Shown: positions 1 through 64,000 of the stretch, in pieces
Layout of the letters: each line of letters begins with the position of its first letter
How positions within the stretch are numbered: the first letter of the stretch is position 1
Source: Candidatus Gastranaerophilales bacterium
Lineage (GTDB): Bacteria; Cyanobacteriota; Vampirovibrionia; Gastranaerophilales; Gastranaerophilaceae
NCBI GenBank assembly: GCA_944324365.1
Contig: CALUWA010000005.1
Span: forward strand, 1 to 64,000
Length of the DNA stretch: 64,000 bases
Direction of reading: 5' to 3'
Made by a program: the position numbers and the translations under genes
The notes under the pieces: model-generated
The model's input: the letters and a program-made list of their open reading frames with translations, nothing else
Database searches by the model: none
Told to the model about the DNA's origin: nothing

Positions 1-375
1 TCAGCCACAAAATCATCTGAAGTTAATTCATCCGCATGCTCCATAGCAGGTGACACATTTGTTGCATCAGGCATTTCAGCCACAAAATCGTCTGAAGTTA
101 ATTCATCCGCATGCTCCATAGCAGGTGACACATTTGTTGCATCAGGCATTTCGGCCACAAAATCGTCTGAAGTTAATTCATCCGCATGCTCCATAGCAGG
201 TGACACATTTGTTGTATCAGGCATTTCGGCCACAAAATCGTCTGAAGTTAATTCATCCGCATGCTCCATAGCAGGTGACACATTTGTTGCATCAGGCATT
301 TCAGCCACAAAATCGTCTGAAGTTAATTCATCCGCATGCTCCATAGCAGGTGACACATTTGTTGTATCAGGCATT
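1..375. repeat. Five tandem 75-bp repeats (25 codons each)
   Basis: Units start at 1, 76, 151, 226 and 301, each 75 bp, differing by a few single bases such as tcagcc/tcggcc and gttgca/gttgta. A sixth degenerate unit follows from 376. The period is a multiple of three and the units lie in frame inside the minus-strand gene, so they encode a 25-residue protein repeat. The array may continue past the left edge. Such near-identical units are prone to copy-number change. Confidence 0.97.
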
Positions 376-2456
376 TCTTCCACAAAATCATCTGAGGTCA
401 ATTCATTAACACTAGCCTGCATTCCATGATTAGCCTCAATGCCCGGTAATTCTTCCACATACGGATCTGATTCAGTCACAGTGTTAACTTCAGGTTTCGC
501 GACAGTGTCAGGCAAAGTTGTAAATTCAGACAAATCTTTTGAGGCAGAAGTATCTTCCGTACTTGCTGACATTTGTATAGCAGAAGATCCGCCAACATTA
601 TCAAAACTGATAGTTTCAGATTCGTCTTTAATTTCAGGAGGAACATAATTTTTCACAAGATTATGAAACTCTTCCATTCCCATAGTTTCCATCTGATCTT
701 CTGTTGCAGGCGGCGGAGTAACAGCTTTAGGAATATTACCGTTTTTTATATCTTCCAATGATGTTAATTCCGTTGCTTCGCTAATCGGAGTATGCATGCC
801 GACAGCAAGCGGATGCGGAGAATGTCTGTGATCAGAATAATCACCATATCCGTCATCAGAATTTTCAAAAACCAAATCATCGCCGTAATCATTATTAGTA
901 AAACTTATTGCACCGTCGTCATTTGAATTTTCAAAAACTAAATCATCCGGATTTGAAAAAATCAAATCATCAGAGGAATTTTGGACACTGTTATCTGTTT
1001 CCTGAGCATAATCGCTAAATAATTCATTAAGACTATTATTTAAATCATCTTGCGGAGAAGCCATTTGCGGCTCTTCGTTAGCATTTACAAAATCATCTAA
1101 AGACATTTCATCCGAAGGCAAATCTCCGGAAATTTCATTTGAAGCCGGTTCCTGATTTTCATTTGCCGCAACAAAGTCATTTAATGATATCTCGTCTGAA
1201 GGTGCAGGTGCAATAGCTTCCGCAGAAGAATTTTCCGGAGCTTTATTTTCAGGCATTATGCCGCTTTCCGCAGTTTCTTCCTGCTCCTGTGCCTGTATAG
1301 CTTGTTCCGGAACATCTGTCTGCTGTTCATCCAAAGAAATATCACTAATATCTGCAGGAGCAATATTCTCTAAATTCAAGTCCTGCGGCAGCTCCGGCAT
1401 AGTTAAGTCTTTATCGGCAAATACTTGTTCTGCCATATTCTGAATGCTTGACGCCATATCAATAGCTTCTGAAACATTATTGGCAACATTTGCTGCTGCA
1501 TTTACAATGTTTGAAGTTGTATCGGCAGCTTCTTCCGCTCCGGCAAGTGCAGCACTCGCCATTGCAGTACCTGCAATTTCCGCACCGAGAACCGCCGCAC
1601 CTTTTATCATATCTTCAGAACTACCCGTATTATCTACCGGTTCTTCAACAATATCAGCTTCCGTCAACAAGTCAGTTTCGGAAGCCGCAAGCATATCATC
1701 TGCAATATCCGACGGGACTTCTTCGGAAGCAATGTCAACATTATCTTTATTAGCAGGTAATTCGAGCCCGACAATGTTTGAAGCCTGGTAAGACAACATT
1801 TCAAAATTTTCAAACTCAATAAACTCATCTCTTAAATCAGCACTGTTAACAAGGTAATTTAAAAGAGTTTTTTTATCTTCTTCGCTGACATTATGATCAG
1901 CCATTGATATCATCAAAAATTCGGCATGACTTATATCTTCTTCCGAATAATTTTTTGACTTCCCGTTTTTGAAATTTTCGATATAATTCTTTAGGTCAAC
2001 CGGGGAAGATAATTTTTCTTTTTCTATGAAATAGTATTTATCGTTAGCATTATTTTTGTTAATAAGCTTTGGCTCAAAAAATCCTAAAAATTCCGTATTA
2101 CTGTGATCTTTTGCAAGCTTAAGCACAACGTAAATATCAGGAAGGAGGTTATATTCAAAATGAGTTTTAGGGATAAAAATTTGGTTTTCATCAAATATCA
2201 CTCTCACATCAATATGGATATTTGAAAGTTCAATATCGGAAATATCAAATTCTTCAAGAATTTTTCTGACACTATGCAGATTATACGTACGCTCTTTTGA
2301 AATATTATTCTGCTCAAAATATTTCAAAAGGACACGCGCACCAAGAGCATTTATATAAGCTCTGCTTTTTACATCAGCCCTTGCAAAACTCTGCGTAAGC
2401 GCTCTTGCATCTTCTCTTTCCTGTTCATCAATTAAAATAATATTTTTATTTTCCAT
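1..2456 (-). CDS. Long acidic repeat protein, C-terminus beyond window (DUF1822-like N-terminus?)
   Basis: The reading frame is open from the ATG at 2456 to the window edge, more than 818 codons, so the C-terminus is missing. A strong AGAAGGAG ribosome site precedes the ATG. Residues about 1-240 look globular; a segment near residue 30 (SRAYINALGARVLLKYF) recalls the start of cyanobacterial DUF1822 proteins, a weak resemblance. After that come an Ala-rich stretch and a long Asp/Glu/Ser-rich region with recurring SLDDFV or SLNDFV and DDLVFENS motifs. It ends at the window edge in five perfect or near-perfect 25-residue repeats ending TSDDFVA. No signal peptide is seen. Function unknown; the low-complexity acidic tail suggests a scaffold or surface-associated role, which is inference. 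It is transcribed divergently from the next gene. Confidence 0.8.
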   Translation of the reverse strand, partial: MENKNIILIDEQEREDARALTQSFARADVKSRAYINALGARVLLKYFEQNNISKERTYNLHSVRKILEEFDISDIELSNIHIDVRVIFDENQIFIPKTHFEYNLLPDIYVVLKLAKDHSNTEFLGFFEPKLINKNNANDKYYFIEKEKLSSPVDLKNYIENFKNGKSKNYSEEDISHAEFLMISMADHNVSEEDKKTLLNYLVNSADLRDEFIEFENFEMLSYQASNIVGLELPANKDNVDIASEEVPSDIADDMLAASETDLLTEADIVEEPVDNTGSSEDMIKGAAVLGAEIAGTAMASAALAGAEEAADTTSNIVNAAANVANNVSEAIDMASSIQNMAEQVFADKDLTMPELPQDLNLENIAPADISDISLDEQQTDVPEQAIQAQEQEETAESGIMPENKAPENSSAEAIAPAPSDEISLNDFVAANENQEPASNEISGDLPSDEMSLDDFVNANEEPQMASPQDDLNNSLNELFSDYAQETDNSVQNSSDDLIFSNPDDLVFENSNDDGAISFTNNDYGDDLVFENSDDGYGDYSDHRHSPHPLAVGMHTPISEATELTSLEDIKNGNIPKAVTPPPATEDQMETMGMEEFHNLVKNYVPPEIKDESETISFDNVGGSSAIQMSASTEDTSASKDLSEFTTLPDTVAKPEVNTVTESDPYVEELPGIEANHGMQASVNELTSDDFVEEMPDTTNVSPAMEHADELTSDDFVAEMPDATNVSPAMEHADELTSDDFVAEMPDTTNVSPAMEHADELTSDDFVAEMPDATNVSPAMEHADELTSDDFVAEMPDATNVSPAMEHADELTSDDFVA

Positions 2457-2625
2457 ATCCCTATTTCTCCTTCTAATAATATAGAGTACACATAGTTTTA
2501 AATTATTCCAAAATTTTTGTAAATTTTTGTAACAATTATTGTATTTTATTCAATTTTTAGACAAAATTAAAATGTGAGTCGTTTTTTCATTAGTACATGG
2601 TGTGTAAATAAAAGGAGGTTTTTCC

Positions 2626-3108
2626 ATGAGTTTAAGTCCTATTTCGTTTAGCAGTCCAAAAGTATATTTTCGTGGTGAAGGTATTGATATCAGTGCTCCG
2701 GGCAAATTTGCAGCAGCAGAACCGGAAGGTGATAAAGTAGAAATTTCAAAAGAAGCAGAAGCCCTTGCTGATGAACCTAAAAAAAGCAGCATTGGAAAAA
2801 CAATCGGTAAAATTGCCGGTGCAATAGTTGTTCTTCTTGGAGCTTCATACGGCATGTTCAAATGGAAAGGCGACAAATGGCTTCTTCCTGAAGCTAAAGG
2901 CTTCTTTGCATGGTGCAAAAAGGCAATTGTAAAACCAGGCCAATTTATTGACGATAAAATTATTTCAAAAATAGCAAACAGAGGCTCTAAAAAAGCAAGT
3001 CAAGCTGCCGGAGAAGCAGCAGAACAAGCTACAGAACAGGCTACAGGGCAAGCTGCAGCTACTGCAGGCGAAGCTACTGAACAAGTTACAGAAGGTGTTG
3101 CAAAATAA
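2626..3108 (+). CDS. Small single-TM protein with Ala/Glu/Thr-rich tail, function unknown
   Basis: 160 residues; AAAGGAGG lies eight bases before the ATG. The N-terminus (PISFSSPKVYF) resembles leader segments I associate with lineage-restricted proteins of this group; that is a recollection only. A hydrophobic segment at about residues 60-78 (IAGAIVVLLGASYGMF) could be one membrane helix. The last 35 residues are a low-complexity AGEAAEQATEQ-type run, probably helical. No catalytic motif is visible. A bidirectional terminator follows, separating it from the convergent hemW. It is not recognised as a named family. Confidence 0.75.
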   Translation: MSLSPISFSSPKVYFRGEGIDISAPGKFAAAEPEGDKVEISKEAEALADEPKKSSIGKTIGKIAGAIVVLLGASYGMFKWKGDKWLLPEAKGFFAWCKKAIVKPGQFIDDKIISKIANRGSKKASQAAGEAAEQATEQATGQAAATAGEATEQVTEGVAK

Positions 3109-3162
3109 TTTTATTGTATTATAATAAAAGAATAAACAAACATATATGTATCAAATACAAAT

Positions 3163-3194
3163 AAGCTCCTTATAAATTTAAGGGGCTTTTTATT
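3163..3194. terminator. Bidirectional terminator between the 2626 gene and hemW
   Basis: AAGCTCCTT pairs with AAGGGGCTT (one G-U) around an 8-base loop, followed by a T-rich run on the plus strand and preceded by A-rich sequence that serves the minus strand. It sits between two convergent genes. Confidence 0.75.
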
Positions 3195-4278
3195 ATATAA
3201 AATCAGCCAATATCACATTGCTGATAAGAATTCCGGCATCCGATAACTTATATCCGGAAGAAGTTTTTATCAAATATTCGTAAGATAAATATTTCTCTAT
3301 AACCGGCTTATACATATCCTCAAAATCTATTGAAAATTTTTTATTTATTTCATTTATATCTATACCGCACATTTTTCTGAACCCGAGAAAAATCTCTTCT
3401 TCCAGCTTCTGCTGTTCAGTAAGAATAATTTCTTGGGCATGCTTTTTCGGATTTGCAATATATCCGCCGAGAGTAAGATTATTATTATATCTGACATGAC
3501 CGTCATAACCATGCGCTCCGGTGCCAAATCCATAATAGGTATTGTTATCCCAATAGTTTAAGTTATGCTTCGATTCAAAACCTTCAACGGCAAAATTACT
3601 TATTTCATAATGCACAAAATTGTTCTTTGTAAGAACATCTATTGCCTTTAAATACATATCTGCCTGAGCATCTTCATCAGGAAGATTTTCAGGCAGATGC
3701 GAATAAAAATAGCAGCCCTTATCAATTTTGAGCCCGTAAAGAGAAACATGCCGGATATCCAGACTTACAGCCTTCTCTAAATCAGCCTCAAAATCTTCAA
3801 CAGTCTGCAACGGAAGCCCGTATATAAAATCAAGACTAATATTTTCAAATCCGGCATCTTGTGCATTTTGTACACATTCCACAACCTGCTGCGGAGAATG
3901 TTTTCTGCCAATTATTTGTAATATTTCTTTATTAAAAGTCTGACAGCCGAAACTTAATCTGTTTACGCCAAGATTTTTCAAGTCCTCGAGATACTTTTTA
4001 TTAACAGTTTCCGGATTGACCTCCACGGTAAATTCTGTAGATTTTGAGATGTTCAATAAATCCGTGATTTCTTTAAAATCTTCTATTCTCAAAAGCGAGG
4101 GAGTTCCTCCGCCAAAATAGAGAGTATTTAAAACTTCACCTTTATAAAAATAATTGATTTCATCTTTCAGAGCATGAACATATTCCGGTATTTTTTCCGA
4201 CCGAGGAAAAGATACAAAAGAACAGTAATTACATTTCTGCCTGCAAAACGGGATATGAATATACACATTTTTTATCAT
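3193..4278 (-). CDS. hemW: HemW-type radical SAM protein (heme chaperone / coproporphyrinogen oxidase-like)
   Basis: 361 residues, close to the usual 370-380. The radical-SAM cluster motif CRQKCNYCSF (CxxxCxxC) is at residues 12-19 and lacks the extra cysteine of true HemN (CxxxCxxCxC), so HemW is the better call. YFGGGTPS is the SAM-binding glycine motif. HemW proteins bind heme and pass it to membrane targets; they are not the oxidase, although often annotated so. The start codon is preceded, six bases upstream, by an extended -10 (TGGTATAAT) and no ribosome site is visible, so the mRNA is probably leaderless. Confidence 0.9.
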   Translation of the reverse strand: MIKNVYIHIPFCRQKCNYCSFVSFPRSEKIPEYVHALKDEINYFYKGEVLNTLYFGGGTPSLLRIEDFKEITDLLNISKSTEFTVEVNPETVNKKYLEDLKNLGVNRLSFGCQTFNKEILQIIGRKHSPQQVVECVQNAQDAGFENISLDFIYGLPLQTVEDFEADLEKAVSLDIRHVSLYGLKIDKGCYFYSHLPENLPDEDAQADMYLKAIDVLTKNNFVHYEISNFAVEGFESKHNLNYWDNNTYYGFGTGAHGYDGHVRYNNNLTLGGYIANPKKHAQEIILTEQQKLEEEIFLGFRKMCGIDINEINKKFSIDFEDMYKPVIEKYLSYEYLIKTSSGYKLSDAGILISNVILADFI

Positions 4279-4352
4279 AAACCAATTATACCATGTAACT
4301 TGCCATCAACCGGATTATTTGCTATGATTTTTCTAAAAGGGAAGGAATGTGT

Positions 4353-5894
4353 ATGAAAAAATTTTTGGTTATTGCATCGTTAGTTTTATTTACCTCTATG
4401 CAGGTTAACGCAAAAGACGTTTGGGTTAACAATCTGCGAAGCGAATTTTTGAACAATTCAAGTGTAATTTACGCAATAAACATACGTACATTCAACGCAA
4501 AAGATAAAGACGGCAACGGAATAATAGATTTTGAAGCCGGAGAAGAAAGCGGAAACTTTATAAACGCAATAGACAGATTAGATGAATTAAAAGCCGAAGG
4601 TATTACTGCGCTGCATTTGCTGCCTGTTACTCCGGTAGGTAAAACAAAAGCATTAGGAACAGCAGGTTCTTTGTATGCCGCCGCGGGATTTGATTCACTT
4701 AACCCTCAGCTTAAAAGCAGCTCAGTTGACATTCCGCTGGAAGAACAGGCAAGAAAATTCATTCAGGCTGCACACGATAGAGGAATTTCCGTTATAATGG
4801 ATGTTCCTGCCTGCGGTTCGTATGATCTTTTCCTTCAAAGTCCGGAACTTTTTGTAAAAGACGCTTCCGGCCAGCCGGTTGTTCCTGCTGATTGGACAGA
4901 TGTAAGACTGCTGGATGCAGGGAATGAGAACAACATTAACCCTGATGTTTTAAGAGTTTACAAAAGATATGTTGATTTTGTGATGGGGCTTGGAGTTGAC
5001 GGTATAAGAGTTGACGTTGCTCATAGCAAACCTGCAAAATTTTGGAAAGAATTAATAGATTATTCAAGGAAACACGACAAAGAATTTTTATGGCTTGCAG
5101 AATCTTCCGATTCATGGAAAGATCCTGTTTCTCCAAAAGCCGTGTACACACCTTATGATAAGCTTCTTGAAGCAGGTTTTGACGGATATTACGGCAGTTA
5201 TTTTAACCTAAAAAACTGGAAAACCGCAAAAGAACTTCAGGCACAGGTTAACCTTAACCTTTCACTTGAGAAAAAACTCAAAGAACCTAAAAGTGTAATC
5301 GGAAGCTTTACCACGCATGACGAATTAAGCCCTATACTTGAAAAAGGAAGAGAATACAGCCGTATGATTATGTGGCTCAATGCTACATTACCTCTCAATT
5401 CATATTTCGTGGACGGATTTGACACGGGAGATAAGTATATTTATTTCTGGGCTAACCAAAAAGCAAAGAAAACTTATACCGATGATGAATACTATTTTGC
5501 CCACAGAGGGAAAATTGATATATTTAATTTCTCAAGAAAGCCGGGCGGAAAAGATTTCGAATTACAGAAGGAATTTATTAAAGCAAATGAGTGCAAAACC
5601 ATAGTAAAAAACATTCTTAAAGACGGAACTTTTAAATTCCTAAAAACATCCGAACCGTCTGTATTCGCTTATACCGCAACAAACAGCAGTCAGACTGTTA
5701 TCGTAATAGGGAATTTAAATTTCAGAGAATCATATAATAATGTTAAAATCTCCGTACCTAAAATTACAAAAGAAACCGCCGTTATGCCGATTGTCTTAAA
5801 AAATATACCATTTATAAATAAAGGTAAAATTGTGACGAATTTGGCAGGCGGAGAAACTCAGGTATTTATTATAGATAAATTCTCCATAAAATAA
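4353..5894 (+). CDS. Secreted GH13 (alpha-amylase family) glycosidase
   Basis: 513 residues from the second in-frame ATG at 4353, chosen because GGGAAGGA lies six bases before it. Residues 1-20 (MKKFLVIASLVLFTSMQVNA) form a signal peptide. GH13 regions: I, IMDVPACGSYD near 148-158; II, GIRVDVAHS with the nucleophile D221; III, LWLAESSD with acid/base E250; IV, FTTHDE with H322 and D323. The catalytic Asp, Glu and Asp are all present. Residues 51-62 (DKDGNGIIDFEA) read like a canonical EF-hand calcium loop where amylases usually have a looser DxNGDGxGD loop. Substrate cannot be told from sequence; alpha-glucan is likely. Confidence 0.85.
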   Translation: MKKFLVIASLVLFTSMQVNAKDVWVNNLRSEFLNNSSVIYAINIRTFNAKDKDGNGIIDFEAGEESGNFINAIDRLDELKAEGITALHLLPVTPVGKTKALGTAGSLYAAAGFDSLNPQLKSSSVDIPLEEQARKFIQAAHDRGISVIMDVPACGSYDLFLQSPELFVKDASGQPVVPADWTDVRLLDAGNENNINPDVLRVYKRYVDFVMGLGVDGIRVDVAHSKPAKFWKELIDYSRKHDKEFLWLAESSDSWKDPVSPKAVYTPYDKLLEAGFDGYYGSYFNLKNWKTAKELQAQVNLNLSLEKKLKEPKSVIGSFTTHDELSPILEKGREYSRMIMWLNATLPLNSYFVDGFDTGDKYIYFWANQKAKKTYTDDEYYFAHRGKIDIFNFSRKPGGKDFELQKEFIKANECKTIVKNILKDGTFKFLKTSEPSVFAYTATNSSQTVIVIGNLNFRESYNNVKISVPKITKETAVMPIVLKNIPFINKGKIVTNLAGGETQVFIIDKFSIK

Positions 5895-5922
5895 AACGCA
5901 AAAAAATATATTTACGCGTTTT
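5893..5922 (+). terminator. Possible weak terminator after the GH13 gene
   Basis: AAAACGC and GCGTTTT can pair around an A/T-rich loop directly after the stop codon. The stem is short, with only a few T after it. Confidence 0.35.
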
Positions 5923-5947
5923 AAAACATCCGGCAGATTATAAAGTC

Positions 5948-6958
5948 ATGACACAAACATTACAAACAAACTTCAATTTAAACCGGTATTCCTATATCAT
6001 GCCACCTGCAGCCAAACAAGAGCAAAAAACGGGTGATACGAAATCCTCTGTTCCGGATAAGAAATCACAACAAAACATGCTTTTATATTCATTGGGCGGA
6101 CTGGCTGTTCTTGGAATCACTGCGGCTATCATTAAATCACATTTGTCCGGAAACAAAGCAAATAAAAACGATAAAGGTTCAGTTAATATTGTAGAGATAA
6201 TTAAACTAAAAAACAAAATCCGGAATAATTTTGTAGAGAAAAGAGAACCCATTCGCCAAAAACTTTTTGAAGAACTTGAAAACATGAGTCCGGAATATAA
6301 ATTTAAAACAATCGGGCAAATTAATGCAATGCTGATGGAAATGCAATCCAACAGAACAAGTCTTCAAACCCGGCTAATCCAACATAAAACCGAACAAACA
6401 AAAATAATAAAACAAAAACTTGCGAACCTTGCCAAAGACAAAGAATGGCTGGAATTGAGAAAGTTAAGAAAATCCTATCTAAAAATTCTTAAAGGAAACG
6501 AACCGGCAGAACAACAACAAATTGCAGATAAAAAAATCGTACTTATTAATAATCTGCTCATAAATAAAGCATATCCGGAAGAAATTGAACGATTCAAAAC
6601 TCTTTATCAAATGGATCCTTCGGCAGCCCTTGAATTTGTGAAAAAAGACTACAAAACAATACAGGATTATAATGAGGCATTTAAAGCTGCGCAAACACTG
6701 GATATTCCTTACGGAATACCAGCAAAAGAACGCAATTTTTCACACTCGCATCCTTTAAAGCTTAGAGATGTTTTGCCTGATGAAGCCTTGTCCTGTGAAG
6801 AATGCGATCAAAAGCTTTATTATATAAATACAAAAACCGAACGGCTAAGTAATATAATGAGCGAATATAAAGAGAAAATAAAACAAATTGCCGAACAATC
6901 AAGAAATTCCGTTGATGTGAAATCTTTAAAAGCTGAAATTAAACATTTAAAAAAATAA
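5948..6958 (+). CDS. Single-TM coiled-coil-rich protein, function unknown
   Basis: 336 residues. After a polar N-terminus, residues about 44-64 (MLLYSLGGLAVLGITAAIIK) form one hydrophobic helix; there is no cleavable signal peptide. The rest is Lys/Glu-rich and mostly helical, with probable coiled coils (about 75-170 and 285-336). The topology resembles the gene at 2626: a short N-tail, one helix, then a long polar domain. The ribosome site before 5948 is poor, so the start is uncertain. No family recognised. Confidence 0.65.
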   Translation: MTQTLQTNFNLNRYSYIMPPAAKQEQKTGDTKSSVPDKKSQQNMLLYSLGGLAVLGITAAIIKSHLSGNKANKNDKGSVNIVEIIKLKNKIRNNFVEKREPIRQKLFEELENMSPEYKFKTIGQINAMLMEMQSNRTSLQTRLIQHKTEQTKIIKQKLANLAKDKEWLELRKLRKSYLKILKGNEPAEQQQIADKKIVLINNLLINKAYPEEIERFKTLYQMDPSAALEFVKKDYKTIQDYNEAFKAAQTLDIPYGIPAKERNFSHSHPLKLRDVLPDEALSCEECDQKLYYINTKTERLSNIMSEYKEKIKQIAEQSRNSVDVKSLKAEIKHLKK

Positions 6959-7010
6959 TGCATTTAAGTTTTTATTGTGCTAATATCCATATAAGAAACA
7001 GGTGGGTATT

Positions 7011-7460
7011 ATGAATATTTCACTAATAAAATTAATTACTTTAATGAGCATATTTATCGGCATTATTGCCGGCTTTTTGACACTGGTTCCTTTTATAGGC
7101 GGATGGGTGTTTTTCATTTTAATCTGTTTTGCAGCAGTAATCGAAATGGGATTTTTGCTTAAAGCCGGATTATTAAAGCTGGATTCGGCACCTGAAAGTG
7201 CAATTATCGGAAGTATTATCGGGTTTCTGTCATTTATTGGATTCTCAATAATATATATGCCGCTGGTAATAATTTTATTAAAAATATTCAAATATTACGT
7301 AAATTACGGAGTAGCACTTGCGCTGAACAATTCCAGTTTATGGATTATCATTTTGGTAACACTGTTTATGGGAATATTAAGTGCTACAATTAATGCATTT
7401 ACCGGCTTTTTGACTTACTATGTTTCCGGATTTATAGAAAATATGCAGAATAAAGAATAA
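7011..7460 (+). CDS. Small integral membrane protein, four predicted TM helices
   Basis: 149 residues from ATG 7011, which has AGGTGG seven bases upstream; a GTG at 7002 inside that site is less likely. Four hydrophobic segments are visible (about 7-28, 31-52, 64-88, 108-140), with repeated Gly-Ala-Ile-Ile patterns. It ends ten bases before mtnA and is probably cotranscribed with it. Function unknown; linkage to methionine salvage is inference from position only. Confidence 0.7.
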   Translation: MNISLIKLITLMSIFIGIIAGFLTLVPFIGGWVFFILICFAAVIEMGFLLKAGLLKLDSAPESAIIGSIIGFLSFIGFSIIYMPLVIILLKIFKYYVNYGVALALNNSSLWIIILVTLFMGILSATINAFTGFLTYYVSGFIENMQNKE

Positions 7461-7470
7461 CGGAGAAAAA

Positions 7471-8529
7471 ATGAGCGAATTTATTTCAAAAATAAGAACA
7501 ATCCAATGGATAGATAACTGTTCAAGAATGGTAGATCAAACGGTTGTGCCGTATGAATTTAAGTATGTTGATATAACAACAGGCCAGCAGATGTTTGATG
7601 CCATAAGAACTATGATAGTAAGGGGAGCCCCTGCAATCGGTATTGCCGGAGCACATGGAGTTGTTTTATATGCAATGGAACTTGCAAAAGAAAACTTATC
7701 AAGAGATGAATTCGTAAAAAAACTTCTTGAAAAAGCTGATTATATGGCAACATCCCGTCCTACGGCAGTAAATTTGATGTGGGCCGTGGAAAAACAAAAA
7801 GATATTATAAAAAACTCAAAATCAGATATTGCCGGAATAATAGAAGAACTCAAACAAAACGGTATAAAACTTGAGAACGAAGATATTGAGATAAACAAAA
7901 AAATAGGAGATTACGGTGCGGAAGTTGTTCCAAAAGGGGCCTCAATACTTACACACTGCAATGCCGGAGCTCTTGCGACAGTCGGATACGGCACGGCACT
8001 CGGAGTTGTAAGATCAGCATTTGCCAAAGATAAAACCATACAGGTTTTTGCGGATGAAACCCGCCCAAGGCAGCAGGGGGCAAGAATTACAACACTTGAA
8101 CTTACAATGGACGGCATTCCGACAACACTCATCACGGACGGAATGTGTTCATATTTTATGAAAAAAGGAATGATAGATATGGTTGTAGTCGGTGCGGACA
8201 GAATTGCTGCAAACGGTGATACCGCAAACAAAATCGGGACTTATACGGTAGCAATTGCGGCAAAATACCATAATATACCGTTTTATATTGCGGCACCGCT
8301 TTCCACAATTGACATAAGCATAAAAACAGGCGACGAAATCGTAATTGAAGAACGTTCAAGAGAAGAAGTTACACATATTAACGGCAAAATAATATGCGCC
8401 CCGGAAGTTAACGTTATCAACCCGGGATTTGACGTAACTCCTCATGAACTTATTACCGGAATAATTACGGAAAAAGGTATTTTACGCCCGGATTATAACA
8501 ATTCTATAAGAGAAGCATTTAACAAATAA
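7471..8529 (+). CDS. mtnA: Methylthioribose-1-phosphate isomerase
   Basis: 352 residues, normal length. Converts 5-methylthioribose-1-phosphate to the ribulose form in methionine salvage. Seen: the RGAPAIGIAGAHG motif near residue 51, LTHCNAGALATVGYGTA with the conserved cysteine, ETRPRQQGAR, and GADRIAANGDTANKIGT with the catalytic Asp. These separate it from eIF2B-like relatives and ribose-1,5-bisphosphate isomerase, although a paralogous role cannot be excluded. Ribosome site CGGAG at seven bases. Other salvage genes are not in the window. Confidence 0.92.
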   Translation: MSEFISKIRTIQWIDNCSRMVDQTVVPYEFKYVDITTGQQMFDAIRTMIVRGAPAIGIAGAHGVVLYAMELAKENLSRDEFVKKLLEKADYMATSRPTAVNLMWAVEKQKDIIKNSKSDIAGIIEELKQNGIKLENEDIEINKKIGDYGAEVVPKGASILTHCNAGALATVGYGTALGVVRSAFAKDKTIQVFADETRPRQQGARITTLELTMDGIPTTLITDGMCSYFMKKGMIDMVVVGADRIAANGDTANKIGTYTVAIAAKYHNIPFYIAAPLSTIDISIKTGDEIVIEERSREEVTHINGKIICAPEVNVINPGFDVTPHELITGIITEKGILRPDYNNSIREAFNK

Positions 8530-8530
8530 T

Positions 8531-9247
8531 CTAAGAACTAAGTTTTTCAATTTTGATATCAAAAATCGCTTCTACATCTGTACAGGCAAGCACATATTCT
8601 ATCCAGTCCTCGGGTTTTAAACCGCGTAACATAAGGCGCGGAATTATACCCAAAACAGGATAGCCTGTACGGAGTTCTATTGTTTTTTGAATATCTCTTA
8701 CATCATAATCAAGGCTTCTTATAGGACATTCGTTTATAATAATTCCGCGCAAATTCAGCAATTTGGAACGTATACCGCACAAATATTCAAGAATTTCATC
8801 TATAGTGGTATTTCTCAAAGATGCGACCAGAACAAGCGGGATATTCATTGCATGAATAAGTTCTTCTTCGGTAAATTTCTTTTCTATCGGGGTATCCATA
8901 TTTGAATGCCCGTTTACAAGCAGACATTCAAACTGCTGCGCGACAGCCATATAATCCTGAAATATCACATTTCTGTCCATATACAATTTTTCTTTCTCAA
9001 AAACTTCAAGACTCAATGTCCGGTTTTTATATAGATAAGAACAGTAGGTCATAATATTTTTATCCATATGCTTTATAAAAAGGAAATCCGGCGCCTGAAT
9101 ATATCCGTTTCTGAGCATAGTTCCCGTTTGGGCGGGCAGATAAACCGCAGTAGAATACCCGAGGCTCTGCATTGTCGCAGCAAGCCCGCCAGTTATAAAT
9201 GTTACGCCCGAATCGGGTTTTATTCCTGTTAAAAATATTTCTAACAT
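8531..9247 (-). CDS. BioD/AAA_26-like P-loop-fold protein with degenerate nucleotide site
   Basis: 238 residues. The N-terminus TGIKPDSGVTFITGGLA matches the dethiobiotin synthetase / phosphotransacetylase-N fold (usually GTDTGVGKT), but the P-loop Lys-Thr is replaced (SGVTF), so ATP binding is doubtful. Later LLVNGHSNM and GIIINECP match the BioD core strands. It follows the Xer recombinase gene by five bases and is probably cotranscribed. It could be a regulatory or sensory member of the family; a biotin role is unlikely with this site. Confidence 0.55.
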   Translation of the reverse strand: MLEIFLTGIKPDSGVTFITGGLAATMQSLGYSTAVYLPAQTGTMLRNGYIQAPDFLFIKHMDKNIMTYCSYLYKNRTLSLEVFEKEKLYMDRNVIFQDYMAVAQQFECLLVNGHSNMDTPIEKKFTEEELIHAMNIPLVLVASLRNTTIDEILEYLCGIRSKLLNLRGIIINECPIRSLDYDVRDIQKTIELRTGYPVLGIIPRLMLRGLKPEDWIEYVLACTDVEAIFDIKIEKLSS

Positions 9248-9252
9248 TAAGT

Positions 9253-10125
9253 TTATCCGTCATTATTAATAGCAAAATAAACATCTTTCAGACGTTTTTT
9301 GCTTATATGAGTGTACAATTGCGTAGTGGAAACGTCGCTATGACCCAAAAGCTCCTGAACAACTCTCAAATCAGCTCCGTTTTCAAGCAAATGCGTCGCA
9401 AAACTATGTCTTAGAGTGTGCGGAGAAATAGTTTTGTGAATTTTTTTCCCTTGCTCATGCACAAAAGTATAGATATCCTGGCGGTTAATCTCACGCCCGT
9501 CATCTGTCACAAGCAAATGCTTTTCATTAAGATTATATTTCTTTATTATAAATTCTCTTTGCGGAAGATATTTTTTCAAAGCCGCCACGGCCTTGCTCCC
9601 AAGCGGCACTATCCTTTCTTTGGAACCTTTTCCGAGGCATTGCAGATATTTTGATTTGATGTTTATGTTTGAAATATCAAGTTCGGAAAGTTCCGACACT
9701 CTCAACCCGCAGCCGTACAGTAATTCAATTATGACTTTTTGCATACAGGTTAAATTTTGGTTTAAAATATCTTCGATTTCTTTAACAGAAATTACTTTTG
9801 GCAAACGTTTCGGCAATTTTGGCTGTTCAATTGTGAGTGTAGGGTCGGTTTTGCATTTATCGTTTGCACAAAGCCATTTGAAAAATCCGCGCATAGAGGC
9901 AATTTTGCGCATAATACTTGTGGAAGAATACCGTTTTTCATGAAGATACAAAATATAAGAACTTATATTATTCCTGGAAACATCTTCAAGATTAGGAACG
10001 CCCTTTGAGGTGCAAAAATCCCAAAAATCGCTCAAATCACGGCGATAGGCATCAACGGTATTTTCGGAAAGTCCTTTTTCGACCTCCAAATATTCAAGAT
10101 ATTCAGCCAAAATTTGCACACTCAT
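9253..10125 (-). CDS. xerD: XerC/XerD-type tyrosine recombinase
   Basis: 290 residues. N-terminal SAM-like core-binding domain (about 1-90), then the catalytic domain with Arg in CGLRVSELSEL, Lys in GKGSKERIVPL, HTLRHSFATHLLENG (HxxR), LLGHSDVSTTQLYTH (His and the Tyr nucleophile). Single full-length chromosomal type, so dimer resolution at dif is the expected role; XerC versus XerD versus a single XerA-like enzyme cannot be told here. TATAAT ends six bases before the ATG and there is no ribosome site, so a leaderless transcript is likely. Confidence 0.85.
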   Translation of the reverse strand: MSVQILAEYLEYLEVEKGLSENTVDAYRRDLSDFWDFCTSKGVPNLEDVSRNNISSYILYLHEKRYSSTSIMRKIASMRGFFKWLCANDKCKTDPTLTIEQPKLPKRLPKVISVKEIEDILNQNLTCMQKVIIELLYGCGLRVSELSELDISNINIKSKYLQCLGKGSKERIVPLGSKAVAALKKYLPQREFIIKKYNLNEKHLLVTDDGREINRQDIYTFVHEQGKKIHKTISPHTLRHSFATHLLENGADLRVVQELLGHSDVSTTQLYTHISKKRLKDVYFAINNDG

Positions 10126-10179
10126 GCAAATATTATATATTCTTTTAATTACGATTTAATAATATAAACGTATTATTTT

Positions 10180-11103
10180 TTAGTATCTGAGAGGAATTTT
10201 TGAGCGATTTATAGCCTTGTTTCCATATCCGAAATTCGAAAGCATTCTGCAAGTGCTTGTGTAGAAAATGTTTTCATCTAAAGTAGGGCCGATATTTATT
10301 GAATTTACGGTTTTTTTGAGAAATTTGTACTCAATATACGGAATAAAAAGACCGTTTTTCTCGCAAATCTTTGTCGGCTTTGAATTTTCGTTGCCAAAGC
10401 TGTTTATAAATATAATCCTGTATTCCTTTTCATCTTTGAAATGCGGATTTTTAAAGAACAAGCTTATTACACCCAAAATATCAATAAGTTCAAACAAAAT
10501 TTTTAACAAAACCTCCGAATCCGCTTTCTTTTGAACTTTTTTTGATTTCAAGGCTTTTTCAAATTCTTTGTTCCACTTATTGAATATTAAATTCAATATC
10601 GTAATTTGAACTTTTCGCTCATAAATTATGTTGCCGTATACAGAAGAAAATCCTTTTTTCTCCATATCGGCAATAAGCGCATTTTTACAAAAACCGACAT
10701 TATACCCGGTATAACTCTGGCCTTTCGCGTAATTATTCCATAAGGTCAGATTATCGCTCTCGGTCGAAAAAGATACTGTATAATACTCATATTTGTAATT
10801 AAAATTATCATCTCCGTTGATTATGTTCGTATATTTACCGAAAAAATGTTCCCTTATTCTGTCAAATAATACCGGATTTAAGTCCGAGCGCTCATCAATT
10901 AGTTCCACAATGAGTTTATAAGAATAAGTTACCTCGTCTTTATCGTTTAGATAAAGTGCATTGGAAAAACGCAAAGTTCCGGATTCCAAAAGACTCAAAA
11001 GCTTTTCCGGCTTTGTATAATGATAAATAACTTCCTCTGAACCGTCATCAAGGATTTTTCGCACCTTAGGAATTTTTTTTAGAAGATTATCGTAATCAAT
11101 CAT
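10180..11103 (-). CDS. DUF2971 family protein
   Basis: 307 residues. The N-terminal pattern VIYHYTKPEKLLSLLESGTLRFSN followed by LYLNDKDEVTYSY is the DUF2971 signature; VSFSTESDNLTLWNNYA further on also fits. Family function is unknown; members are often found in accessory or defence contexts. A TATAAT box lies about 35 bases upstream, so this gene, unlike its neighbours, has a normal leader. Confidence 0.7.
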   Translation of the reverse strand: MIDYDNLLKKIPKVRKILDDGSEEVIYHYTKPEKLLSLLESGTLRFSNALYLNDKDEVTYSYKLIVELIDERSDLNPVLFDRIREHFFGKYTNIINGDDNFNYKYEYYTVSFSTESDNLTLWNNYAKGQSYTGYNVGFCKNALIADMEKKGFSSVYGNIIYERKVQITILNLIFNKWNKEFEKALKSKKVQKKADSEVLLKILFELIDILGVISLFFKNPHFKDEKEYRIIFINSFGNENSKPTKICEKNGLFIPYIEYKFLKKTVNSINIGPTLDENIFYTSTCRMLSNFGYGNKAINRSKIPLRY

Positions 11104-11185
11104 ACCCGCGTATCCAAAACATCTAAACTCTATCTATATTATAACACATTTTTCAAAATAATTTGTAATTTTCAGATAAAAACAC

Positions 11186-11214
11186 TTGACAAAAGTTAGA
11201 TATCGAACTATAAT
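11186..11214 (+). promoter_or_regulatory. Consensus sigma-70 promoter of the MarR gene
   Basis: TTGACA (11186-11191), a 17-base spacer and TATAAT (11209-11214): an exact consensus. The operator palindrome occupies the spacer. The ATG starts seven bases after the -10, at the expected transcription start, so the mRNA should be leaderless. Confidence 0.85.
11195..11208. promoter_or_regulatory. Operator palindrome 1 (GTTAGATATCGAAC)
   Basis: 14-bp near-perfect palindrome (one mismatched pair) filling the promoter spacer. The identical 14-mer recurs at 11661-11674. A bound dimer here would block RNA polymerase, the normal arrangement for MarR autorepression. Confidence 0.8.
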
Positions 11215-11220
11215 ACAAAT

Positions 11221-11643
11221 ATGGATCAGGATACAATTTCACTTATCTCAAGAATAAGAGAAAATGCGAATAAATTTATATGCAAAGAACTTGAAACAAG
11301 CGGGATTACAGGTATCGTGCCGTCGCACGGCGATATTATGGCAGTACTTTTTAAATCTCACAAATGTACAATGAAAGAACTTGCCGCAAATATCCGCAGG
11401 ACCAAAGCAACTCTGACCGTTTTGGTTGACAAGCTCGAAAAAATCGGCTATGTAAAGCGTGAAAAATCTTCACAGGACAGCCGAGTAACATATATTACCC
11501 TGACAAAAAAGGGACTTGACCTAAAACCTGTATTTGAAGATATTTCCAAAAAACTGAATAATCTTGTATTTACAGATATTTCAGAAAAAGAAGGTGAAAC
11601 TTTACACAAAATCCTTGAAAAAATTAATAAAAATTTAGAGTAA
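11221..11643 (+). CDS. MarR-family transcriptional regulator
   Basis: 140 residues. Winged-helix core: helix-turn-helix in MKELAANIRRTKATLTVLVDKLEKIGYV, then the wing KREKSSQDSRVTYITLTKKG with the conserved D-x-R. A C-terminal dimerisation helix follows. It probably represses itself and the cupin gene through the identical palindromes before each. The promoter -10 ends six bases from the ATG and no ribosome site exists. The effector is unknown; one cysteine lies near the N-terminus (FICKEL), so redox sensing of OhrR type is possible but not shown. Confidence 0.88.
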   Translation: MDQDTISLISRIRENANKFICKELETSGITGIVPSHGDIMAVLFKSHKCTMKELAANIRRTKATLTVLVDKLEKIGYVKREKSSQDSRVTYITLTKKGLDLKPVFEDISKKLNNLVFTDISEKEGETLHKILEKINKNLE

Positions 11644-11660
11644 AATTTTTTACCCTAATA

Positions 11661-11674
11661 GTTAGATATCGAAC
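11661..11674. promoter_or_regulatory. Operator palindrome 2 (GTTAGATATCGAAC)
   Basis: Exact second copy of the operator before marR, placed 20 bases upstream of the cupin start and 17 bases after the marR stop. No clear promoter is visible beside it, so it may block an internal promoter or act as a roadblock. Confidence 0.8.
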
Positions 11675-11694
11675 AAAACAAAGAAAGTGAGGCT

Positions 11695-12162
11695 ATGATG
11701 AACACACAATTTGAATTTGAAAAAAATCACAAACAGGCTTGCGGAATAGAATCCGGAGTTAATTTTAACAAGGCCGATATAGGAACATTTAGAGAAATAA
11801 AAGATTTTGCAATGGAAAACAAAGAATTAAAGATGGTAAGCGAAGGAAAAGTTTTTCTGCATGACCTGCTGAAACTTACGGGAGCGGAAATTTCAATAAC
11901 TTCCATCCCTGCAAACACAAAGGCACCTTTTTTGCATAAACACAAAAACAATGAAGAAATCTATATTGTACTTGCCGGCCAGGGGATTATGCATATAGAT
12001 GACAACGAAATTAATCTGAAAGAAGGAAGTATTGTAAGAGTTTCACCGGATGCAAAACGTTCTGTTGATAACAATTCTGATGCAGAACTGCTTGTTCTGT
12101 GTATTCAAACAAAAACCGGTTCTTTAGAAGGTTTTACTCTTGAAGATGCGGAGATTGTCTAA
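11695..12162 (+). CDS. Cupin-domain protein under MarR control
   Basis: 155 residues with GTGAGG before the ATG (a second ATG follows at once). One cupin barrel: motif 1 in PFLHKHKNNEEIYIVLAGQG (His-x-His and Glu metal ligands), motif 2 GSIVRVSPDAKRSVDN, where the usual histidine ligand is Arg. The metal site may thus be incomplete or differently built. An N-terminal extension of about 60 residues precedes the barrel. Similar MarR-cupin pairs often respond to small phenolic or oxidising compounds; the substrate is not known. Confidence 0.8.
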   Translation: MMNTQFEFEKNHKQACGIESGVNFNKADIGTFREIKDFAMENKELKMVSEGKVFLHDLLKLTGAEISITSIPANTKAPFLHKHKNNEEIYIVLAGQGIMHIDDNEINLKEGSIVRVSPDAKRSVDNNSDAELLVLCIQTKTGSLEGFTLEDAEIV

Positions 12163-13160
12163 TATCTTCCGTCACAGACGGTATTGCAGAAGATACATTT
12201 TCCTTCTTCGCTAAGGTTATATTCAATAAGCTCGTAACCGTTCCTGACAATAACAGGGCGGTTACAGCTTTTACAATAAGTAGCAGACGTTTCGATATTC
12301 GTCAAATTTCCGGTATAAACGTATTTTAATCCGGCATCCCTGGCTATAGAATAGGCTCTCAAAAGTGTAGATAATTCCGTATGCTTTCTGTCGGAAAATT
12401 TGTAACGCGGGAAAAATGCGCTGAAATGCAAAGGAACACAATCTCCCAAATTGGTTAAAATCCATTCGCACTCACGCTTTATCATTTCATCAGAATCGTT
12501 TTCGCCTTCTATAAGCATTGTCGTAAGCTCTACCCAGCAATCAGTTTCATTCACCGCATATTTTATTGTATTGAGTACCGGCTCAATATGGGCAAGACAG
12601 TTCTTTTTATAAAATTGTTCGCTAAAGCCTTTCAAATCAATATTTGCACCATCCATATATTTAAAAAATTCTTCTGCCGGTTCAGGGTTCATAAAACCCG
12701 AGGTTACAGCTATTGTCTTTATCCCCTCTTCACGGCACAATTTCGCGGTATCAATTGCGTATTCAAAAAATATAATCGGGTCATTATAGGTAAATGCAAC
12801 ACTTTTACAGTTATAATTTTTCGCAATCCGGACAATTTCATCAGGGGAAGTTTTATTTAAAAGCCTGATATCGGCTTTTGTTTTTGTAGTCTGCCAGTTC
12901 TGGCAAAACAGGCAGCCCATATTACATCCCAATGTGCCAAATGATAAGACCGGAGAGGCAGGATAAAACTGATAGAGAGGCTTTTTTTCAACCGGATCAA
13001 TTGCAAGCCCCGTATTATACCCGTATGACGCGAGAGTAATTTTTCCTTCCGAATTTTTTCTGACATGACAAAAACCTTCCTGTCCGGCAGACAAAACACA
13101 TTCACGCGGACATACAGTGCATTGAATTTTATCATCCTTTAGAATGTTTTGATAATTCAT
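12159..13160 (-). CDS. amrS: AmmeMemoRadiSam system radical SAM enzyme (AmrS)
   Basis: 333 residues from the ATG at 13160; an upstream in-frame start at 13199 would run into the divergent gene. N-terminal CxxC sites (CTVCPREC, GFCHVR), radical-SAM motif GCNMGCLFCQNWQ, and a C-terminal four-cysteine cluster (CKSC...CIFC). It pairs with the divergent Memo/AMMECR1 fusion, the known AmmeMemoRadiSam set; the reaction is unsettled. The -10 (TATAAT on the minus strand) lies in a palindrome shared with the divergent gene, seven bases from the ATG, with no ribosome site. Its stop overlaps the end of the convergent cupin gene by four bases. Confidence 0.88.
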   Translation of the reverse strand: MNYQNILKDDKIQCTVCPRECVLSAGQEGFCHVRKNSEGKITLASYGYNTGLAIDPVEKKPLYQFYPASPVLSFGTLGCNMGCLFCQNWQTTKTKADIRLLNKTSPDEIVRIAKNYNCKSVAFTYNDPIIFFEYAIDTAKLCREEGIKTIAVTSGFMNPEPAEEFFKYMDGANIDLKGFSEQFYKKNCLAHIEPVLNTIKYAVNETDCWVELTTMLIEGENDSDEMIKRECEWILTNLGDCVPLHFSAFFPRYKFSDRKHTELSTLLRAYSIARDAGLKYVYTGNLTNIETSATYCKSCNRPVIVRNGYELIEYNLSEEGKCIFCNTVCDGRY

Positions 13161-13161
13161 A

Positions 13162-13181
13162 AAAAGTATTATAATACTTTT
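13162..13181. promoter_or_regulatory. Perfect 20-bp palindrome forming a shared divergent promoter
   Basis: AAAAGTATTATAATACTTTT is its own reverse complement and fills all but one base of the 21-base gap between the starts of amrS (13160) and amrB (13182). It contains TATAAT on both strands (13170-13175 plus; 13173-13168 minus), each six or seven bases from its start codon. The two -10 boxes overlap, so initiation on one strand should exclude the other. Confidence 0.85.
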
Positions 13182-14519
13182 ATGGAAAAAATAAAACAAC
13201 CATCCGTTGCAGGTACATTCTATACGGCAGACAGAGAAGAGTTAAAGCGGCAAATAGAAGAGTTTGCGGCACAGAGTAAAAATACGTACAAAATTCCCGC
13301 TCGCGCGGTTATAGTTCCGCATGCCGGACTTATTTACTCGGGACGTCTTGCTTATGAAGGAATAAGCCAGCTTAACAGAAATTTAAAAAATCTTTTTATA
13401 TTTGCACCGGCGCATCGTGTCGGGTTTAGCGGAATTGCCGCAACCAGTTATGATTTCTGGGAAACTCCGCTTGGAAAAATCGGGATTAATAAACAAATAA
13501 ATACGGAATTAATTGAAAAATTCGGTGCAAATTACAATGATGATGCGATAGCTCCCGAGCATTCTCTGGAAATTCAGGTGCCGATAATTCAATCTGTTTT
13601 TGAGGATGTAAAAATTATCCCCGTACTTATCGGAAATGAAACTCCTGATAAAATTGAAGAAATAATTTCATATTACTATCAAAATTCGGAAAACGGTTTT
13701 GTAATTTCATCCGATTTAAGCCACTTTTTAAAACATGAAGATGCCCTGAAAATAGATAATTATACGGCCAACTTAATCGAAACCGGCACCGCAAATAATT
13801 TCAGCCACCAGCTCGCCTGCGGCGCAACAGGTATTCTCGGCCTGATACAATTTGCTAACAAAAATAACTCTTCAATGATAAGAATTGATATGACAAATTC
13901 TTCTGCGGTAACAGGCGACAAATCCGGTGTTGTAGGCTACGGAGCCTGGTTTATGTATGAAGGAGAAAAAAATAATTTTCTGAAAGAATACTATTCGGAT
14001 TTTATTCTTGATTTGTGCAGAACAAGTATAAAATCACAATTTGAAAAAGATCAAATTGAAATAAAATTTCCGCAGGTATTTGCCGAGGCCGGTGCAAGTT
14101 TTGTGACCCTGGAAAAACATGATATGCTGAGAGGCTGCATAGGCTCAATCATTGCTCACAGAAGCCTTATTGAAGATATTGTAATAAATGCGCAAAATGC
14201 GGCATTTAACGACCCTCGTTTTAACCCGGTTACAAAAGATGAAATACCTGATTTACAAATAGCGGTATCACTTCTTTCTACACCGAAACCAATGACATTT
14301 AAAGATGAAGATGATTTGCTTAACCAAATTCAGCCGTATAAAGACGGTATAATTATAAAAGACGGAAATTATCAGGCGGTATATCTTCCATCGGTATGGG
14401 AACAGCTTCCGGATAAGAAAGAGTTTTTAAATTCACTAAAAATGAAAGCAGGTCTAGCTCCTGATTATTTTTCAAAAACTTTTGAAGCATATCGTTTTGA
14501 AACAGTTTATATAAAATAA
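13182..14519 (+). CDS. amrB: AmmeMemoRadiSam proteins B and A fused (Memo + AMMECR1 domains)
   Basis: 445 residues from ATG 13182; the open frame extends upstream, but this start begins the family pattern KQPSVAGTFYTADREEL. Residues 1-270 are the Memo/AmrB dioxygenase-like fold (VPHAGLIYSGRLAYEG, PEHSLEIQVP, SSDLSHFL). Residues about 280-445 are AMMECR1/AmrA with its hallmark LRGCIG. The fusion of B and A, with the radical-SAM partner divergent, keeps the three-part system together. No ribosome site; promoter overlaps that of amrS. Confidence 0.87.
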   Translation: MEKIKQPSVAGTFYTADREELKRQIEEFAAQSKNTYKIPARAVIVPHAGLIYSGRLAYEGISQLNRNLKNLFIFAPAHRVGFSGIAATSYDFWETPLGKIGINKQINTELIEKFGANYNDDAIAPEHSLEIQVPIIQSVFEDVKIIPVLIGNETPDKIEEIISYYYQNSENGFVISSDLSHFLKHEDALKIDNYTANLIETGTANNFSHQLACGATGILGLIQFANKNNSSMIRIDMTNSSAVTGDKSGVVGYGAWFMYEGEKNNFLKEYYSDFILDLCRTSIKSQFEKDQIEIKFPQVFAEAGASFVTLEKHDMLRGCIGSIIAHRSLIEDIVINAQNAAFNDPRFNPVTKDEIPDLQIAVSLLSTPKPMTFKDEDDLLNQIQPYKDGIIIKDGNYQAVYLPSVWEQLPDKKEFLNSLKMKAGLAPDYFSKTFEAYRFETVYIK

Positions 14520-14582
14520 TTATAAAAAATCTACCCGACATACTAATGGAAAAATTTGTATAAGAATAATAAATATAATCTT

Positions 14583-17567
14583 ATGCAGTATTTAAAAAGA
14601 TTATTCATTTTAATAATTTGCTTTTCCATATCAACAGAAGTAAATGCAAATGATATTCAGGTAAGTACATTTTCCGAGCTCATAAACTCCCACCCTGTAA
14701 GCGGGGATACTTTGGATATTATAGATGATCTATCATCAGATGAATCCATCGGATATAATTTTTACGGACTTGACATAACATTTGAGGGAAATAACCATTC
14801 ACTGGACGGGAATAATACCTTTGCAGGTTTTGTGCTTAATCAGGAAAGTAATTTTAACAGAATGCGCATGATTGACTGTAAAGGTCAAACATACAATCGT
14901 TCTTCATTTGCCGGTGCAATTTATAACAGCGGAGGGGATTTACATATTACGGAATCTGCATTTTCCGGGAATTTTGTAGATGCCGCAGGATTTAACTTCG
15001 GGGTCGGAGGGGCGTTATATAATTTAAGCGGCGGAAGTATTGATATAAATAATGCTCTGTTTGATGATAACTATGCAAACGGTGCCTCAGCCTACGGCGG
15101 AGCTATCGCAAACGGTTACCAGACAACTAATCCTACATATATGAATATAAATAACAGTATCATCCGGAACAACTACGCAGAAGGGTCGGTAATCGCACAG
15201 GCAGGCGCAATTTTTAACAACGGGACTATTGATATAAACAATACCACTCTTGAAAGCAACCGCGTCCTTAACGGGGAAAACTATTTTTTGGAGGGCGGAG
15301 CAATATACAACCTTGGCACAATGAATATTACAAACAGTACAATAAATAACAACTATGCCGAGGGTACAAACACAATCGGAATGGGCGGAGCGATATACAA
15401 TCTGCAAACTCTTACAATAGACAATTCAACCATATCCGGCAACTACGTTAACACTAATTACGTTCCCACCGGCGGTGCAATTTATAACGATGAAAACAGT
15501 ACAACAATTATTACAAACACGAATATAACGGATAATTACTTAACCTCAGTTTCAGAAGAAGGCCGCGGCGGAGCAATATTCAATCGTTCTTCCATAACAC
15601 TGGAAAACTGTAAGTTTGACGGAAATCACATCAACACTACAGAAACAGGTGAAGGTGCAGCACTGTATAATGATTTAAACAGCAGTTCCGGTTCAGCCTC
15701 AAGTTCTGCGCAAATACTTAACACAACATTTAATAATAACTATATTTCATCAGAAACACAAACCGGAAAAGGCGCCGCTATTTTCAACCGTTCCGATATG
15801 ACAATTGAAAACTCAAATTTTACAAATAACTCTGTCAATGCTTTTGAAAGTTCCGAAGGCGGAGCCATTTATAACAACGGAAATACCGTACTTACAATAA
15901 AAAATTCAACATTTGAAAACAACAGCAGCAAATCCTCTACAGGTGAAGGCAAAGGAGGTGCAATTTATAACAACAATCTGCTGTCTATAGAAAACGGAAC
16001 TTTTCAAAATAATACCGATGACACAGGATTGAACGATATTTATAATACCGCTGACGGAACAATTGACTTTAATGCAGCAGATACAATAAATATTTTAAGC
16101 GGGATTTCCGGAAGCGGAACCCTGAATAAAAATGACAGCGGGGTTTTAAATCTCGGCGGACAAAACAAAAATTATACCGGCGATTTTAATTTTAATGGAG
16201 GTACAATAAATCTGCTTGCAGCCAGCAGTTATTTTAATGCGCAAAATTCCAATTTTTCAAATAATGTTAACTTCAACATGCAAAATAGCTATATAGACAG
16301 TATTAACTTCGGAAATCTAAATCTTGACGGCACTACAAATATTTTTGCAGATATGAATCTTAATACCAAAATTATGGATACCGTTGCCGCAAATTCCATA
16401 AACGGCAGCGGAGAATTATTTGTACAGAACCTTGCAATACAGGGAGCTCCCACCGGAGTAGATTTTTCAATTCCCTTTGCAAATTCGGTCTTAAAAGATT
16501 ATGTTCGCTACAATAGCACAACGATTGATACCCCTATTTATAATTACCAGGTAAGTTACAATTCTTCTGACGGAAATTTTGATTTTAACCGCAGCGGTTT
16601 TAACTCAAGTATTTATGCCCCCGCAGTAGCGGCACAACTTGCCGGATATCTTACACAACTGGAAACATATAAAAATGTTTTTTCAAACCTTGATATGGTA
16701 ATGATTACCCCGCAAGAGTTCTATCAGGGACTGCAATACAAAAATAAAACAGCCGCAGCGGGACAATTTGTGTTTTCACCGATTATCATGCCGGAAGAAC
16801 GGAGAGGAGTTTGGTTTAAACCTTATGCATTTTTCGAAAAAGTTCCGCTTGACAACAGCCCTAAAGTTTCTAACGTAAGTTACGGCAGCTTATTCGGCGT
16901 TGAAAGTAATCTGGAAAAATTAAAACACGGCTGGTATACCCTTTATGGTGCATACGCCTCATATAACGGTTCTCACCAGGCATATAACGGGAACAGCATA
17001 TATAATAACGGCGGACTGTTAGGAGTAGATGCGGTATTTTACAAAGGCAACTTTTTTACTGCCTGGACAGCAAACGCCGGTGCTAACGCTGCAGAAGCTT
17101 CAACGTATTTCGGAAACGATAATTTCGGAATGTTTAATACTGGCATAGCTCAAAAAACAGGATACAACTTCAAAACGCTTGAAAATAAATTAATAATCCA
17201 GCCAAGTTTGCTCATGTCATATTCATTTATAAACACTTTTAACTACACAACAGATGCAAATGTACATATAAATGCCGACCCGCTTCACGCAATACATATT
17301 GAGCCGCAGATAAAACTTATCGGAAATTTTAAAAAGTTTCTTCAGCCTTATATATGCGTATCTTTTGTGTGGAATATTATTGACGATACAAAATTTCAGG
17401 CAAACGACGTTTTTTTACCGGAGCTTTCCGTTAAGCCGTATGTCCAATACGGAGTAGGGATACAAAAACGCTGGGGCGAAAGATTAACCGGATTTTTTGA
17501 AACAATGATAAGAAACGGCGGCAGAAACGGTGTCGGGCTCCAATTCGGCCTGAGGTTAAGTATATAA
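14583..17567 (+). CDS. Pmp-like autotransporter adhesin (GGAIYN repeats, C-terminal beta-barrel)
   Basis: About 994 residues from ATG 14583; a TTG at 14556 is the alternative. LFILIICFSISTEVNA is a signal peptide. Residues about 80-490 hold roughly a dozen GGAIYN or GGAIFN motifs alternating with FxxN motifs (FSGN, FDDN, FENN), the same two repeats that mark chlamydial polymorphic outer membrane proteins, so a right-handed beta-helix passenger is expected. The last ~260 residues are aromatic-rich alternating strands ending GVGLQFGLRLSI, an autotransporter barrel. Such a protein needs an outer membrane and BAM insertion. Adhesion is the likely role. Confidence 0.85.
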   Translation: MQYLKRLFILIICFSISTEVNANDIQVSTFSELINSHPVSGDTLDIIDDLSSDESIGYNFYGLDITFEGNNHSLDGNNTFAGFVLNQESNFNRMRMIDCKGQTYNRSSFAGAIYNSGGDLHITESAFSGNFVDAAGFNFGVGGALYNLSGGSIDINNALFDDNYANGASAYGGAIANGYQTTNPTYMNINNSIIRNNYAEGSVIAQAGAIFNNGTIDINNTTLESNRVLNGENYFLEGGAIYNLGTMNITNSTINNNYAEGTNTIGMGGAIYNLQTLTIDNSTISGNYVNTNYVPTGGAIYNDENSTTIITNTNITDNYLTSVSEEGRGGAIFNRSSITLENCKFDGNHINTTETGEGAALYNDLNSSSGSASSSAQILNTTFNNNYISSETQTGKGAAIFNRSDMTIENSNFTNNSVNAFESSEGGAIYNNGNTVLTIKNSTFENNSSKSSTGEGKGGAIYNNNLLSIENGTFQNNTDDTGLNDIYNTADGTIDFNAADTINILSGISGSGTLNKNDSGVLNLGGQNKNYTGDFNFNGGTINLLAASSYFNAQNSNFSNNVNFNMQNSYIDSINFGNLNLDGTTNIFADMNLNTKIMDTVAANSINGSGELFVQNLAIQGAPTGVDFSIPFANSVLKDYVRYNSTTIDTPIYNYQVSYNSSDGNFDFNRSGFNSSIYAPAVAAQLAGYLTQLETYKNVFSNLDMVMITPQEFYQGLQYKNKTAAAGQFVFSPIIMPEERRGVWFKPYAFFEKVPLDNSPKVSNVSYGSLFGVESNLEKLKHGWYTLYGAYASYNGSHQAYNGNSIYNNGGLLGVDAVFYKGNFFTAWTANAGANAAEASTYFGNDNFGMFNTGIAQKTGYNFKTLENKLIIQPSLLMSYSFINTFNYTTDANVHINADPLHAIHIEPQIKLIGNFKKFLQPYICVSFVWNIIDDTKFQANDVFLPELSVKPYVQYGVGIQKRWGERLTGFFETMIRNGGRNGVGLQFGLRLSI

Positions 17568-17605
17568 AATAAAGCAATTTTTTATTCACGTGCTATACTG
17601 TAAAT

Positions 17606-18340
17606 GTGAAACCCATAGGATTAGAAGAAATACATACCCTCAAACATTCAATACAATATTTTCAAGACTGTTACCTTGTATCAGCTGTCGGTGCACTCAC
17701 AAAAAGCCCAAACGGCAGAAAAATTTTGTCAGAAAATATTGCGCATACAGCTGACGGCTTTCGTATAAAATTTCGGAATATAAACGGACAAAATAAGGAT
17801 TATTTTATTACGCAAAAAGAATCTGATGATTTGATTTATATGGATAAGTATTTTAACCCGATACCTATAGACTCGAAATTCCCGCACAATCCGATTATTA
17901 AAGCTCTTGAAGCTGCAATGAACAAACTCCTTAAAGACTATCCATCCAAAAAGCCGTGGATATGCAGGCTTGCAAAATGCCACGAAAGATTTGAATTCAA
18001 CAAACCATCAGGTTTTTTTGAGATGTTCACCGGAAAAAAACCTATAAACCTAAACGAAAACGGCATAAGTTTAAATTTGAAATCAAAAGAAAACAGCGCA
18101 AAAAATCTTTTTGATGAAATAAGTGAAAATCCCGACAGCAGCTTCGTATTCGGAACCGCCTTCGGTTTTTATAAATATTTGAGTAATGTGCATTGCTACA
18201 GTTTACAAAAAGTAGACAAAAACAACGATATAATCGAACTTTTTGACCACAGACGCCAGATAAATATCAAACTCACTTATCAGGAAGCAATAAAACATAT
18301 AAAATTTATAGTCGGATATTTCGATAAAGATTTAACTTAA
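17606..18340 (+). CDS. Calpain-like (C2) cysteine protease, cytoplasmic type
   Basis: 244 residues from GTG 17606; the ATG at 17604 runs straight into a stop. The N-terminal QDCYLVSAVGALTKSP mirrors the calpain catalytic motif (GDCWLLAAIASL) with C22. VHCYSLQKV near residue 196 mirrors the His strand (HAYSV), and IELFDHR with D214 stands where calpains have the Asn-Pro strand. No signal peptide is seen. The promoter has an extended -10 (TGCTATACT) ending six bases before the GTG, so the mRNA is probably leaderless. Calpain-like catalytic domains are sporadic in bacteria; substrate unknown. Active status rests on motif reading alone. Confidence 0.55.
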   Translation: MKPIGLEEIHTLKHSIQYFQDCYLVSAVGALTKSPNGRKILSENIAHTADGFRIKFRNINGQNKDYFITQKESDDLIYMDKYFNPIPIDSKFPHNPIIKALEAAMNKLLKDYPSKKPWICRLAKCHERFEFNKPSGFFEMFTGKKPINLNENGISLNLKSKENSAKNLFDEISENPDSSFVFGTAFGFYKYLSNVHCYSLQKVDKNNDIIELFDHRRQINIKLTYQEAIKHIKFIVGYFDKDLT

Positions 18341-18360
18341 ATTAAAATTTTATTAAAATA

Positions 18361-18389
18361 TTGAGCCAGGGGCTTATTTGTACTATAAT
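18361..18389 (+). promoter_or_regulatory. Sigma-70 promoter of lpxA
   Basis: TTGAGC (18361-18366), a 17-base spacer and TATAAT (18384-18389), followed by a normal leader with GAGGAG before the ATG at 18422. Confidence 0.7.
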
Positions 18390-18421
18390 CAATCTATTGT
18401 TACAGTTAAGAGGAGAAGAAA

Positions 18422-19231
18422 ATGATTGATAAAACAGCAATAATTCATCCTTCTGCACAAATTGCGGATGATGCAATTATAGGGCCTTACGTTGTTATAG
18501 GCGAAAATGTAAAAATAGGCAGCAAAACACGCGTTATTGCAAATGCATACATTGAGCACGCAGAAATAGGTGAAAGATGTACTATTTCTCCTTTTGCTAC
18601 AATTGGTTCAGAGCCTCAGGATTTGGGTTATAAAAATGAGCCGACAAAAGTTGTAATCGGCGATGATACGATTATTAAAGAAAACGTAACAATCCACAGA
18701 GGCGCCGCTTGCGGAGATTTTACCACAAGAATAGGCAACAAATGTCTGCTTATGGTTGGTTCACATATTGCTCATAACTGTGTGCTTGCTGATCAGGTGA
18801 TTTTGGCAAACCTTGTTACATTAGGCGGGCATGTTCATGTTGGTTTTGGCGCATTTGTCGGCGGCATGAGTGTATTCCATCAAAATATCAGAATTGGCGA
18901 TATGGCAATTATAAGCGGTTTCTCCGCTTCACGTCAGGATATCCTGCCTTATTCAAAAGGGGAAGGCAGACCGCCTGTTCCGCGCGGCTTGAATGTTGTT
19001 GCGCTTAAACGCCGCGGAGTTCCGCAGGAAATAAGAAATAACATGAACCTTGCGTTTAAACTTCTTATTTCCGAGGAATATAATACAACACAGGCGATAG
19101 AAAAGATTAAAGCTGAAATTCCTATGAATGAATATATTGAAAAGATGATTGAATTTATCAAGACATCAAAAAGAGGAGTTTTGTTGAAAACTCATAAATC
19201 AGGTCATGAATCGCTTGAAAGTGAAGAATAA
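18422..19231 (+). CDS. lpxA: UDP-N-acetylglucosamine acyltransferase, first step of lipid A
   Basis: 269 residues, near the 262 of E. coli. Left-handed beta-helix hexapeptide repeats throughout the first ~190 residues (IIHPSAQIADDAIIGPYVVI, VTIHRGA, HIAHNCVL with the catalytic-type His), then the C-terminal helical domain. It adds a 3-hydroxyacyl chain to UDP-GlcNAc. Its presence indicates LPS and an outer membrane, in line with the autotransporter upstream. Strong ribosome site and a 17-spacer promoter. No other lpx gene is adjacent. Confidence 0.92.
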   Translation: MIDKTAIIHPSAQIADDAIIGPYVVIGENVKIGSKTRVIANAYIEHAEIGERCTISPFATIGSEPQDLGYKNEPTKVVIGDDTIIKENVTIHRGAACGDFTTRIGNKCLLMVGSHIAHNCVLADQVILANLVTLGGHVHVGFGAFVGGMSVFHQNIRIGDMAIISGFSASRQDILPYSKGEGRPPVPRGLNVVALKRRGVPQEIRNNMNLAFKLLISEEYNTTQAIEKIKAEIPMNEYIEKMIEFIKTSKRGVLLKTHKSGHESLESEE

Positions 19232-19287
19232 ATAACGACATCATTTGATAAGCGGATGTATTAAAGTTATTTAAAATATAAGATTAT

Positions 19288-19315
19288 AGCCGGTAAATAC
19301 TTACCGGCTGTTTTT
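19288..19315 (+). terminator. Terminator after lpxA
   Basis: Nine-pair stem AGCCGGTAA/TTACCGGCT with a four-base loop followed by G and five T. Confidence 0.85.
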
Positions 19316-19334
19316 ATGATGAAAGGAGAAAAAT

Positions 19335-20438
19335 ATGGAAACTATTTGGGATAAATATGCAAAAGTCCTTGTTGATTATTCAACCGATGTTCAAAAAGGA
19401 GATACCGTCCAAATCAGAGGTACAAGCGTTTATACGAAAGATTTGGTAAAGGCGGTTTATAAAAGAGTACTTGAGCGCGGCGGTCATCCGATACTCAGGA
19501 CTTCGTTTGAGGATTTTTCGGATATTTTCCTAAAATACGCTTCTGATGAGCAGCTGGATTATGTGGATGATATAACAAAACTTGAATACGAAAAAATAGA
19601 TAAATTTATATCTATAGGCGGCCCGATGAACACAAAAAATCTGGCTAAAGCAGATATTAAAAAGCTTGCAAGACGCGGAAAAGCAACTAAACCGCTTTCT
19701 GAATTACTGATGAAACGTTCTGCAGACGGCACCGCAAGCTGGGTTATAGCAGATGTTCCGACCCATGCTCTGGCACAGGAAGCCAAAATGTCTTTTGATG
19801 AATATTCGGAATTTTTGTTTAAGTCCTGCTATTTGGACTTGGAAGATCCGGTTAAAAAGCTCAAAGAACTTGATGAAAAACAAACCAAATGGGCAAATTA
19901 CCTTAACGGGGTAAAAATGCTCCATATAACAGGCGAAAAAACAGACATTACATTCAATGTAGAAGGACGGAAATGGATAAGCTGTTCAGGAAAGAATAAT
20001 TATCCTGACGGAGAAGTTTTCACATCACCTGTAGAGAACGGAATTAACGGAGAAATTTACTTTGATTTTCCGCAAATTTACAGGGGCAATGAGGCTGACG
20101 GAGTCCATTTATGGATAGAAAACGGCAAAGTTGTAAAAGCCAAGGCGGATAAAGGCGAAGAATACTTAAATGCTATGCTTGATATGGATGAGGGCTCCCG
20201 CGGAATAGGCGAAATTGCAATAGGTACAAACGATGAAATACAGGATATTACCGGAAATATTCTATTTGATGAAAAAATTGGCGGAGCAATTCATATGGCG
20301 GTTGGGGCATCTTATCCGGAAACCGGCGGTAGAAATGTTTCAGGACTTCATTGGGATTTAATAAAGAATATGAAAACCGGCGGAAAGATTTATGCCGATG
20401 ATAAATTAATTTATGAAAACGGTAAATTTATAATTTAA
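19335..20438 (+). CDS. M29-family aminopeptidase (AmpS/PepS type)
   Basis: 367 residues with AAAGGAG before the ATG. The family pattern is seen in full: the N-terminal KYAKVLVDYSTDVQKGDTVQIRG, then the central FNVEGRKWISCSGKNNYPDGEVFTSP and the C-terminal IHMAVGASYPETGG...SGLHWDLI, which carries the metal-binding His and Asp region. These are cytoplasmic, metal-dependent, broad-specificity aminopeptidases used in peptide turnover. It has its own ribosome site and is closed by a terminator, so it appears monocistronic. Confidence 0.88.
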   Translation: METIWDKYAKVLVDYSTDVQKGDTVQIRGTSVYTKDLVKAVYKRVLERGGHPILRTSFEDFSDIFLKYASDEQLDYVDDITKLEYEKIDKFISIGGPMNTKNLAKADIKKLARRGKATKPLSELLMKRSADGTASWVIADVPTHALAQEAKMSFDEYSEFLFKSCYLDLEDPVKKLKELDEKQTKWANYLNGVKMLHITGEKTDITFNVEGRKWISCSGKNNYPDGEVFTSPVENGINGEIYFDFPQIYRGNEADGVHLWIENGKVVKAKADKGEEYLNAMLDMDEGSRGIGEIAIGTNDEIQDITGNILFDEKIGGAIHMAVGASYPETGGRNVSGLHWDLIKNMKTGGKIYADDKLIYENGKFII

Positions 20439-20444
20439 GTTAAC

Positions 20445-20476
20445 AAGCCTCTGCAAAAGCAGGGGCTTAAATTTTT
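20445..20476 (+). terminator. Terminator after the M29 peptidase
   Basis: Ten-position stem AAGCCTCTGC/GCAGGGGCTT (one G-U) with an AAAA loop and a T-run after it. Confidence 0.85.
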
Positions 20477-20579
20477 GGGAAGATGTAAAAATATGTAACA
20501 AATCACATTGAAAATTTAAAGTTTTTTGATGGCACATCCGAATAAGTAAATGTACTTAGATTCACAAAAGGAGTGTGTT

Positions 20580-20789
20580 ATGAAAGACAAAAAAATCCTC
20601 GATACCGATGAAATGATGGTAGATTATGCAGAAATGACAAGTTTTGACTTTAATTCTTTGAGTTATAAGCAGATGTGTGATTTGCAAAAGATGACAGACA
20701 GCGAATATGATGAGAAGCCTATCCCGTTTAAATATGGAAAATTTGATTTAGTGGATTTATTCCATTCATTTATTACGCAAAAAGATTAG
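20580..20789 (+). CDS. Small acidic protein, unknown
   Basis: 69 residues from ATG 20580, chosen because AAAGGAG lies nine bases upstream; an in-frame ATG at 20550 lacks one. Acidic, Met-rich (DEMMVDYAEM), no membrane segment or known motif. The next small gene starts 22 bases after its stop, so the two probably form one transcript ended by the hairpin at 21094. Not recognised. Confidence 0.6.
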   Translation: MKDKKILDTDEMMVDYAEMTSFDFNSLSYKQMCDLQKMTDSEYDEKPIPFKYGKFDLVDLFHSFITQKD

Positions 20790-20811
20790 AAAACTTTGAG
20801 GGCTCGTGATT

Positions 20812-21054
20812 ATGGATATGAAGGATATTTTTGAAAACGGGTGTTTTTCGCCCGGCTGGATAGAAAAAGACGAACCGCAAGTTAACTATGTTCCTGTCGA
20901 GGAGCAAATGCGGCAGGTTCTGCCCAGAAAGGATTTAAGTGTTCTTCTGGCAGAGCTTGAAGATATTAAAAACAACATTGAAGAAGTAAAAGCAAAACAA
21001 TGGTATTTGGCAAGATTAGTGCAATATCATAATGAAGGTTTTGCCAGAACATGA
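20812..21054 (+). CDS. Small helical protein, unknown
   Basis: 80 residues from ATG 20812 with GAGGG upstream; GTG 20806 is too close to that site. The C-terminal half (LSVLLAELEDIKNNIEEVKAK) is a likely amphipathic or coiled-coil helix. Two-gene unit with the preceding small gene. Not recognised; a phage- or plasmid-type accessory protein is possible but unsupported. Confidence 0.6.
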   Translation: MDMKDIFENGCFSPGWIEKDEPQVNYVPVEEQMRQVLPRKDLSVLLAELEDIKNNIEEVKAKQWYLARLVQYHNEGFART

Positions 21055-21093
21055 TACCTTGTTAGGATGGCTGCCGAGATTTGGAGAGATAGT

Positions 21094-21124
21094 AAATCGC
21101 CTCTTTATAAGAGGCGATTTTTGT
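21094..21124 (+). terminator. Terminator after the two small genes
   Basis: AAATCGCCTC/GAGGCGATTT stem, seven-base loop, then T-rich sequence. Confidence 0.8.
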
Positions 21125-21251
21125 GTAATAAAAAAAGCTTGATTTTAAAAAATGTTTATAGTACATTAATTCATGCGGATGTTCCGGCGAATATATAAAC
21201 CCCTGTTAAGTTTAGGTAAGTAAGTTGGAGCATTTTGAAAAAAGAATATGC

Positions 21252-21530
21252 GGGCTGCTAGCTCAGGTGGATAGAGCACTCTGCCGAGAAAAACGATTGA
21301 GTATCGTTTTTCGAGAGGACCTGATAAGGCTCCGCAAAAAGACAAGACTTGATTCAGTACATTTTTACAATAGAATATAAATAATGGTTGCGGGCTGCTA
21401 GCTCAGGTGTTAGAGCACTCTGCCGAGAAAAACGATTAAGTATCGTTTTTCGAGAGGCCCTGATAAGGCTCCGCAAAAGGACAAGACTTGATTCAGTACA
21501 TTTTTACAGTAAAATATAGACAACGGTTGC
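21252..21530 (+). repeat. Two tandem 139-140 bp degenerate tRNA-Ile-like units
   Basis: Units begin at 21252 and 21392 and abut the real tRNA-Ile at 21531. Each starts with the same 18-27 bases as the tRNA (GGGCTGCTAGCTCAGGTG...TAGAGC), then diverges into a ten-pair hairpin (GAAAAACGAT/ATCGTTTTTC), then regains CCTGATAAGG, the tRNA anticodon-loop sequence, and loses the T-arm and acceptor end. Each unit ends in a promoter-like stretch (TTGATT, 16 bases, TAGAAT or TAAAAT) leading into the next copy. They cannot fold as tRNAs. Probably a decayed duplication; a transcribed role is speculative. Confidence 0.85.
21488..21515 (+). promoter_or_regulatory. Promoter of tRNA-Ile
   Basis: TTGATT (21488-21493), a 16-base spacer and TAAAAT (21510-21515), fifteen bases before the tRNA. 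A near copy lies 139 bases upstream, and a related TTGATT-17-TACATT precedes the first unit. Confidence 0.6.
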
Positions 21531-21604
<74 letters not shown>

Positions 21605-21607
21605 GAT

Positions 21608-21645
21608 AAAAGAGAGGTAAGGTTTTCCTTAACCTCTCTTTTATT
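21608..21645 (+). terminator. Terminator after tRNA-Ile
   Basis: AAAAGAGAGGT-AAGG pairs with CCTT-A-ACCTCTCTTTT, one bulged A, followed by T-rich sequence. Confidence 0.8.
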
Positions 21646-21671
21646 TTGAGTTGTTATAATTTAACAGGACA

Positions 21672-21720
21672 TTAATAGGTTTCAGGGTAATAGGTTTAAT
21701 AGGTAATAGGTTTCTGGGAC
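21672..21720. repeat. Short TAATAGGTTT-type repeats
   Basis: Four loose copies of TAATAGGTTT or AATAGGT lie between the tRNA terminator and the first 68-bp repeat, at the left edge of the accessory region. No gene is seen between 21055 and 21978. Confidence 0.6.
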
Positions 21721-21726
21721 ATTGAG

Positions 21727-21794
21727 ACAGGGAAAATTTAATAAAAAATCAAACAGACAGCACGATTGAGGCTGTTTTTTAGTATTGAGATGTA
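21727..21794. repeat. 68-bp direct repeat, copy 1
   Basis: From ACAGGGAAAATTTAA to AGTATTGAGATGTA; identical over 68 bp to copy 3 (52330-52397) and over 49 bp to copy 2 (40167-40215), all in the same orientation. The core CAGCACGATTGAGGCTGTTTTTT can fold as a small terminator-like hairpin. It is followed by TGCACT-type sites at 21901-21940, interrupted by the inverted repeat at 21807. Confidence 0.95.
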
Positions 21795-21806
21795 CCGGTC
21801 TTTTTG

Positions 21807-21900
21807 TCTTGGATTATTCGGGGTGTCGGCGGAGTAACGTCCGACCGACACCTTACGGGCTTGCTCGTCTTGCCCCGCATCGCCCTACCGAAAATCCGCT
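21807..21900. repeat. Left member of a ~95-bp inverted repeat pair
   Basis: TCTTGGATTATTCGGGGTGTCGG... to ...ACCGAAAATCCGCT is the approximate reverse complement of 23946-24042. It carries an internal GTGTCGG/CCGACAC stem and is more G+C-rich than its surroundings. Compared with the copy-3 end at 52398-52408 it looks inserted between GGTCTTTT and GCACTT, so it is probably a small MITE-like insertion. Confidence 0.8.
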
Positions 21901-21978
21901 GCACTTATTTACTCAATTCTTGCACTAAATTGCACTAAAATTCTGTCACCCTGAACTTGTTTCAGGACCTAACCCGTC

Positions 21979-23272
21979 CACAAATTACGACAAATGGGTG
22001 TTAGCACGAGACGGTGAAAAAGCACTGTCAGACAAGGTTGAACCGTATATTGAAAGGGATGCAAGCCTGCTTGATGTCGGGGATATTTTAGTCGCAAACG
22101 GACATAAACTGGCGTTTCAAGTGATTAATCCGTTTACGGGCAAGCCTTGTCGAGCCACCTTAGTCGGATTCTTGGATTGGAAATCAACAGCACTTGTCGG
22201 GTATGAAATTATGCTTGAAGAAAACACCCAATGCATTGCAAGTGCACTAAGAAACGCAATAATAAACCTCGATATGATACCGAAAATTGTCTATCAGGAT
22301 AACGGAAGGGCGTTTAGAGCAAAGTATTTCACAGACGATAAAGGATTTACGGAACTTGGTTTTTACGGGCTTTATGCAAAACTCGGGATTGAAACGGTAT
22401 TTGCAAGACCATATAATGCAAGGTCAAAAGTTATTGAAAGGTTCTTCAAAGAATTTCAAGAAGGATTTGAAAAACTAATGCCAAGTTATGTCGGTTCATC
22501 AATTATCAATAAACCCGCATATTTGAAAAGAAACGAAAAATTCCACTCCAACCTGCATAATGATTACATCCCCACAATAGAAGAAACAATCAAAATGATT
22601 GATATGTAGCTTAAGTTTAAGAACTCTCAGCCCTGCACAAATGCACCTAATATGACAATCGCAGAGGTTTTGGAAAGTCGCAAGAACCAAAATATTGATA
22701 AAAGCTTGCTTGACGATTTGATGCTGGCAACTGAAGTCAAAACAATTCAGCGAAACGGTGTAAGGTTCCTAAACTGCGATTATTTTGACGAAAGACTATA
22801 CGGGCTGAGAGGAAGAGTTTTAGTAAAATACAACCTGTTTGATCTAACTAATGTAAAAGTTTTTACCCCGAAAGGTGAATACTTATGCACAGCAGAGCGA
22901 GTAACCGAAACCCACCCAATGGCAAAGATTTTAGGAACGGTTGAGAATTTAGAGGATTACAAACAAAAAATCCAAAAACAACAAAAACTGAAACGGAAAA
23001 CTATAAACTCGGTTAAAAAATTATTGACTAACGATGAAGTAAAACTGATTGAAGCAAGGTCGAACCAAGAAGAATTGGAAAATTCTAACAATTTTCAAAA
23101 AGAGTTCAAGCCTCATTCAAATGGTGTTCAAAAAATAAACAACGGAGAAAAATCACTCCCGATATTCAAAAACAATTCAGAAAAATACGAATATTTAATA
23201 AAACATAACCCTAGTGATACTTGGATTGCAAAATTTAAACAAACAAAGGAGTACAAACTGTTATATGAATAA
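21979..23272 (+). pseudogene. Mu-like DDE transposase, 5'-truncated and disabled
   Basis: Homology to the transposase copy at 53481 starts near 21979, so about 155 N-terminal residues are gone. The first catalytic Asp (VADGHKLAF in the other copy) is Asn here (VANGHKLAF, codon 22097-22099). The second Asp (YQDNGRAF) and the Glu region (RSKVIERFFKEF) remain. The frame is interrupted by one amber codon (22607-22609) and continues in the same frame through NSQPCTNAPNMTIAEVL into the C-terminal Mu-type beta-barrel domain to 23272. Three lesions mark it as dead, yet its stop still overlaps the MuB-like start. Confidence 0.85.
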
Positions 23273-23945
23273 GACATTTGTCAGAACTCGAAATGTAAGG
23301 AATTTTATAGGCTTAGTTGAAGCCCTGAAAAGTAAACCCAAAAACATTCCTAAAATGGGACTTATATATGGCGAGCCCGGGCTTGGAAAATCTCAAACGG
23401 CACTTTGGCTAGCCTGCAAATATGACGGAATTTACATTCGAGCCTCAAACCTTATGACAAGCAGGTGGCTTGTTGAAGAAATTGTTAGGGAAATGGACGA
23501 ACTTCCTCGGTATTTAACCTCAGACAACTTTAATGTAGTGATTAGCAAACTTATTCAAAAGCCAAAAATTATTTTTGTAGACGAAATCGACTACTTAATG
23601 AACAATTACAAAAGTGTTGAAACCCTAAGAGATATCCACGATAAAACAGATTGCCCGATAGTCTTTGTCGGAATGGGCTTGGCTCACAGAAAACTTGAAC
23701 GCTATAAGCATTTATATGACAGATTTAGTGAGATTGTAAAATTTGAGACCTTTGAAATAGAAGATTTGAGCCAAATTTTTAGCCAACTATCTGAAATACC
23801 GTTTACCCCAGATTCGATAGAATATATCCACAAAAAATACAATAGGTTCAGACAAATAGTACAGCTTATAAGCAAACTTGAAAGTTTTGCAAAAGAAAAT
23901 AATTTAGAAGAAATTACAAAAGAAGTTATGGAGCAAATTATATGA
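23265..23945 (+). CDS. MuB/TniB-like AAA+ transposition ATPase
   Basis: 226 residues from ATG 23265, with AAAGGAG upstream; its start overlaps the transposase stop by eight bases. Walker A GEPGLGKSQTA near residue 37, Walker B IIFVDEIDYL, then sensor-type VFVGMGL. Such ATPases select target DNA and activate the partner transposase. The gene is intact although the adjacent transposase is not, so it may serve another copy or be recent decay. Confidence 0.85.
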   Translation: MNKTFVRTRNVRNFIGLVEALKSKPKNIPKMGLIYGEPGLGKSQTALWLACKYDGIYIRASNLMTSRWLVEEIVREMDELPRYLTSDNFNVVISKLIQKPKIIFVDEIDYLMNNYKSVETLRDIHDKTDCPIVFVGMGLAHRKLERYKHLYDRFSEIVKFETFEIEDLSQIFSQLSEIPFTPDSIEYIHKKYNRFRQIVQLISKLESFAKENNLEEITKEVMEQII

Positions 23946-24042
23946 AGCGGATTTTCGGTAGGGCGCCGTGTGAGCGAAAGCGAACCCAGCCCGTAAGGTG
24001 TCGGTCAGACGTTACTCTGCCGACACCCCGAATAATCCAAGA
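23946..24042. repeat. Right member of the ~95-bp inverted repeat pair
   Basis: AGCGGATTTTCGGTAGGGCG... to ...CGAATAATCCAAGA matches the reverse complement of 21807-21900 with few differences, again with a CCGACAC/GTGTCGG stem. Together the pair brackets the transposase remnant and the MuB-like gene. Confidence 0.8.
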
Positions 24043-24054
24043 CGAAAGGACAAC

Positions 24055-24615
24055 ATGAATATAGAACGATTAACAAAACATTTAAAAGAATTTACACTTG
24101 ATGATATTGAATTGATAGCAGAATGCGATTGCAAAACAAAGCTTGAACAGCTTTTGAATAGCAATAAAATACTTTTTGAAAACGGAATTTATAAATACAA
24201 TGAAGAAACGAAAACAGATGAAAATTATGAAATATTCAGTCCGCTAAAGAATAAACACCTAAAAATTAGTATAGAAGATGCAAAAGAATATTTTATGAAA
24301 AATTATGTCGAAAAATACTGCAAATTCGAGACCTATAGGAATTATAACGCAATTTTTAACTTCAATATTATACCGTTTATAAACTGCTATTACCTGCATG
24401 AAATTGATATTGAGTCGATAAAAGAACTTTTTAAAGTCTGCGAATTAAGACGCCTGAAACCCCGCAGAATTAAAAACACAATGGCACTTCTAAACCAACT
24501 GATAAAATATTTCCAACACCTTGGAGTGATTGATAGAAGTTGCGTCTATCAGGTTAAAAAAGTACAAGACAAAAACCATTTTGGAATAGAAAACTTAATT
24601 TTTGAGGGCTTTTAA
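24055..24615 (+). CDS. Mobile-element protein with integrase-core-like helical region, unknown
   Basis: 186 residues from ATG 24055 with GAAAGGA upstream. The first 60 residues look like a small helix-turn-helix; residues about 75-160 (AKEYFMKNYVEKYCKFETYRNYNAIF...LRRLKPRRIKNTMALLNQLIKYF) resemble the SAM-like core-binding domain of tyrosine integrases, but no catalytic domain follows. It overlaps the next gene as TAATG. Probably an accessory transposition or regulatory protein. Confidence 0.5.
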   Translation: MNIERLTKHLKEFTLDDIELIAECDCKTKLEQLLNSNKILFENGIYKYNEETKTDENYEIFSPLKNKHLKISIEDAKEYFMKNYVEKYCKFETYRNYNAIFNFNIIPFINCYYLHEIDIESIKELFKVCELRRLKPRRIKNTMALLNQLIKYFQHLGVIDRSCVYQVKKVQDKNHFGIENLIFEGF

Positions 24616-25013
24616 TGAGTAAAATGAAATTATTTAAACAAGCAGAGCAAATGTATTTAAAAGGCTCGACCGTTAGTGAAATCTCTTTAGAACTTGGGAT
24701 TGCAAAAAGAACTTTGTTTTACTGGAAAAAGCAATATGATTGGGATAAAAAGCGAAAAGAATCAATGTATGATAAATCCCAGTTCAAAGAGGATTTGCAA
24801 AAGTTTGCCCAAAAGCTTATGGATAAAATTGCAAACAGTAATAAAACTAACAGCCAAATAAGCCAAGCAGAATACTATTCCCTTGTGAATATTTTGAACT
24901 TTCTCCCTGAATTGAAAGAAAACAATACCCAAAACGAAACACCCCAAATAAAAGCCGAACTTTCTCCGGACTTCATCCGCCAAATCGAGCGTGAAATTTT
25001 AGGGATTGAATAA
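24615..25013 (+). CDS. Helix-turn-helix protein resembling Mu-type DUF1804 / small terminase
   Basis: 132 residues, translationally coupled to the preceding gene through TAATG. LYLKGSTVSEISLELGIAKRTLFYWKKQ near residues 13-40 is a clear helix-turn-helix followed by YDWDKKR, the pattern seen in phage small-terminase and DUF1804 proteins of Mu-like elements. The remainder is helical and charged. No other phage structural genes are present. Confidence 0.6.
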   Translation: MSKMKLFKQAEQMYLKGSTVSEISLELGIAKRTLFYWKKQYDWDKKRKESMYDKSQFKEDLQKFAQKLMDKIANSNKTNSQISQAEYYSLVNILNFLPELKENNTQNETPQIKAELSPDFIRQIEREILGIE

Positions 25014-25057
25014 CTCCTGCAAATTTTTGTGCTATACTAAAGAAAAAGGAGTAAAAT

Positions 25058-26773
25058 ATGGCTGGTAAAATAGATACAGACAAATGTGATATAAAGAATT
25101 TATTTAAAGATTTTTTCTTTTTAATTCCAAATTATCAACGACATTATGTTTGGCAGGCGGATAATGTAAATAAATTATTATCAAATATATATGATCATAG
25201 TAAATTTCAAGCTTCATTAAAAGATGAAGATAAAGAAGAATATTTTCTAGGCTCTTTAGTTTTGCAAAAAAGAGGGAAAACGTATGATGTATTAGATGGG
25301 CAACAAAGACTCACGACACTGTTATTAATTATGACGGTGTTGAGAGATATTTCAAAAGACAAATTTAATTGTGATAAATATATAAAAGTAGCAAAAAATG
25401 ACTTTGAAGAAATATATAATGATACTAACAGAATAGAATTTCAAATCAGGGATGATATTGAAGATTTTGTACAAAAAAATATATATAATTATGATGAAAA
25501 TATGGATATCCATAAAAAATATTCTGAAATTGAGCAAGAAAAAAATAATAAAAATACATCTAAGAAAAACATGGCCATTGCTCTATCTGAAATAAAACGG
25601 TTTCTAACTGAGTTAAATGAAATCGAATTAAATAATTTTGTTAAAACACTTTTAAACAATGTTGTTGCAATATATGTATCAACAGAAAACCAAGAGGATG
25701 CCTTTCGTATGTTTACTGTATTAAACAGTAGTGGAGTACCATTATCAGGTGCTGACATATTAAAGTCAATGAATTTAGGTGCGGTAGAAAGCTCTCAAAG
25801 GGATAAATATGCAAAAAAATGGGAGGACATAGAAAAATTATTTGGAGAAGAGGATTTTGATCGATTCTTGTCTCATATTAGAACTTTAATAGTAAAACAA
25901 AGGGCAAGAGGTACATTATTAAATGAATTTCAAAATATTATTTATAATAAAACATCTCCGAAACTTAATATGGGAAAAGAAACCATTTCTTATATAGAAG
26001 AGTATGCAAATATTTATTCAAAAATAATTCTTTTAAGTCCAATTGATGAGAATAAAAATCCTAATATGTTAGATAATAAATATAAAAATTTTATCGAAAT
26101 TTTAAATTCAGGATTTGCTTCTACTGACTGGATACCTCCTTTACTATTTTTTTATAAAAAATATGGGGAAGAATATCTTTATGATTTTTTGGTTAAGCTT
26201 GAAAAAAAGGTCTTAGGAGATGTTATTTGTAAGGAGTTTGCTACGAAAAGAATTGATAATCTTAATAAAATATTATCTTTTATAGAAGAAAGTAAATCCG
26301 CACAAGAAGTTATAAGCAACAACACGTTCTTTAATGTCGATAATAAGACTGTTATAAATACAATTAAAAATGACAATATTTATGGTAAGAGTTATGATAA
26401 ATATCTATTATTAAAGTATGAATATAAAATGCAAGACAATTCCACTCATATAGGTGGATATACAAATATTAGTATTGAACATGTCCTTCCACAAACACCA
26501 GATGAAAATAGCCAGTGGTGTAAGGATTTTTCAGTAGATGATCGGGATTTCTGGACACATAATATTGCTAATTTAATATTGATTAATTTTAGAAAAAATT
26601 CTGCTTTAAGTAATTCTGAATTTGATGTAAAAAGAAAGATTCTGAAAGAAAAAATAAAAGATAAATTTCAAGGAAGTCTTGAAGTTTTAAATAATGAGCA
26701 ATGGTCTGTCTCAACTCTACAAGATAGACAAAAAAGGATTTTAAAAGAATTATTTAATTATGAAGAAACATAA
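25058..26773 (+). CDS. DUF262 + DUF1524 (GmrSD-like) type IV restriction protein
   Basis: 571 residues, AAAGGAG before the ATG and an extended -10 (TGCTATACT) upstream. N-terminal DUF262 has the ParB-like nucleotide motif DGQQRLTTLL (residues 80-89) and FLIPNYQRHYVW. The C-terminal DUF1524 domain carries an HNH-type core SIEHVLPQ (H475) followed by NIANLILI...FDVKRKIL. GmrS and GmrD are fused here, as in GmrSD enzymes that cut modified (glucosylated hydroxymethyl) DNA. Adjacent Mrr homologue suggests a type IV pair against modified phage DNA. Confidence 0.85.
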   Translation: MAGKIDTDKCDIKNLFKDFFFLIPNYQRHYVWQADNVNKLLSNIYDHSKFQASLKDEDKEEYFLGSLVLQKRGKTYDVLDGQQRLTTLLLIMTVLRDISKDKFNCDKYIKVAKNDFEEIYNDTNRIEFQIRDDIEDFVQKNIYNYDENMDIHKKYSEIEQEKNNKNTSKKNMAIALSEIKRFLTELNEIELNNFVKTLLNNVVAIYVSTENQEDAFRMFTVLNSSGVPLSGADILKSMNLGAVESSQRDKYAKKWEDIEKLFGEEDFDRFLSHIRTLIVKQRARGTLLNEFQNIIYNKTSPKLNMGKETISYIEEYANIYSKIILLSPIDENKNPNMLDNKYKNFIEILNSGFASTDWIPPLLFFYKKYGEEYLYDFLVKLEKKVLGDVICKEFATKRIDNLNKILSFIEESKSAQEVISNNTFFNVDNKTVINTIKNDNIYGKSYDKYLLLKYEYKMQDNSTHIGGYTNISIEHVLPQTPDENSQWCKDFSVDDRDFWTHNIANLILINFRKNSALSNSEFDVKRKILKEKIKDKFQGSLEVLNNEQWSVSTLQDRQKRILKELFNYEET

Positions 26774-26796
26774 TATAAAAAAGAATGAGGTAAAGT

Positions 26797-27711
26797 ATGG
26801 CAGTACCAACATATCAAGATTTCATGTTACCAACACTGAAACTTATTGATGACAATTGTGAACATAAAAGTAGAGATATTGTCGAAAAAGTTGCAGACAT
26901 GCTAGGCTTATCATATGAAGATAAACAAGAAAAATTGCCAAGTCAAACTCAAGCCACATATTATAATCGTGCTATGTGGGCAAGAACATATCTAAAAAAA
27001 GCTTGCTTACTATATTACCCTGCAAGGGGAGTAATTAAGATTACTCAACGTGGTATAGACTTATTAAAAACGAATCCTAAAAAAATTACAAAAAAAACAT
27101 TATTACAATATGACGAATTTCAAAAATTTCAAAATATGGTTAATACTGACAAGAGCGATTCAGATAACTCTGAATCAATTGAAGAGCAAAAAACTCCTGA
27201 CGAATTAATAGCAGAAGCAAGAACCATATTAACATCTCATTTAGAAGCTGATTTATTATCCAAAATTGCAGATAATAGTCCAACTTTTTTTGAGGAATTG
27301 GTTGCAAAATTATTATTATCTATGGGGTATGGTGGTTCGGAAAGTGATATACTCCAAAACAGAGGTAAATCTGGAGATGAAGGAATTGATGGTATTATTA
27401 AGCAAGATGTCTTAGGTCTAGATAAAATTTACATACAAGCAAAAAAATGGTCCAATAATATTTCTAGACCGGAGGTACAAAAATTTGTGGGTGCAGTACA
27501 TGGACAGAATGCAAACCGAGGAATATTTATTACAACATCGTCTTTTACTAATGAAGCAAAAGAATATGCAAAAAAGATTAATTCAAATATTATTCTTGTA
27601 GATGGTAAACAACTTGCGAAATTAATGATTGAATACAATGTTGGTGTTCAAATCAAAGCTACTATTCACATAAAAAAAATTGATGAAGATTTTTTTATAG
27701 AGGGTGAATAA
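26797..27711 (+). CDS. mrr: Mrr-type type IV restriction endonuclease
   Basis: 304 residues, 23 bases after the DUF262 gene. N-terminal Mrr winged helix (residues 5-90; YYNRAMWARTYLKKACLL, ITQRGIDLL). Acidic linker near 112-135. C-terminal PD-(D/E)xK domain with E167, GDEGIDGI (D198) and IQAKKW (Q214, K216), the QxK variant usual in Mrr, then VGAVHGQNANRGIFITTSSFT. It targets methylated DNA in known members. Expected to act beside the DUF262/DUF1524 enzyme. Confidence 0.9.
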   Translation: MAVPTYQDFMLPTLKLIDDNCEHKSRDIVEKVADMLGLSYEDKQEKLPSQTQATYYNRAMWARTYLKKACLLYYPARGVIKITQRGIDLLKTNPKKITKKTLLQYDEFQKFQNMVNTDKSDSDNSESIEEQKTPDELIAEARTILTSHLEADLLSKIADNSPTFFEELVAKLLLSMGYGGSESDILQNRGKSGDEGIDGIIKQDVLGLDKIYIQAKKWSNNISRPEVQKFVGAVHGQNANRGIFITTSSFTNEAKEYAKKINSNIILVDGKQLAKLMIEYNVGVQIKATIHIKKIDEDFFIEGE

Positions 27712-27945
27712 TTAAATTTTCTCAATGTACCAATTAGAATTTCCAAAGTGGTTGAAGTTCCATTGTAATTGGAAGTAAAAATTGTATTCCATTGAGTTAT
27801 CATCTTTAAAGTTATAAGAATACTTATTTAACTGTGTTCTGCGATAACTTTCAAAAGCAGTCCTAATTTCTTTTGCAAACTTTTTTCTAAATTCAGGATA
27901 AGTTATTTCTAAAGTTTCTCTTGTAAGCTTATTTTTCAAAATCAT
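27712..27945 (-). CDS. Small basic protein, unknown
   Basis: 77 residues from ATG 27945, preceded by GAGGG seven bases upstream; an earlier ATG at 27969 lacks this. Sequence is Lys/Arg/Tyr-rich (FRKKFAKEIRTAFESYRRTQ) with an aromatic C-terminal half (YNFYFQLQWNFNHFGNSNWY). Its start overlaps the upstream gene by 17 bases, so it is the last cistron of a small minus-strand unit. Convergent with mrr. Not recognised. Confidence 0.5.
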   Translation of the reverse strand: MILKNKLTRETLEITYPEFRKKFAKEIRTAFESYRRTQLNKYSYNFKDDNSMEYNFYFQLQWNFNHFGNSNWYIEKI

Positions 27946-28129
27946 CTTCAAACCCTCGTATGTTATCAAGCTCTATATTGTACCTTTTGCCTTGTTTATC
28001 AACGCAAGTCGCGTAATCTACCTCTGCATCAGCAAACTTATTTTTCCATATACAAATTAGTAATCCGATTTCTTGTGTTTTTAAGTTTAAAACCTTTGTT
28101 CCGTATAAGTGATAATCTTTTTCTGTCAT
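27929..28129 (-). CDS. Small protein, unknown (SH3-like barrel?)
   Basis: 66 residues; its start overlaps the stop of the upstream gene as TAATG, so it is translationally coupled. YGTKVLNLKTQEIGLLICIWKNKFADAEVDYATCVDKQGKRYNIELDNI has the alternating-strand look of a small SH3-like or KOW-like barrel, as does the upstream gene product. Not recognised. Confidence 0.5.
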   Translation of the reverse strand: MTEKDYHLYGTKVLNLKTQEIGLLICIWKNKFADAEVDYATCVDKQGKRYNIELDNIRGFEDDFEK

Positions 28130-28344
28130 TATTTATTCCTTTCAAGTATCAAATCTGAATAGATATCATCAGGCTTTTGTGGGTCTATTAAAAACTCTTT
28201 CATAAATACAAATCTTTCTCCGTAGGCGTTTTCACAAATTACAGTGTCGAAGTTGTAGAAGCCAATTACTTTGTAATACTCATTATCAAAGCTATCAAAG
28301 CCTTTAATCTTTTTAAGTTTGTATTTTTTGCCTAATTCAATCAT
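28129..28344 (-). CDS. Small beta-rich protein, unknown
   Basis: 71 residues. LGKKYKLKKIKGFDSFDNEYYKVIGFYNFDTVICENAYGERFVFMKEFLIDP suggests a five-strand small barrel. Coupled to the next gene through TAATG. Pairs of such mini-barrel genes are common on phages and conjugative elements; function unknown. First cistron of the three-gene unit. Confidence 0.5.
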   Translation of the reverse strand: MIELGKKYKLKKIKGFDSFDNEYYKVIGFYNFDTVICENAYGERFVFMKEFLIDPQKPDDIYSDLILERNK

Positions 28345-28482
28345 TGCTACCTCTTATCAGCAATGACATTCATCACTCTTAATGAGTAATATATCAAGCA
28401 AACTCTTTCTAAATGTATCATTCAGACACAATCTATTTTTGAACATTTTTTGAACGGTATTTAAACAGGTGTTAAATACCAT

Positions 28483-28707
28483 TTAAAAATTCTTGTTGTA
28501 TGGATAATTTATAAAATAAGCGTTTACTATATCAGAATCTCGTCTTAAATTTTCGACGACTGGAGTAAGATTATACAGTTTTTCAATCTCTTGCTGCGTC
28601 CTGCAAAAATAATCAATGACTACAGCGGTGTTATAAATCCGTTCTACTAATTTTTCTAACTTCCTAAAATCTTTTTGTTTAATCTTGTATTTCTTGATTT
28701 TACTCAT
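28483..28707 (-). CDS. Small basic helical protein, unknown
   Basis: 74 residues with AGGAGG before the ATG. Lys-rich N-terminus (SKIKKYKIKQKDFRKLEKLVERIY) then helical. Separate from the three-gene unit by 138 bases in which I see nothing coding. Could bind nucleic acid through the basic helix; not recognised. Confidence 0.5.
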   Translation of the reverse strand: MSKIKKYKIKQKDFRKLEKLVERIYNTAVVIDYFCRTQQEIEKLYNLTPVVENLRRDSDIVNAYFINYPYNKNF

Positions 28708-28765
28708 ACGACCTCCTTTTTAGGTGTCGTATTCATCACTCAAACATCAACGCTAGTCAAGTTAT

Positions 28766-29527
28766 CTAATTAACTTCAGGTGGTTTTGGCGGAACAAATC
28801 CTTTTGCGTATAATTTTCTCATTCGTATATTATATTCTTGTTTTAATCGTTTTGAAACTTCAGGAGTTTCAATAATATGGGCATAAGTAGGATTTAAAAA
28901 ATATGTTTCATATTGTAACTTATATTTATTGGTAATTCTCGTTGAATCAACCATAACCTCAATACGATAGCCTGCCATTTGAATAACATATTTTTTATAT
29001 TTTGAAGTTTTTTCCTTTGCAATAAGAACTTCTTGATTTATGTCTTCAGTAAGACTATTTTTGTAGATTAAAATTTTGAATAGCTCTGGGTACTCTCTTT
29101 TCCCTTTTAATATATTAAGTGCTTTTCTTTCATAGCCTCCAAGATTTATATTTGACCATTCTTCTAATTGAGAGATAGAAGCTCGCCACAGAATTGAAAT
29201 AAAGAATTTCCGAAGTTTTGTATAATCAAAATTGTTACTATCAAGCTGATAAATTTTATATTTAGGATGAATTTGTACATATTGATATTTGTTAAAATCA
29301 CCAAATAATACACGATAACCTTCTTTATCAAATTCTCCTAAGATATTATTATCACAATCCCCACATAAAATATTCGAATCATACCCACCTTGCTGTTGGT
29401 AGGTATATTCCCCAGTGTTAGAATTAATGCATATATATTTGTCATTTTTCCTTGCTAAATAAAAATTTCTTGGAATAATATGTGCTTTTATTAATTTCTT
29501 TTCTTGTCTACAAAATTTACAGATCAT
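28766..29527 (-). CDS. HNH-like zinc-site protein, paralogue of the gene at 54628
   Basis: 253 residues. CKFC at residue 3, then KAHIIPRNFY and LCGDCDN: two CxxC pairs around a His in the order of an HNH/treble-clef nuclease. Its first ~60 residues nearly match the protein at 54628-55398, as do KLRKFFISILW and ALNILKG further on. The rest is unique to this pair. It lies 45 bases after the PD-(D/E)xK gene of the defence operon and may be its last cistron. Nuclease activity is inferred; the catalytic second His-Asn is not certain. Confidence 0.6.
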   Translation of the reverse strand: MICKFCRQEKKLIKAHIIPRNFYLARKNDKYICINSNTGEYTYQQQGGYDSNILCGDCDNNILGEFDKEGYRVLFGDFNKYQYVQIHPKYKIYQLDSNNFDYTKLRKFFISILWRASISQLEEWSNINLGGYERKALNILKGKREYPELFKILIYKNSLTEDINQEVLIAKEKTSKYKKYVIQMAGYRIEVMVDSTRITNKYKLQYETYFLNPTYAHIIETPEVSKRLKQEYNIRMRKLYAKGFVPPKPPEVN

Positions 29528-29572
29528 AGTTTTATTTTAAATTTATATAATCAAGTTCCTCTCAATAATATA

Positions 29573-30709
29573 TTAATAATTATCATATTCAAAGTCATCA
29601 CAAGTATTTTTAATATTTTTCATATTCAAATTAAACTGAAAATTTCTAAAACCTATTAATCTATTAGCAAATTCTGCGTTAGGGTTTGAATACAAATAAA
29701 CTTTATATAAATCTTTTGGATTATCTATTTTCTTTTGAACATTTGCAGATAAATCAACGATAAACAACAATCCACTTAAATGTTTGGCAATAAAAGCCGT
29801 TGATAAGTCTGAATTATCATCAAATACATCTTCTACTTTTGTTAATCTGCAAAAAACGCGTCTTGCTAATGCCCTAAAAAATTCTTCATTGCATATTAAA
29901 TTATTATTCAAATTAAGTCCATTACAGACATAAACTTTTATAAATCGTCCATCAACATACTGTTTATATTGATTCAATGGTAATGTCTCCAATCTTTCTG
30001 CCATTTGATAGTTAGTTTCACAATTATGACTTTCAACTAAGACGGGTTGTCTTTCATAATAAAATCTAAAAAATAACCCTCTGATTGTTTTGGATGCTAA
30101 AGATCTTTCTTTATTCCGCTTGGCATTAAGGATTTCTTTTTTTAATGCTGAGTATGATTTATCACTAGTTATTTCTAGCGATAATGGATAGTCAGATTGA
30201 ATAATAAAAAAGTCATTTACACTGCGAGACTCCAATTCACTTTTTAATTTGTTTATCAATTCATATAAGCGAGACCTAAGCGTTTTTATTTCAAAAAAAC
30301 AAATCGCATCTTCTAAATATCCATCAATATCAGAAACTTCTGCATCATTACAATATTTTGCTAAAGTATGTTCTTTTTTTATGTCATTAATTTGAATTTT
30401 ACATGGATTATCAAAAATTAAATTTAATAAATCATATGCGGTTAATTCAGAATAGGCTCCATCCCAATTATTAAAAAATAGTTTTTTAATATCTTCTAAA
30501 ATAATCTTTTTTTGATAAGCATCATCATTATAAGTCTCATAAAGACGTTTTATTTTGTCTAATGTATATTTTTTAAAAGGTTCTGAAGTTTGAATTCTTG
30601 TTAAAAAATAATTACCCTTTGTTTTAATTTTGCTAAGTTCGAGATAAAAATCATTATTGGTAATAGTTTTTATTTCTTTTATTAAATTACTCAGCTTGTG
30701 ATTAAGCAT
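29573..30709 (-). CDS. Predicted PD-(D/E)xK-fold nuclease-like protein of the defence operon
   Basis: 378 residues, GGAG before the ATG. E88 in YSELTAYDLL, then SDIDGYL (D129) and CFFEIKTL (E140, K142) give the E...D...ExK order and spacing of PD-(D/E)xK nucleases, with a following strand FFIIQSDYP. The C-terminal half (KVYVCNGLNL...LLFIVDLS...NAEFANRLIGF) looks like a second alpha/beta unit. It is 111 bases downstream of the DGQHR-TIR-like gene on the same strand. No family name recognised. It could supply the cutting activity missing because no HsdR is present. Confidence 0.5.
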   Translation of the reverse strand: MLNHKLSNLIKEIKTITNNDFYLELSKIKTKGNYFLTRIQTSEPFKKYTLDKIKRLYETYNDDAYQKKIILEDIKKLFFNNWDGAYSELTAYDLLNLIFDNPCKIQINDIKKEHTLAKYCNDAEVSDIDGYLEDAICFFEIKTLRSRLYELINKLKSELESRSVNDFFIIQSDYPLSLEITSDKSYSALKKEILNAKRNKERSLASKTIRGLFFRFYYERQPVLVESHNCETNYQMAERLETLPLNQYKQYVDGRFIKVYVCNGLNLNNNLICNEEFFRALARRVFCRLTKVEDVFDDNSDLSTAFIAKHLSGLLFIVDLSANVQKKIDNPKDLYKVYLYSNPNAEFANRLIGFRNFQFNLNMKNIKNTCDDFEYDNY

Positions 30710-30820
30710 TGGTTAAACTCCAATTTATTTAATATCTAAATTTCTAAAGCGATTCACTAAAATTTAGACACATTAAATATTATGTATCATACTATAAAGT
30801 AAAAATTAATTTATAATTTC

Positions 30821-33286
30821 CTAACAAAAACCAATAATATTCTTAATCATATTTAAAATTCGTGGTTTTAAATTCTTTTTAATTGAAGTATCAAACCCAA
30901 CATCATAATTAATTGGAACGTAGTCGATATGCTGGATATCAAAAGCACTATTGCTTATTTTGTTTTTCTTATTTCTTATCAATATAAAATTTTTTTTGTC
31001 ATATACCCTGCCTAATTCAAACATAACATTTGGATTAACCTTGTTCTTACCATGATTCGAAATATCTGCAATAAATATATCACATTCACCAATTTGTTTA
31101 TCCATATTTGCTAAAATATCAGTACTTTCAGCTTTATATTTCATAATTGCATACAAATTTACTTTTTCAGCCAACCATTCTTCTTCTTTTTTTATTTCTT
31201 CTATCATTGAATTAAATGTATTATTAAACTGTTCAACAGTTTCTTCATCATAATAAGGCATAGCTACGAAAATATTGATTTTTTTACCTAATTGTTTTTC
31301 TGCATTATGAAACATTTTATTTGGATAAATAAAAGAATTAGAGTCGTGTTTATAAAATTCTGCCCATTTATTTGTAGCATTTATAAATCTTAATGCTTCT
31401 TCAACATCTCCATTCTTTTTATATAACGTATAAAAAACAAATTGTGGAAAATTTCTAAATTGTTTTCTTAAATATTTAAAACGTTCTTTTTGTGAAAGAA
31501 TATCTTGGGTATTTTTGATGTATTCTTCAAATGCTTCAATATCAAAAGGTAAATCTAAATCATTAGTCTCTTTTTGAATTACTTCTAAAACATTTAATAT
31601 TTGTGTCTTAGCATTTTCATTATTATTTTTATCTTTATAGTAAGTTTTATTGAATAGTTTATGATCTTCAAAATGATGTTTAAAATGCCTTATATAAGGC
31701 AATAAAATATTAGCTTTTTCAAGCTCCTTGTCATTCCAAGTTTCTGCATCAACAAGCCCTTTTAAATTTTCTTCAGTTTCTAATTTTTTAGCCTTACTAT
31801 TTAGAAAATAAAATAAAAATGCTTCATCATCTGCACTATTAGGATTATTTTCCCATATTATTATTGAAAAAGGAATATTGTAATCTTTATCTTTTGTTGC
31901 TTCTAGTCTATGATTTCCATCAATACGAAATAATTGTTCTTTGTTGACTGTCAATTTCCAATATTCTAGATTTTCTAATTCTCCTTGCTGCGTATCTGAT
32001 AATTTTCCGCTTAATTTTATTGGTTCTAATTTTTGATAACCTCTTGCTACTAGGGTAACTTCAGGTAAATATTTAGCAGAAGTCTTAATATCCTTCAGGA
32101 ATGATTTTAAAGAATTTAAATGATTATTGTTTTCATTTCGTTGATAATTGTTATCTGGTTTTGAATATTCTGCGAGTATCGAAGATTTTGCAAACCCTCT
32201 TAATATTCTAATACCATCTTTAACTTTAAAACCCTTAATTTGTATTCTTTTTTCGTCTTCACCTGTTGTTGGGACTATTTCTCCACAGTTCTGACCTAAT
32301 ATGCCTTCGAAAGTATATGTTTTCTTTTTATTACCTTTTGTCTCATTACCTTCTTTGTCTTCTTTTACTTCATCTATTACATTAGGTGAAAGTGTAATAG
32401 GGTTTATATTAGGAATACTTTGTGCTGCTCGAACAGCAATATTTGCATTTTTGATTAGTTCTGCGTATTGTTCATTAGAAAAAATTTTATGAAAATTTTG
32501 AACAGATTCAATAGCTTTTTGTGTTGGAGAATTTTTAATGGTTTCTAAAATTTTTGCATTGGAACCTATTGGATCTGGGAATTTTATATTATTTTCTTTG
32601 CAATAATTTTCGAATTTTTCTTTATAGTCTTTTTCTAACTGTTCAATATAGCTAGCTCCTTTAGAAGTTAAAAGATTATTTATTTTATATTTTTCTGGAG
32701 CATTTTTCTTGTAAATAAAGGTTATATAGCCTTCATTTTTCATATTATTAGTTATTTGTCTTGCCTTAATTGCTGCTATACTTGCATAATATTTAGATAC
32801 AATGTTTTTTATTTCTTCTTTTATCTCAGGACTTTTAATTTTTCCATCTGGATAGTTATGAATATTGGTATTTAAAAATTTAAAATATGATAATATTTTC
32901 TCAATTATTTCTTTGTTTTTATCCTCATCAGATAATTGAGCAATTCTATTTTTTTCTTTTTGTATAATTTTTTCTAATAATCTATCGTTCTGGTTTACTT
33001 CTGTTGATTCGGATTCTGGATTCTCTTTATAAATTAATTGTTTAATTTCGTTTAATCCTTTTTCAGTTAAAGTTATGCTTTCAAAATTTTCTAATCTTGT
33101 TCCTGGTTTGAATACATTCATTTTAGGTTTTAAGTTAATAAGACCATTTTGTCTTAATTCTTCCAATGCAGAATTGGCAGAGTGTTCTTTACCATTAGCC
33201 ATACCAATCATTTCTTCAAGCACTATTGGAGAATTATCTTTAACACATTTTTTGAAATAATCTAAAAATATTGAATAAAAATCCAT
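30821..33286 (-). CDS. DGQHR/DndB-like + TIR-like (deoxyribosyltransferase-fold) fusion protein
   Basis: 821 residues; the ATG overlaps the hsdS stop as TAATG. Residues ~1-220 hold winged-helix-like segments (ALEELRQNGLI, LTEKGLNEI) and charged helices. Residues ~340-560 contain FRIDGNHRLEATKDKDYNIPF and later YFLNSKAKKLETEENLK, the ParB-like DGQHR/DndB pattern. Residues ~670-795 have INIFVAMPYYDEE, CDIFIADIS, NPNVMFELG (751-759) and AFDIQHIDYV, the TIR-like or nucleoside 2-deoxyribosyltransferase-like fold with E757 at the usual catalytic place. I know of no such three-part protein tied to HsdM/HsdS. Likely an effector or sensor that acts on nucleotides or NAD; inference. Confidence 0.7.
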   Translation of the reverse strand: MDFYSIFLDYFKKCVKDNSPIVLEEMIGMANGKEHSANSALEELRQNGLINLKPKMNVFKPGTRLENFESITLTEKGLNEIKQLIYKENPESESTEVNQNDRLLEKIIQKEKNRIAQLSDEDKNKEIIEKILSYFKFLNTNIHNYPDGKIKSPEIKEEIKNIVSKYYASIAAIKARQITNNMKNEGYITFIYKKNAPEKYKINNLLTSKGASYIEQLEKDYKEKFENYCKENNIKFPDPIGSNAKILETIKNSPTQKAIESVQNFHKIFSNEQYAELIKNANIAVRAAQSIPNINPITLSPNVIDEVKEDKEGNETKGNKKKTYTFEGILGQNCGEIVPTTGEDEKRIQIKGFKVKDGIRILRGFAKSSILAEYSKPDNNYQRNENNNHLNSLKSFLKDIKTSAKYLPEVTLVARGYQKLEPIKLSGKLSDTQQGELENLEYWKLTVNKEQLFRIDGNHRLEATKDKDYNIPFSIIIWENNPNSADDEAFLFYFLNSKAKKLETEENLKGLVDAETWNDKELEKANILLPYIRHFKHHFEDHKLFNKTYYKDKNNNENAKTQILNVLEVIQKETNDLDLPFDIEAFEEYIKNTQDILSQKERFKYLRKQFRNFPQFVFYTLYKKNGDVEEALRFINATNKWAEFYKHDSNSFIYPNKMFHNAEKQLGKKINIFVAMPYYDEETVEQFNNTFNSMIEEIKKEEEWLAEKVNLYAIMKYKAESTDILANMDKQIGECDIFIADISNHGKNKVNPNVMFELGRVYDKKNFILIRNKKNKISNSAFDIQHIDYVPINYDVGFDTSIKKNLKPRILNMIKNIIGFC

Positions 33287-34617
33287 TATTCGAACAACTC
33301 CTTTTCAAATTCTTCTTGGGCAAATTGGTGATTTTGCTCCGAGGTTTCTTTTAAATTATGAATTTTCTCTTTTTTAAGAGAAATTGTTTCAACTAATCTT
33401 TGTTGTATTTGTATTTCAGGTATTATTATTGGACTATTCAAATATTCATTACTATTAATATTTGGCTGAGCATTAGCTCTTTGGTTTGAATTTATCCAAG
33501 CTTTATATGCTGTTGATTTTGTATAATATAGCAAATATTCTGGGATTATTTTTTGCAAATTTAATGTAAATTTAATTAAATAACCAGCATAAATGCATTT
33601 TCCAAAATTCTCTTTATACAAAAAAGTTTTTCCAACAGTATTACCAGAACGAGCAATTAAAAAATCATTTTCTTTTAATAGATATTTTTCATCTACATTT
33701 TCAGCTGATATTACATCATTATTAAGACTTCCGTCTTCATTAATATCTGTAATTCTTATATATCTAACATCTGTTTTTCTATTAATTCCTTTTTCTCCAG
33801 CGCCATAAAGGGGTTTCCCAATAATAATATCTTTTAATTTACCAAAATTATATTTGGTTGATAATACTTGATTTTTATTGTTATAGACATCCCACCTAGA
33901 TAATTTTTTTAATGATGTAAAATTAAGATAGCTTATTTTATTTTGTTCTAATTGATTTTGAATCTTAATGCCTAATGTTTCACATATATACTGATCGATT
34001 TCTTGTTCAAGATTTTGAGCTTCTTTTTCTTGTTCTTCTGCAAGTTTGATTTTTGCATTGTATCTATCTACAATTTCTTTTTGTTTTTCTAGTGAAGGAA
34101 GAGGTATTCGAATTTGTCCCATAGAAGAAAAAGACAATGTTTGTCGAACAGAACCTGTTGTATTCTCTCTTATTAGCTCATTAAATTTATCTGTTCTAAA
34201 AAGAATGTATAAAAATTCAGGTAATAAATCTTTTTTACAGCTAAATACAACATAAGCAGGACTTATGTATTTATATTTTTGATCTTTTGTTTTTAATCCT
34301 ATTGAACCAACATTTATTCTGTATGGATTATATGCAAGAAAACCATTTTCAACAATTTTATATGGCTGATTTATTTTGTTACCATCCTCTATATAGGCAT
34401 CAAACAAACCCGTTTTATTATTTACCCCAAGAATTTCAAATTTTTCTTCGGGAAAATCAAATGGCTTAATTCTTTTATTTTCTTCATTAATAAAATTTGC
34501 TAACTTAACTATAGGATATTTAGAGCTTACAACTTTTGAAATATAACGTTTAAAATCCCAAAGATTAAGCTGTGAAAAGTGAATAAAATTTAGATATGAA
34601 AAAGCACTACTATTCAT
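33286..34617 (-). CDS. hsdS: Type I restriction-modification specificity subunit (HsdS)
   Basis: 443 residues from ATG 34617, which overlaps the hsdM stop (ATGAATAG); the upstream GTG at 34635 lies inside hsdM. Two target recognition domains: the first ends in SFSSMGQIRIPLPSLEKQKEIVDRY with a coiled coil (KLAEEQEKEAQNLEQEID), the second runs from SRWDVYNN to NSPIIIPEIQIQQRLVETI. Normal two-TRD layout, so it should read a bipartite site. The stop is coupled to the DGQHR-TIR-like gene, tying that protein to the methylase. Confidence 0.92.
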   Translation of the reverse strand: MNSSAFSYLNFIHFSQLNLWDFKRYISKVVSSKYPIVKLANFINEENKRIKPFDFPEEKFEILGVNNKTGLFDAYIEDGNKINQPYKIVENGFLAYNPYRINVGSIGLKTKDQKYKYISPAYVVFSCKKDLLPEFLYILFRTDKFNELIRENTTGSVRQTLSFSSMGQIRIPLPSLEKQKEIVDRYNAKIKLAEEQEKEAQNLEQEIDQYICETLGIKIQNQLEQNKISYLNFTSLKKLSRWDVYNNKNQVLSTKYNFGKLKDIIIGKPLYGAGEKGINRKTDVRYIRITDINEDGSLNNDVISAENVDEKYLLKENDFLIARSGNTVGKTFLYKENFGKCIYAGYLIKFTLNLQKIIPEYLLYYTKSTAYKAWINSNQRANAQPNINSNEYLNSPIIIPEIQIQQRLVETISLKKEKIHNLKETSEQNHQFAQEEFEKELFE

Positions 34618-36973
34618 CAATAACTTGTTCCTCACCGTTTATTACTCGCACCAAGTTATTATTTACAAGCTTATATGAAACATCTAATTTGTTATCTTGC
34701 CATAAATTATTTTCTTGACGATATGTTTTAAATTCATTGGCAACATCAACAAGTTCATTTTCACATTTTGCGCCAGTTGTTGTTATCCCTGCTTTTTCAA
34801 CTTGAACTATTGGGATTTGATAGTCGAAAAGTTCTTTAATTTTTTCTCGACCTATTGTTTCAAATTCTTGTTCTTTTCGTTTTTCTATTTCTTTTAAAGC
34901 TTTTTGATGAGCTTTTTTATCGTTAGAAAGTTGGTTATCAATTTCCAATATCTCAATTTTATATTTATCATCAATTTCTTTTTTTACTTGATTTACAATA
35001 TCATTGTATTGCTTTTCTTCTTCTTCTGTAAACTTTTTAAAAAAGAGTAAACTTGGTTTTATAGTTGCACCGGAAGCTATAAATACATCTTGTGGAATTG
35101 ATGTAATCAAAAGAATTTTAGCACTTGATTCAAAGAAATCTCTAACTTTTTGCAAATTGGAATTATTTAAAACTCCTTCGGGAAGTACAATTCCCATTCT
35201 GCCACCAGGTTTTAAAAGATTTAAACATCTTTCCATAAATAGAACTTCTGTTAAGCCACTTACTTTACCTAATTTAAACCTATCGAGAACTTTTTGTTTT
35301 TTATAAATATCGTCATTCAATTGATTTAATTTTTGCAAATATTCAATTCCATAACGTTCATAATAATGCAATAATTTTGTTTTTAACTGAACATTGTCTA
35401 TTGAGTTTATCTGTTCCTTTATCTGTTCATCATTTTTGTTTGATAAATCTAATTTTATAGGTATATCAATATCAGTAGAGGTTAAAGTTTGATTTTTTTC
35501 AACTCTTGCTCCAAAAGGTGGATTTGTTAGAATTACATCAAACCTATTTTCAAAAATTCCATTTACGTTGATTAAACCATCGTGGTGATGAACTCCGCCA
35601 TGACCATCCCCGTGCATTATCATATTCATCTTTGATGTTCTTGCCATTCTTGGATTTGCATCAGTACCATATATGCAGCTTGATGACAGTCTTGAGATTC
35701 TTCTATTTTTCTCTGCTTCAGATTGTTTATGATAAGCTTTATTCGGTACACTTATATCGATTGTTAGTTTTTTAATATAATCACTATATTTTTCATTAAC
35801 TTCAAGTTGTTCTTTTTCTGACAATTTTTCATATTCTGCATTAAAAAGTTTAGCTTTTAAATCTTTTTTATAGTGTTCAACATCTTTTTCGATTTTATCT
35901 CTAACATATTCAAAAGCCTTAATTAAGAAACCTCCAGAACCACAGGTAGGATCGCAAATAGTTTCACCTTCCTGAGGGTCAAGTACTTCTACCATGAAAT
36001 CTACTATTGTACGAGGTGTAAAGAATTGTCCTAATTCACCCCTAAAAGTTGTTCCTAAAAATTGTTCAAATGCTATACCTTTAACATCATCAGATGTTGC
36101 TGAAAGGTTGTATTTTTCAAGTTCTTTTACAATTTGTTCAAAGCTATATTGTTTAATTTTAATTGTTTCATAAGGTTCAAATAACTTATCGTCAGCAAAT
36201 TCATCTTTTGTTGCTTTAAACAAATATTGCATGTAAGGTATTTGAGCTTCTAATGGTAAGTGCTTTTTAATATTTTTTTCAAAATGTCTTTCATCTTTTT
36301 GAAATTTTTCTAAAGAAAATAATACATCTTCATCCGGATTACGTTCATATCTTATTTTCATAAATAAGATTTTGCTTATTTCATCAAATGCTGCTTCTGG
36401 AGAAAGTTTGTCATTGTTTCGAATAATGCAATGACATTTAAAAAGTAGTTTTGCAAATTCATCTCTGGAAAAAGCCTTAGTTTGTGATAATAATTTATCA
36501 ATCTTCTTTTGGTCGTTGATTATTGAAGCATTTGGAATATCAATAATTTCATCCAAATCTTTTGGCATAGAATCTTTATCAACTCTAAAGAATTTAGTTT
36601 CCTTAGCATTAGTCGTTACAAAGAAACTAGCTCCTGACCAAGCTGCGTAGTTTGCACCTTGATAATAATCTTGTTGTTGAATTTTAACGGTTTCGGCTTT
36701 ACACTCGATTACAATAAAAGCTGCTCTGTTTTTTTGTTTATCTTCTTTAGATTTCCAAATAACAATATCTGCTCTGGCTTTTCCCTGACCTCTGTGCGAA
36801 TTATTAACTTTTAATTCTTCGTCCATTTGTTCAAGGCTATATCCGTAAACATTTACCAATCGACAAATATAATTTTGTCGAACTTGTTCTTCCGGTGTTA
36901 ACACAAGCCATTTATCTCTTAATGGAGAATAAATTTTATTACCATCAATCTGCACTTCCAGTTTTAAAGCCAT
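34610..36973 (-). CDS. hsdM: HsdM-type adenine methyltransferase with nuclease-like N-terminal domain
   Basis: 787 residues, longer than the usual ~500, with GAGGG before the ATG. Residues ~1-130 match the HsdR N-terminal PD-(D/E)xK type: ADIVI (D69), FIVIECKAE (E90, K92), then QQQDYYQGANYA (Q-x-x-x-Y helix). Residues ~170-310 helical; GQFFTPRTIVDFM and DPTCGSGGFL (341-350) are SAM motif I, NPPF (484-487) the N6-adenine motif. C-terminal coiled coil (~620-690). No helicase motor is present in it or nearby. The layout recalls type IIG enzymes that cut without translocation, but here specificity is a separate HsdS. Confidence 0.9.
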   Translation of the reverse strand: MALKLEVQIDGNKIYSPLRDKWLVLTPEEQVRQNYICRLVNVYGYSLEQMDEELKVNNSHRGQGKARADIVIWKSKEDKQKNRAAFIVIECKAETVKIQQQDYYQGANYAAWSGASFFVTTNAKETKFFRVDKDSMPKDLDEIIDIPNASIINDQKKIDKLLSQTKAFSRDEFAKLLFKCHCIIRNNDKLSPEAAFDEISKILFMKIRYERNPDEDVLFSLEKFQKDERHFEKNIKKHLPLEAQIPYMQYLFKATKDEFADDKLFEPYETIKIKQYSFEQIVKELEKYNLSATSDDVKGIAFEQFLGTTFRGELGQFFTPRTIVDFMVEVLDPQEGETICDPTCGSGGFLIKAFEYVRDKIEKDVEHYKKDLKAKLFNAEYEKLSEKEQLEVNEKYSDYIKKLTIDISVPNKAYHKQSEAEKNRRISRLSSSCIYGTDANPRMARTSKMNMIMHGDGHGGVHHHDGLINVNGIFENRFDVILTNPPFGARVEKNQTLTSTDIDIPIKLDLSNKNDEQIKEQINSIDNVQLKTKLLHYYERYGIEYLQKLNQLNDDIYKKQKVLDRFKLGKVSGLTEVLFMERCLNLLKPGGRMGIVLPEGVLNNSNLQKVRDFFESSAKILLITSIPQDVFIASGATIKPSLLFFKKFTEEEEKQYNDIVNQVKKEIDDKYKIEILEIDNQLSNDKKAHQKALKEIEKRKEQEFETIGREKIKELFDYQIPIVQVEKAGITTTGAKCENELVDVANEFKTYRQENNLWQDNKLDVSYKLVNNNLVRVINGEEQVIDE

Positions 36974-37071
36974 AACTAACCCTCACTTGTATATCCATAT
37001 TAGCATGAAAATTCTTATTATGATGAATTGTAAAGCGATTTATATCACAGTCATTAACTAATTATTTGTAA

Positions 37072-37731
37072 TTAGGCTTTATATGCCAATTTGAAATAAA
37101 TATTTGGCAAAGCCATGCCAATTTCAGATGCAAGTTTGATTGTTTCCTTAAAATCTTCTTGATGAAATTCTCTTATTTTTGAATAAATCTCCATATAAAA
37201 AGGTTCTAATCGTTTAAAATAATTTTCTATCAAGGGTATTATAGTAACAAATTTTCCTTGTTCTTGAATAAATTTTTTTGATAACGATGTCCATCCTTTA
37301 AATTCATTTAATTGATAGACTTCAAAACTAACTTGATTATTATCGGAAAGGCAAGGGAAAATTATCTTATAATGCATCATACAATTTCTTAAATCTTTTA
37401 TGAATATTGCTTCTTTATTTCTTGCAAATAACTTTTTTACATCATCTTCATATGTTTTATACAAATCTGTTTCTTTATAAAACTTCATTGTATTTCTACA
37501 AGAATCGATTAAAGCAGTAGTTGAAGCGAGAAAATTGAAAATATAACGATTTAAATTTAGGTTGTTAAATAATAACAGTATTGGTTCAGCACAAGTTTGA
37601 ATTTTTATAATTTCATTTTTTAGCTCATTGTAATTTAGAATAAGCGTGTGATAATTTTCATTCAAAAGTCCAAGCCTATTGACAGTTTGCCAGCCATTTG
37701 ATTTAAATACAATTTCTTCTTGTGTTTTCAT
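37072..37731 (-). CDS. HEPN-like helical protein
   Basis: 219 residues, almost all helical. IKDLRNCMMHYK has R115-N-x-x-x-H120, the Rx4H signature of HEPN ribonuclease domains. No cognate nucleotidyltransferase antitoxin is adjacent. It sits between hsdM and a tyrosine integrase. HEPN proteins are usual in defence and toxin systems; one motif is thin evidence, so the assignment is tentative. The start has a TAAAAT box six bases upstream and no ribosome site. Confidence 0.45.
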   Translation of the reverse strand: MKTQEEIVFKSNGWQTVNRLGLLNENYHTLILNYNELKNEIIKIQTCAEPILLLFNNLNLNRYIFNFLASTTALIDSCRNTMKFYKETDLYKTYEDDVKKLFARNKEAIFIKDLRNCMMHYKIIFPCLSDNNQVSFEVYQLNEFKGWTSLSKKFIQEQGKFVTIIPLIENYFKRLEPFYMEIYSKIREFHQEDFKETIKLASEIGMALPNIYFKLAYKA

Positions 37732-37756
37732 ACTTATATTTTATTACAAGTATATT

Positions 37757-38296
37757 CTATAAATAAAAATTCATATAACTTTCGTCGATTGTGTCTTGTT
37801 CGATTCCGATGTAGCGAAGTGTTACTGATGGCGAGGAATGGTTAAAGATTTTTTGCAGGAGTACTATATCATTATATTTTTTATAATGATGATACCCGAA
37901 TGTCTTTCTCAGTGTATGTGTTCCGATTCTTTCCTTAACCCCGACGGCTTGTGCTGCCTTATTCAAAATTCTATATGCCTGTGCTCTATCAAGCCTGCAA
38001 TGTTTTTGTGTATAAAATAGCGGTTGTTCCCCAGGCAAACCTTCTACAAATAAATCAATCTCCTCCTTTAAAAACCTATTAAGCGGAAATTTCTTGTACT
38101 TATTCGTCTTTTTCTCTCTAATTTCAATATAATCTCTACCTTTTACATCCCTAACATCAAGCGATAATATATCTGATATTCTGAGTCCAGTATTTATCCC
38201 AAAACTAAAAAGCAGTGCATCTCTTGGCTTTTTTGCCAAATATTTTTTAATCTTTTGAATATCTTCTATCTTTTTTATAGGTTGTACTACATTCAT
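37757..38296 (-). CDS. Short tyrosine recombinase/integrase (catalytic domain only)
   Basis: 179 residues. Arg in GINTGLRISDILSL, Lys in EKKTNKYKKFPL, HTLRKTFGYHHYKK (HxxR), then FNHSSPSVTLRYIGI with the second His and the Tyr. The N-terminal arm-binding domain is absent, as in the small integrases found in many gut Firmicutes and phages. It faces the structured 38384-38529 region upstream of its own start, a possible recombination site. Its role may be cassette exchange, for instance in hsdS-type loci, or element integration. Confidence 0.85.
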   Translation of the reverse strand: MNVVQPIKKIEDIQKIKKYLAKKPRDALLFSFGINTGLRISDILSLDVRDVKGRDYIEIREKKTNKYKKFPLNRFLKEEIDLFVEGLPGEQPLFYTQKHCRLDRAQAYRILNKAAQAVGVKERIGTHTLRKTFGYHHYKKYNDIVLLQKIFNHSSPSVTLRYIGIEQDTIDESYMNFYL

Positions 38297-38383
38297 TTTT
38301 AAACTCGTCTAATCTCAAACAATGATTGCTTCTTCCCTATAAAAAGTAAAGTCGAATGACACAAAAATTAAACACTTGAGTTT

Positions 38384-38529
38384 GCGGAAAAATTGACATT
38401 TTTCTCGCAAACTGCGGGGAACGGTTTCGCATCAGGTTGTGTGCTATCCCGCACACGACCTGATGCTCACACACCTAAGGTCGGATTTGAAAAATCTCAA
38501 AAATTTGTCAATTTTTCGATTTTTCCGCA
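38384..38529. repeat. Nested inverted repeats upstream of the integrase and hipBA
   Basis: A 16-pair hairpin (GCATCAGGTTGTGTGC at 38429-38444 with GCACACGACCTGATGC at 38451-38466, one G-U) lies inside a wider inverted repeat (AAAAATTGACA at 38388-38398 with TGTCAATTTTT at 38506-38516); TTTGCG/CGCAAA adds a third small stem. It is more G+C-rich than its neighbours. No gene is visible between 38297 and 38744, and this structure and the hipBA operators are all I see in that gap. Candidate recombination site or RNA structure. Confidence 0.7.
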
Positions 38530-38686
38530 TCCTCATTATTTAAACAGCGTTCAAAAAGTGTTCAAAAATCTCGGTAACGTTCAAACTATACTACCACCTG
38601 CAAAAATTTCATTTACACTACCCACTATGCATTTACCCCAAAAACACAACACAACTTCATTTTGTTGTATTTTACTCACGATAAAA

Positions 38687-38704
38687 TAGATAATATATTA
38701 TCTA
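38687..38704. promoter_or_regulatory. hipBA operator 1 (perfect 18-bp palindrome)
   Basis: TAGATAATATATTATCTA is a perfect palindrome upstream of the -35 (TTGACT, 38709-38714). The half-site TTATCTA recurs at operator 2. HipB proteins bind TATC...GATA-type palindromes. Confidence 0.7.
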
Positions 38705-38708
38705 AATA

Positions 38709-38737
38709 TTGACTTTTTACTAAAAATAGTATAATAT
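38709..38737 (+). promoter_or_regulatory. hipBA promoter
   Basis: TTGACT (38709-38714), then either TATAAT after 15 bases (38730-38735) or TAATAT after 17 (38732-38737). Initiation would fall at or just before the hipB ATG at 38745. Confidence 0.6.
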
Positions 38738-38753
38738 GTTATCTATGGATAAC
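38738..38753. promoter_or_regulatory. hipBA operator 2 overlapping the hipB start
   Basis: GTTATC TATG GATAAC: six-base arms around a four-base spacer that contains most of the start codon. Close to the TATCC(N)GGATA sites known for E. coli HipB. Confidence 0.65.
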
Positions 38754-39023
38754 TTTATATTTAATCCTAAAACTCCTAATGATATTGCAAAGGAATTGGT
38801 TGAAAAAATTAAACAGCACAGGAAAAAGCTTAAGATTTCTCAAACTCAACTTGCAACAAAATCAGGTGTTAGTCTTGGTTCTATTAAAAGGTTTGAGTCT
38901 AAGTATGAAATTTCTCTCAATTCTTTTATAAAAATCCTAATCGCTCTTAATTTAGAGCAGGATTTAGAAAATTTATTCACGCAAAAATGCTATAACTCCA
39001 TTGAAGAGGTTATAAATGGATAA
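38745..39023 (+). CDS. hipB: HipB-type antitoxin, XRE family
   Basis: 92 residues from ATG 38745; the ATG at 38736 lies in the -10 region. KLKISQTQLATKSGVSLGSIKRFESKYEISLNSFIKI is a standard XRE helix-turn-helix. Its end overlaps hipA by eight bases. Binds and neutralises HipA and represses the operon through the two palindromes upstream in the known systems. Confidence 0.88.
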   Translation: MDNFIFNPKTPNDIAKELVEKIKQHRKKLKISQTQLATKSGVSLGSIKRFESKYEISLNSFIKILIALNLEQDLENLFTQKCYNSIEEVING

Positions 39024-40122
39024 TTATAAATATTTAAAAGTTTTTTATAATGATATTTTAGTTGGCACTCTTGCAAAAACACCTGATAGAATTGTTGCTT
39101 TTGAATATGATTCAGATTGGTTGAATAAAGGATTTAGCATTTCACCTTTTAGTTTACCGCTCATCAAGAAAGTCTTTATTCCAAAATATGACCCATTTGG
39201 TGGATTATTTGGAGTTTTTAATGACAGTTTGCCTGATGGTTGGGGGCGATTACTCGTTGACAGATTATTTTTGAAAAATAAAATTAACCCCAATGAAATT
39301 GATAACCTAAATCGACTTGCTGTTGTGCAAAAAAGCGGTATGGGGGCTTTGACTTATAAACCTGAGCATAGATTTGAATCAGAAAATAGCATTAGTGATT
39401 ATGATATTCTTGCACAAGAGTGTTCAAAAATATTAGAATCGCAAAATTCGGATAATTTGGATGAACTTTTTCAGCTAGGTGGCTCATCAGGTGGTGCAAG
39501 ACCAAAGATTTTAACATCTGTTGACAACGAGGACTGGATTATTAAGTTTCCGTCATCCTCTGATCCTAAAAATATCGGGGAAAAAGAATATAAATATTCC
39601 TTATGTGCAAAAGATTGCGGAATAAATATGACAGAAACAAGACTTTTCCCATCCAAAATTTGTTCAGGATATTTTGGTATAAAAAGGTTTGACCGCAAAA
39701 ACGGTAAAAAAGTTCATATGGTATCAGTCAGTGGATTGTTAGAGACGAGTCACAGACTTCCTAATCTTGATTATAATACGTTGATGAAATTAACACTTGA
39801 ATTAACAAGAAATTATCAGGACATTGAACAATTATTTAGACTAATGTGCTTTAACGTGTTTGCTCACAATCGAGATGACCATTCAAAGAATTTTTCTTTT
39901 CTTTTTGATGATACAAAAAAAGAATGGCATTTATCTCCTGCATATGATTTGACTTACAGTTTTTCATTTAATGGAGAACACGCAACAACAATTAATGGCG
40001 AGGGTAAAAATCCGACTTTAGATGATATTCTAGCTGTTGCAAAAAATATAGGACTAAAAGAAAATTTCGCAAAAGATATCGCATTAGATATTCAAAAAGA
40101 ATGTTCAAAATTATTTAATTAA
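39016..40122 (+). CDS. hipA: HipA-type serine/threonine kinase toxin
   Basis: 368 residues, full-length family layout: N-terminal subdomain (VFYNDILVGTLAKTPD...FNDSLPDGWGRLLVDR), GMGALTY, the P-loop-like LGGSSGGARPK, WIIKFPSS with the ATP-binding Lys, then FNVFAHNRDDHSKNFSFL (catalytic Asp) and LSPAYDLTYS (Mg-binding DLT). In E. coli HipA phosphorylates glutamyl-tRNA synthetase and causes persistence. All key residues are present, so it should be active. The 49-bp repeat copy 2 follows 44 bases after the stop. Confidence 0.92.
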   Translation: MDNYKYLKVFYNDILVGTLAKTPDRIVAFEYDSDWLNKGFSISPFSLPLIKKVFIPKYDPFGGLFGVFNDSLPDGWGRLLVDRLFLKNKINPNEIDNLNRLAVVQKSGMGALTYKPEHRFESENSISDYDILAQECSKILESQNSDNLDELFQLGGSSGGARPKILTSVDNEDWIIKFPSSSDPKNIGEKEYKYSLCAKDCGINMTETRLFPSKICSGYFGIKRFDRKNGKKVHMVSVSGLLETSHRLPNLDYNTLMKLTLELTRNYQDIEQLFRLMCFNVFAHNRDDHSKNFSFLFDDTKKEWHLSPAYDLTYSFSFNGEHATTINGEGKNPTLDDILAVAKNIGLKENFAKDIALDIQKECSKLFN

Positions 40123-40166
40123 TCTCATCTTTTTTATCTATTTAATCTTTAAATAGAAGTTTCTTT

Positions 40167-40215
40167 AAAAAAATCAAACAGACAGCACGATTGAGGCTGT
40201 TTTTTAGTATTGAGA
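40167..40215. repeat. 68-bp direct repeat, copy 2 (49 bp conserved)
   Basis: Shares the AAAAAATCAAACAGACAGCACG... to ...TTAGTATTGAGA core with copies 1 and 3, but not the ACAGGGAAAATT start or the TGCACT sites. It separates the defence module from the lipid module and may also end the hipA transcript. Confidence 0.93.
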
Positions 40216-40325
40216 ATTGTGACTAGTAAACTGGTTCAAGAAGACAAAATTAAGTTAAATTTGCGACATTTCCTATATTTGTACGATATACCAATAATTT
40301 TTAAAATTATATAATTAAACTTAGC

Positions 40326-41258
40326 ATGGAAGAAAAAAATTTAAATATATTTAAACGTTTTTGGATTTATCAAAAAGAAAGATTCCCTGTTTTCTCATAT
40401 GGCTTAATGGTTTTTACATTTACTTTTTCTGCAATGTCATATTCAAAAATTTTAAGAGGAGAGTTAGATTTTTCCTTTGTAACTTTCTTTATTGGCGCAT
40501 TAACATCTTTTGGGTATTTTTTCTTGCTTAGAATTTTTGATGAGTTTAAAGATGCAGAAGATGATGCAAAATATCGTCCATATCGTGCTGTTCCAAGAGG
40601 TTTAGTCACATTTAAAGAATTGAAGTGGCTTGCAATAGTTATAATTATTTTTCAATTGATTCTAAATGCAGTTTTTATTTCTAAAATGCTTTGGATATGG
40701 GGATTAGTAATAATTTATATGCTTATTATGGCAAAAGAATTTTTTGTTCGCAATTGGTTAAGAAAGCATCCTGTCGCATATTTAATTTCGCACATGATGA
40801 TTATGCCTGTAATAGATTTTTATACAACCGGACTTGATTGGAATAATGCAGGGACAAAATTGCCAGAAGGACTAATAATATTTTTGATAGTTACTTTTTT
40901 GAATGGAATTGTAATTGAAATTGGCAGAAAAATAAGAAGCAGTGATGCTGAAGAAATAGGTGTTGAAACATATTCATACCTTTGGGGTGAAAAAAGAGCT
41001 ACAATAACTTGGCTGTGTATTTTATTTACAACATTTATTTTTGCAAACTTGGCTTGTTGTTATGCAGGATTTGGTAAAATGACATTTCTATTTTTAATAA
41101 TATTTTTGGTTATTTGTGGATCCCCTGCAATAAAATTTCTCAAAAATAGGAAACAAACAACAGCGGCTAAACTTGAAACAATGGCAGGGATTTGGACATT
41201 GGGCATGTATTTATCTTTGGGTGGTATTCCAATGATATTACACATTATAGGTGGTTAA
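40326..41258 (+). CDS. UbiA-superfamily prenyltransferase
   Basis: 310 residues, about eight hydrophobic helices. First Asp-rich motif RIFDEFKDAEDDAKYRPYR followed by VPRGLV; second motif GRKIRSSDAEEIGVETYSYLWG. Both are needed to bind prenyl diphosphate and Mg. TATAAT lies ten bases before the ATG, so the leader is very short. First gene of a six-gene operon; the next ATG follows the stop directly. The acceptor is unknown; UbiA enzymes prenylate aromatics, heme, sugars or glycerol phosphates. The operon partners point to a membrane lipid. Confidence 0.85.
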   Translation: MEEKNLNIFKRFWIYQKERFPVFSYGLMVFTFTFSAMSYSKILRGELDFSFVTFFIGALTSFGYFFLLRIFDEFKDAEDDAKYRPYRAVPRGLVTFKELKWLAIVIIIFQLILNAVFISKMLWIWGLVIIYMLIMAKEFFVRNWLRKHPVAYLISHMMIMPVIDFYTTGLDWNNAGTKLPEGLIIFLIVTFLNGIVIEIGRKIRSSDAEEIGVETYSYLWGEKRATITWLCILFTTFIFANLACCYAGFGKMTFLFLIIFLVICGSPAIKFLKNRKQTTAAKLETMAGIWTLGMYLSLGGIPMILHIIGG

Positions 41259-43637
41259 ATGGATGAAAAAATAGTTGGCGGAAAAGCTTATAATCTTGAT
41301 ATTCTAACAAAAAACGGAATAAATGTTCCAAAATGGTTTGTCGTAAATTCAGCTGATGATAATTTTGAGATTGATGAAAACAAACTGTATGCTGTTCGTT
41401 CTTCTGCAGTTGGAGAAGATGGAAATCAAAAATCTTTTGCAGGACAAATGGAAAGTTATTTATATGTTAAACCTCAAGAAATAAAAGCTCGTATTCAAGA
41501 TGTAATTGATTCTGCAAATTCAGAAAGAATAAAGTTTTATAGAGAACAAAACAATATATCAGACAATATAAAAGTTGGTGTAATTATTCAGGAAATGATA
41601 AACTCTGATGTTTCTGGCGTCGTGTTTTCATCTAACCCAATAACGGGAAAAAGAAATGAAATTGTAATATCAAGTGTTTTTGGTCTTGGAGAAGGACTTG
41701 TATCAGGTGAATTAAACGCAGATACTTACACTATTGAAAATGATAAGATTACAAAAAATATTATCGAAAAACCATATAAAATAGTCTTTGATAAAGAAAA
41801 GGGTATTGGGACAAAACGAATTAAAAACGAAACTCCAAGAGCACAAACTCTAACGGATAAACAAATAAAAGAACTTGTCGAAAAAACAAAAGAAATAGTT
41901 GATATATATGGGAAACCGCAAGATATAGAATGGGCTTATGAAGATGGTATTTTATACATTTTACAAACAAGACCCATTACGACACTAGAAAACATTTCTG
42001 ATAAATCACAGCAGGAAGTTATTTGGGATAATTCAAATATTATTGAAAGTTATTCCGGAGTAACCACTCCGTTGACATTTTCATTTATAAAAGATGTATA
42101 TACCGAAGTTTATAAACAATTTCTTTTGATTATGGGAGTTGAACAAGAACTAATCGAAGAAAACTCAGATATTTTTCAAATGCTCGGTTTAATCGAAGGA
42201 AGAGTTTATTACAATTTACTTAATTGGTACAGACTTTTGCGACTTATGCCAGGATATGAAATTAATGCAGGTTTTATGGAATCAATGATGGGAGTTAAGC
42301 AAAAACTTAATCAAATTCCTAAAGTCAAACCAAGTAAAAAAAATAAATATATAAGACTTTTTAATCTTTTAAAATCTTTGATATTTAACCTTTTTACACT
42401 ACCAAAAGAAATTGAAAAGTTTTATAAACACATAGATATAACACTTTCTCCATATGAAAACGGGAAATTAAAGGGTAAAAGTGCAAATGAACTTATAGAA
42501 ATTTATTTTGAATTAGAATCAAAACTAATGAAAAAATGGCAGGCACCCTTGGTTAATGATTTTTACGCAATGATATTTTACGGACTTTTGAAAAAATCAT
42601 TGTTAAAAGCAGACTCAAATGGTACTTTGCAAAATGATTTATTAACAGGTGAAACAGGCATAATTTCAACAGAACCGATAAAACGTATCAAGCAAATTTC
42701 AAATAAAATATGCAAAGGAGAAAAGGTCGATGATGATATAAAAGAGTTTATTCAAAAATTCGGTAATCGATGTATCGGAGAATTAAAACTTGAAACAATT
42801 ACTTATAAACAAGACCCGTCACTTTTGCAATTCATTATTAATTCATACGTAAAACAGGGAATTATTGATATTGAAAAAGAATCCCAAAAGGAACAAGAAA
42901 TTAGACGCAATGCAGAAAAAACCGTAAAAGAAAAAATTAAAAATCCGTTCTTTGGTTTTATATTAAAAAATGCCCGTCTAAGAGTTAAAAACAGAGAAAA
43001 TCTTCGTTTTGAACGTACAAGATTGTTTGGTTTAGTTAGGGAAATATTTTTAGAACTGGGTAAAAATTTCGCATACGAAAATATTATTGAAACTCAGCGA
43101 GATATTTTCTACCTAACAAAAGAAGAAATTTTCAATTATGTATGCGGGACATCTGTTGATATTGATTTAAAAACTATAATCAAAAATCGTAAAGAAGAAT
43201 ATGAAATTTTTAAGAAAAAGAATCTGCCAGACAGATTTACAACGTACGGAGCAGTATATAAGGCAAATCAATTCATTGTAAATAATATTGCTACTGATAT
43301 AAAAGGAGATTTATCAGGAATCGGAGCTTGTGCAGGTATTGTCAGGGCAAAAGTTAAAATTGTTCACTCTGTTGAAGAATCCGAAGGATTGGAAAATTGT
43401 ATAATGGTTGCCGAGCGAACAGATCCTGGTTGGGTCCCATTATTTCCAATTAGTAAAGGGATTTTGGTCGAGCGTGGCAGCATATTATCCCATAGTGCAA
43501 TTGTGGCAAGAGAAATGGGAATTCCTGCAATAGTTGGGGTAAACAATCTTTTATCAACCTTAAAAGACGGAGATGAAGTTGAAATGGATGGTTCAACCGG
43601 GAAAATAAGGATAATCAGAAATGAGCAAAGGAATTGA
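41259..43637 (+). CDS. PEP-synthase-related dikinase (rifampin-phosphotransferase-like architecture)
   Basis: 792 residues. N-terminal ATP-grasp: AVRSSAVGEDGNQKSFAGQ (residues ~45-63), VSGVVFSSNPITG, GLGEGLVSGELNADTY, ILYILQTRPIT. C-terminal swivelling His domain: ERGSILSHSAIVAREMGIPAIVG with the phosphorylated His. The PEP/pyruvate TIM barrel of PEP synthase is missing; instead ~440 residues of unique sequence lie between. This matches the rifampin phosphotransferase plan, where ATP gives AMP, Pi and a phosphorylated substrate. Overlaps the next gene by 17 bases. The substrate may be the lipid made by this operon, or a drug. Confidence 0.75.
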   Translation: MDEKIVGGKAYNLDILTKNGINVPKWFVVNSADDNFEIDENKLYAVRSSAVGEDGNQKSFAGQMESYLYVKPQEIKARIQDVIDSANSERIKFYREQNNISDNIKVGVIIQEMINSDVSGVVFSSNPITGKRNEIVISSVFGLGEGLVSGELNADTYTIENDKITKNIIEKPYKIVFDKEKGIGTKRIKNETPRAQTLTDKQIKELVEKTKEIVDIYGKPQDIEWAYEDGILYILQTRPITTLENISDKSQQEVIWDNSNIIESYSGVTTPLTFSFIKDVYTEVYKQFLLIMGVEQELIEENSDIFQMLGLIEGRVYYNLLNWYRLLRLMPGYEINAGFMESMMGVKQKLNQIPKVKPSKKNKYIRLFNLLKSLIFNLFTLPKEIEKFYKHIDITLSPYENGKLKGKSANELIEIYFELESKLMKKWQAPLVNDFYAMIFYGLLKKSLLKADSNGTLQNDLLTGETGIISTEPIKRIKQISNKICKGEKVDDDIKEFIQKFGNRCIGELKLETITYKQDPSLLQFIINSYVKQGIIDIEKESQKEQEIRRNAEKTVKEKIKNPFFGFILKNARLRVKNRENLRFERTRLFGLVREIFLELGKNFAYENIIETQRDIFYLTKEEIFNYVCGTSVDIDLKTIIKNRKEEYEIFKKKNLPDRFTTYGAVYKANQFIVNNIATDIKGDLSGIGACAGIVRAKVKIVHSVEESEGLENCIMVAERTDPGWVPLFPISKGILVERGSILSHSAIVAREMGIPAIVGVNNLLSTLKDGDEVEMDGSTGKIRIIRNEQRN

Positions 43638-44721
43638 AGCACGAGCAAAATTTAATAAAATAAGATATGCAAACTGTTGGGAAGATCCTGAACTTTTACT
43701 TGAGGGATTTGATAATGGGAAAAAGTACATATCTATAGGTTCTGCAGGAGATAATTCACTATCATTGCTGATTAAAAATCCAGAAGTTGTCTATGCCGTT
43801 GATTTAAGTATTCCGCAAATTGCGTGTTGTGAACTAAAAAAATATGCAATAAAATTTTTGGATTATGAAAACTTTTTGAAACTTTTAGGGTTTAAAGCCT
43901 GCGATAGTCGTCTTGAAATCTATACATCTATCAAAGAAAATTTGAGTTTACAAAGCAGATATTATTTTGAACACAATCCTGAAATAATCAAAGATGGAAT
44001 TATCCAACAGGGGAAATTTGAACATTATTTTCAACTTTTTGCAAATAAAATTATGCCATTAGTTCATAATCAGAAAAATTTAACAGAATTATTTTTACCA
44101 AAATCTATTCAAGCTCAAAGGATGTTTTATGACAGAACTTGGAATAACTGGAGATTTAAGGCTTTATTTAAAGTTTTCTTTAACAAATTTGTCATGGGAC
44201 GTTTAGGCCGAGATAAGGAATTTTTTAAATATGTTGATACGGCAATGATTTCAAAAAACATCAAAGAACGAGCAGATAGGGCTCTTCGAGATGTTCCGAC
44301 TTGGAATAATCCGTACGTAAATTATATTTTATTAAACAATTTTGATTATGCTCTTCCTCATTACGCTAAAGAAGAAAATTTTGACATAATAAAACAAAAT
44401 ATTGATACTTTGGAAATTAGAACAGGTACAATAAATGAAGTTGCCACAAATTCCGGCATAAAGTTTGACGGGTTTAATCTGTCTGATATCTTTGAATATA
44501 TGGATAAGGACTTGTTTAAAGAAGTTTCTTCTCAATTATTATCGGTTTCAAATATAGGAGCAAAATATTGCTATTGGAATATGATGGTAGACAGGCGAAT
44601 TTCTGAAATTTTACCTGAAAACTTTGAGTATAAAAAAGAATTATCACAAAAACTTTATTTAAAAGACAAAGCATTCTTTTATAAAGATTTTATTATAGAT
44701 GAGGTTATAAAAAATGACTGA
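43621..44721 (+). CDS. BtaA-like (DUF3419) S-adenosylmethionine:diacylglycerol 3-amino-3-carboxypropyl transferase
   Basis: 366 residues. YANCWEDPELLLEGF, then YISIGSAGDNSLSLL (SAM-binding glycine motif) and VYAVDLSIPQIACCELK are the DUF3419/BtaA pattern; the C-terminal FDGFNLSDIFEYM and KYCYWNMM also fit. BtaA moves the aminocarboxypropyl group of SAM to diacylglycerol, giving diacylglyceryl-homoserine, the precursor of betaine lipids. No BtaB methyltransferase is present, so a trimethylated product is not expected. The next gene starts eight bases before its stop. Confidence 0.75.
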   Translation: MSKGIEARAKFNKIRYANCWEDPELLLEGFDNGKKYISIGSAGDNSLSLLIKNPEVVYAVDLSIPQIACCELKKYAIKFLDYENFLKLLGFKACDSRLEIYTSIKENLSLQSRYYFEHNPEIIKDGIIQQGKFEHYFQLFANKIMPLVHNQKNLTELFLPKSIQAQRMFYDRTWNNWRFKALFKVFFNKFVMGRLGRDKEFFKYVDTAMISKNIKERADRALRDVPTWNNPYVNYILLNNFDYALPHYAKEENFDIIKQNIDTLEIRTGTINEVATNSGIKFDGFNLSDIFEYMDKDLFKEVSSQLLSVSNIGAKYCYWNMMVDRRISEILPENFEYKKELSQKLYLKDKAFFYKDFIIDEVIKND

Positions 44722-45838
44722 TTTAATTTGCGGAAGTATAATTTCTTTAATATTTTTATTATTTTTTATTATTGCAGAGATTTGCTATAGAAAAGGATTA
44801 AATGTTGAAATAACGAGGAAATTTGTTCATTTTGCAGGAGCATTTGTTACTATAATTTTCCCATTTATTTTCAAAACACATTGGGCAGTCTTAATTTTGG
44901 CAGTATTGTTTTGTGGAGTAATGTTAATAACCAAAAAAACAGGAACACTACAATCTGTACATGCCGTCGAACGCAAATCTTACGGAGCAATCTATCATCC
45001 TATTGCAATATATATCTGCTTTGTGTATTCACAGTTTTTACATCAACCTTGGTTTTATGTTATTTCAATTTTAATTCTTGCAGTATCAGATGCTTTTGCG
45101 GCACTTGTTGGGAAAAATTACGGTATGAATGAATATATCGTAGAAGTTGGAAGTAAAAAAACGATGGAAGGTTCATTTACATTTTTTTTAACATCATTTT
45201 TAATAACTCATTTAATTTTACTTTTAACAACAACTGTCGGTAAAGTAGAATCCGTTCTGGTGGCACTTTTAATTGCAATAATTATAACTATATTTGAAAG
45301 TGTTAGTTTAAAAGGTGCAGATAATTTATTTATCCCGATTGGAACAATGTTTATTTTATCAAAAAATATCCAACCTACAGTTGAAGGAATAACATTCCAG
45401 CTGGTGGTATTAATTGCATTTCTGATAAGTTATTTAGTTATAATGCTTCCATATAAACGAATAGGTTTTTCCGGTGTTGTGCTGCTGGGTTTGATAAATT
45501 ATATTATCTGGACATTACTAGGTAATATTTACGCTGCAACGCTTGTAATATTTTCATTACTCTGCGCAAAAACTGATATTATACTGAATTATGATTGCGA
45601 TGAGGCTGATGCTTATCGAGTAAGACCAATATTTTATATTTTGACGGTTCCAGTTGCTTGTGCATTCTTGGGAAATTTTATTGGCGCAAAAATAATTTAT
45701 CCTTTTATAACTTCAATAATTTGTGAAGGTTTTATCATTAAAACAAAATTTTTTAACGGAAATTTAAATAAAGGTTTATGGGTAACATCAGTAATTTCGT
45801 TAATAGTTTTAGGAGCAAGTTATGTATTTATCAGATAG
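44714..45838 (+). CDS. Polyprenol/phytol/dolichol-kinase-like CTP-dependent membrane kinase
   Basis: 374 residues, eleven or so hydrophobic helices. VEITRKFVHFAGAF, SDAFAALVGKNYG, GSKKTMEGSFTFF and ADNLFIPIGT are the CTP-binding kinase pattern shared by dolichol kinase, phytol kinase and yeast-type diacylglycerol kinase. It would phosphorylate a prenol or a diacylglycerol. The C-terminal ~140 residues are extra membrane helices. Starts inside the end of the BtaA-like gene and overlaps the next gene by 17 bases. Confidence 0.75.
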   Translation: MTDLICGSIISLIFLLFFIIAEICYRKGLNVEITRKFVHFAGAFVTIIFPFIFKTHWAVLILAVLFCGVMLITKKTGTLQSVHAVERKSYGAIYHPIAIYICFVYSQFLHQPWFYVISILILAVSDAFAALVGKNYGMNEYIVEVGSKKTMEGSFTFFLTSFLITHLILLLTTTVGKVESVLVALLIAIIITIFESVSLKGADNLFIPIGTMFILSKNIQPTVEGITFQLVVLIAFLISYLVIMLPYKRIGFSGVVLLGLINYIIWTLLGNIYAATLVIFSLLCAKTDIILNYDCDEADAYRVRPIFYILTVPVACAFLGNFIGAKIIYPFITSIICEGFIIKTKFFNGNLNKGLWVTSVISLIVLGASYVFIR

Positions 45839-46763
45839 TAAAGATGAATTTTTGAAATTTCCGAAAGATTTATACAGAAATGATCCGTTTTATACAACAC
45901 AATCTGAGGATGTCTCGGATTGTGAAAAACTTTTTATAGTAAAAGAAAATGAAAAAGTTCTTTGTCGTTTAGGATTTTTTGCCAATGGACAGTTCGGATT
46001 TTTTGAGGCTGAAAACAATTTGGAAGCAGTTAAGTTTTTATTTAATCAAGTAAAAACTTACGCCAAAACAAAAGGTTATGACTACTTAATCGGACCGATT
46101 AACGGTTCTACTTGGAAAAAATACCGAATTACGCTGCCATCAAACAATCCACCATTCTGGCTTGACAATTATAACAAACCTTATTATGCGGAATTACTTG
46201 AAAATTGTGGATTTGAAACAATTGCAGATTACACATCTTCAATTTGTCGCGACTTAAACAAAGATTACTCAAGACTTGAAAAATTTTCATCAATTTTTGA
46301 AAAAAAAGGTATAAAAATTCGCAAATTTAATCCTGAAAATTTTGAAGAAGATATCAGAAAAATTTACAACATTTCTGTAGATAGTTTTGTGAACAATTTT
46401 CTTTATACACCAATAGAATTTGAAGATTTTTATAAAATGTATGAACCGGCAAAAAGCTTTTTAAATCCAGAGTGGGTTTTGCTTGCGGAAAATGTTGACA
46501 ATGAAGCAATTGCTTTCATATTTGGTTTTGATAATTTATACAATAAAGATAATAAATCACTTGTAATAAAGACATTAGCACAAATTTCTGATTACAAATA
46601 TCGTGGAATAGGATCATATCTGGTAGAATATTTACATCAAAAAGCTCAACTTGCAGGGTATAATAGTATTATTCATGCACTTATGCATAAAAATAATGTA
46701 TCAGCTAATATTCTGTCGGGCGAACTCTACCATAAATATAAACTTTATGGAGTTAAATTATGA
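45822..46763 (+). CDS. GNAT-family N-acyltransferase
   Basis: 313 residues. C-terminal half carries the acyl-CoA site: LAQISDYKYRGIGSYLVEYL (R-G-x-G-S loop) after a beta strand with KTLA. The N-terminal half (DYLIGPINGSTWKKYRI, ENCGFETIADYTS) looks like a second, degenerate GNAT unit. It could acylate the amino group left by the BtaA-like enzyme; this is inference. Overlaps the ligase gene as ATGATA at the stop. Confidence 0.7.
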   Translation: MYLSDSKDEFLKFPKDLYRNDPFYTTQSEDVSDCEKLFIVKENEKVLCRLGFFANGQFGFFEAENNLEAVKFLFNQVKTYAKTKGYDYLIGPINGSTWKKYRITLPSNNPPFWLDNYNKPYYAELLENCGFETIADYTSSICRDLNKDYSRLEKFSSIFEKKGIKIRKFNPENFEEDIRKIYNISVDSFVNNFLYTPIEFEDFYKMYEPAKSFLNPEWVLLAENVDNEAIAFIFGFDNLYNKDNKSLVIKTLAQISDYKYRGIGSYLVEYLHQKAQLAGYNSIIHALMHKNNVSANILSGELYHKYKLYGVKL

Positions 46764-48244
46764 TAAATAATATTGTTGAAATTTTATTTAAAAATGCTGA
46801 GAAGCATCCTGATAAACTTGCTATTATCCATAAAAATAAAAAAATAACTTACGGGAAATTAGTGCAAGATGTAAAAGATTATGCACAGTATTTTTTATCA
46901 AAAGGTATAAAAAAAGGTGATAATATATTAATTTTTGTTCCAATGTCGATTGAACTTTATAAAATTCTTTCCGCTGTTTTTTATGTCGGTGCAACAGCAG
47001 TTTTTGTAGATGCTTGGGCTGATAAAAATAGACTTAATCAAGCTTTAACGATTGTTCCCTGCGAAGCATTCATTGCTTGTCCGAAAGCTTTTATATTGAA
47101 ACTAATGAGCAAAAAAGTGTTTGATGTAGGAATAAACATCATATCAGGAACTATTAATAAATCAAAAAGCATACACCCAATTGAAACAGTAACACCTGAC
47201 TCAACTGCACTGATAACCTTTACAACAGGTTCAACAGGACTCCCAAAAGCAGCTAAAAGAACACACCAATTTTTGTTGGAACAGCACTATGTACTAAAAA
47301 AACACTTAGCATCTTCCTTTGATGATGTTGATTTGACAAGTCTACCTGTTTTTATTCTTCACAATCTTGCCTGTGGTACAACTTCTGTTATTCCTGATTT
47401 TAACCCCCAAAAACCATCGGATATTGACCCTGGTAAAATTTTAAAAGATATAAAAAATAATAATGTTACTACTTCTGTCGGCTCACCAAGATTTTATGAA
47501 AAACTTGCTGAATTTGGGAAAATCAAAGGTTTGAAAAGAATTTTTACTGGTGGAGCGCCTGTTTTCCCTAAAAACGCCAGACTTTTACAGGAAAATTTTA
47601 ACGATTGTGATATAGAAATAGTTTACGGGTCAACTGAAGCTGAACCGATTGCATCAATTTCAACAAAAGAATTATTACAGTGTGAAGGTAATGTTAAAGA
47701 CGGTTTGTATGTTGGAAAACCAATTGAGGATATTAATGTAAAAATTATAAAGCCATCAGATGAACCTATTGAAGATTTTGAAAGCACCTGGCTTAGTACA
47801 GGTGAAATTGGTGAAATTTGTGTTGAAGGAAAGCATGTCTTAAAAGAATATTATAATAGCGATGAAGCACAAAAATTTGCAAAAATTAACTACCAAGGAC
47901 AAGTTTGGCATAGAACAGGTGATGCCGGATATTTGGATAATGATGGCAGATTATTTCTTATGGGCAGAGTGAAAAATCGATTTGTCCATAATAATAAAGA
48001 CGTTTATGTATTCCCGATAGAAAATGCTTTACTTGAGATTGAGGGTATTGAAATCGGAACAATTCTAAAAATTGATGAACAAATTATACTTGTTGCAGAA
48101 ACAAAAATTCCACAGAAAAAACTTGAACGAGAACTTAAAAATTTTGGATTTAATTTTGACAAATTTATAATCACAAAAATTCCTCGTGACCCGAGACATA
48201 ATTCAAAAATTGATTATGATAAGTTAAGAAAAATCCTCTCATAA
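46760..48244 (+). CDS. AMP-forming acyl-acid ligase, last gene of the lipid operon
   Basis: 494 residues. ANL superfamily: TFTTGSTGLPKAAKRTH (P-loop, residues ~155-172), VYGSTEAEP, WHRTGDAGYLDNDGRLFLMGR (hinge Asp and Gly). The C-terminal catalytic Lys region ends HNSKIDYDKLRK, as expected. It activates a carboxylic acid as adenylate, then usually thioester. The active-site sequence resembles ligases in long-chain and olefin pathways (OleC-like) more than acetyl-CoA synthetase. It could activate the acyl chain used by the GNAT. Ends 17 bases from a convergent gene. Confidence 0.8.
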   Translation: MINNIVEILFKNAEKHPDKLAIIHKNKKITYGKLVQDVKDYAQYFLSKGIKKGDNILIFVPMSIELYKILSAVFYVGATAVFVDAWADKNRLNQALTIVPCEAFIACPKAFILKLMSKKVFDVGINIISGTINKSKSIHPIETVTPDSTALITFTTGSTGLPKAAKRTHQFLLEQHYVLKKHLASSFDDVDLTSLPVFILHNLACGTTSVIPDFNPQKPSDIDPGKILKDIKNNNVTTSVGSPRFYEKLAEFGKIKGLKRIFTGGAPVFPKNARLLQENFNDCDIEIVYGSTEAEPIASISTKELLQCEGNVKDGLYVGKPIEDINVKIIKPSDEPIEDFESTWLSTGEIGEICVEGKHVLKEYYNSDEAQKFAKINYQGQVWHRTGDAGYLDNDGRLFLMGRVKNRFVHNNKDVYVFPIENALLEIEGIEIGTILKIDEQIILVAETKIPQKKLERELKNFGFNFDKFIITKIPRDPRHNSKIDYDKLRKILS

Positions 48245-48260
48245 AGAGAGGATTTTAAAT

Positions 48261-51200
48261 TTATAAACTCTCATACCATTCTTTTAAATCTTTTCTTTTA
48301 ACTTTTCTTGTTGAAGTCTTTGGCAGCTCATCACGATGAAGCACCACAACAGTCGGAGTTTTATATGGTGCTAAGTTTGCTTCAGATAGGCGTTTCACTT
48401 CTGCTTCAAGCACCTCTTGAATTTCCTTGTCTGATTTTTTTGCAAGTTCATCAGATGGTGTTATAATTACTCCGACTTCTTCTGTTCCTGCTTTATTTCC
48501 GGATTTTATCATTAAAGACATTACACAAAGTTCTTTAATAAGTTCTGAAGTTTCTAATACTGCTTCAACTTCTTCCGGGAAGATTTTTTTGCCACCGCCA
48601 AGAACTATCATATTCTTAATTCGACCTGTAATTTTGATAAATCCTTGTTTGTCAATTTCGCCAATATCACCTGTATGAAACCAACCGTCTTCATCAATAA
48701 CTTCTTTAGTCATTTCTGGTTTACCGTAATATCCTTGCATAACGTTTGGTCCTGTTGCAAGAATTTCTCCGTTATCAGAAATTTTTACCATTACCGAAGG
48801 CAAAGGTTGACCAACTGTTCCTATTTTTGAATGCCCGTAACGATTAGTTGAAATTGTCGGAGAAGTTTCTGTTAAACCATACCCTTGAAATATAGGAATA
48901 CCTATTCTGTCAAAAAATTCTGCGACATTATCCTCTAGAGGAGCACCACCACAGATAAAACACTCTAATCTTCCTCCCAAACCATCAATTACCGATTTAA
49001 ACATCAAACGACGAATCTTGCGTGGCATAAATTTTGCAAAAGAATAAAGTATTTTAAACGCTTTTTGTGCAGTTTCAGGCTGCTTTTTTATCTGTTTATC
49101 AATACTATTTTTAAGCATTTTTGCAACAAGAGGAACCACAATCATATTTGTAATTCTTTTTTCTTTCATTGTTGTTGCAAGTTCTTTGGGATTTAAAGAT
49201 TTTATATAAACTATTTTTGCCCCCAAATAAAGCATTCCAAAAAATCCACAATCTAATTCCAGCAAATGATTTAAAGGCAAAATTGAAAGCAGAGTATGCT
49301 CATGTGTAATTTTGAACATAGTTTCAAAATCACGAAGTTGAGAATATATATTCCCAAAACTAATCATAACACCTTTTGGATTACCGGTTGTGCCTGATGT
49401 ATAAACAATCAGGGCGGTTTCATCCAACGATCTTGGTCTTCCCAAATCTTTTTCTATATCCGTTCCTAAATCGGACACAGACGGTATTTCTTTATGTTCT
49501 CTTTCTTCGTTATCAAGAACAAATATCTGATCAATGGATTTTACATTGTTTTTAACTTCCAGAGCATGTTCTAGATAATGACTTGAACAAAACAAAATCC
49601 TAGGGTTGCAGTCGTTTAAGATATGCGTATGCTCCGGTACTGTAAGTTTTACATCTAAAGGAACCGTAATTGCACCTGTTTGAATAGATGCAAACATTCC
49701 AATAGAAAATTCAGGTCTTGATTCACAAATTATGGCAATTCTTTCCCCACGTTGTATTTTTATTGTTTCAATAAGATAATTTGCAAATTTTTTAGCCCTT
49801 CTTGAAATTTCAAGATAACTTAATTCTTCATATCCGTCTTTTGTTTTTAAAGATAATGCCTTTACCTGACCATAAATATCACCTTTTTCTTGCATTAAAT
49901 CGAGAAAATTTGAATGCAACTTATGATCAATATTATAAAAAGCACGACGTTCAAGTGACTTTTTCATAAAGTTTACACGAATTTGCAATTCATGTGCAAT
50001 TTCTTTTTCATCAGAATGAAAATCAGTTATAGGTTGACCAAATTGAATAACAATTGTATTAAATAACTTAGGGAATTTTCTGGTTTTGCCCCAAGTTTCA
50101 AAGCCTCCCTGTATGGCAAAAGGTATAATCGGAGCATTAGTTTCTTTTGCCATTATACCGACTCCTCTATTAAATTTACAAATTTCACCGTCAGGCGTAA
50201 ACTTGCCTTCAGGAAAAATTATTACAGCTTCTCCTGATTTTAATTTTTGATTGGCACTTTCAATTGCCTCTATGCCTTTACCAAATTTTAAAGGTAAAAC
50301 ATTAAAATATTTTAATAAATGTCTTACAACAGGAGTTTTAAAAGCTGCCGGACCAGTCACAAACCACAATTGACGATGTGTAGCCATTTGTACAATAAAT
50401 GGATCTAAATGTCCTGTATGGTTACCGGCAAGGATTACTTTTCCTTTTTTTGGAATATTCTCAGCTCCTTCAATTCTGTATCTAAAAAGAAGCAAGAAAA
50501 GATGCCCCAATGTAGCTTTTAATAAGAAATATCTGAAACTTTTGTCAAAGACTAGCACCAATGCAGCAAGTACAAATGAAAATAATGCAATTCCTTTAAA
50601 TACATTCAACGGATTTATAAAACCGATAATATTTGCAACAATTATCGTTCCGATTAAAAAGCTTAAAGTACTGGCTGTTAATTGTAAACCAAATATTTTA
50701 CCTCTTACTCTGTCCGGAGTAATTTTTTGTAAAATGGTATCAAGCATAACAATTATAACAGCATCGGCCATCCCGATTGGAATAAGCCACATCCAAGCGC
50801 TATTGATACTTTGACATAATGGGGCCGTAACAAGAGCAAGACATAGTATGATAAATCCGCTTGCAAATAAATGCGGAATTCTCATTATTCTTGCAAAATA
50901 TATTGTTGCTGCCATACCTGTAATAATACCGATACCTAAAATTGTTCTCAGATAAGTTAAATCACTGAAGGCTAAGCCATAATAATCAGTAATAAGAGCA
51001 TTTAAACTATTTGAAAATACAGCAACAATAAATTGCAGACAAATAGCCAGTCCGACAAGATATAATACTTTTTTATGTTTTTTTAAATAATTTAATGCCA
51101 CAGCCATATCGTTTATTTTTTCTCTCGTGGTAAATATATTTTGTTTAATTGAGAATTTGATTAATGCAGTAAAAATTGCTCCAATTAAATACATTCCACC

Positions 51201-51731
51201 AATTATTAAAAACGCCTTTTCATTTCCAAGAGTTATCAAATAATTTGCAGCAAAAGCTCCGAATAATAACGCAATAGCACCAAGTGAAGAAGTAAGTGCA
51301 TTTGCAAATTTTAATTGTTCATTTTTAAGAATATTTGTAACAGCAGACATTTTAGCAGGGTAGAAAAATGCTGCTCCAATACCCAAACAAAAAGCAATAA
51401 TGTAGATTAAATTCTGAGTTAATTGAGGAATAAAGAAAATCATTAAACAAATCGTTACAGCTCTAAAAAGACAACTTATTGAAAGGATTGCTTTTCTGGA
51501 AAATCTGTCACAAAGAACTCCCGAAAACGGACTAACTAAAAATTGCGGCAAAAGAAATATAAAAAACATTATAGCAATAGATTTTCCTGTATTTCCCGAC
51601 ATTTGCAAAAGAATAGACACAAACAAAAATTGAACAATTGCATCTGCAAAATGGGAAAAAACTTGACCAAAAAATAATTTATCAAATTCGAAATTTGCGA
51701 ATGGCCCAAACTTTTGCTTAATTCCGTTCAT
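48261..51731 (-). CDS. aas: MFS-PlsC-acyl-ACP synthetase fusion (LplT-Aas type lysophospholipid recycling)
   Basis: 1156 residues, three parts. Residues ~1-405: twelve-helix MFS carrier as in the lysophospholipid flippase LplT. Residues ~420-600: PlsC acyltransferase with GNHTGHLDPF (HxxxxD) and FPEGKFTPDG. Residues ~640-1156: ANL acyl-ACP/CoA synthetase with LIVYTSGTTGNPKGVM, GYGLTETSP and WFHTGDIGEID. Such LplT-Aas fusions are known in other bacteria: lysophospholipid is imported and re-acylated. Its position facing the lipid operon fits lipid remodelling. GAGG near the start; own promoter expected in 51732-51790. Confidence 0.88.
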   Translation of the reverse strand: MNGIKQKFGPFANFEFDKLFFGQVFSHFADAIVQFLFVSILLQMSGNTGKSIAIMFFIFLLPQFLVSPFSGVLCDRFSRKAILSISCLFRAVTICLMIFFIPQLTQNLIYIIAFCLGIGAAFFYPAKMSAVTNILKNEQLKFANALTSSLGAIALLFGAFAANYLITLGNEKAFLIIGGMYLIGAIFTALIKFSIKQNIFTTREKINDMAVALNYLKKHKKVLYLVGLAICLQFIVAVFSNSLNALITDYYGLAFSDLTYLRTILGIGIITGMAATIYFARIMRIPHLFASGFIILCLALVTAPLCQSINSAWMWLIPIGMADAVIIVMLDTILQKITPDRVRGKIFGLQLTASTLSFLIGTIIVANIIGFINPLNVFKGIALFSFVLAALVLVFDKSFRYFLLKATLGHLFLLLFRYRIEGAENIPKKGKVILAGNHTGHLDPFIVQMATHRQLWFVTGPAAFKTPVVRHLLKYFNVLPLKFGKGIEAIESANQKLKSGEAVIIFPEGKFTPDGEICKFNRGVGIMAKETNAPIIPFAIQGGFETWGKTRKFPKLFNTIVIQFGQPITDFHSDEKEIAHELQIRVNFMKKSLERRAFYNIDHKLHSNFLDLMQEKGDIYGQVKALSLKTKDGYEELSYLEISRRAKKFANYLIETIKIQRGERIAIICESRPEFSIGMFASIQTGAITVPLDVKLTVPEHTHILNDCNPRILFCSSHYLEHALEVKNNVKSIDQIFVLDNEEREHKEIPSVSDLGTDIEKDLGRPRSLDETALIVYTSGTTGNPKGVMISFGNIYSQLRDFETMFKITHEHTLLSILPLNHLLELDCGFFGMLYLGAKIVYIKSLNPKELATTMKEKRITNMIVVPLVAKMLKNSIDKQIKKQPETAQKAFKILYSFAKFMPRKIRRLMFKSVIDGLGGRLECFICGGAPLEDNVAEFFDRIGIPIFQGYGLTETSPTISTNRYGHSKIGTVGQPLPSVMVKISDNGEILATGPNVMQGYYGKPEMTKEVIDEDGWFHTGDIGEIDKQGFIKITGRIKNMIVLGGGKKIFPEEVEAVLETSELIKELCVMSLMIKSGNKAGTEEVGVIITPSDELAKKSDKEIQEVLEAEVKRLSEANLAPYKTPTVVVLHRDELPKTSTRKVKRKDLKEWYESL

Positions 51732-51885
51732 TTTATAACTCCTCTATGCCCCTACCAATCTGTATAATCTTAACACTATTAACCCTAATGTGTCAATATG
51801 TAATGCATTTTCACAAGTACATCAGACTATCATACTAATCCAAACACTAATGTTTAATGCTTATTGTATTATTTTTACACATTTT

Positions 51886-52254
51886 TTTAAAGAAGATGAA
51901 ATGTGTGCTTTATTCGTTGCAGAATATAATGAAAATTTAGAAGTCTTTCATAGTAATTTTGTTGATATAATTGACAAACATAAAGATTGTAGAGCTTTTG
52001 ATTTTAAAAATGTTCCACAAAACATTTTCAATGTTTCATGTTTACCTTGGGTAAATTATAAAAGTTTTGATATTCACGTTTTTGATGAAGGAAAATATTT
52101 AGCTCCTGTAATTACTTGGGGGAAATATGTCGAGAAACATGGTAGAATAACTCTTCCTTTTTCATTTAATATTCATCACGCTGCTGCTGACGGTTATCAC
52201 CTTTCAAGATTTTTCATTGAATTGCAAGAATTACTAAATTCTTTTGAATACTAA
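51886..52254 (+). pseudogene. cat: 5'-truncated chloramphenicol acetyltransferase
   Basis: FNVSCLPWVNYKSFDIHVF, LAPVITWGKY, GRITLPFSFNIHHAAADGYHLSRFFIELQEL are the C-terminal half of type-A CAT, including the HHxxxDG catalytic His. The first ~90 residues are absent; sequence left of about 51886 does not continue the family. The best remaining ATG is at 51901. The product would lack half of the substrate site, so it is probably inactive. It lies 75 bases before repeat copy 3, at the edge of the lipid module. Confidence 0.75.
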
Positions 52255-52329
52255 TTTATTGAATTAAATTTTTCTTATAAAATATCTATCTTATTGAGCT
52301 TTTAATCTTTTAACAAAAGCTCACTTATA

Positions 52330-52397
52330 ACAGGGAAAATTTAATAAAAAATCAAACAGACAGCACGATTGAGGCTGTTTTTTAGTATTGAGATGTA
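52330..52397. repeat. 68-bp direct repeat, copy 3
   Basis: Identical over 68 bp to copy 1 (21727-21794), in the same orientation, and followed by TGCACT-type arrays also related to those after copy 1. Marks the right edge of the lipid module. Confidence 0.95.
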
Positions 52398-52407
52398 TGG
52401 GTCTTTT

Positions 52408-52541
52408 CTTGCACTTAAGTACTCATTTTTTGCACTCTTTTGCACTCCATTTGCAAAATTTTAAAACCACATTAGGCTAAAATCAGCTTGGTGTTTGGAG
52501 TTAATCCCAGTGCAATAAAGTGCAAAAAAGTGCAATTTTAT
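52408..52541. repeat. TGCACT array: transposon-end-like direct and inverted sites
   Basis: Forward TGCACTT, TTGCACT, TTGCACT (52409-52446) face reverse AGTGCAA, AGTGCAA, AGTGCAA (52509-52540) about 60 bases on. The first half aligns with 21901-21940 (GCACTTatttACTCA...TGCACT...TGCACT). Multiple short transposase-binding sites of this kind are usual at the ends of Mu- and Tn7-like elements. No gene is seen from 52255 to 52644. Confidence 0.65.
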
Positions 52542-52644
52542 TTTTACTTACAAATTGAGATATCCAAAATTATCTAAGAGATAAAGATAAAGTAAGTTTT
52601 TGAAATAATATTTTTGATTTACAATCGGTGTAATGGAGGTATTT

Positions 52645-53400
52645 ATGCTTGAAGCTATTGATATTAATTTTGATTTTACAACTGATACTCCCCATTATTG
52701 GGAAGATTTCAAATCTGGCAAAAGTTGTAAAGACCCTGATATTTGGAGTCCAAAAATGAGAGAATATCAACAGTTATTATATAGCAAACCTTTGCCTAAT
52801 GGTGATTTTTTAAATTTGCAACAAGGCAATAACCCTGAATTTAATTATTTATACTGGAAAAATTTTCGATTTGGAAGTGATTCTATTATCAACATGTATA
52901 TTCATCATAAAGGATTACAATGGTTAATTAATGATGTAAAGAAACAAATAAACAATTTCGAAAACATTAATGAAACATATTTAAGAAAAAGTTATACTAT
53001 TGGCGGTGAAATTATTTTCCCCAAGAGGACATGGTCTATAAATAGATTAAGAGGTACTAATGCTAAGATTAAAGATCGGTTTGATTTAACTTTGGAATGT
53101 ATAAGACGTTTTTATAATAACGAACAGAATCCACTATATAATGTCCTTAAAGAGGATTCAAATTTCTTTGAATTATTTGTTGATTTTAAAGGTTATGTTG
53201 ATTTCTTTTATCTCAATGATTTGGTTTCGGAGGATTATAATTCTATTAATTTTTACTTAGATTTTGATAATTTTGAAAGAAATCCAAGACCTCAAACTGT
53301 TGAGGAATGGTTTACTCTTTATAATAAACAAATGGAATTCTTAAATGCGAGAAATGCCAGAATACATCAAAGTATAAATAACGTGTTGAAATATCTCTAA
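52645..53400 (+). CDS. DUF6994-like protein, unknown function
   Basis: 251 residues from ATG 52645, five bases after GGAGG; an earlier ATG at 52633 overlaps that site. The N-terminus IDINFDFTTDTPHYWEDF...CKDPDIWSPKMREYQQLLYSKPLPNG fits the pattern I recall for DUF6994 (FDFRxDTP...KDPDxxSPxLRxYHxxLWSKPLPNG). Acidic, no membrane helix. Carried between transposon-end-like sites and a transposase, so a cargo gene. Role unknown. Confidence 0.6.
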   Translation: MLEAIDINFDFTTDTPHYWEDFKSGKSCKDPDIWSPKMREYQQLLYSKPLPNGDFLNLQQGNNPEFNYLYWKNFRFGSDSIINMYIHHKGLQWLINDVKKQINNFENINETYLRKSYTIGGEIIFPKRTWSINRLRGTNAKIKDRFDLTLECIRRFYNNEQNPLYNVLKEDSNFFELFVDFKGYVDFFYLNDLVSEDYNSINFYLDFDNFERNPRPQTVEEWFTLYNKQMEFLNARNARIHQSINNVLKYL

Positions 53401-53480
53401 GACGGTATTTCAGGACTTGACTTCTGTCTCAAAACGAGTGATGAATGTGTTGCACAAAGCATTACAAGGATTTTGAGACA

Positions 53481-54572
53481 ATGGAAACCCAAGTTGATAC
53501 AATCAAATACACCCCTGAGAAGGCAAAACAAAATGCACTTGCAAAACTTGATTTAATCCGCAAATGGCAAGAGTTTCGCCGTAAAGCTGTCAATAAACTT
53601 CAAGCAGACTATGATTTTGTCAAACTGCATAATAGTTCAAATTCCTACCTTTTCAGTGTTTTAGGTAAAATCTCACGAGGAAGCCTGCATCGTTGGAAAG
53701 CCAGTTTAGACGGAACAGAGGATTACACAAGATTAATCCCTAATTACAAATACGTTTCTGTAAATGAATACAGAACATGTCTAACGGATGAAGAAATCAA
53801 AATATTTATGGGGTTGCTCCTGCACCCGAATAGAATTTGTATCGGCAAAGCAATCGCACTTACAAAATACAAGCTCAAAGAACAATGTCAAAGTTTCATA
53901 CCTGCAGATATTACATTCAGACGCTACGCAAAATGGTTTAAGGACAACAATTACGACAAATGGGTGCTTGCTCGAGACGGTGAAAAAGCACTTTCTGATA
54001 TAGTCGAGCCTTATATTAAAAGAGATGCAAGCCTGCTTGATGTCGGGGATATTTTAGTCGCAGACGGGCACAAGTTGGCGTTTCAAGTGATTAATCCGTT
54101 TACGGGCAAGCCTTGTCGAGCGACTTTAGTCGGATTTTTGGATTGGAAATCAACAGCACTTGTCGGGTATGAAATTATGCTTGAAGAAAACACCCAATGC
54201 ATTGCAAGTGCACTAAGAAACGCAATAATAAACCTCGATATGATACCGAAAATTGTCTATCAGGATAACGGAAGGGCGTTTAGAGCAAAGTATTTCACAG
54301 ACGATAAAGGATTTACGGAACTTGGTTTTTACGGGCTTTATGCAAAACTCGGGATTGAAACGGTATTTGCAAGATCCGTAAAAAGTTTCTGGTACAACAA
54401 ACTTGGGGCGGAAAGACGATTGCCGCCAGAAGCTCGCAACAGAAATAACAAACGTCTTAGAAAATTAAGATTTCTGCCACCGAAAATAAGCGAAAGTATC
54501 ATGAATGGAACCCAAGATCCTGAATTGACAGTTAAAAAACTAATTACATTGGCTGAAAATTTTTGTAAATAA
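53481..54572 (+). pseudogene. Chimeric Mu-like transposase N-terminus joined to a serine-recombinase-like tail
   Basis: 363 residues open from ATG 53481. Residues 1-298 are Mu-like transposase: helix-turn-helix region, D195 (VADGHKLAF) and D262 (YQDNGRAF) intact. After VFAR (near 54371) it leaves the sequence of the 21979 copy, losing the third catalytic acid (Glu) and the C-terminal domain. The tail RFLPPKISESIMNGTQDPELTVKKL resembles the C-terminal segment of serine recombinases. The join is in frame but cannot make a working DDE enzyme. The stretch 54070-54370 is almost identical to the other copy; upstream codons differ more. Confidence 0.75.
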
Positions 54573-54627
54573 TTAAAATAGCATTAATTTTTATAGAGTT
54601 TATCATACATACATATATAATATTTTT

Positions 54628-55398
54628 ATGCATTCTATAAGTATTTGTAAATTTTGTGGAAAAGAAAAAAAGTTGATAAAAGCTCATATTATTCCTCGCA
54701 ATTTTTATCTCGACTATAAAAATGAACAGTATATGAGAGTTGATGAATTGTCTGGTAAATTTACAATTAAGCAAAATGGTTCCTATGATAAAAACATATT
54801 ATGTGCAGAATGTGATGGAAAAATTCTAGGCAAGTTTGATCAAGAGGGATACCGAATTTTATTGGATGAAATATATAAACATTGTTTATATCGCGATGAT
54901 AAAGTAAAAATTTATAATCTGTCGTCCGAATATTATGACTATAACAAATTAAGAAAATTTTTTATCTCAATATTGTGGAAAGCTTCAATTTCTTCTTTAC
55001 CGGAATATTCATATATACAGCTTGGTGAATATGAGGACAAAGCTCTTGCAATATTAAAAGGAATTGCAAGTTACGAAGATTTATTCAAAATATACATATA
55101 TAAATATCCTAAAGATAAAGACTATAACAAATTTACATATATTACAAAAACTAAAATTGCAAATTATAAAACTTTTGTACTTAATATGGCAGGATGTATG
55201 ATTTTTATAATTCTAAATGGTAAAAATCATCCATATACAAAAGGAAATCATCCTATATCAAAAATGATTATAAATAATAAAAATTTTTGTATTATAGAAA
55301 GTGAAGACTTATATGTTCAACATCAACGCATGGCTGAACAAAAAATGCAGGAAATGTGGAGGAAAGGATACAAGCCCCCATTTGCTCCTAAATTGTAA
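54628..55398 (+). CDS. HNH-like zinc-site protein, paralogue of the gene at 28766
   Basis: 256 residues. CKFCGKEKKLIKAHIIPRNFYL and LCAECDGKILGKFDQEGYR give two CxxC pairs around a conserved His, the same as at 28766-29527; KLRKFFISILWKASIS and ALAILKG also match. The divergence between the paralogues is large in the C-terminal half. TATAAT ends six bases before the ATG with no ribosome site, so it is probably leaderless. Stand-alone copy at the right edge of the accessory region. Function unknown; nuclease-like by inference. Confidence 0.6.
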   Translation: MHSISICKFCGKEKKLIKAHIIPRNFYLDYKNEQYMRVDELSGKFTIKQNGSYDKNILCAECDGKILGKFDQEGYRILLDEIYKHCLYRDDKVKIYNLSSEYYDYNKLRKFFISILWKASISSLPEYSYIQLGEYEDKALAILKGIASYEDLFKIYIYKYPKDKDYNKFTYITKTKIANYKTFVLNMAGCMIFIILNGKNHPYTKGNHPISKMIINNKNFCIIESEDLYVQHQRMAEQKMQEMWRKGYKPPFAPKL

Positions 55399-55565
55399 AA
55401 TAAAAAAGGACTCTTTTTATTTGCCCAAAGAGAATTTTGGTGCAAACGTGATAAAATTCTCTACAAATTGTATCAAATAAATTCTCTTAAATCCGCGAAA
55501 GCCTGTACAGTGCAGCGAATTTGGCATTAAAAAGGAGGCTATCACAAGCCTCTGAATTTTAATGG

Positions 55566-55581
55566 TGGAGACGAGGGGAAT
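55566..55581. repeat. Displaced tmRNA 3'-end copy (TGGAGACGAGGGGAAT)
   Basis: 16-bp direct repeat of 55765-55780, the last bases of tmRNA. Here it is preceded by TGG, i.e. on the minus strand it reads CGTCTCCACCA with CCA encoded, whereas the functional tmRNA end lacks CCA. Typical trace of an element that inserted in the 3' end of ssrA and restored it. Confidence 0.75.
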
Positions 55582-55650
55582 GTCTTGGTCGCTCGCGTTT
55601 AACGGCAATTACGCGATTTATTGCGGGTTTTCAACCCTTACAAATCGGCT

Positions 55651-55706
55651 CCAGCCTCAGATCGCTCCCGCTTGAACCCCTGACAAGACTCCGTCTTTCA
55701 GGGGTT
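55651..55706. other. Hairpin-rich non-coding stretch between displaced end and tmRNA
   Basis: GAACCCCTGA and TCAGGGGTTC (55673-55707) form a ten-pair stem with an inner AAGAC/GTCTT stem. On the minus strand the CAGGGGTTCAAGC segment looks like a tRNA T-arm. No gene is visible from 55399 to 55730. Confidence 0.5.
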
Positions 55707-55730
55707 CTCAACTTCACAATCTTAGTAATA

Positions 55731-55762
55731 AAAAAGGACTACCTAAAGTAGTCCTTTTTATT
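55731..55762 (-). terminator. tmRNA terminator
   Basis: Perfect 12-pair stem AAAAAGGACTAC/GTAGTCCTTTTT with a five-base loop immediately after the tmRNA 3' end; symmetric, so it can work on both strands. Confidence 0.88.
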
Positions 55763-55764
55763 AT

Positions 55765-56164
55765 TGGAGACGAGGGGAATTGAACCCCTGTCCAAAATGG
55801 ATCAACACAGATATCTACGAGTGTAGAAACTTATTTGCTCAACTGATTCCGGAAAGTTTCAAAACCGTTAAATCAGCCCTAGGTTTTATTTGAAGGAAAC
55901 TCTAAACCTTTGATGGTTATCTTGATGCTGTTACCATCATCTCAGCACTGCGTCTTGCATGATGGACCCATAAAGCCGGCAAGCTGGGCTCTATGAGTAG
56001 CTATTCATCAAAGGACTACGCAGCTAAAGCATATGCTCTAGAGAAGTCAGCTTCGATTACATTATTTTTAGCATTTAATTTAGTTTGCTCGTTGATAACC
56101 GTGAACAGCGCACGGACTCGCAACCTGCATCAACCAAACATCCTGTCTAATCCATAACGTCCCC
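55765..56164 (-). ncRNA. ssrA: tmRNA (transfer-messenger RNA)
   Basis: 400 nt on the minus strand. 5' GGGGACG pairs with 3' CGTCTCC, then discriminator A; the T-arm is GGACAGGGGTTCAATTCCCC. CCA is not encoded. The tag frame runs from GCT at 56072 to TAG at 56016 and encodes AKNNVIEADFSRAYALAA; the ALAA end fits protease tags. It rescues stalled ribosomes with SmpB. The 3' end is duplicated at 55566, an integration trace. Confidence 0.95.
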
Positions 56165-56259
56165 ATAAATTCAACTTTTAATGTACAACCGGCCGCGCTG
56201 CGCAATATCCAGCCCGCATATTACATTATAAACCATTTTTTCTGAATTTCAAGCGGTAA

Positions 56260-56727
56260 TTAATAAATATAACCCACTAAAAATTTATGGAAATAAATTG
56301 CAAAAACAACTCCAAAGATTGCACCCATAATAACTTCAAATGGAGTATGACCTAAAAGTTCTTTTAATTTTCCGCCGATTGCCTGGACATCATGTTTATA
56401 AAAATCATCCATCATACGATTTAAGCAAGCAGCTGTTTTTCCGGCAGCACGGCGAACCCCTGCCGCATCATACATAGTAACAAGAGAAAAGCCCAGAGCT
56501 ATAGCAAACAACAAGGAATCGAACCCGGCAATTAAACCTATAGACGTAGACAAGCCCATAACCCCCGCAGAATGAGAGCTCGGCATACCGCCTGTTGTTG
56601 TAAATATTTTAAAATTCATCTTTTTTGACTTGATAGTAAATATACAGAATTTGATTATTTGAGCCAAAAATGCTGACAACATACCTGTTAATAAGACTTC
56701 ATATCCGGTATTGACTATATCTATCAT
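56260..56727 (-). CDS. Divergent PAP2-family membrane protein
   Basis: 155 residues, four or five helices. FTTTGGMPSSHSAGVMGLS is the conserved motif of the YuiD/DUF212 divergent PAP2 family, and VTMYDAAGVRRAAGKTA the second. These are membrane phosphatase-like proteins; plant homologues are annotated as acid phosphatase/vanadium haloperoxidase-related. Adjacent to, and probably cotranscribed with, the prenyl synthase, so an isoprenoid-phosphate substrate is plausible. Confidence 0.85.
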   Translation of the reverse strand: MIDIVNTGYEVLLTGMLSAFLAQIIKFCIFTIKSKKMNFKIFTTTGGMPSSHSAGVMGLSTSIGLIAGFDSLLFAIALGFSLVTMYDAAGVRRAAGKTAACLNRMMDDFYKHDVQAIGGKLKELLGHTPFEVIMGAIFGVVFAIYFHKFLVGYIY

Positions 56728-57621
56728 CTACAATCCTACTCTCTTTTCAATTCCTTTTATTATTTCAACTAATGCATTCGGTTCTTCATCGAACCCGTTA
56801 ATAATACCATAACACTCTTTAAGAATGCAAGCTAATTTATTCTTCGCTTCATCAAGTCCATATAACGTGACATAAGTCAGTTTTCCGGCGTTTTTATCTT
56901 TCCCGAGAGTTTTGCCCATTTCTTCAAATGTTGAAATCTCATCCAAAATGTCATCGCTTATTTGGAATGCAACCCCAAGTTTCTGGGCTAAATCCGTAAT
57001 CTTATCCAACTGCTCAGAATCGGCACCCGCAATTATTGCTCCCGTTCGCAAAGACAGCTTAAACAAATCGGCAGTTTTATGAGTATGGATAAAATCCAAA
57101 AGTTTTTCAGGTTCAATACCAAAACTATTATTCTGCCAGTTTTTTTCGGCTTCAATATCCGCAACCTGCCCTGCAATAACGCCGTAAGCCCCCGCATACT
57201 GCGTGTATTCTTCCAAAATTTTTACCAACTTTTCTGCGCCAAGATTCTTAGAATTTTTAAGGATAATCTGTGGCGCAAAGCTCAGAAGAGCATCTCCCGC
57301 CAAAACTGCGTTAGCTTCCCCAAAAACCTTATGGTTGGTAGGCTTACCGCGGCGGAAATCATCATTATCCATACAAGGCAAATCGTCATGTATCAAAGTT
57401 TGTGCATGAAGCATTTCTATTGCACATGCCGCAGGGATTGCATCTTCGTAATTCCCGCCGAACATTCTGCAGGATTCCATACACATAATCGGTCTTAAGC
57501 GTTTTCCCGGCAGTGTTACCGTATATTTCATTGCCTTAAAAATATCCTCCGGAAATACATCCTCGGGCATATATTCATCCAGCTTTTTGTTCACAATTTC
57601 TATATATTCGTTAATATTCAT
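56728..57621 (-). CDS. ispA: Polyprenyl diphosphate synthase (farnesyl/geranylgeranyl type)
   Basis: 297 residues from ATG 57621, overlapping rsgA by 11 bases. First Asp motif DDLPCMDNDD (the DDx4D form of short-chain bacterial synthases), GKRLRPIM, second motif FQISDDILDE, and GKTLGKDKNAGKLTYV. It joins isopentenyl diphosphate to allylic diphosphates in the cytoplasm. Product could be C15 or C20. It can feed the UbiA enzyme of the lipid module. Confidence 0.9.
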   Translation of the reverse strand: MNINEYIEIVNKKLDEYMPEDVFPEDIFKAMKYTVTLPGKRLRPIMCMESCRMFGGNYEDAIPAACAIEMLHAQTLIHDDLPCMDNDDFRRGKPTNHKVFGEANAVLAGDALLSFAPQIILKNSKNLGAEKLVKILEEYTQYAGAYGVIAGQVADIEAEKNWQNNSFGIEPEKLLDFIHTHKTADLFKLSLRTGAIIAGADSEQLDKITDLAQKLGVAFQISDDILDEISTFEEMGKTLGKDKNAGKLTYVTLYGLDEAKNKLACILKECYGIINGFDEEPNALVEIIKGIEKRVGL

Positions 57622-58624
57622 TGTCCTGTTCCTCTGTAATATCAAAATCTTTGTATACCTGACGCTTTAAGTTATTTCTTGAACCCTGCCTTTTCTTTTC
57701 GGAAATTTTAGCAACAGGCTTATTGTTAACCATCTTTTTAGAATGCTCAATTTTGTTTCCTTCATATTTAATTTTTTCTTTGTATTCTTTTGCTTCCTCA
57801 ACAAAAGCCAAGTAACTCTCATATCTTGAATCGTCTATTTCGGCAAAATGCTCCAATACATTACAGCCATCCTCATTTATATGCAGACAGTCGCCGTATT
57901 TGCACCCCTCACGAAGCGGAATCAATTCTTCAAAAAGCAAATCAACATCTGCAGGAAGGATAAAATCGAATTTTACATTACTAAAGCCGGGTGTATCAAC
58001 AATTTTAGAGTTATCATTAATTTTAATAATTTCGCAATGACGGGTTGTATGGGTGCCGCGCTGTAATTTTTCACTGACGGCTCTTGTTTTAAGATGCAAA
58101 TCAGGATTTATTGCATTAATCAGACTTGATTTGCCGACTCCGGAATTTCCGCACAATACGCTTATTTTACCTTCCAATACTTTTTTAAAAGCATTAATTC
58201 CCGAATGTTCAGTGGCGGAAGTAAAAATAATTTCAAACCCAAGTTTTTGATAAATACCCGCAATAGTTGATTTTACATTTTCTTCGCTTTCCAAATCTTC
58301 TTTATTAAAACAAAGAACTGTTTTTATCCCGTAATACTTTGCCAGCGCAATATATCGGTTGAGCTGTAACAAATTTAAATCAGGTTCTTTAAGGGCAGAT
58401 ACAATAATTATCTGATCAACATTTGCAACACTCGGGCGGGAAATATAATTCTTACGAGGCAGAATTTTTTCTACATACCCGTTTGAAAACTCTACAAAAT
58501 CTCCGACAAGAATTTTTTCCTTTCTTTTTTTCAGGATTTCCCTGGCTTTACACTCAAAAATTTCCGCGCCTGTATCAACGTAGTAAAAATCAGAATGAAT
58601 TTTGAATATCTGTCCTTGACTCAT
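57611..58624 (-). CDS. rsgA: Ribosome small-subunit-dependent GTPase A
   Basis: 337 residues from ATG 58624. N-terminal OB fold, circularly permuted GTPase with FNKEDLES (G4), TSATEHSG (G5-like), CGNSGVGKSSLINAI (G1), THTTRH, DTPGFS (G3), then the zinc site CKYGDCLHINEDGCNVLEH. Acts in 30S maturation. -35 TTGCAA, 17 bases, -10 TACAAT ends ten bases before the ATG, so the leader is only a few bases long and has no ribosome site. First gene of rsgA-ispA-PAP2. Confidence 0.93.
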   Translation of the reverse strand: MSQGQIFKIHSDFYYVDTGAEIFECKAREILKKRKEKILVGDFVEFSNGYVEKILPRKNYISRPSVANVDQIIIVSALKEPDLNLLQLNRYIALAKYYGIKTVLCFNKEDLESEENVKSTIAGIYQKLGFEIIFTSATEHSGINAFKKVLEGKISVLCGNSGVGKSSLINAINPDLHLKTRAVSEKLQRGTHTTRHCEIIKINDNSKIVDTPGFSNVKFDFILPADVDLLFEELIPLREGCKYGDCLHINEDGCNVLEHFAEIDDSRYESYLAFVEEAKEYKEKIKYEGNKIEHSKKMVNNKPVAKISEKKRQGSRNNLKRQVYKDFDITEEQDNEY

Positions 58625-58666
58625 ATCAAGAAAGATTGTACAAAAAATAACACCTGTTTGCAAATA

Positions 58667-59689
58667 TTAAACTATACGGCACATTTTATCACCGTTAACT
58701 ATATTTTTTATATTTTCCATAGTTTTTTCTAGAATATAATCTATTGCATCATGTGTTTCATAAGCTATATGCGGGGTTATTATTACATTATCAAACCCGT
58801 TCAACTTTTCTACATATAGGAGTTCATTTAAACAATCCAAAGATAGTTCATCTTTAAATTTATCAAATCCTGCACATTTTGTATTAACATTCTCACACGT
58901 CAAAACATCCAAAGCCGCACCTTTTAATTTTCCGTTTTCTACATATTTATACAAGGCTCCCAAATCCACAAGTTCTCCTCTGGAAGTATTTATAAAATAT
59001 GAATTTTCCGTCATATCAGAAAATGTTTTTTCATTAAACATGTGGTAATTTTCTCCGGTATATGGAAGATGGAGTGATATTATGTCCGAAGCCTTTACTA
59101 ATTCGTTAAAAGAAACATACTTGATGTGATATTTGTCTATGAGCTCCTGTTTTTGGTTAATATCGTAGCCTAAAATGTTCATCCCAAAACTATTTGCAGT
59201 ATGACACACAGCCGCACCTATAGCACCTGTGCCGACAACTCCAAGAGTCAGTTTTGACAAATCTCTGCCTATAAAAGTTCTTAATGACGTTTCTGAATTT
59301 TTAAACGCAATACTTGCAGACGGAATTTTCCGGATAAGTGCAATTATTAAACCGAAAGTAAATTGCGCTACAGAAGTTTCGCCATAGTTGGTAACATTTG
59401 TTACTGCAATATTTTTATACTGGCAGGATTTTACACAAATATGATCGTACCCGGTTGAACGTGTAGAAATTATACGCAAGTTCTTAAATTTATCTATTAC
59501 GTTTTTGTTCACAACAGAATTTATAAAAACACTTATAATATTTGTCTTTTCAAGCAGTTCCGGATCTAACGTTTCAACAAATTCCTCATTCAAACATTCA
59601 GGAAAGAACGTTATATTAAAATCCCGAAACTTATTTTCTTCAAAGAATTTCTTTTCTGCTTCCCTAAATTCAAATACAATCATATTCAT
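58667..59689 (-). CDS. D-2-hydroxyacid dehydrogenase (D-lactate dehydrogenase-like)
   Basis: 340 residues. NAD-binding GVVGTGAIGAAV near residue 150, catalytic Arg in NTSRGEL, Glu further on, and His in ITPHIAYETHDA. STRSTGYDHI is the substrate-loop motif typical of D-lactate dehydrogenases. GGAG precedes the ATG. Likely reduces pyruvate to D-lactate in fermentation; a hydroxyisocaproate-type substrate is possible. Own transcript, 43 bases upstream of rsgA start region. Confidence 0.85.
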   Translation of the reverse strand: MNMIVFEFREAEKKFFEENKFRDFNITFFPECLNEEFVETLDPELLEKTNIISVFINSVVNKNVIDKFKNLRIISTRSTGYDHICVKSCQYKNIAVTNVTNYGETSVAQFTFGLIIALIRKIPSASIAFKNSETSLRTFIGRDLSKLTLGVVGTGAIGAAVCHTANSFGMNILGYDINQKQELIDKYHIKYVSFNELVKASDIISLHLPYTGENYHMFNEKTFSDMTENSYFINTSRGELVDLGALYKYVENGKLKGAALDVLTCENVNTKCAGFDKFKDELSLDCLNELLYVEKLNGFDNVIITPHIAYETHDAIDYILEKTMENIKNIVNGDKMCRIV

Positions 59690-59864
59690 TTATAACAAAC
59701 TCCTTGCTTTGATTTGCCGAACTTTTAAATTAATAACCTGTTCAGATAAAATTTTCCATTAGTCAAAAGCATATAATCCGGTTAGAAAAACTACCTGAAA
59801 ATCTGATGAAGATAACATCAAAAAAACGTATTCTGTAAACTACGGAAAGGAGATTTTTATTCAA

Positions 59865-60347
59865 ATGAAGAATGATTTAATAATAAGAGAACCCGAACTG
59901 TATTTTGACAGTATTCATCAGGAATTAAACAACTTTTTGCGTGATACATTTTTGACAAATGCCTTTGCAAATCCGCTTAATATAAAGAAAACGTCTATAT
60001 GGCGGCCGGCAATAGAAGTTCGCCAGAATGATAAAAATTACAAAGTCAAAGTTCAACTTCCCGGAGTAAAAAAAGACGATATTGTAGTAGAACTTGACAA
60101 CGATTTTATGACAATAACGGCAGAAATTCAGGAAGAAAAAGAACAAAAAGACGAAGAAGCAAAAAATGAACGCTGCCACACAAGTGAATTCAGGTACGGC
60201 AAATATCAAAGAACAATTTCCTTTGATGCTCCTATTCGTGCAGATGAAGCAGAGGCTGAATATAAAAATGGTCTTTTAATAATAACAATTCCAAAACAGA
60301 AAACCGAAACAACAACAAAGAAAAAACTGGAGATTAGAGAAAAATAA
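59865..60347 (+). CDS. Hsp20/alpha-crystallin small heat-shock protein
   Basis: 160 residues with GGAAAGGAG before the ATG. Alpha-crystallin domain from ~45 to 140: WRPAIEVRQNDKNYKVKVQLPG, then KYQRTISFD and the terminal A-x-x-x-NGLLIITIPK pattern. Lys/Glu-rich C-terminal tail. ATP-independent holdase. No CIRCE element is seen in the upstream 170 bases. Confidence 0.92.
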   Translation: MKNDLIIREPELYFDSIHQELNNFLRDTFLTNAFANPLNIKKTSIWRPAIEVRQNDKNYKVKVQLPGVKKDDIVVELDNDFMTITAEIQEEKEQKDEEAKNERCHTSEFRYGKYQRTISFDAPIRADEAEAEYKNGLLIITIPKQKTETTTKKKLEIREK

Positions 60348-60360
60348 TCTCAACTTCGAA

Positions 60361-60534
60361 CCTTAAAGCCGAGTTTTCCCGAGACGTTACGGGCTGTAAA
60401 CGTTACAGATGCACGCAAAAACCGGAATTATTATGCGTAAAACAGATTAGCGGCGGGGTTCGGATAGTCGGAAACGGACCGGTAAACGTTTCCGATTGAG
60501 AGAGGCACCGATAAATATATCGGTGCCTTTTTAT
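60361..60534 (+). ncRNA. Candidate structured RNA after hsp20
   Basis: This 175-base stretch has no ORF but many stems: CGAACC (60357) with GGTTCG (60459), CCCG/CGGG, CTGTAA/TTACAG, GCACGCA/TGCGT, GGAAACG/CGTTTCC, ending in the strong terminator at 60503. It is clearly more G+C-rich than its flanks. Size and closing stem would suit a 6S-like RNA, but I cannot confirm a family. It may instead be a long hsp20 3' region. Confidence 0.4.
60503..60534 (+). terminator. Terminator after hsp20 / candidate RNA
   Basis: Perfect 11-pair stem AGGCACCGATA/TATCGGTGCCT with an AATA loop and T-rich tail. Confidence 0.9.
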
Positions 60535-60566
60535 TTTGCTAAAATTTTTACGGTAAATTTATAATT

Positions 60567-60935
60567 CTATTTTGTAACAGATTCGGTTTCTGCAAACATA
60601 ATCATATAAAAATCTGCACTTGTAAGTGTAGGATTACGCTTCATAAATTTTTTTACATCAAACTTTGCAAGCCATTTGTCAGCTTTTTGCTGAACTTTTT
60701 CATTATCTTCATGTTCAGCTTTAAGGTTTGAAATATACTGTTTTACCATATAAATTACATCATCTTCAGTCAAAAGCGGCAGCCCGCCGATTCTGACTTC
60801 ATCAGATTCTTCTTCGTCAAGCAGTTTTCTTTCTTTCTCCGGCTGTTCCTGACCTTTTTCTCTCCTGCCGTTTGTATCGGAAGATGTGGACGATTCAATG
60901 CGTCTGCCAAACGGGTTGTTCACTGAGTTAAACAT
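60567..60935 (-). CDS. Small charged protein, unknown
   Basis: 122 residues. Disordered, Glu/Arg/Ser-rich first 50 residues (NGRREKGQEQPEKERKLLDEEE), then a helical part with LTEDDVIYMVKQYISNLK and NPTLTSADFYMIMFAE. No membrane segment. AGAGG before the ATG (inside AGAAAGAGG). Not recognised; probably lineage-specific. Confidence 0.65.
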   Translation of the reverse strand: MFNSVNNPFGRRIESSTSSDTNGRREKGQEQPEKERKLLDEEESDEVRIGGLPLLTEDDVIYMVKQYISNLKAEHEDNEKVQQKADKWLAKFDVKKFMKRNPTLTSADFYMIMFAETESVTK

Positions 60936-61029
60936 AGGATGCCTCTTTCTGTAACTAAAAAAGTACCATAATGGTATTTACGGCATCTTTATAACAATTC
61001 TTTAATCGGCTGGTACAAATGTAGTAGAA

Positions 61030-61878
61030 CTATAATGATTGATAATAAGTTTTCAAAAGTTTTGCATCATCTTCAATATTAGGACTTTCGCAAACAAGCG
61101 CACCTTTGACGCCAAATTCCTTCATTGCTTTTAATAAATCCTTATAATTCATATCGGATTCTTCAAGGTTAAGATGTTTTTTCTCGCCTTTGGAACTGTA
61201 ATCAATTCCCGCAAGGTGTCCGTGAAAGTTTTCAAGTGCATAAGTTCCGATTTCATTTCCTACTGTTTCAAGAATTTTGGAAAATTCATCGTAAGTATTA
61301 TATTTGCCGCCGCTCCTTGCATGGAGGTGAGAGAAATCAATACATGGCAAAACATTGTCAAACTCTTTTGACAAACGGACTATTTCTTTCAAATCGCCCC
61401 ATTGGGTAGGTTTACCGGTTGTTTCAGGCCTTACCCAGACATTAATTTTTTCCTTTTTTAACAATTCTGAAATTTGGGCAACTTTCGATTTCACCTGGTT
61501 ATAAACTGTTTCTTTATCCTTGCCCATATAAAAAGCGGCGTGAAATGTAATACTGAAAGCTCCGGCTTCATAAGCGGTTTGAGCTGTTTCAATAATTCGG
61601 CCTACACTTGCTTCAATTTTTTCTTCTTCTTTTGAATTTAAATTTATATAAAAAGGTGCATGCGCCGTAATTACGTAATTATTTTCTTCCCGAATTTTCT
61701 TCACAAACTCACGGTATTCCGGGCTCATTCTTACACCATGAACAAATTCCAGCTCCATTCCGTCAAGATTCATTTCTTTTAACACTTCAAAAGCCTGCGG
61801 ATAGCTGCCTTTCCCGGTTCTTAGGGGCATGCCTGCAGTTGTGAAATTCAGTTTGTCAAATTTATATATACTTTGCAA
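61030..61878 (-). CDS. nfo: Endonuclease IV-like (AP endonuclease family 2) TIM-barrel protein
   Basis: 282 residues, normal length. Zn-ligand motifs in order: TAHAPFYINL (His), ITFHAAFYM (His), VRPETTGK (Glu), CIDFSHLHAR (Asp and His), NFHGHLAGIDY (His), KKHLNLEE (His) and LVCESPN (Glu). The full ligand set is present, supporting endonuclease IV activity at abasic sites rather than the sugar isomerases of the same fold. Own transcript. Confidence 0.85.
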   Translation of the reverse strand: MQSIYKFDKLNFTTAGMPLRTGKGSYPQAFEVLKEMNLDGMELEFVHGVRMSPEYREFVKKIREENNYVITAHAPFYINLNSKEEEKIEASVGRIIETAQTAYEAGAFSITFHAAFYMGKDKETVYNQVKSKVAQISELLKKEKINVWVRPETTGKPTQWGDLKEIVRLSKEFDNVLPCIDFSHLHARSGGKYNTYDEFSKILETVGNEIGTYALENFHGHLAGIDYSSKGEKKHLNLEESDMNYKDLLKAMKEFGVKGALVCESPNIEDDAKLLKTYYQSL

Positions 61879-61987
61879 AATACGCTCCTCTTTTTATCGA
61901 TTCAATAATAACATTTATAAAATTATAAGTAAATGCATAATATGATTTTTTATATTGTGCTACAATTATTATCAAAGGAGAAAATTA

Positions 61988-62257
61988 ATGACAGAAGTAT
62001 TTCAATACAGAACAACAGGCACTTGCAGCCAGATGATTCAGGTCAAAATTAACGACGGAATAATTGAAGATGTAGATTTTTTAGGCGGCTGCAACGGAAA
62101 TTTAAAAGGAATAAAAAGCCTTGTTAAAGGCATGAAAATTGATGAAGTTATTGAAAGATTAAACGGCATCAAATGCGGTTCAAAACCTACAAGCTGCCCG
62201 GATCAGCTTGCACAATGCCTGATATCCTATAAATCAAATGCAATGGCCGTCAAGTAA
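61988..62257 (+). CDS. TSCPD-domain protein (TIGR03905 type)
   Basis: 89 residues from ATG 61988 with AAAGGAG upstream; the earlier in-frame ATG 61955 has none. YRTTGTCSQMIQVKINDGIIEDVDFLGGCNGNLKGI and CGSKPTSCPDQLA match the small TSCPD family, related to the C-terminal domain of vitamin-B12-dependent ribonucleotide reductase. Four conserved cysteines suggest metal binding. Role unproven; partners elsewhere. Confidence 0.85.
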   Translation: MTEVFQYRTTGTCSQMIQVKINDGIIEDVDFLGGCNGNLKGIKSLVKGMKIDEVIERLNGIKCGSKPTSCPDQLAQCLISYKSNAMAVK

Positions 62258-62260
62258 ATC

Positions 62261-62884
62261 TTAAACTGCCATTAAGTTCGGATTTTTTACTACATCAATA
62301 ACTTTTTGGCCTTTAAATTCCGCAATTTGTTTAATATTGTCGGGATGTTTGGAGTTTTCTTTTGCCAAAATCGCACCGACAATAGCCTCCAATTGGGACA
62401 TCGGCATCATATTTTGCGGAAGATTTATACCCCATTCATTTATTAATGCTTGCTGCAAAAATTTGCAATCCGCCGGAGAACGCTCTTTATAACAGGAATT
62501 CAGATGCAGACTCTGGCGTGTTAAATATATTTCAAAACGGTTAAGCGGAATATTTTTCTCAATCAGCGACCTGAAAAACTCATTCCCTCTTGTTGTATAA
62601 CGCTGGGTCCAGTTATCCTGGTTCGGAAACAGCGGGTTTGAAGAAACAAGCTGATATGGCTTTGAGAGCACTCTCCATTTGCCGTTAAGCATTGTCCTGT
62701 CCCAGGCAAGAGAGGCACAAATTTCAGAATCTTTCAGGGAAGAAAAATTTTCAAAAAAGAAAATTATATCATTTATTTTGTATAATTTATCAACAAGAAT
62801 GAAAGTTCCGTTTTCTTCCATAACGGCAACACCCGAATCCATGCTCGAGCCGGAACTTAGTGATAATCCGATGTAATATTTCAT
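62261..62884 (-). CDS. RNase H-fold-like protein, unknown
   Basis: 207 residues. YYIGLSLSSGSSMDSGVAVMEENG at the start is an RNase H-like first hairpin, as in DUF429 proteins; CASLAWDRTMLNG and the C-terminal SQLEAIVGAILAKEN fit that fold (DAxxAAxxA-type helix). Clear catalytic Asp are not evident. Convergent with the TSCPD gene, two stop codons three bases apart. Function unknown. Confidence 0.5.
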   Translation of the reverse strand: MKYYIGLSLSSGSSMDSGVAVMEENGTFILVDKLYKINDIIFFFENFSSLKDSEICASLAWDRTMLNGKWRVLSKPYQLVSSNPLFPNQDNWTQRYTTRGNEFFRSLIEKNIPLNRFEIYLTRQSLHLNSCYKERSPADCKFLQQALINEWGINLPQNMMPMSQLEAIVGAILAKENSKHPDNIKQIAEFKGQKVIDVVKNPNLMAV

Positions 62885-63130
62885 AATAATTTCCTTTGTT
62901 AGGACTTGTAATTTTTTGAATATAAGTTTATAATATAAACGGGCGAGCGGATTGCCGTCCGCTCATTAAATGCCCTTACGTTTTAAAGTAGTTTAAGCGC
63001 TAGAATTATAAGTAATATTATAACTAGCGCTTTTTCACTAATTATCAACGCTATCACCTCCCTTCTTAAACCTCTTATGTACACTAGAAGGTTCAAAATC
63101 CGGGAAGTTCCGGGCATACCCGAAAATATT
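62884..63130. other. Gap between map and the 62261 gene
   Basis: Contains a GAGCGGA/TCCGCTC hairpin (62946-62965), the AAGCGCTAG palindrome of the possible small peptide, and TCCGGGAAGTTCCGGG-type short repeats near 63098. No other gene is visible. Confidence 0.5.
62983..63048 (-). CDS. Possible 21-residue hydrophobic peptide with consensus ribosome site
   Basis: On the minus strand AAGGGAGGTGAT, a full anti-SD match, lies eight bases before TTG 63048. The frame reads IISEKALVIILLIILALKLL and stops at 62983: one hydrophobic helix with Lys at the end, similar in kind to small membrane or type I toxin peptides. The coding DNA is palindromic (AAGCGCTAG/CTAGCGCTT). Non-ATG start and no clear promoter keep confidence low. 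Confidence 0.35.
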   Translation of the reverse strand: MIISEKALVIILLIILALKLL

Positions 63131-63883
63131 CTATTCCATTAATTTTGTCATAATCTGCGGGCCGTCATCTGTTGCAACAACAGTATGCTCAAAGTGTGCG
63201 GAAGGTTTTTTGTCAATAGTGCTGACAGTCCATTCATCAGCCCCGACAGAAACTTCATCCCCGCCGAGGTTAAGCATTGGTTCAATTGCAATCGCATAAC
63301 CCTGTTTAATCGGGGTTCTGTCGCCTACTCTGTAGTTATACAGGAATGGTTCTTCATGCATAACATGCCCTACACCGTGCCCGCCGTATTGTCTTACAAT
63401 ACCGTAGCCGTACTTAACTGCAACGTCTTCCACCGCACCGGATATATCATCAAGAACATTTCCGACCTGCATTTGTGCAATACCCGCGTAAAGTGCTTCT
63501 TCCGTGGCCTGCATAAGTCTTTTAATATCATCGCTGACATTTCCGACAGCATACGACCAGGCACTGTCGCCCACAAGCCCGTGGAACGTTGCACCTACGT
63601 CAATACTTATAATATCGCCTTCTTTTACGGTAACTTTTTCCGACGGAATTCCGTGTACAACCTGTTCGTTAATAGAAGTACAAATACATGCCGGAAATCC
63701 GCTGTAACCCAAAAATGTCGGAACGGCATGATTTTCTTTGATAATTTTCATCGCGATATTATCAAGTTCTTTTGTACTTATGCCCGGTTCTACGACTTTT
63801 TTCATTTCCTGATGCACCAAAGCAACAATATGACCTGCATGGCGCATCAGCTTAATTTCTTCTCTTGATTTTCTCTTAATCAT
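63131..63883 (-). CDS. map: Methionine aminopeptidase, type I
   Basis: 250 residues. Metal ligands in IDVGATFHGLVGDSAW (two Asp), GGHGVGHVMHEEP (His), AIEPML (Glu) and FEHTVVAT (Glu). INEQVVHGIP is the substrate His region. Removes N-terminal Met in the cytoplasm. Type I because the type II insert is absent. Its ATG overlaps the adk stop (ATGATTAA), the usual adk-map arrangement of ribosomal protein operons. Confidence 0.95.
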   Translation of the reverse strand: MIKRKSREEIKLMRHAGHIVALVHQEMKKVVEPGISTKELDNIAMKIIKENHAVPTFLGYSGFPACICTSINEQVVHGIPSEKVTVKEGDIISIDVGATFHGLVGDSAWSYAVGNVSDDIKRLMQATEEALYAGIAQMQVGNVLDDISGAVEDVAVKYGYGIVRQYGGHGVGHVMHEEPFLYNYRVGDRTPIKQGYAIAIEPMLNLGGDEVSVGADEWTVSTIDKKPSAHFEHTVVATDDGPQIMTKLME

Positions 63884-64000
63884 TTACTACCTTCAACAAT
63901 CTTTCCCATACTTCTGAGATTTCACCGTTTGCGTCAATTGTTTTCAAAACGCCTTTGTTTTTATAGTAATCAATTAACGGTGCTGTTTCTTTAAAGTACG
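63876..64000 (-). CDS. adk: Adenylate kinase, C-terminal end (partial)
   Basis: Only the last 41 codons lie in the window. The frame reads YFKETAPLIDYYKNKGVLK, the normal adenylate kinase C-terminal helix (TAPLIDYY), then EVWERLLKV and stops at 63876, overlapping map. The rest is beyond the right edge. Confidence 0.85.
   Translation of the reverse strand, partial: YFKETAPLIDYYKNKGVLKTIDANGEISEVWERLLKVVND

Follow-up and report, generated by a model that had tools for sequence, protein, structure and literature searches.

We analysed a window of 64,000 nucleotides from a Candidatus Gastranaerophilales bacterium (contig CALUWA010000005.1, positions 1 to 64,000), which carries two divergent genes of the AmmeMemoRadiSam system. 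On the reverse strand, amrS (12159-13160) encodes a 333-aa AmmeMemoRadiSam-system radical SAM enzyme (TIGR04337, 477.7 bits against a cut-off of 220). On the forward strand, a fused amrB-amrA gene (13182-14519) encodes 445 aa matching TIGR04336, TIGR04335, PF01875 and PF01871, in which a Memo domain (AmmeMemoRadiSam B) is joined to an AMMECR1 domain (A). The TIGR04337, TIGR04336 and TIGR04335 matches are all above their cut-offs and confirm the names amrS and amrB that had been given to the two genes from the sequence. The radical SAM, B and A components are encoded together, with A and B in one protein. The closest named relatives are Candidatus Gastranaerophilales MAGs, with amrS identities of up to 80%. 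Directly 3’ of amrB we observe a frame of 1003 aa (window 14556-17567) which, by eye, begins like a signal peptide, contains Asn-rich repeats, and resembles an autotransporter barrel in its C-terminal part.

The start codons of amrS (13158-13160, reverse strand, read as CAT on the forward strand) and amrB (13182-13184) are separated by an intergenic gap of 21 bp (13161-13181, AAAAAGTATTATAATACTTTT). The last 20 bases of the gap (13162-13181, AAAAGTATTATAATACTTTT) form a perfect palindrome. The core of the palindrome, ATTATAAT (13168-13175), consists of two overlapping -10 hexamers: a forward TATAAT at 13170-13175, placed 6 nt 5’ of the amrB ATG, and a reverse TATAAT at 13173-13168, placed 7 nt 5’ of the amrS ATG, with 4 bp in common. 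The original prediction had proposed this 21-bp gap, its 20-bp palindrome, and the overlapping TATAAT on both strands, and all of them are present as described; the range it reported, 13160-13182, locates the gap correctly but extends by one base into either start codon. The gap contains no Shine-Dalgarno motif. No other perfect palindrome of at least 20 bp occurs in the window, and 464 kb of the genome contain three in all, this one included. The 20-mer occurs as a single copy in the host genome.

Conservation of the gap across the bacterial family

AmrB was detected in 190 of the 288 genomes of the host’s family, and we inspected the upstream region at about 100 family loci, which as relatives are non-independent samples. 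The core ATTATAAT is found between the genes in 68 of the 69 distinct loci with a divergent amrS, and the lone exception (L189) has a TATAAT and a TATACT in nearby registers. This is the unconditioned figure, the per-column information having been computed on gaps selected for ATTATAAT. Most divergent relatives also keep the gap length of 21 bp. Of the 56 short-gap pairs, 53 have the TATAAT at a distance of exactly 6 nt from the amrB start, and the remaining three at 7 or 8 nt. The family consensus of the gap is approximately AAAATGTATTATAATACTTTT, where the flanks of the core vary. Outside the family, 19 genomes sampled from other families of the class show no amrB match in the approximately 650-750 bp upstream of amrS, and the divergent arrangement, as far as these genomes indicate, seems particular to the family.

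The comparison of the gap in related genomes, which had been suggested as a check, gives different outcomes for the promoter and for the palindrome. The promoter core and its spacing are kept family-wide, beyond what chance would give, but the 20-bp palindrome is confined to the studied species, and the longest palindrome in the gap of any other relative is 16 bp. The outer symmetric pairs do not co-vary (shuffle P of 0.17-0.95 for five of the six pairs, and 0.04 for one), and independent shuffling of the columns puts the expected number of complete 20-bp palindromes in 49 gaps at 0.85. Because the arms, one pair excepted, match no more than independent columns would, and because almost one such palindrome is expected by shuffling, the palindrome is, judged from these alignments, a chance extension of the conserved 8-bp overlap. 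Only that overlap is near-invariant, and the proposal that the palindrome acts as a functional unit is not supported.

Predicted leaderless starts in the host genome and in the relatives

We surveyed a 464-kb sample of the host genome with 387 gene-sized frames, for which counts are approximate as the gene calling is mechanical and the start codons are unverified. TATAAT is sharply enriched at a distance of exactly 6 nt from the first ATG, where TATAAT-N6-ATG precedes 13 of 381 genes with 0.69 expected per offset (Poisson P of about 6e-13). A second enrichment, at 34-38 nt, is broader and fits ordinary leadered genes. A Shine-Dalgarno-like motif appears in none of the 24 leaderless-type genes, compared to 179 of the 361 others. 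In the whole host genome, TATAAT-N6-ATG occurs 115 times and the reversed control pattern 37 times. The amrB side, with its spacing of 6 nt, sits at the genome’s peak, and the amrS side, with 7 nt, is one nucleotide over the preferred distance. Other TATAAT-N6-ATG starts in the window are found at 11209-11223 and 26962-26976 and 54616-54630 on the forward strand, and at 10123-10137 and 4276-4290 on the reverse strand; among the genes they precede are that of a MarR-type regulator (11221) and, at 10125, a tyrosine-recombinase-like gene whose name was assigned by eye from its sequence.

Relatives in which the two genes lie further apart allow the two hexamers to be considered separately. In longer gaps, the box is mostly 7 nt from amrS (L009, L020, L159, L171-L173 and L191); in L112 it is instead 6 nt from amrB, and two distinct -10 boxes at leaderless spacing are found in L162. 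In L009 and L021, the amrB start is displaced and a Shine-Dalgarno-like AAGGAG is present, and the -10 is still 7 nt from amrS. When amrB has no divergent amrS, TATAAT is 6-7 nt from the start in 14 of 25 cases, and the other 11 have no TATAAT at leaderless spacing. When amrS is elsewhere in the genome, two of four cases (L230 and L231) have TATAAT-N7-ATG, and the other two have no TATAAT before amrS. Leaderlessness of amrS and amrB, as read from these spacings, is common but not obligatory, since two of the four relocated amrS and 11 of the 25 non-divergent amrB lack a leaderless-spaced TATAAT. In three loci of genus g33 (L176, L177 and L178), amrS is undetected and amrB has a TATAAT about 36 nt upstream together with an AAGG-type Shine-Dalgarno motif; this amrB would be a leadered form of a gene that is predicted leaderless elsewhere in the family. 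As a whole, the separated cases present the pattern expected of two superimposed leaderless promoters, which argues against a promoter with one direction only.

The original prediction of a shared -10 with leaderless starts thus finds support in the core and spacing kept across the family, in the leaderless class of the host genome, and in promoters that have separated and would still be leaderless. We consider that the gap very probably acts as a minimal bidirectional promoter with one -10 region, read by the housekeeping sigma factor, with predicted transcript starts at or next to both ATGs.

Alternative readings of the gap

The perfect 20-bp dyad spans the two overlapping -10 boxes, as would an operator at which a dimeric repressor, for instance the MarR-type protein of 11221-11643, encoded about 1.5 kb from the gap, shuts off both genes. 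A comparable arrangement is known from the csoR-cueA divergon, where a CsoR box lies across overlapping -10 elements (PMC5057107). An operator dyad should be kept among relatives, but the arms outside the 8-bp core vary freely and without co-variation, and the full dyad exists only in the studied species. The exact site is also unique in the genome, with no copies upstream of other genes, and the only other GTATTATAATAC copy sits in a coding frame. We therefore reject the operator as the main reading and regard it as quite unlikely. Another possibility is that transcripts begin upstream, inside the neighbouring coding regions, and that the palindrome would be a 5’-leader hairpin beside the start codon. 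The strand is foldable (z of -2.7 as single-stranded DNA), and there are weak consensus matches within the flanking genes. Against this, the arms are neither conserved nor compensated, the Shine-Dalgarno motif that such a leader calls for is absent, and the spacing from TATAAT to the start is fixed family-wide, all of which makes a leader hairpin barely credible.

A different case is that of a promoter that is real in one direction only. TATAAT is nearly equal to its own reverse complement, so the second hexamer could be present simply because the consensus is nearly symmetric, and a -35-like hexamer exists towards amrB only. Against this stands the behaviour of the separated genes: longer gaps keep the box 7 nt from amrS, L112 keeps it 6 nt from amrB, and each gene often retains its own box when the two are apart. 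Moreover, the gap offers neither gene another -10 at leaderless spacing. A one-directional promoter is in our judgement highly improbable, and the bidirectional promoter with a shared -10 region is the reading we retain.

A predicted bidirectional promoter and its known counterparts

In the proposed bidirectional promoter, RNA polymerase bound in either orientation would melt the single -10 region ATTATAAT, since each strand carries a TATAAT and the two hexamers share 4 bp. Rightward transcription would start at the A of the amrB ATG or its adjoining base, and leftward transcription likewise at the amrS ATG. Both mRNAs would be leaderless, and no Shine-Dalgarno site would take part in their translation. 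What remains of the palindrome in the studied species would be incidental. The actual start sites, the relative strength of the two sides, and the lack of a regulator specific to the pair are features that we infer.

The two directions differ in their possible -35 elements. Towards amrB, a TTGATA at 13149-13154 (forward strand), within amrS codons 3-4 and with a 15-bp spacer, is suggestive of a -35 element that may aid the rightward promoter. The Gln at amrS codon 4 is encoded by CAA in all 48 relatives that have Gln there, compared to a CAA share of 66% elsewhere in amrS and of 70% among early codons in the host genome. This constancy hints at a -35 element towards amrB, a hint weakened by shared ancestry. 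On the amrS side, we see by eye no TTGACA-like hexamer at 16-18 bp. As a -35-like element is found on one side only, equal output in the two directions is not to be assumed from the sequence. In E. coli, polymerase competition was absent at the basal level from the five bidirectional promoters that were tested, and it appeared only when one side was strongly activated (PMC12825309). The idea that polymerase must choose one strand holds for a single binding event, but mutually exclusive expression does not follow from it, and with -35 sides that look unequal and E. coli counterparts free of basal competition, the claim of a “mutually exclusive, balanced” expression is unsupported. That selection has maintained a symmetric and dually leaderless unit, in which the orientation of the polymerase couples or opposes the outputs of the radical SAM enzyme and its Memo/AMMECR1 partner, seems to us unlikely.

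Bidirectional promoters with a shared -10 are widespread in bacteria. The class, described by Warman, Grainger and colleagues, is defined by a distance between starts of 7-25 bp (PMC12825309, PMC10268837), with 18, 10 and 23 bp as the commonest distances (PMC12825309). The amrS/amrB gap resembles them in having opposed transcripts from one -10 region, with hexamers overlapping on both strands and a predicted distance between starts of 21-22 bp, which falls in the 7-25 bp range. It differs from them in the register of the overlap, which results in 21-22 bp instead of the most frequent 18, and in that both transcripts are predicted leaderless mRNAs, whereas the second RNA of the Warman and Grainger promoters is in many cases a non-coding antisense transcript. 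The csoR-cueA divergon of Bradyrhizobium liaoningense also has overlapping -10 elements between divergent genes (PMC5057107). There, one gene is leaderless by 5’ RACE and the other has a 42-nt leader (PMC5057107), and a CsoR operator overlaps the promoter, whereas amrS and amrB are both predicted leaderless and have no evident operator. Each side by itself looks like the -10-adjacent leaderless genes, which have TATAAT/TANNNT about 12 bp before the start and no Shine-Dalgarno (Zheng 2011, PMC3160421; PMC12340547). Such genes are reported in large numbers chiefly from Actinobacteria and Deinococcus-Thermus (PMC3160421, PMC12340547), and in the open-licence literature we found no report of them in Gastranaerophilales/Melainabacteria. 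In the part of the open-licence literature on leaderless genes and bidirectional promoters that we covered, we found no pair leaderless on both sides of one box. The bacterial bidirectional promoter is known, then, and what appears to be new here is that both of its sides are predicted to be leaderless.

With 21 bp, both sides predicted leaderless, and conservation across the family, this is apparently near the smallest possible divergent promoter between protein-coding genes. The joined, partly separated and fully separated cases make up a natural series for the effect of -10 sharing on expression. The finding also adds a non-photosynthetic and so far little-studied sister group of the cyanobacteria to the bacteria with leaderless genes of the -10-adjacent type.

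Within the host genome, we searched for the divergent leaderless pattern with spacers 7/6 and 6/6. The 7/6 form has amrS/amrB as its sole site. The 6/6 form is found at C2:158548-158573 (L226 1501-1526, G000; CATATCATTATTATAATTATATCATG), where overlapping -10 boxes lie beside a RelA/SpoT-type gene. We considered this site as a second divergent leaderless pair and rejected it, the ATG on the opposite strand being out of frame with the neighbouring gene, which starts 56 nt further; by its sequence it would be leaderless at most on the RelA/SpoT-type side. In locus L118, a perfect 22-bp palindrome (GTTTTTGATTATAATCAAAAAC, 14424-14445) also has ATTATAAT at its centre.

What the first reader, a model, noticed from the sequence alone, without database searches (positions are those of the whole stretch)
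55566..55780. Duplicated tmRNA 3' end marks an integration site at the right edge of the island
TGGAGACGAGGGGAAT is at the tmRNA end (55765) and at 55566. The distal copy has CCA encoded, the functional one has not, so the end was replaced from outside. Elements using ssrA leave this trace. Only 200 bp lie between, so most of one element is gone or the island extends left of 55566.
Basis: partly seen in the sequence, partly recalled or inferred. Interest (0 to 1): 0.5.

Follow-up and report, generated by a model that had tools for sequence, protein, structure and literature searches.

The report
Small mobile element that copies tRNA ends
In a group of gut bacteria, a tiny structured piece of DNA about 200 letters long has inserted itself behind many tRNA genes and the tmRNA gene, each time with a copy of that gene's own tail so the gene keeps working; we found no described family of this kind.

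Summary
The repeat is real: TGGAGACGAGGGGAAT occurs at 55566 and 55765 and nowhere else in the assembly at up to one mismatch. A same-genus relative has the empty site: removing one 199-bp period aligns the window to it without an internal gap (503 of 539 identical). So this is a clean, complete insertion, not the rump of a lost island. It holds a ~97-nt structured core without an Rfam match: 16 cores in this genome, cores in 96 of 117 genomes searched in the order (Candidatus Gastranaerophilales). Cores mostly lie just downstream of tRNA/tmRNA genes, on the same strand, followed by a copy of that gene's own 3' end from the T-loop on, sometimes in tandem. Compensatory changes show a folded strand with conserved tandem G-A steps. 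A few cores abut stop codons (rpsD, rpoB, rpmG, nrdJ). No dedicated enzyme was found; searches of this genome for large serine recombinase, reverse transcriptase and IS110 were empty. Best reading: a non-autonomous mobile element that integrates at gene ends through a folded site and is mobilised in trans (mechanism inferred).

The parts
55765..56164 (-). ssrA (tmRNA), tag AKNNVIEADFSRAYALAA; the target gene
   Evidence: ARAGORN, Rfam RF00023
55765..55780 (-). proximal (functional) copy of the ssrA 3' end, from the T-loop to the discriminator base, no CCA
55582..55764 (-). inserted unit between the two copies (183 bp; 199-bp period with one copy of the end)
   Evidence: empty site in G011 (L010): removing one period gives an alignment without internal gap, 503 of 539 identical; 90-92% copy at tRNA-Ala in the same genome
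55730..55759 (-). terminator-like hairpin carried by the unit; nearly identical in the tRNA-Ala copy (read by eye; the scan did not list it)
   Evidence: sequence
55674..55707 (-). arm X: hairpin GAACCCCTGA...TCAGGGGTTC whose 3' arm (t5', 55672-55684) copies the ssrA T-stem 5' strand and T-loop
   Evidence: own-tRNA flank in 47 of 70 units vs 17% of control pairings
55581..55677 (-). structured core, 90.9 bits with model R1 (this copy is one of the 20 the model was built from)
   Evidence: covariation
55566..55581 (-). distal, displaced copy of the ssrA 3' end, followed by encoded CCA (55563-55565)
55534..55553 (-). original ssrA terminator, now beyond the distal copy
   Evidence: same place in the empty site

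Best explanation
The window holds one complete copy of a small (about 200 bp) non-autonomous mobile element, inserted in the T-loop of ssrA. Shown: a clean 199-bp insertion relative to an empty site; a repeat family with a folded core; a position just behind tRNA/tmRNA genes; flanks that copy the local tRNA on both sides of the core; tandem copies. Inferred: the tRNA-sense strand folds, as single-stranded DNA or RNA, into a T-arm topped by the core. This folded site recombines with the T-arm of a tRNA gene, much as a folded integron attC site recombines with attI. The inserted unit brings (or copies) the 3' end of the gene plus a terminator, so the tRNA stays functional, and displaces the old end behind the core. 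As no dedicated enzyme was found, the recombinase must act in trans; in one genome with 26 cores (G081) only two tyrosine recombinases were found, of XerC/XerD length, which makes host Xer-type enzymes the leading candidate (weak).
For: Empty site. Family: 16 cores in this genome, cores in 96 of 117 genomes of the order, up to 30 per genome. Position: of 124 cores in 102 named loci, 78 have a same-strand tRNA/tmRNA 3' end within 350 nt upstream and none has only an opposite-strand tRNA within 350 nt. Target copy: of the 77 of these with a readable tail (25 tRNA/tmRNA kinds), 51 share 12 nt or more with the last 30 nt of their own tRNA, vs 0.036% of 5,556 cross-pairs; t5' flank 47 of 70 vs 17%. 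Move between targets: the ssrA and tRNA-Ala units of this genome are about 90% identical inside but each has its own local ends. Structure: on 90 aligned cores 96.0% of cells pair, 118 double-change cells vs 32.7 (sd 4.0) shuffled, slid controls 28-37% paired; tandem GA steps kept; tRNA-sense strand folds better in 90 of 90 (RNA) and 83 of 90 (DNA). Tandem units: L006, L098, L168.
Against: No recombinase was tied to the units. Among 548 ORFs near cores the only recombinase cluster seen in 3 or more loci is a serine recombinase one, 4 ORFs in 3 loci, all on the far side of the core; tyrosine recombinase ORFs turned up in 3 of the 110 named loci (L100, L111, L157). Tyrosine-recombinase counts do not separate 11 core-bearing from 10 genomes without a core match (2-10 vs 3-10 each), so Xer-type enzymes occur without cores too. 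Simple site-specific recombination of a circle does not explain how a unit that moves from one tRNA to another comes to carry the new tRNA's end on both sides. 46 of 124 cores have no same-strand tRNA within 350 nt in the stretch held, and 26 of 77 tails do not reach 12 nt of identity; one tail (L091) looks like another tRNA's end. No circle, transcript or reaction was observed.
Confidence: 0.6

Rival explanations
1. RNA- or ssDNA-guided insertion with a target-site duplication: the unit's own arm X and t5' act as a guide to the T-loop, and the gene end (T3, about 15-18 bp) is duplicated by a staggered cut, as in a transposition by an unknown or unsearched enzyme (for example a TnpB-like or HUH enzyme).
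For: Both copies of the end are local to the tRNA in most units tested; the arm X matches the reverse complement of the local T3 by 5 nt or more in 30 of 70 units, permutation mean 15.5 and maximum 27 in 200; in the window the duplication stops at the discriminator base before CCA.
Against: No conserved left end (terminators differ, by eye); in some units CCA is in the proximal copy only (L063, L105, L129). IS110 absent from this and 10 other core-bearing genomes; no reverse transcriptase or large serine recombinase in this genome. TnpB and HUH families were not searched.
Confidence: 0.2
2. The copies spread by template switching and homologous recombination between short tRNA-end homologies and the dispersed cores, with later gene conversion keeping the ends alike; no dedicated mobility.
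For: Tandem copies, a hybrid-looking locus (L091) whose tail fits another tRNA, and terminators in swapped order in L063/L079; no enzyme found. The window's t5', proximal end and distal tail share the local TTCAATTCC variant.
Against: The same insertion point (after the T-loop A, before RTCC) in many different tRNAs, and cores placed exactly at stop codons, suggest a site-specific reaction.
Confidence: 0.15
3. One reading: attachment-site scar at the edge of a larger, mostly lost genomic island (tyrosine-integrase type).
For: T-loop to 3'-end duplication is the classic mark of such islands (recalled; abstract of PMC4383910 seen in the listing); other islands do insert at the same tRNAs (serine recombinase islands at tRNA-Ile).
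Against: Native flank lies directly outside the distal copy; similar units recur at many tRNAs; no gene in the 183-bp insert.
Confidence: 0.03
4. A host regulatory RNA element of tRNA operons (processing, termination or attenuation), not a mobile element.
For: Same strand as the tRNA in all 78 cores with one nearby, RNA-like covariation, also found between rpsD and rpoA, between rpoB and rpoC, after rpmG and nusG, and after nrdJ.
Against: Presence differs within one genus at the same gene; many units have a terminator-like hairpin between tRNA and core (by eye); duplicated gene ends and tandem arrays.
Confidence: 0.07

Closest known systems
Integron gene cassettes and attC sites (IntI tyrosine recombinase)
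   Same: Folded imperfect hairpin with a variable terminal stem, one strand folding better, tandem copies; in one array of this genome a RelE-type toxin and an antitoxin-like gene lie between two cores (own contig C1).
   Different: No integron integrase was identified: of the 4 tyrosine recombinases in this genome, the 2 in the window fall far below the integron cut-offs (the other 2 were not run); no G-TTRRRY/RYYYAAC boxes seen at the junctions (recalled motif, read by eye); most units carry no gene; the partner site is a tRNA T-arm. attC facts are recalled, with abstracts seen in the listing.
Genomic islands / IMEs in tRNA and tmRNA genes (tyrosine integrases, T-loop subclass)
   Same: Insertion in the T-loop, restored functional gene end, displaced fragment beyond the element.
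   Different: About 200 bp, no integrase, found at 25 tRNA/tmRNA kinds plus protein genes, shared structured core.
Small palindromic repeats: Rickettsia palindromic elements, REP/BIME with RAYT, MITEs (recalled)
   Same: Short, repeated, hairpin-forming, non-coding, presumably non-autonomous.
   Different: Placed at gene 3' ends, one orientation, target end copied on both sides.
IS110/IS1111 bridge RNA (seekRNA) elements (recalled)
   Same: Structured strand whose parts match the target.
   Different: IS110 transposase not found in this genome or 10 further core-bearing ones.

Membership tests
Integron cassette / attC | Folded attC with R/L boxes and extrahelical bases | tested here: inconclusive
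   Folded hairpin shown; boxes only compared by eye with the recalled consensus and not seen at the junctions
Integron cassette / attC | Integron integrase (intI) in the genome | tested here: inconclusive
   PF00589 finds 4 tyrosine recombinases; the window's two score 154 and 43 bits against a cut-off of 265 for integrase_gron; the C4 and C19 proteins were not run against NCBIfam
tRNA-targeting genomic island (tyrosine integrase) | Integrase gene inside the element | tested here: not met
   The insert is 183 bp, too short for an integrase; near other cores no tyrosine recombinase recurs (3 of 110 named loci have one)
tRNA-targeting genomic island (tyrosine integrase) | Gene 3' end restored, displaced copy at the far end | tested here: met
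MITE-like element with a target-site duplication | Terminal inverted repeats of a parent transposon | tested here: not met
   Left ends differ between units, only the core end is conserved (by eye)
IS110 bridge-RNA element | IS110 transposase in the genome | tested here: not met
   0 of 11 core-bearing genomes; 1 of 10 without a core match has one
Known structured RNA family (Rfam 15) | Match above a gathering score | tested here: not met
   Only tRNA/tmRNA reach threshold in the window and in 16 core loci; weak sub-threshold matches only
TnpB/IscB or HUH-mobilised element | Such an enzyme in core-bearing genomes | not tested

The most novel reading that the evidence does not exclude
A new class of mobile DNA: gene-less folded elements that home to the 3' ends of almost any tRNA gene (and a few essential protein genes) with ends that adapt to each target, moved by a folded-strand or guide-like mechanism with a host or unidentified enzyme.
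Probability: 0.4. Interest if true: 0.88.

Novelty: new variant of a known kind. Interest (0 to 1): 0.7.

Why it matters
If right, a bacterial order carries a family of tiny mobile elements, not described in the papers and libraries searched, that sits behind a good share of its tRNA genes (10 of the 38 tRNA/tmRNA genes found in this genome) while leaving a working gene end. How one structured core can fit so many targets is an open question that bears on structure-directed DNA insertion. It also warns annotators: duplicated tRNA ends need not mark big islands.

Tried and rejected
Large serine recombinase as the mobiliser: two relatives have 10-13 kb islands at tRNA-Ile with serine recombinases and a core at the far end, which first looked like the autonomous form. 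Reading the junctions showed that the island sits between the tRNA and an ordinary unit, so it reads as an independent element; this genome has none (PF07508). Serine recombinase pieces also turned up in L025, L098, L133 and L169. Reverse transcription: no RVT_1 in this genome. IS110. Dedicated tyrosine integrase: (G081, 26 cores, only two tyrosine recombinases). Phage, plasmid and viral collections: no match to one core in phages or plasmids; one viral contig, L191, carries a unit with an ssrA-type tail; the other 38 pattern hits gave no core at E 1 or below. Cargo: toxin-antitoxin, Fic-like and restriction-like genes (the last two by eye) and transposon-like inserts lie between or inside some cores, but no gene is shared by many. 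Papers: 10 searches ran; I saw only the listings with abstract beginnings and opened no paper; none of the listed titles or abstract beginnings describes this family.

Rows dropped before counts: 5 of 129 model matches below 25 bits were left out of the 124; one of the 78 cores near a tRNA had too short a tail and is not in the 77; one search parsed 70 of 134 cores given (124 plus 10 of the 16 own; only cores within 130 nt of a tRNA were kept); alignment A2 used 90 of 139 cores after removing three truncated loci and near-identical copies. Genomes called 'without a core match' are so under the stricter filters.

Full report
Observation. The 16-mer TGGAGACGAGGGGAAT lies at 55566 and 55765 and nowhere else in the assembly at up to one mismatch. 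The copy at 55765 is the 3' end of ssrA (55765-56164, minus strand). In ssrA sense, the functional end is TCTCCA followed by ATAATAAAAAGG, and the distal end is TCTCCACCA.

It is an insertion of one whole unit. In the same-genus genome G011 (locus L010, 95% identical over the ssrA match) ssrA ends TCTCCACCA and runs straight into the sequence that the window has beyond its distal copy. Taking one 199-bp period out of the window gives an alignment to G011 without an internal gap, 503 of 539 identical; left in, the alignment needs gaps of 197 and 2. So the original CCA end is the distal one and the functional end came with, or was copied during, the insertion. The original terminator is at 55534-55553. 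Of 14 ssrA loci printed, L010, L014, L015 and L016 show no unit in the stretch printed (about 130-420 nt; L010 and L014 end within about 140 nt of ssrA); the window and most others show a unit, sometimes tandem, interrupted, cut by a contig end or of a divergent type (read by eye).

It is a repeat family. The same 200 bp is at tRNA-Ala (90-92%) and, in two tandem diverged copies (75-77%), at tRNA-Arg in this genome. A covariance model of the core (R1) finds 16 cores in this genome. Set against 37 tRNA genes plus ssrA, 11 cores lie within 350 nt downstream of a tRNA or tmRNA on the same strand, at Ala, Arg (two), Ser-TGA, ssrA, Leu, Lys-CTT, His, Asp, Lys-TTT and Ser-GGA; a twelfth is 932 nt behind Ser-GGA, with a RelE-type toxin and an antitoxin-like gene (52.7 bits, cut-off 53.7) between the two cores. 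Of the other four, one follows what reads like a tRNA cut by a contig start, one is near a contig end with a tRNA-like tail (by eye), and two abut protein genes, nrdJ and rpoB. In the order, 96 of 117 genomes have cores, up to 30 each. By title 77 are Candidatus Gastranaerophilales, 6 Melainabacteria, 1 Cyanobacteria, 21 unlabelled bacteria and 5 carry other labels (Clostridiaceae, Clostridia, Fusobacterium twice, Brachyspira), whose binning I did not check.

Units match their own target. Of 124 cores in 102 of those 110 loci, 78 have a same-strand tRNA/tmRNA end within 350 nt upstream and none has only an opposite-strand tRNA within 350 nt. The other 46 lack one in the stretch held; many of these lie near contig or locus ends or behind other inserts. 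In the 77 with a readable tail (25 tRNA/tmRNA kinds) the sequence after the core shares at least 12 nt with the last 30 nt of its own tRNA in 51, against 0.036% of 5,556 pairings with other tRNAs. In 70 parsed units the T-stem letters before the core match the own tRNA in 47, against 17% of control pairings. The usual junction is after the A of TTCGA and before RTCC, inside the T-loop; Asp, some Gly, Leu and Glu differ by a few bases. A part of the unit upstream (arm X) tends to be the reverse complement of the local T-arm with TC changed to GA: 30 of 70 units, permutation mean 15.5, maximum 27 of 200 shuffles. This is moderate evidence only. In the window, the T-loop variant TTCAATTCC of ssrA (G011 has TTCGACTCC) is also found in the flanks of the core.

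The core folds. RNAalifold on 20 copies gave 21 pairs, 14 with double changes. On 90 diverse cores aligned by sequence alone, 12 outer pairs are formed in 96.0% of cells (shuffled 82.0%), with 118 double-change cells against 32.7 (sd 4.0) in shuffles; slid controls drop to 28-37% paired. The 12 pairs were taken from the consensus, which favours the unslid version. Between the paired dinucleotides lie conserved GA steps facing GA (73 and 81, 79 and 81 of 90). The tRNA-sense strand folds more stably than its complement in 90 of 90 (RNA energies) and 83 of 90 (DNA energies) cores. No Rfam family reaches its threshold on a core.

Protein genes too. Cores sit directly at the stop codon of rpsD before rpoA (L135; a relative, L099, has TAA and no core), rpoB before rpoC (L182), rpmG (L115) and nrdJ (L179), the first base of the core completing TAG; a further core follows what reads like a second copy of the nusG end (L115). 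Gene families are, on fragments and so below full-length cut-offs for rpsD, rpoB, rpoC and nrdJ; rpoA and rplK were recognised by eye.

Who moves it. Among 548 ORFs near cores, the only recombinase cluster in 3 or more loci is a serine recombinase one (4 ORFs, 3 loci, all on the far side of the core); tyrosine recombinases were found in 3 of the 110 named loci (L100, L111, L157). This genome has no reverse transcriptase, no large serine recombinase and no IS110 by these profiles. It has four tyrosine recombinases, of which one in the window is XerC/XerD-like. G081 has 26 cores and two tyrosine recombinases, of Xer length; but counts over 11 core-bearing and 10 other genomes do not differ clearly. 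Serine recombinase islands at tRNA-Ile in two relatives turned out to sit between the tRNA and a unit. The enzyme is therefore unknown; TnpB and HUH enzymes were not searched.

Mechanism proposed. I think the unit is a non-autonomous element whose folded core, closed by a T-stem, recombines at the T-loop of tRNA genes with help in trans, leaving a working gene end in front and the old end behind. The insertion, fold, position and matching ends are shown; the reaction, its enzyme and whether the folded strand is DNA or RNA are inferred. How ends become matched to a new tRNA is not explained by simple recombination; copying of the target during insertion or later gene conversion are the alternatives listed.

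What is known. Integron attC sites, tRNA-targeting islands and small palindromic repeats each share some features; none shares all (see membership table). Ten paper searches, seen as listings only, gave no description; most subscription papers are not in that library.

Noticed in passing
window 21743-21790 and 40168-40215: A 48-bp direct repeat brackets an 18.4-kb stretch downstream of tRNA-Ile that holds type I restriction-like genes (by eye), a solitary 179-aa tyrosine recombinase and hipA with an upstream hipB-like ORF; a related junction sequence follows a core in G134.
   Followed up: partly
window 28766-29527 (-) and 54628-55398 (+): Two look-alike 253-256 aa proteins starting with a CxxC zinc-like motif, one in the tRNA-Ile island and one near the ssrA unit; no Pfam or NCBIfam match.
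   Followed up: no
window 51790-52254: N-terminally short chloramphenicol acetyltransferase-like ORF, near a transposase-like ORF (53445-54572, weak IS481 match).
   Followed up: no
L230 and L232 (relatives, tRNA-Ile): Islands of 10-13 kb that begin with serine recombinases whose reading frame runs antisense into the tRNA; they sit between the tRNA and a unit.
   Followed up: partly
L108, L130, L124: 2-5 kb inserts with repeated CAAACCATCTGT-like ends lie inside the variable hairpin of the core (by eye), as if transposons prefer it.
   Followed up: partly
L191 (IMG/VR contig), about 535-735: A phage-like contig carries a unit with an ssrA-type tail, a possible route of transfer or a prophage beside ssrA.
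   Followed up: partly
L115 (rpmG-secE-nusG-rplK): Two cores in one ribosomal/transcription gene run; the second follows what reads like a duplicated nusG 3' end.
   Followed up: partly
L017, L028 and window about 21800: Divergent or second-type units at ssrA and behind tRNA-Ile (GTCTTGGATTATT...), not covered by the model (by eye).
   Followed up: no
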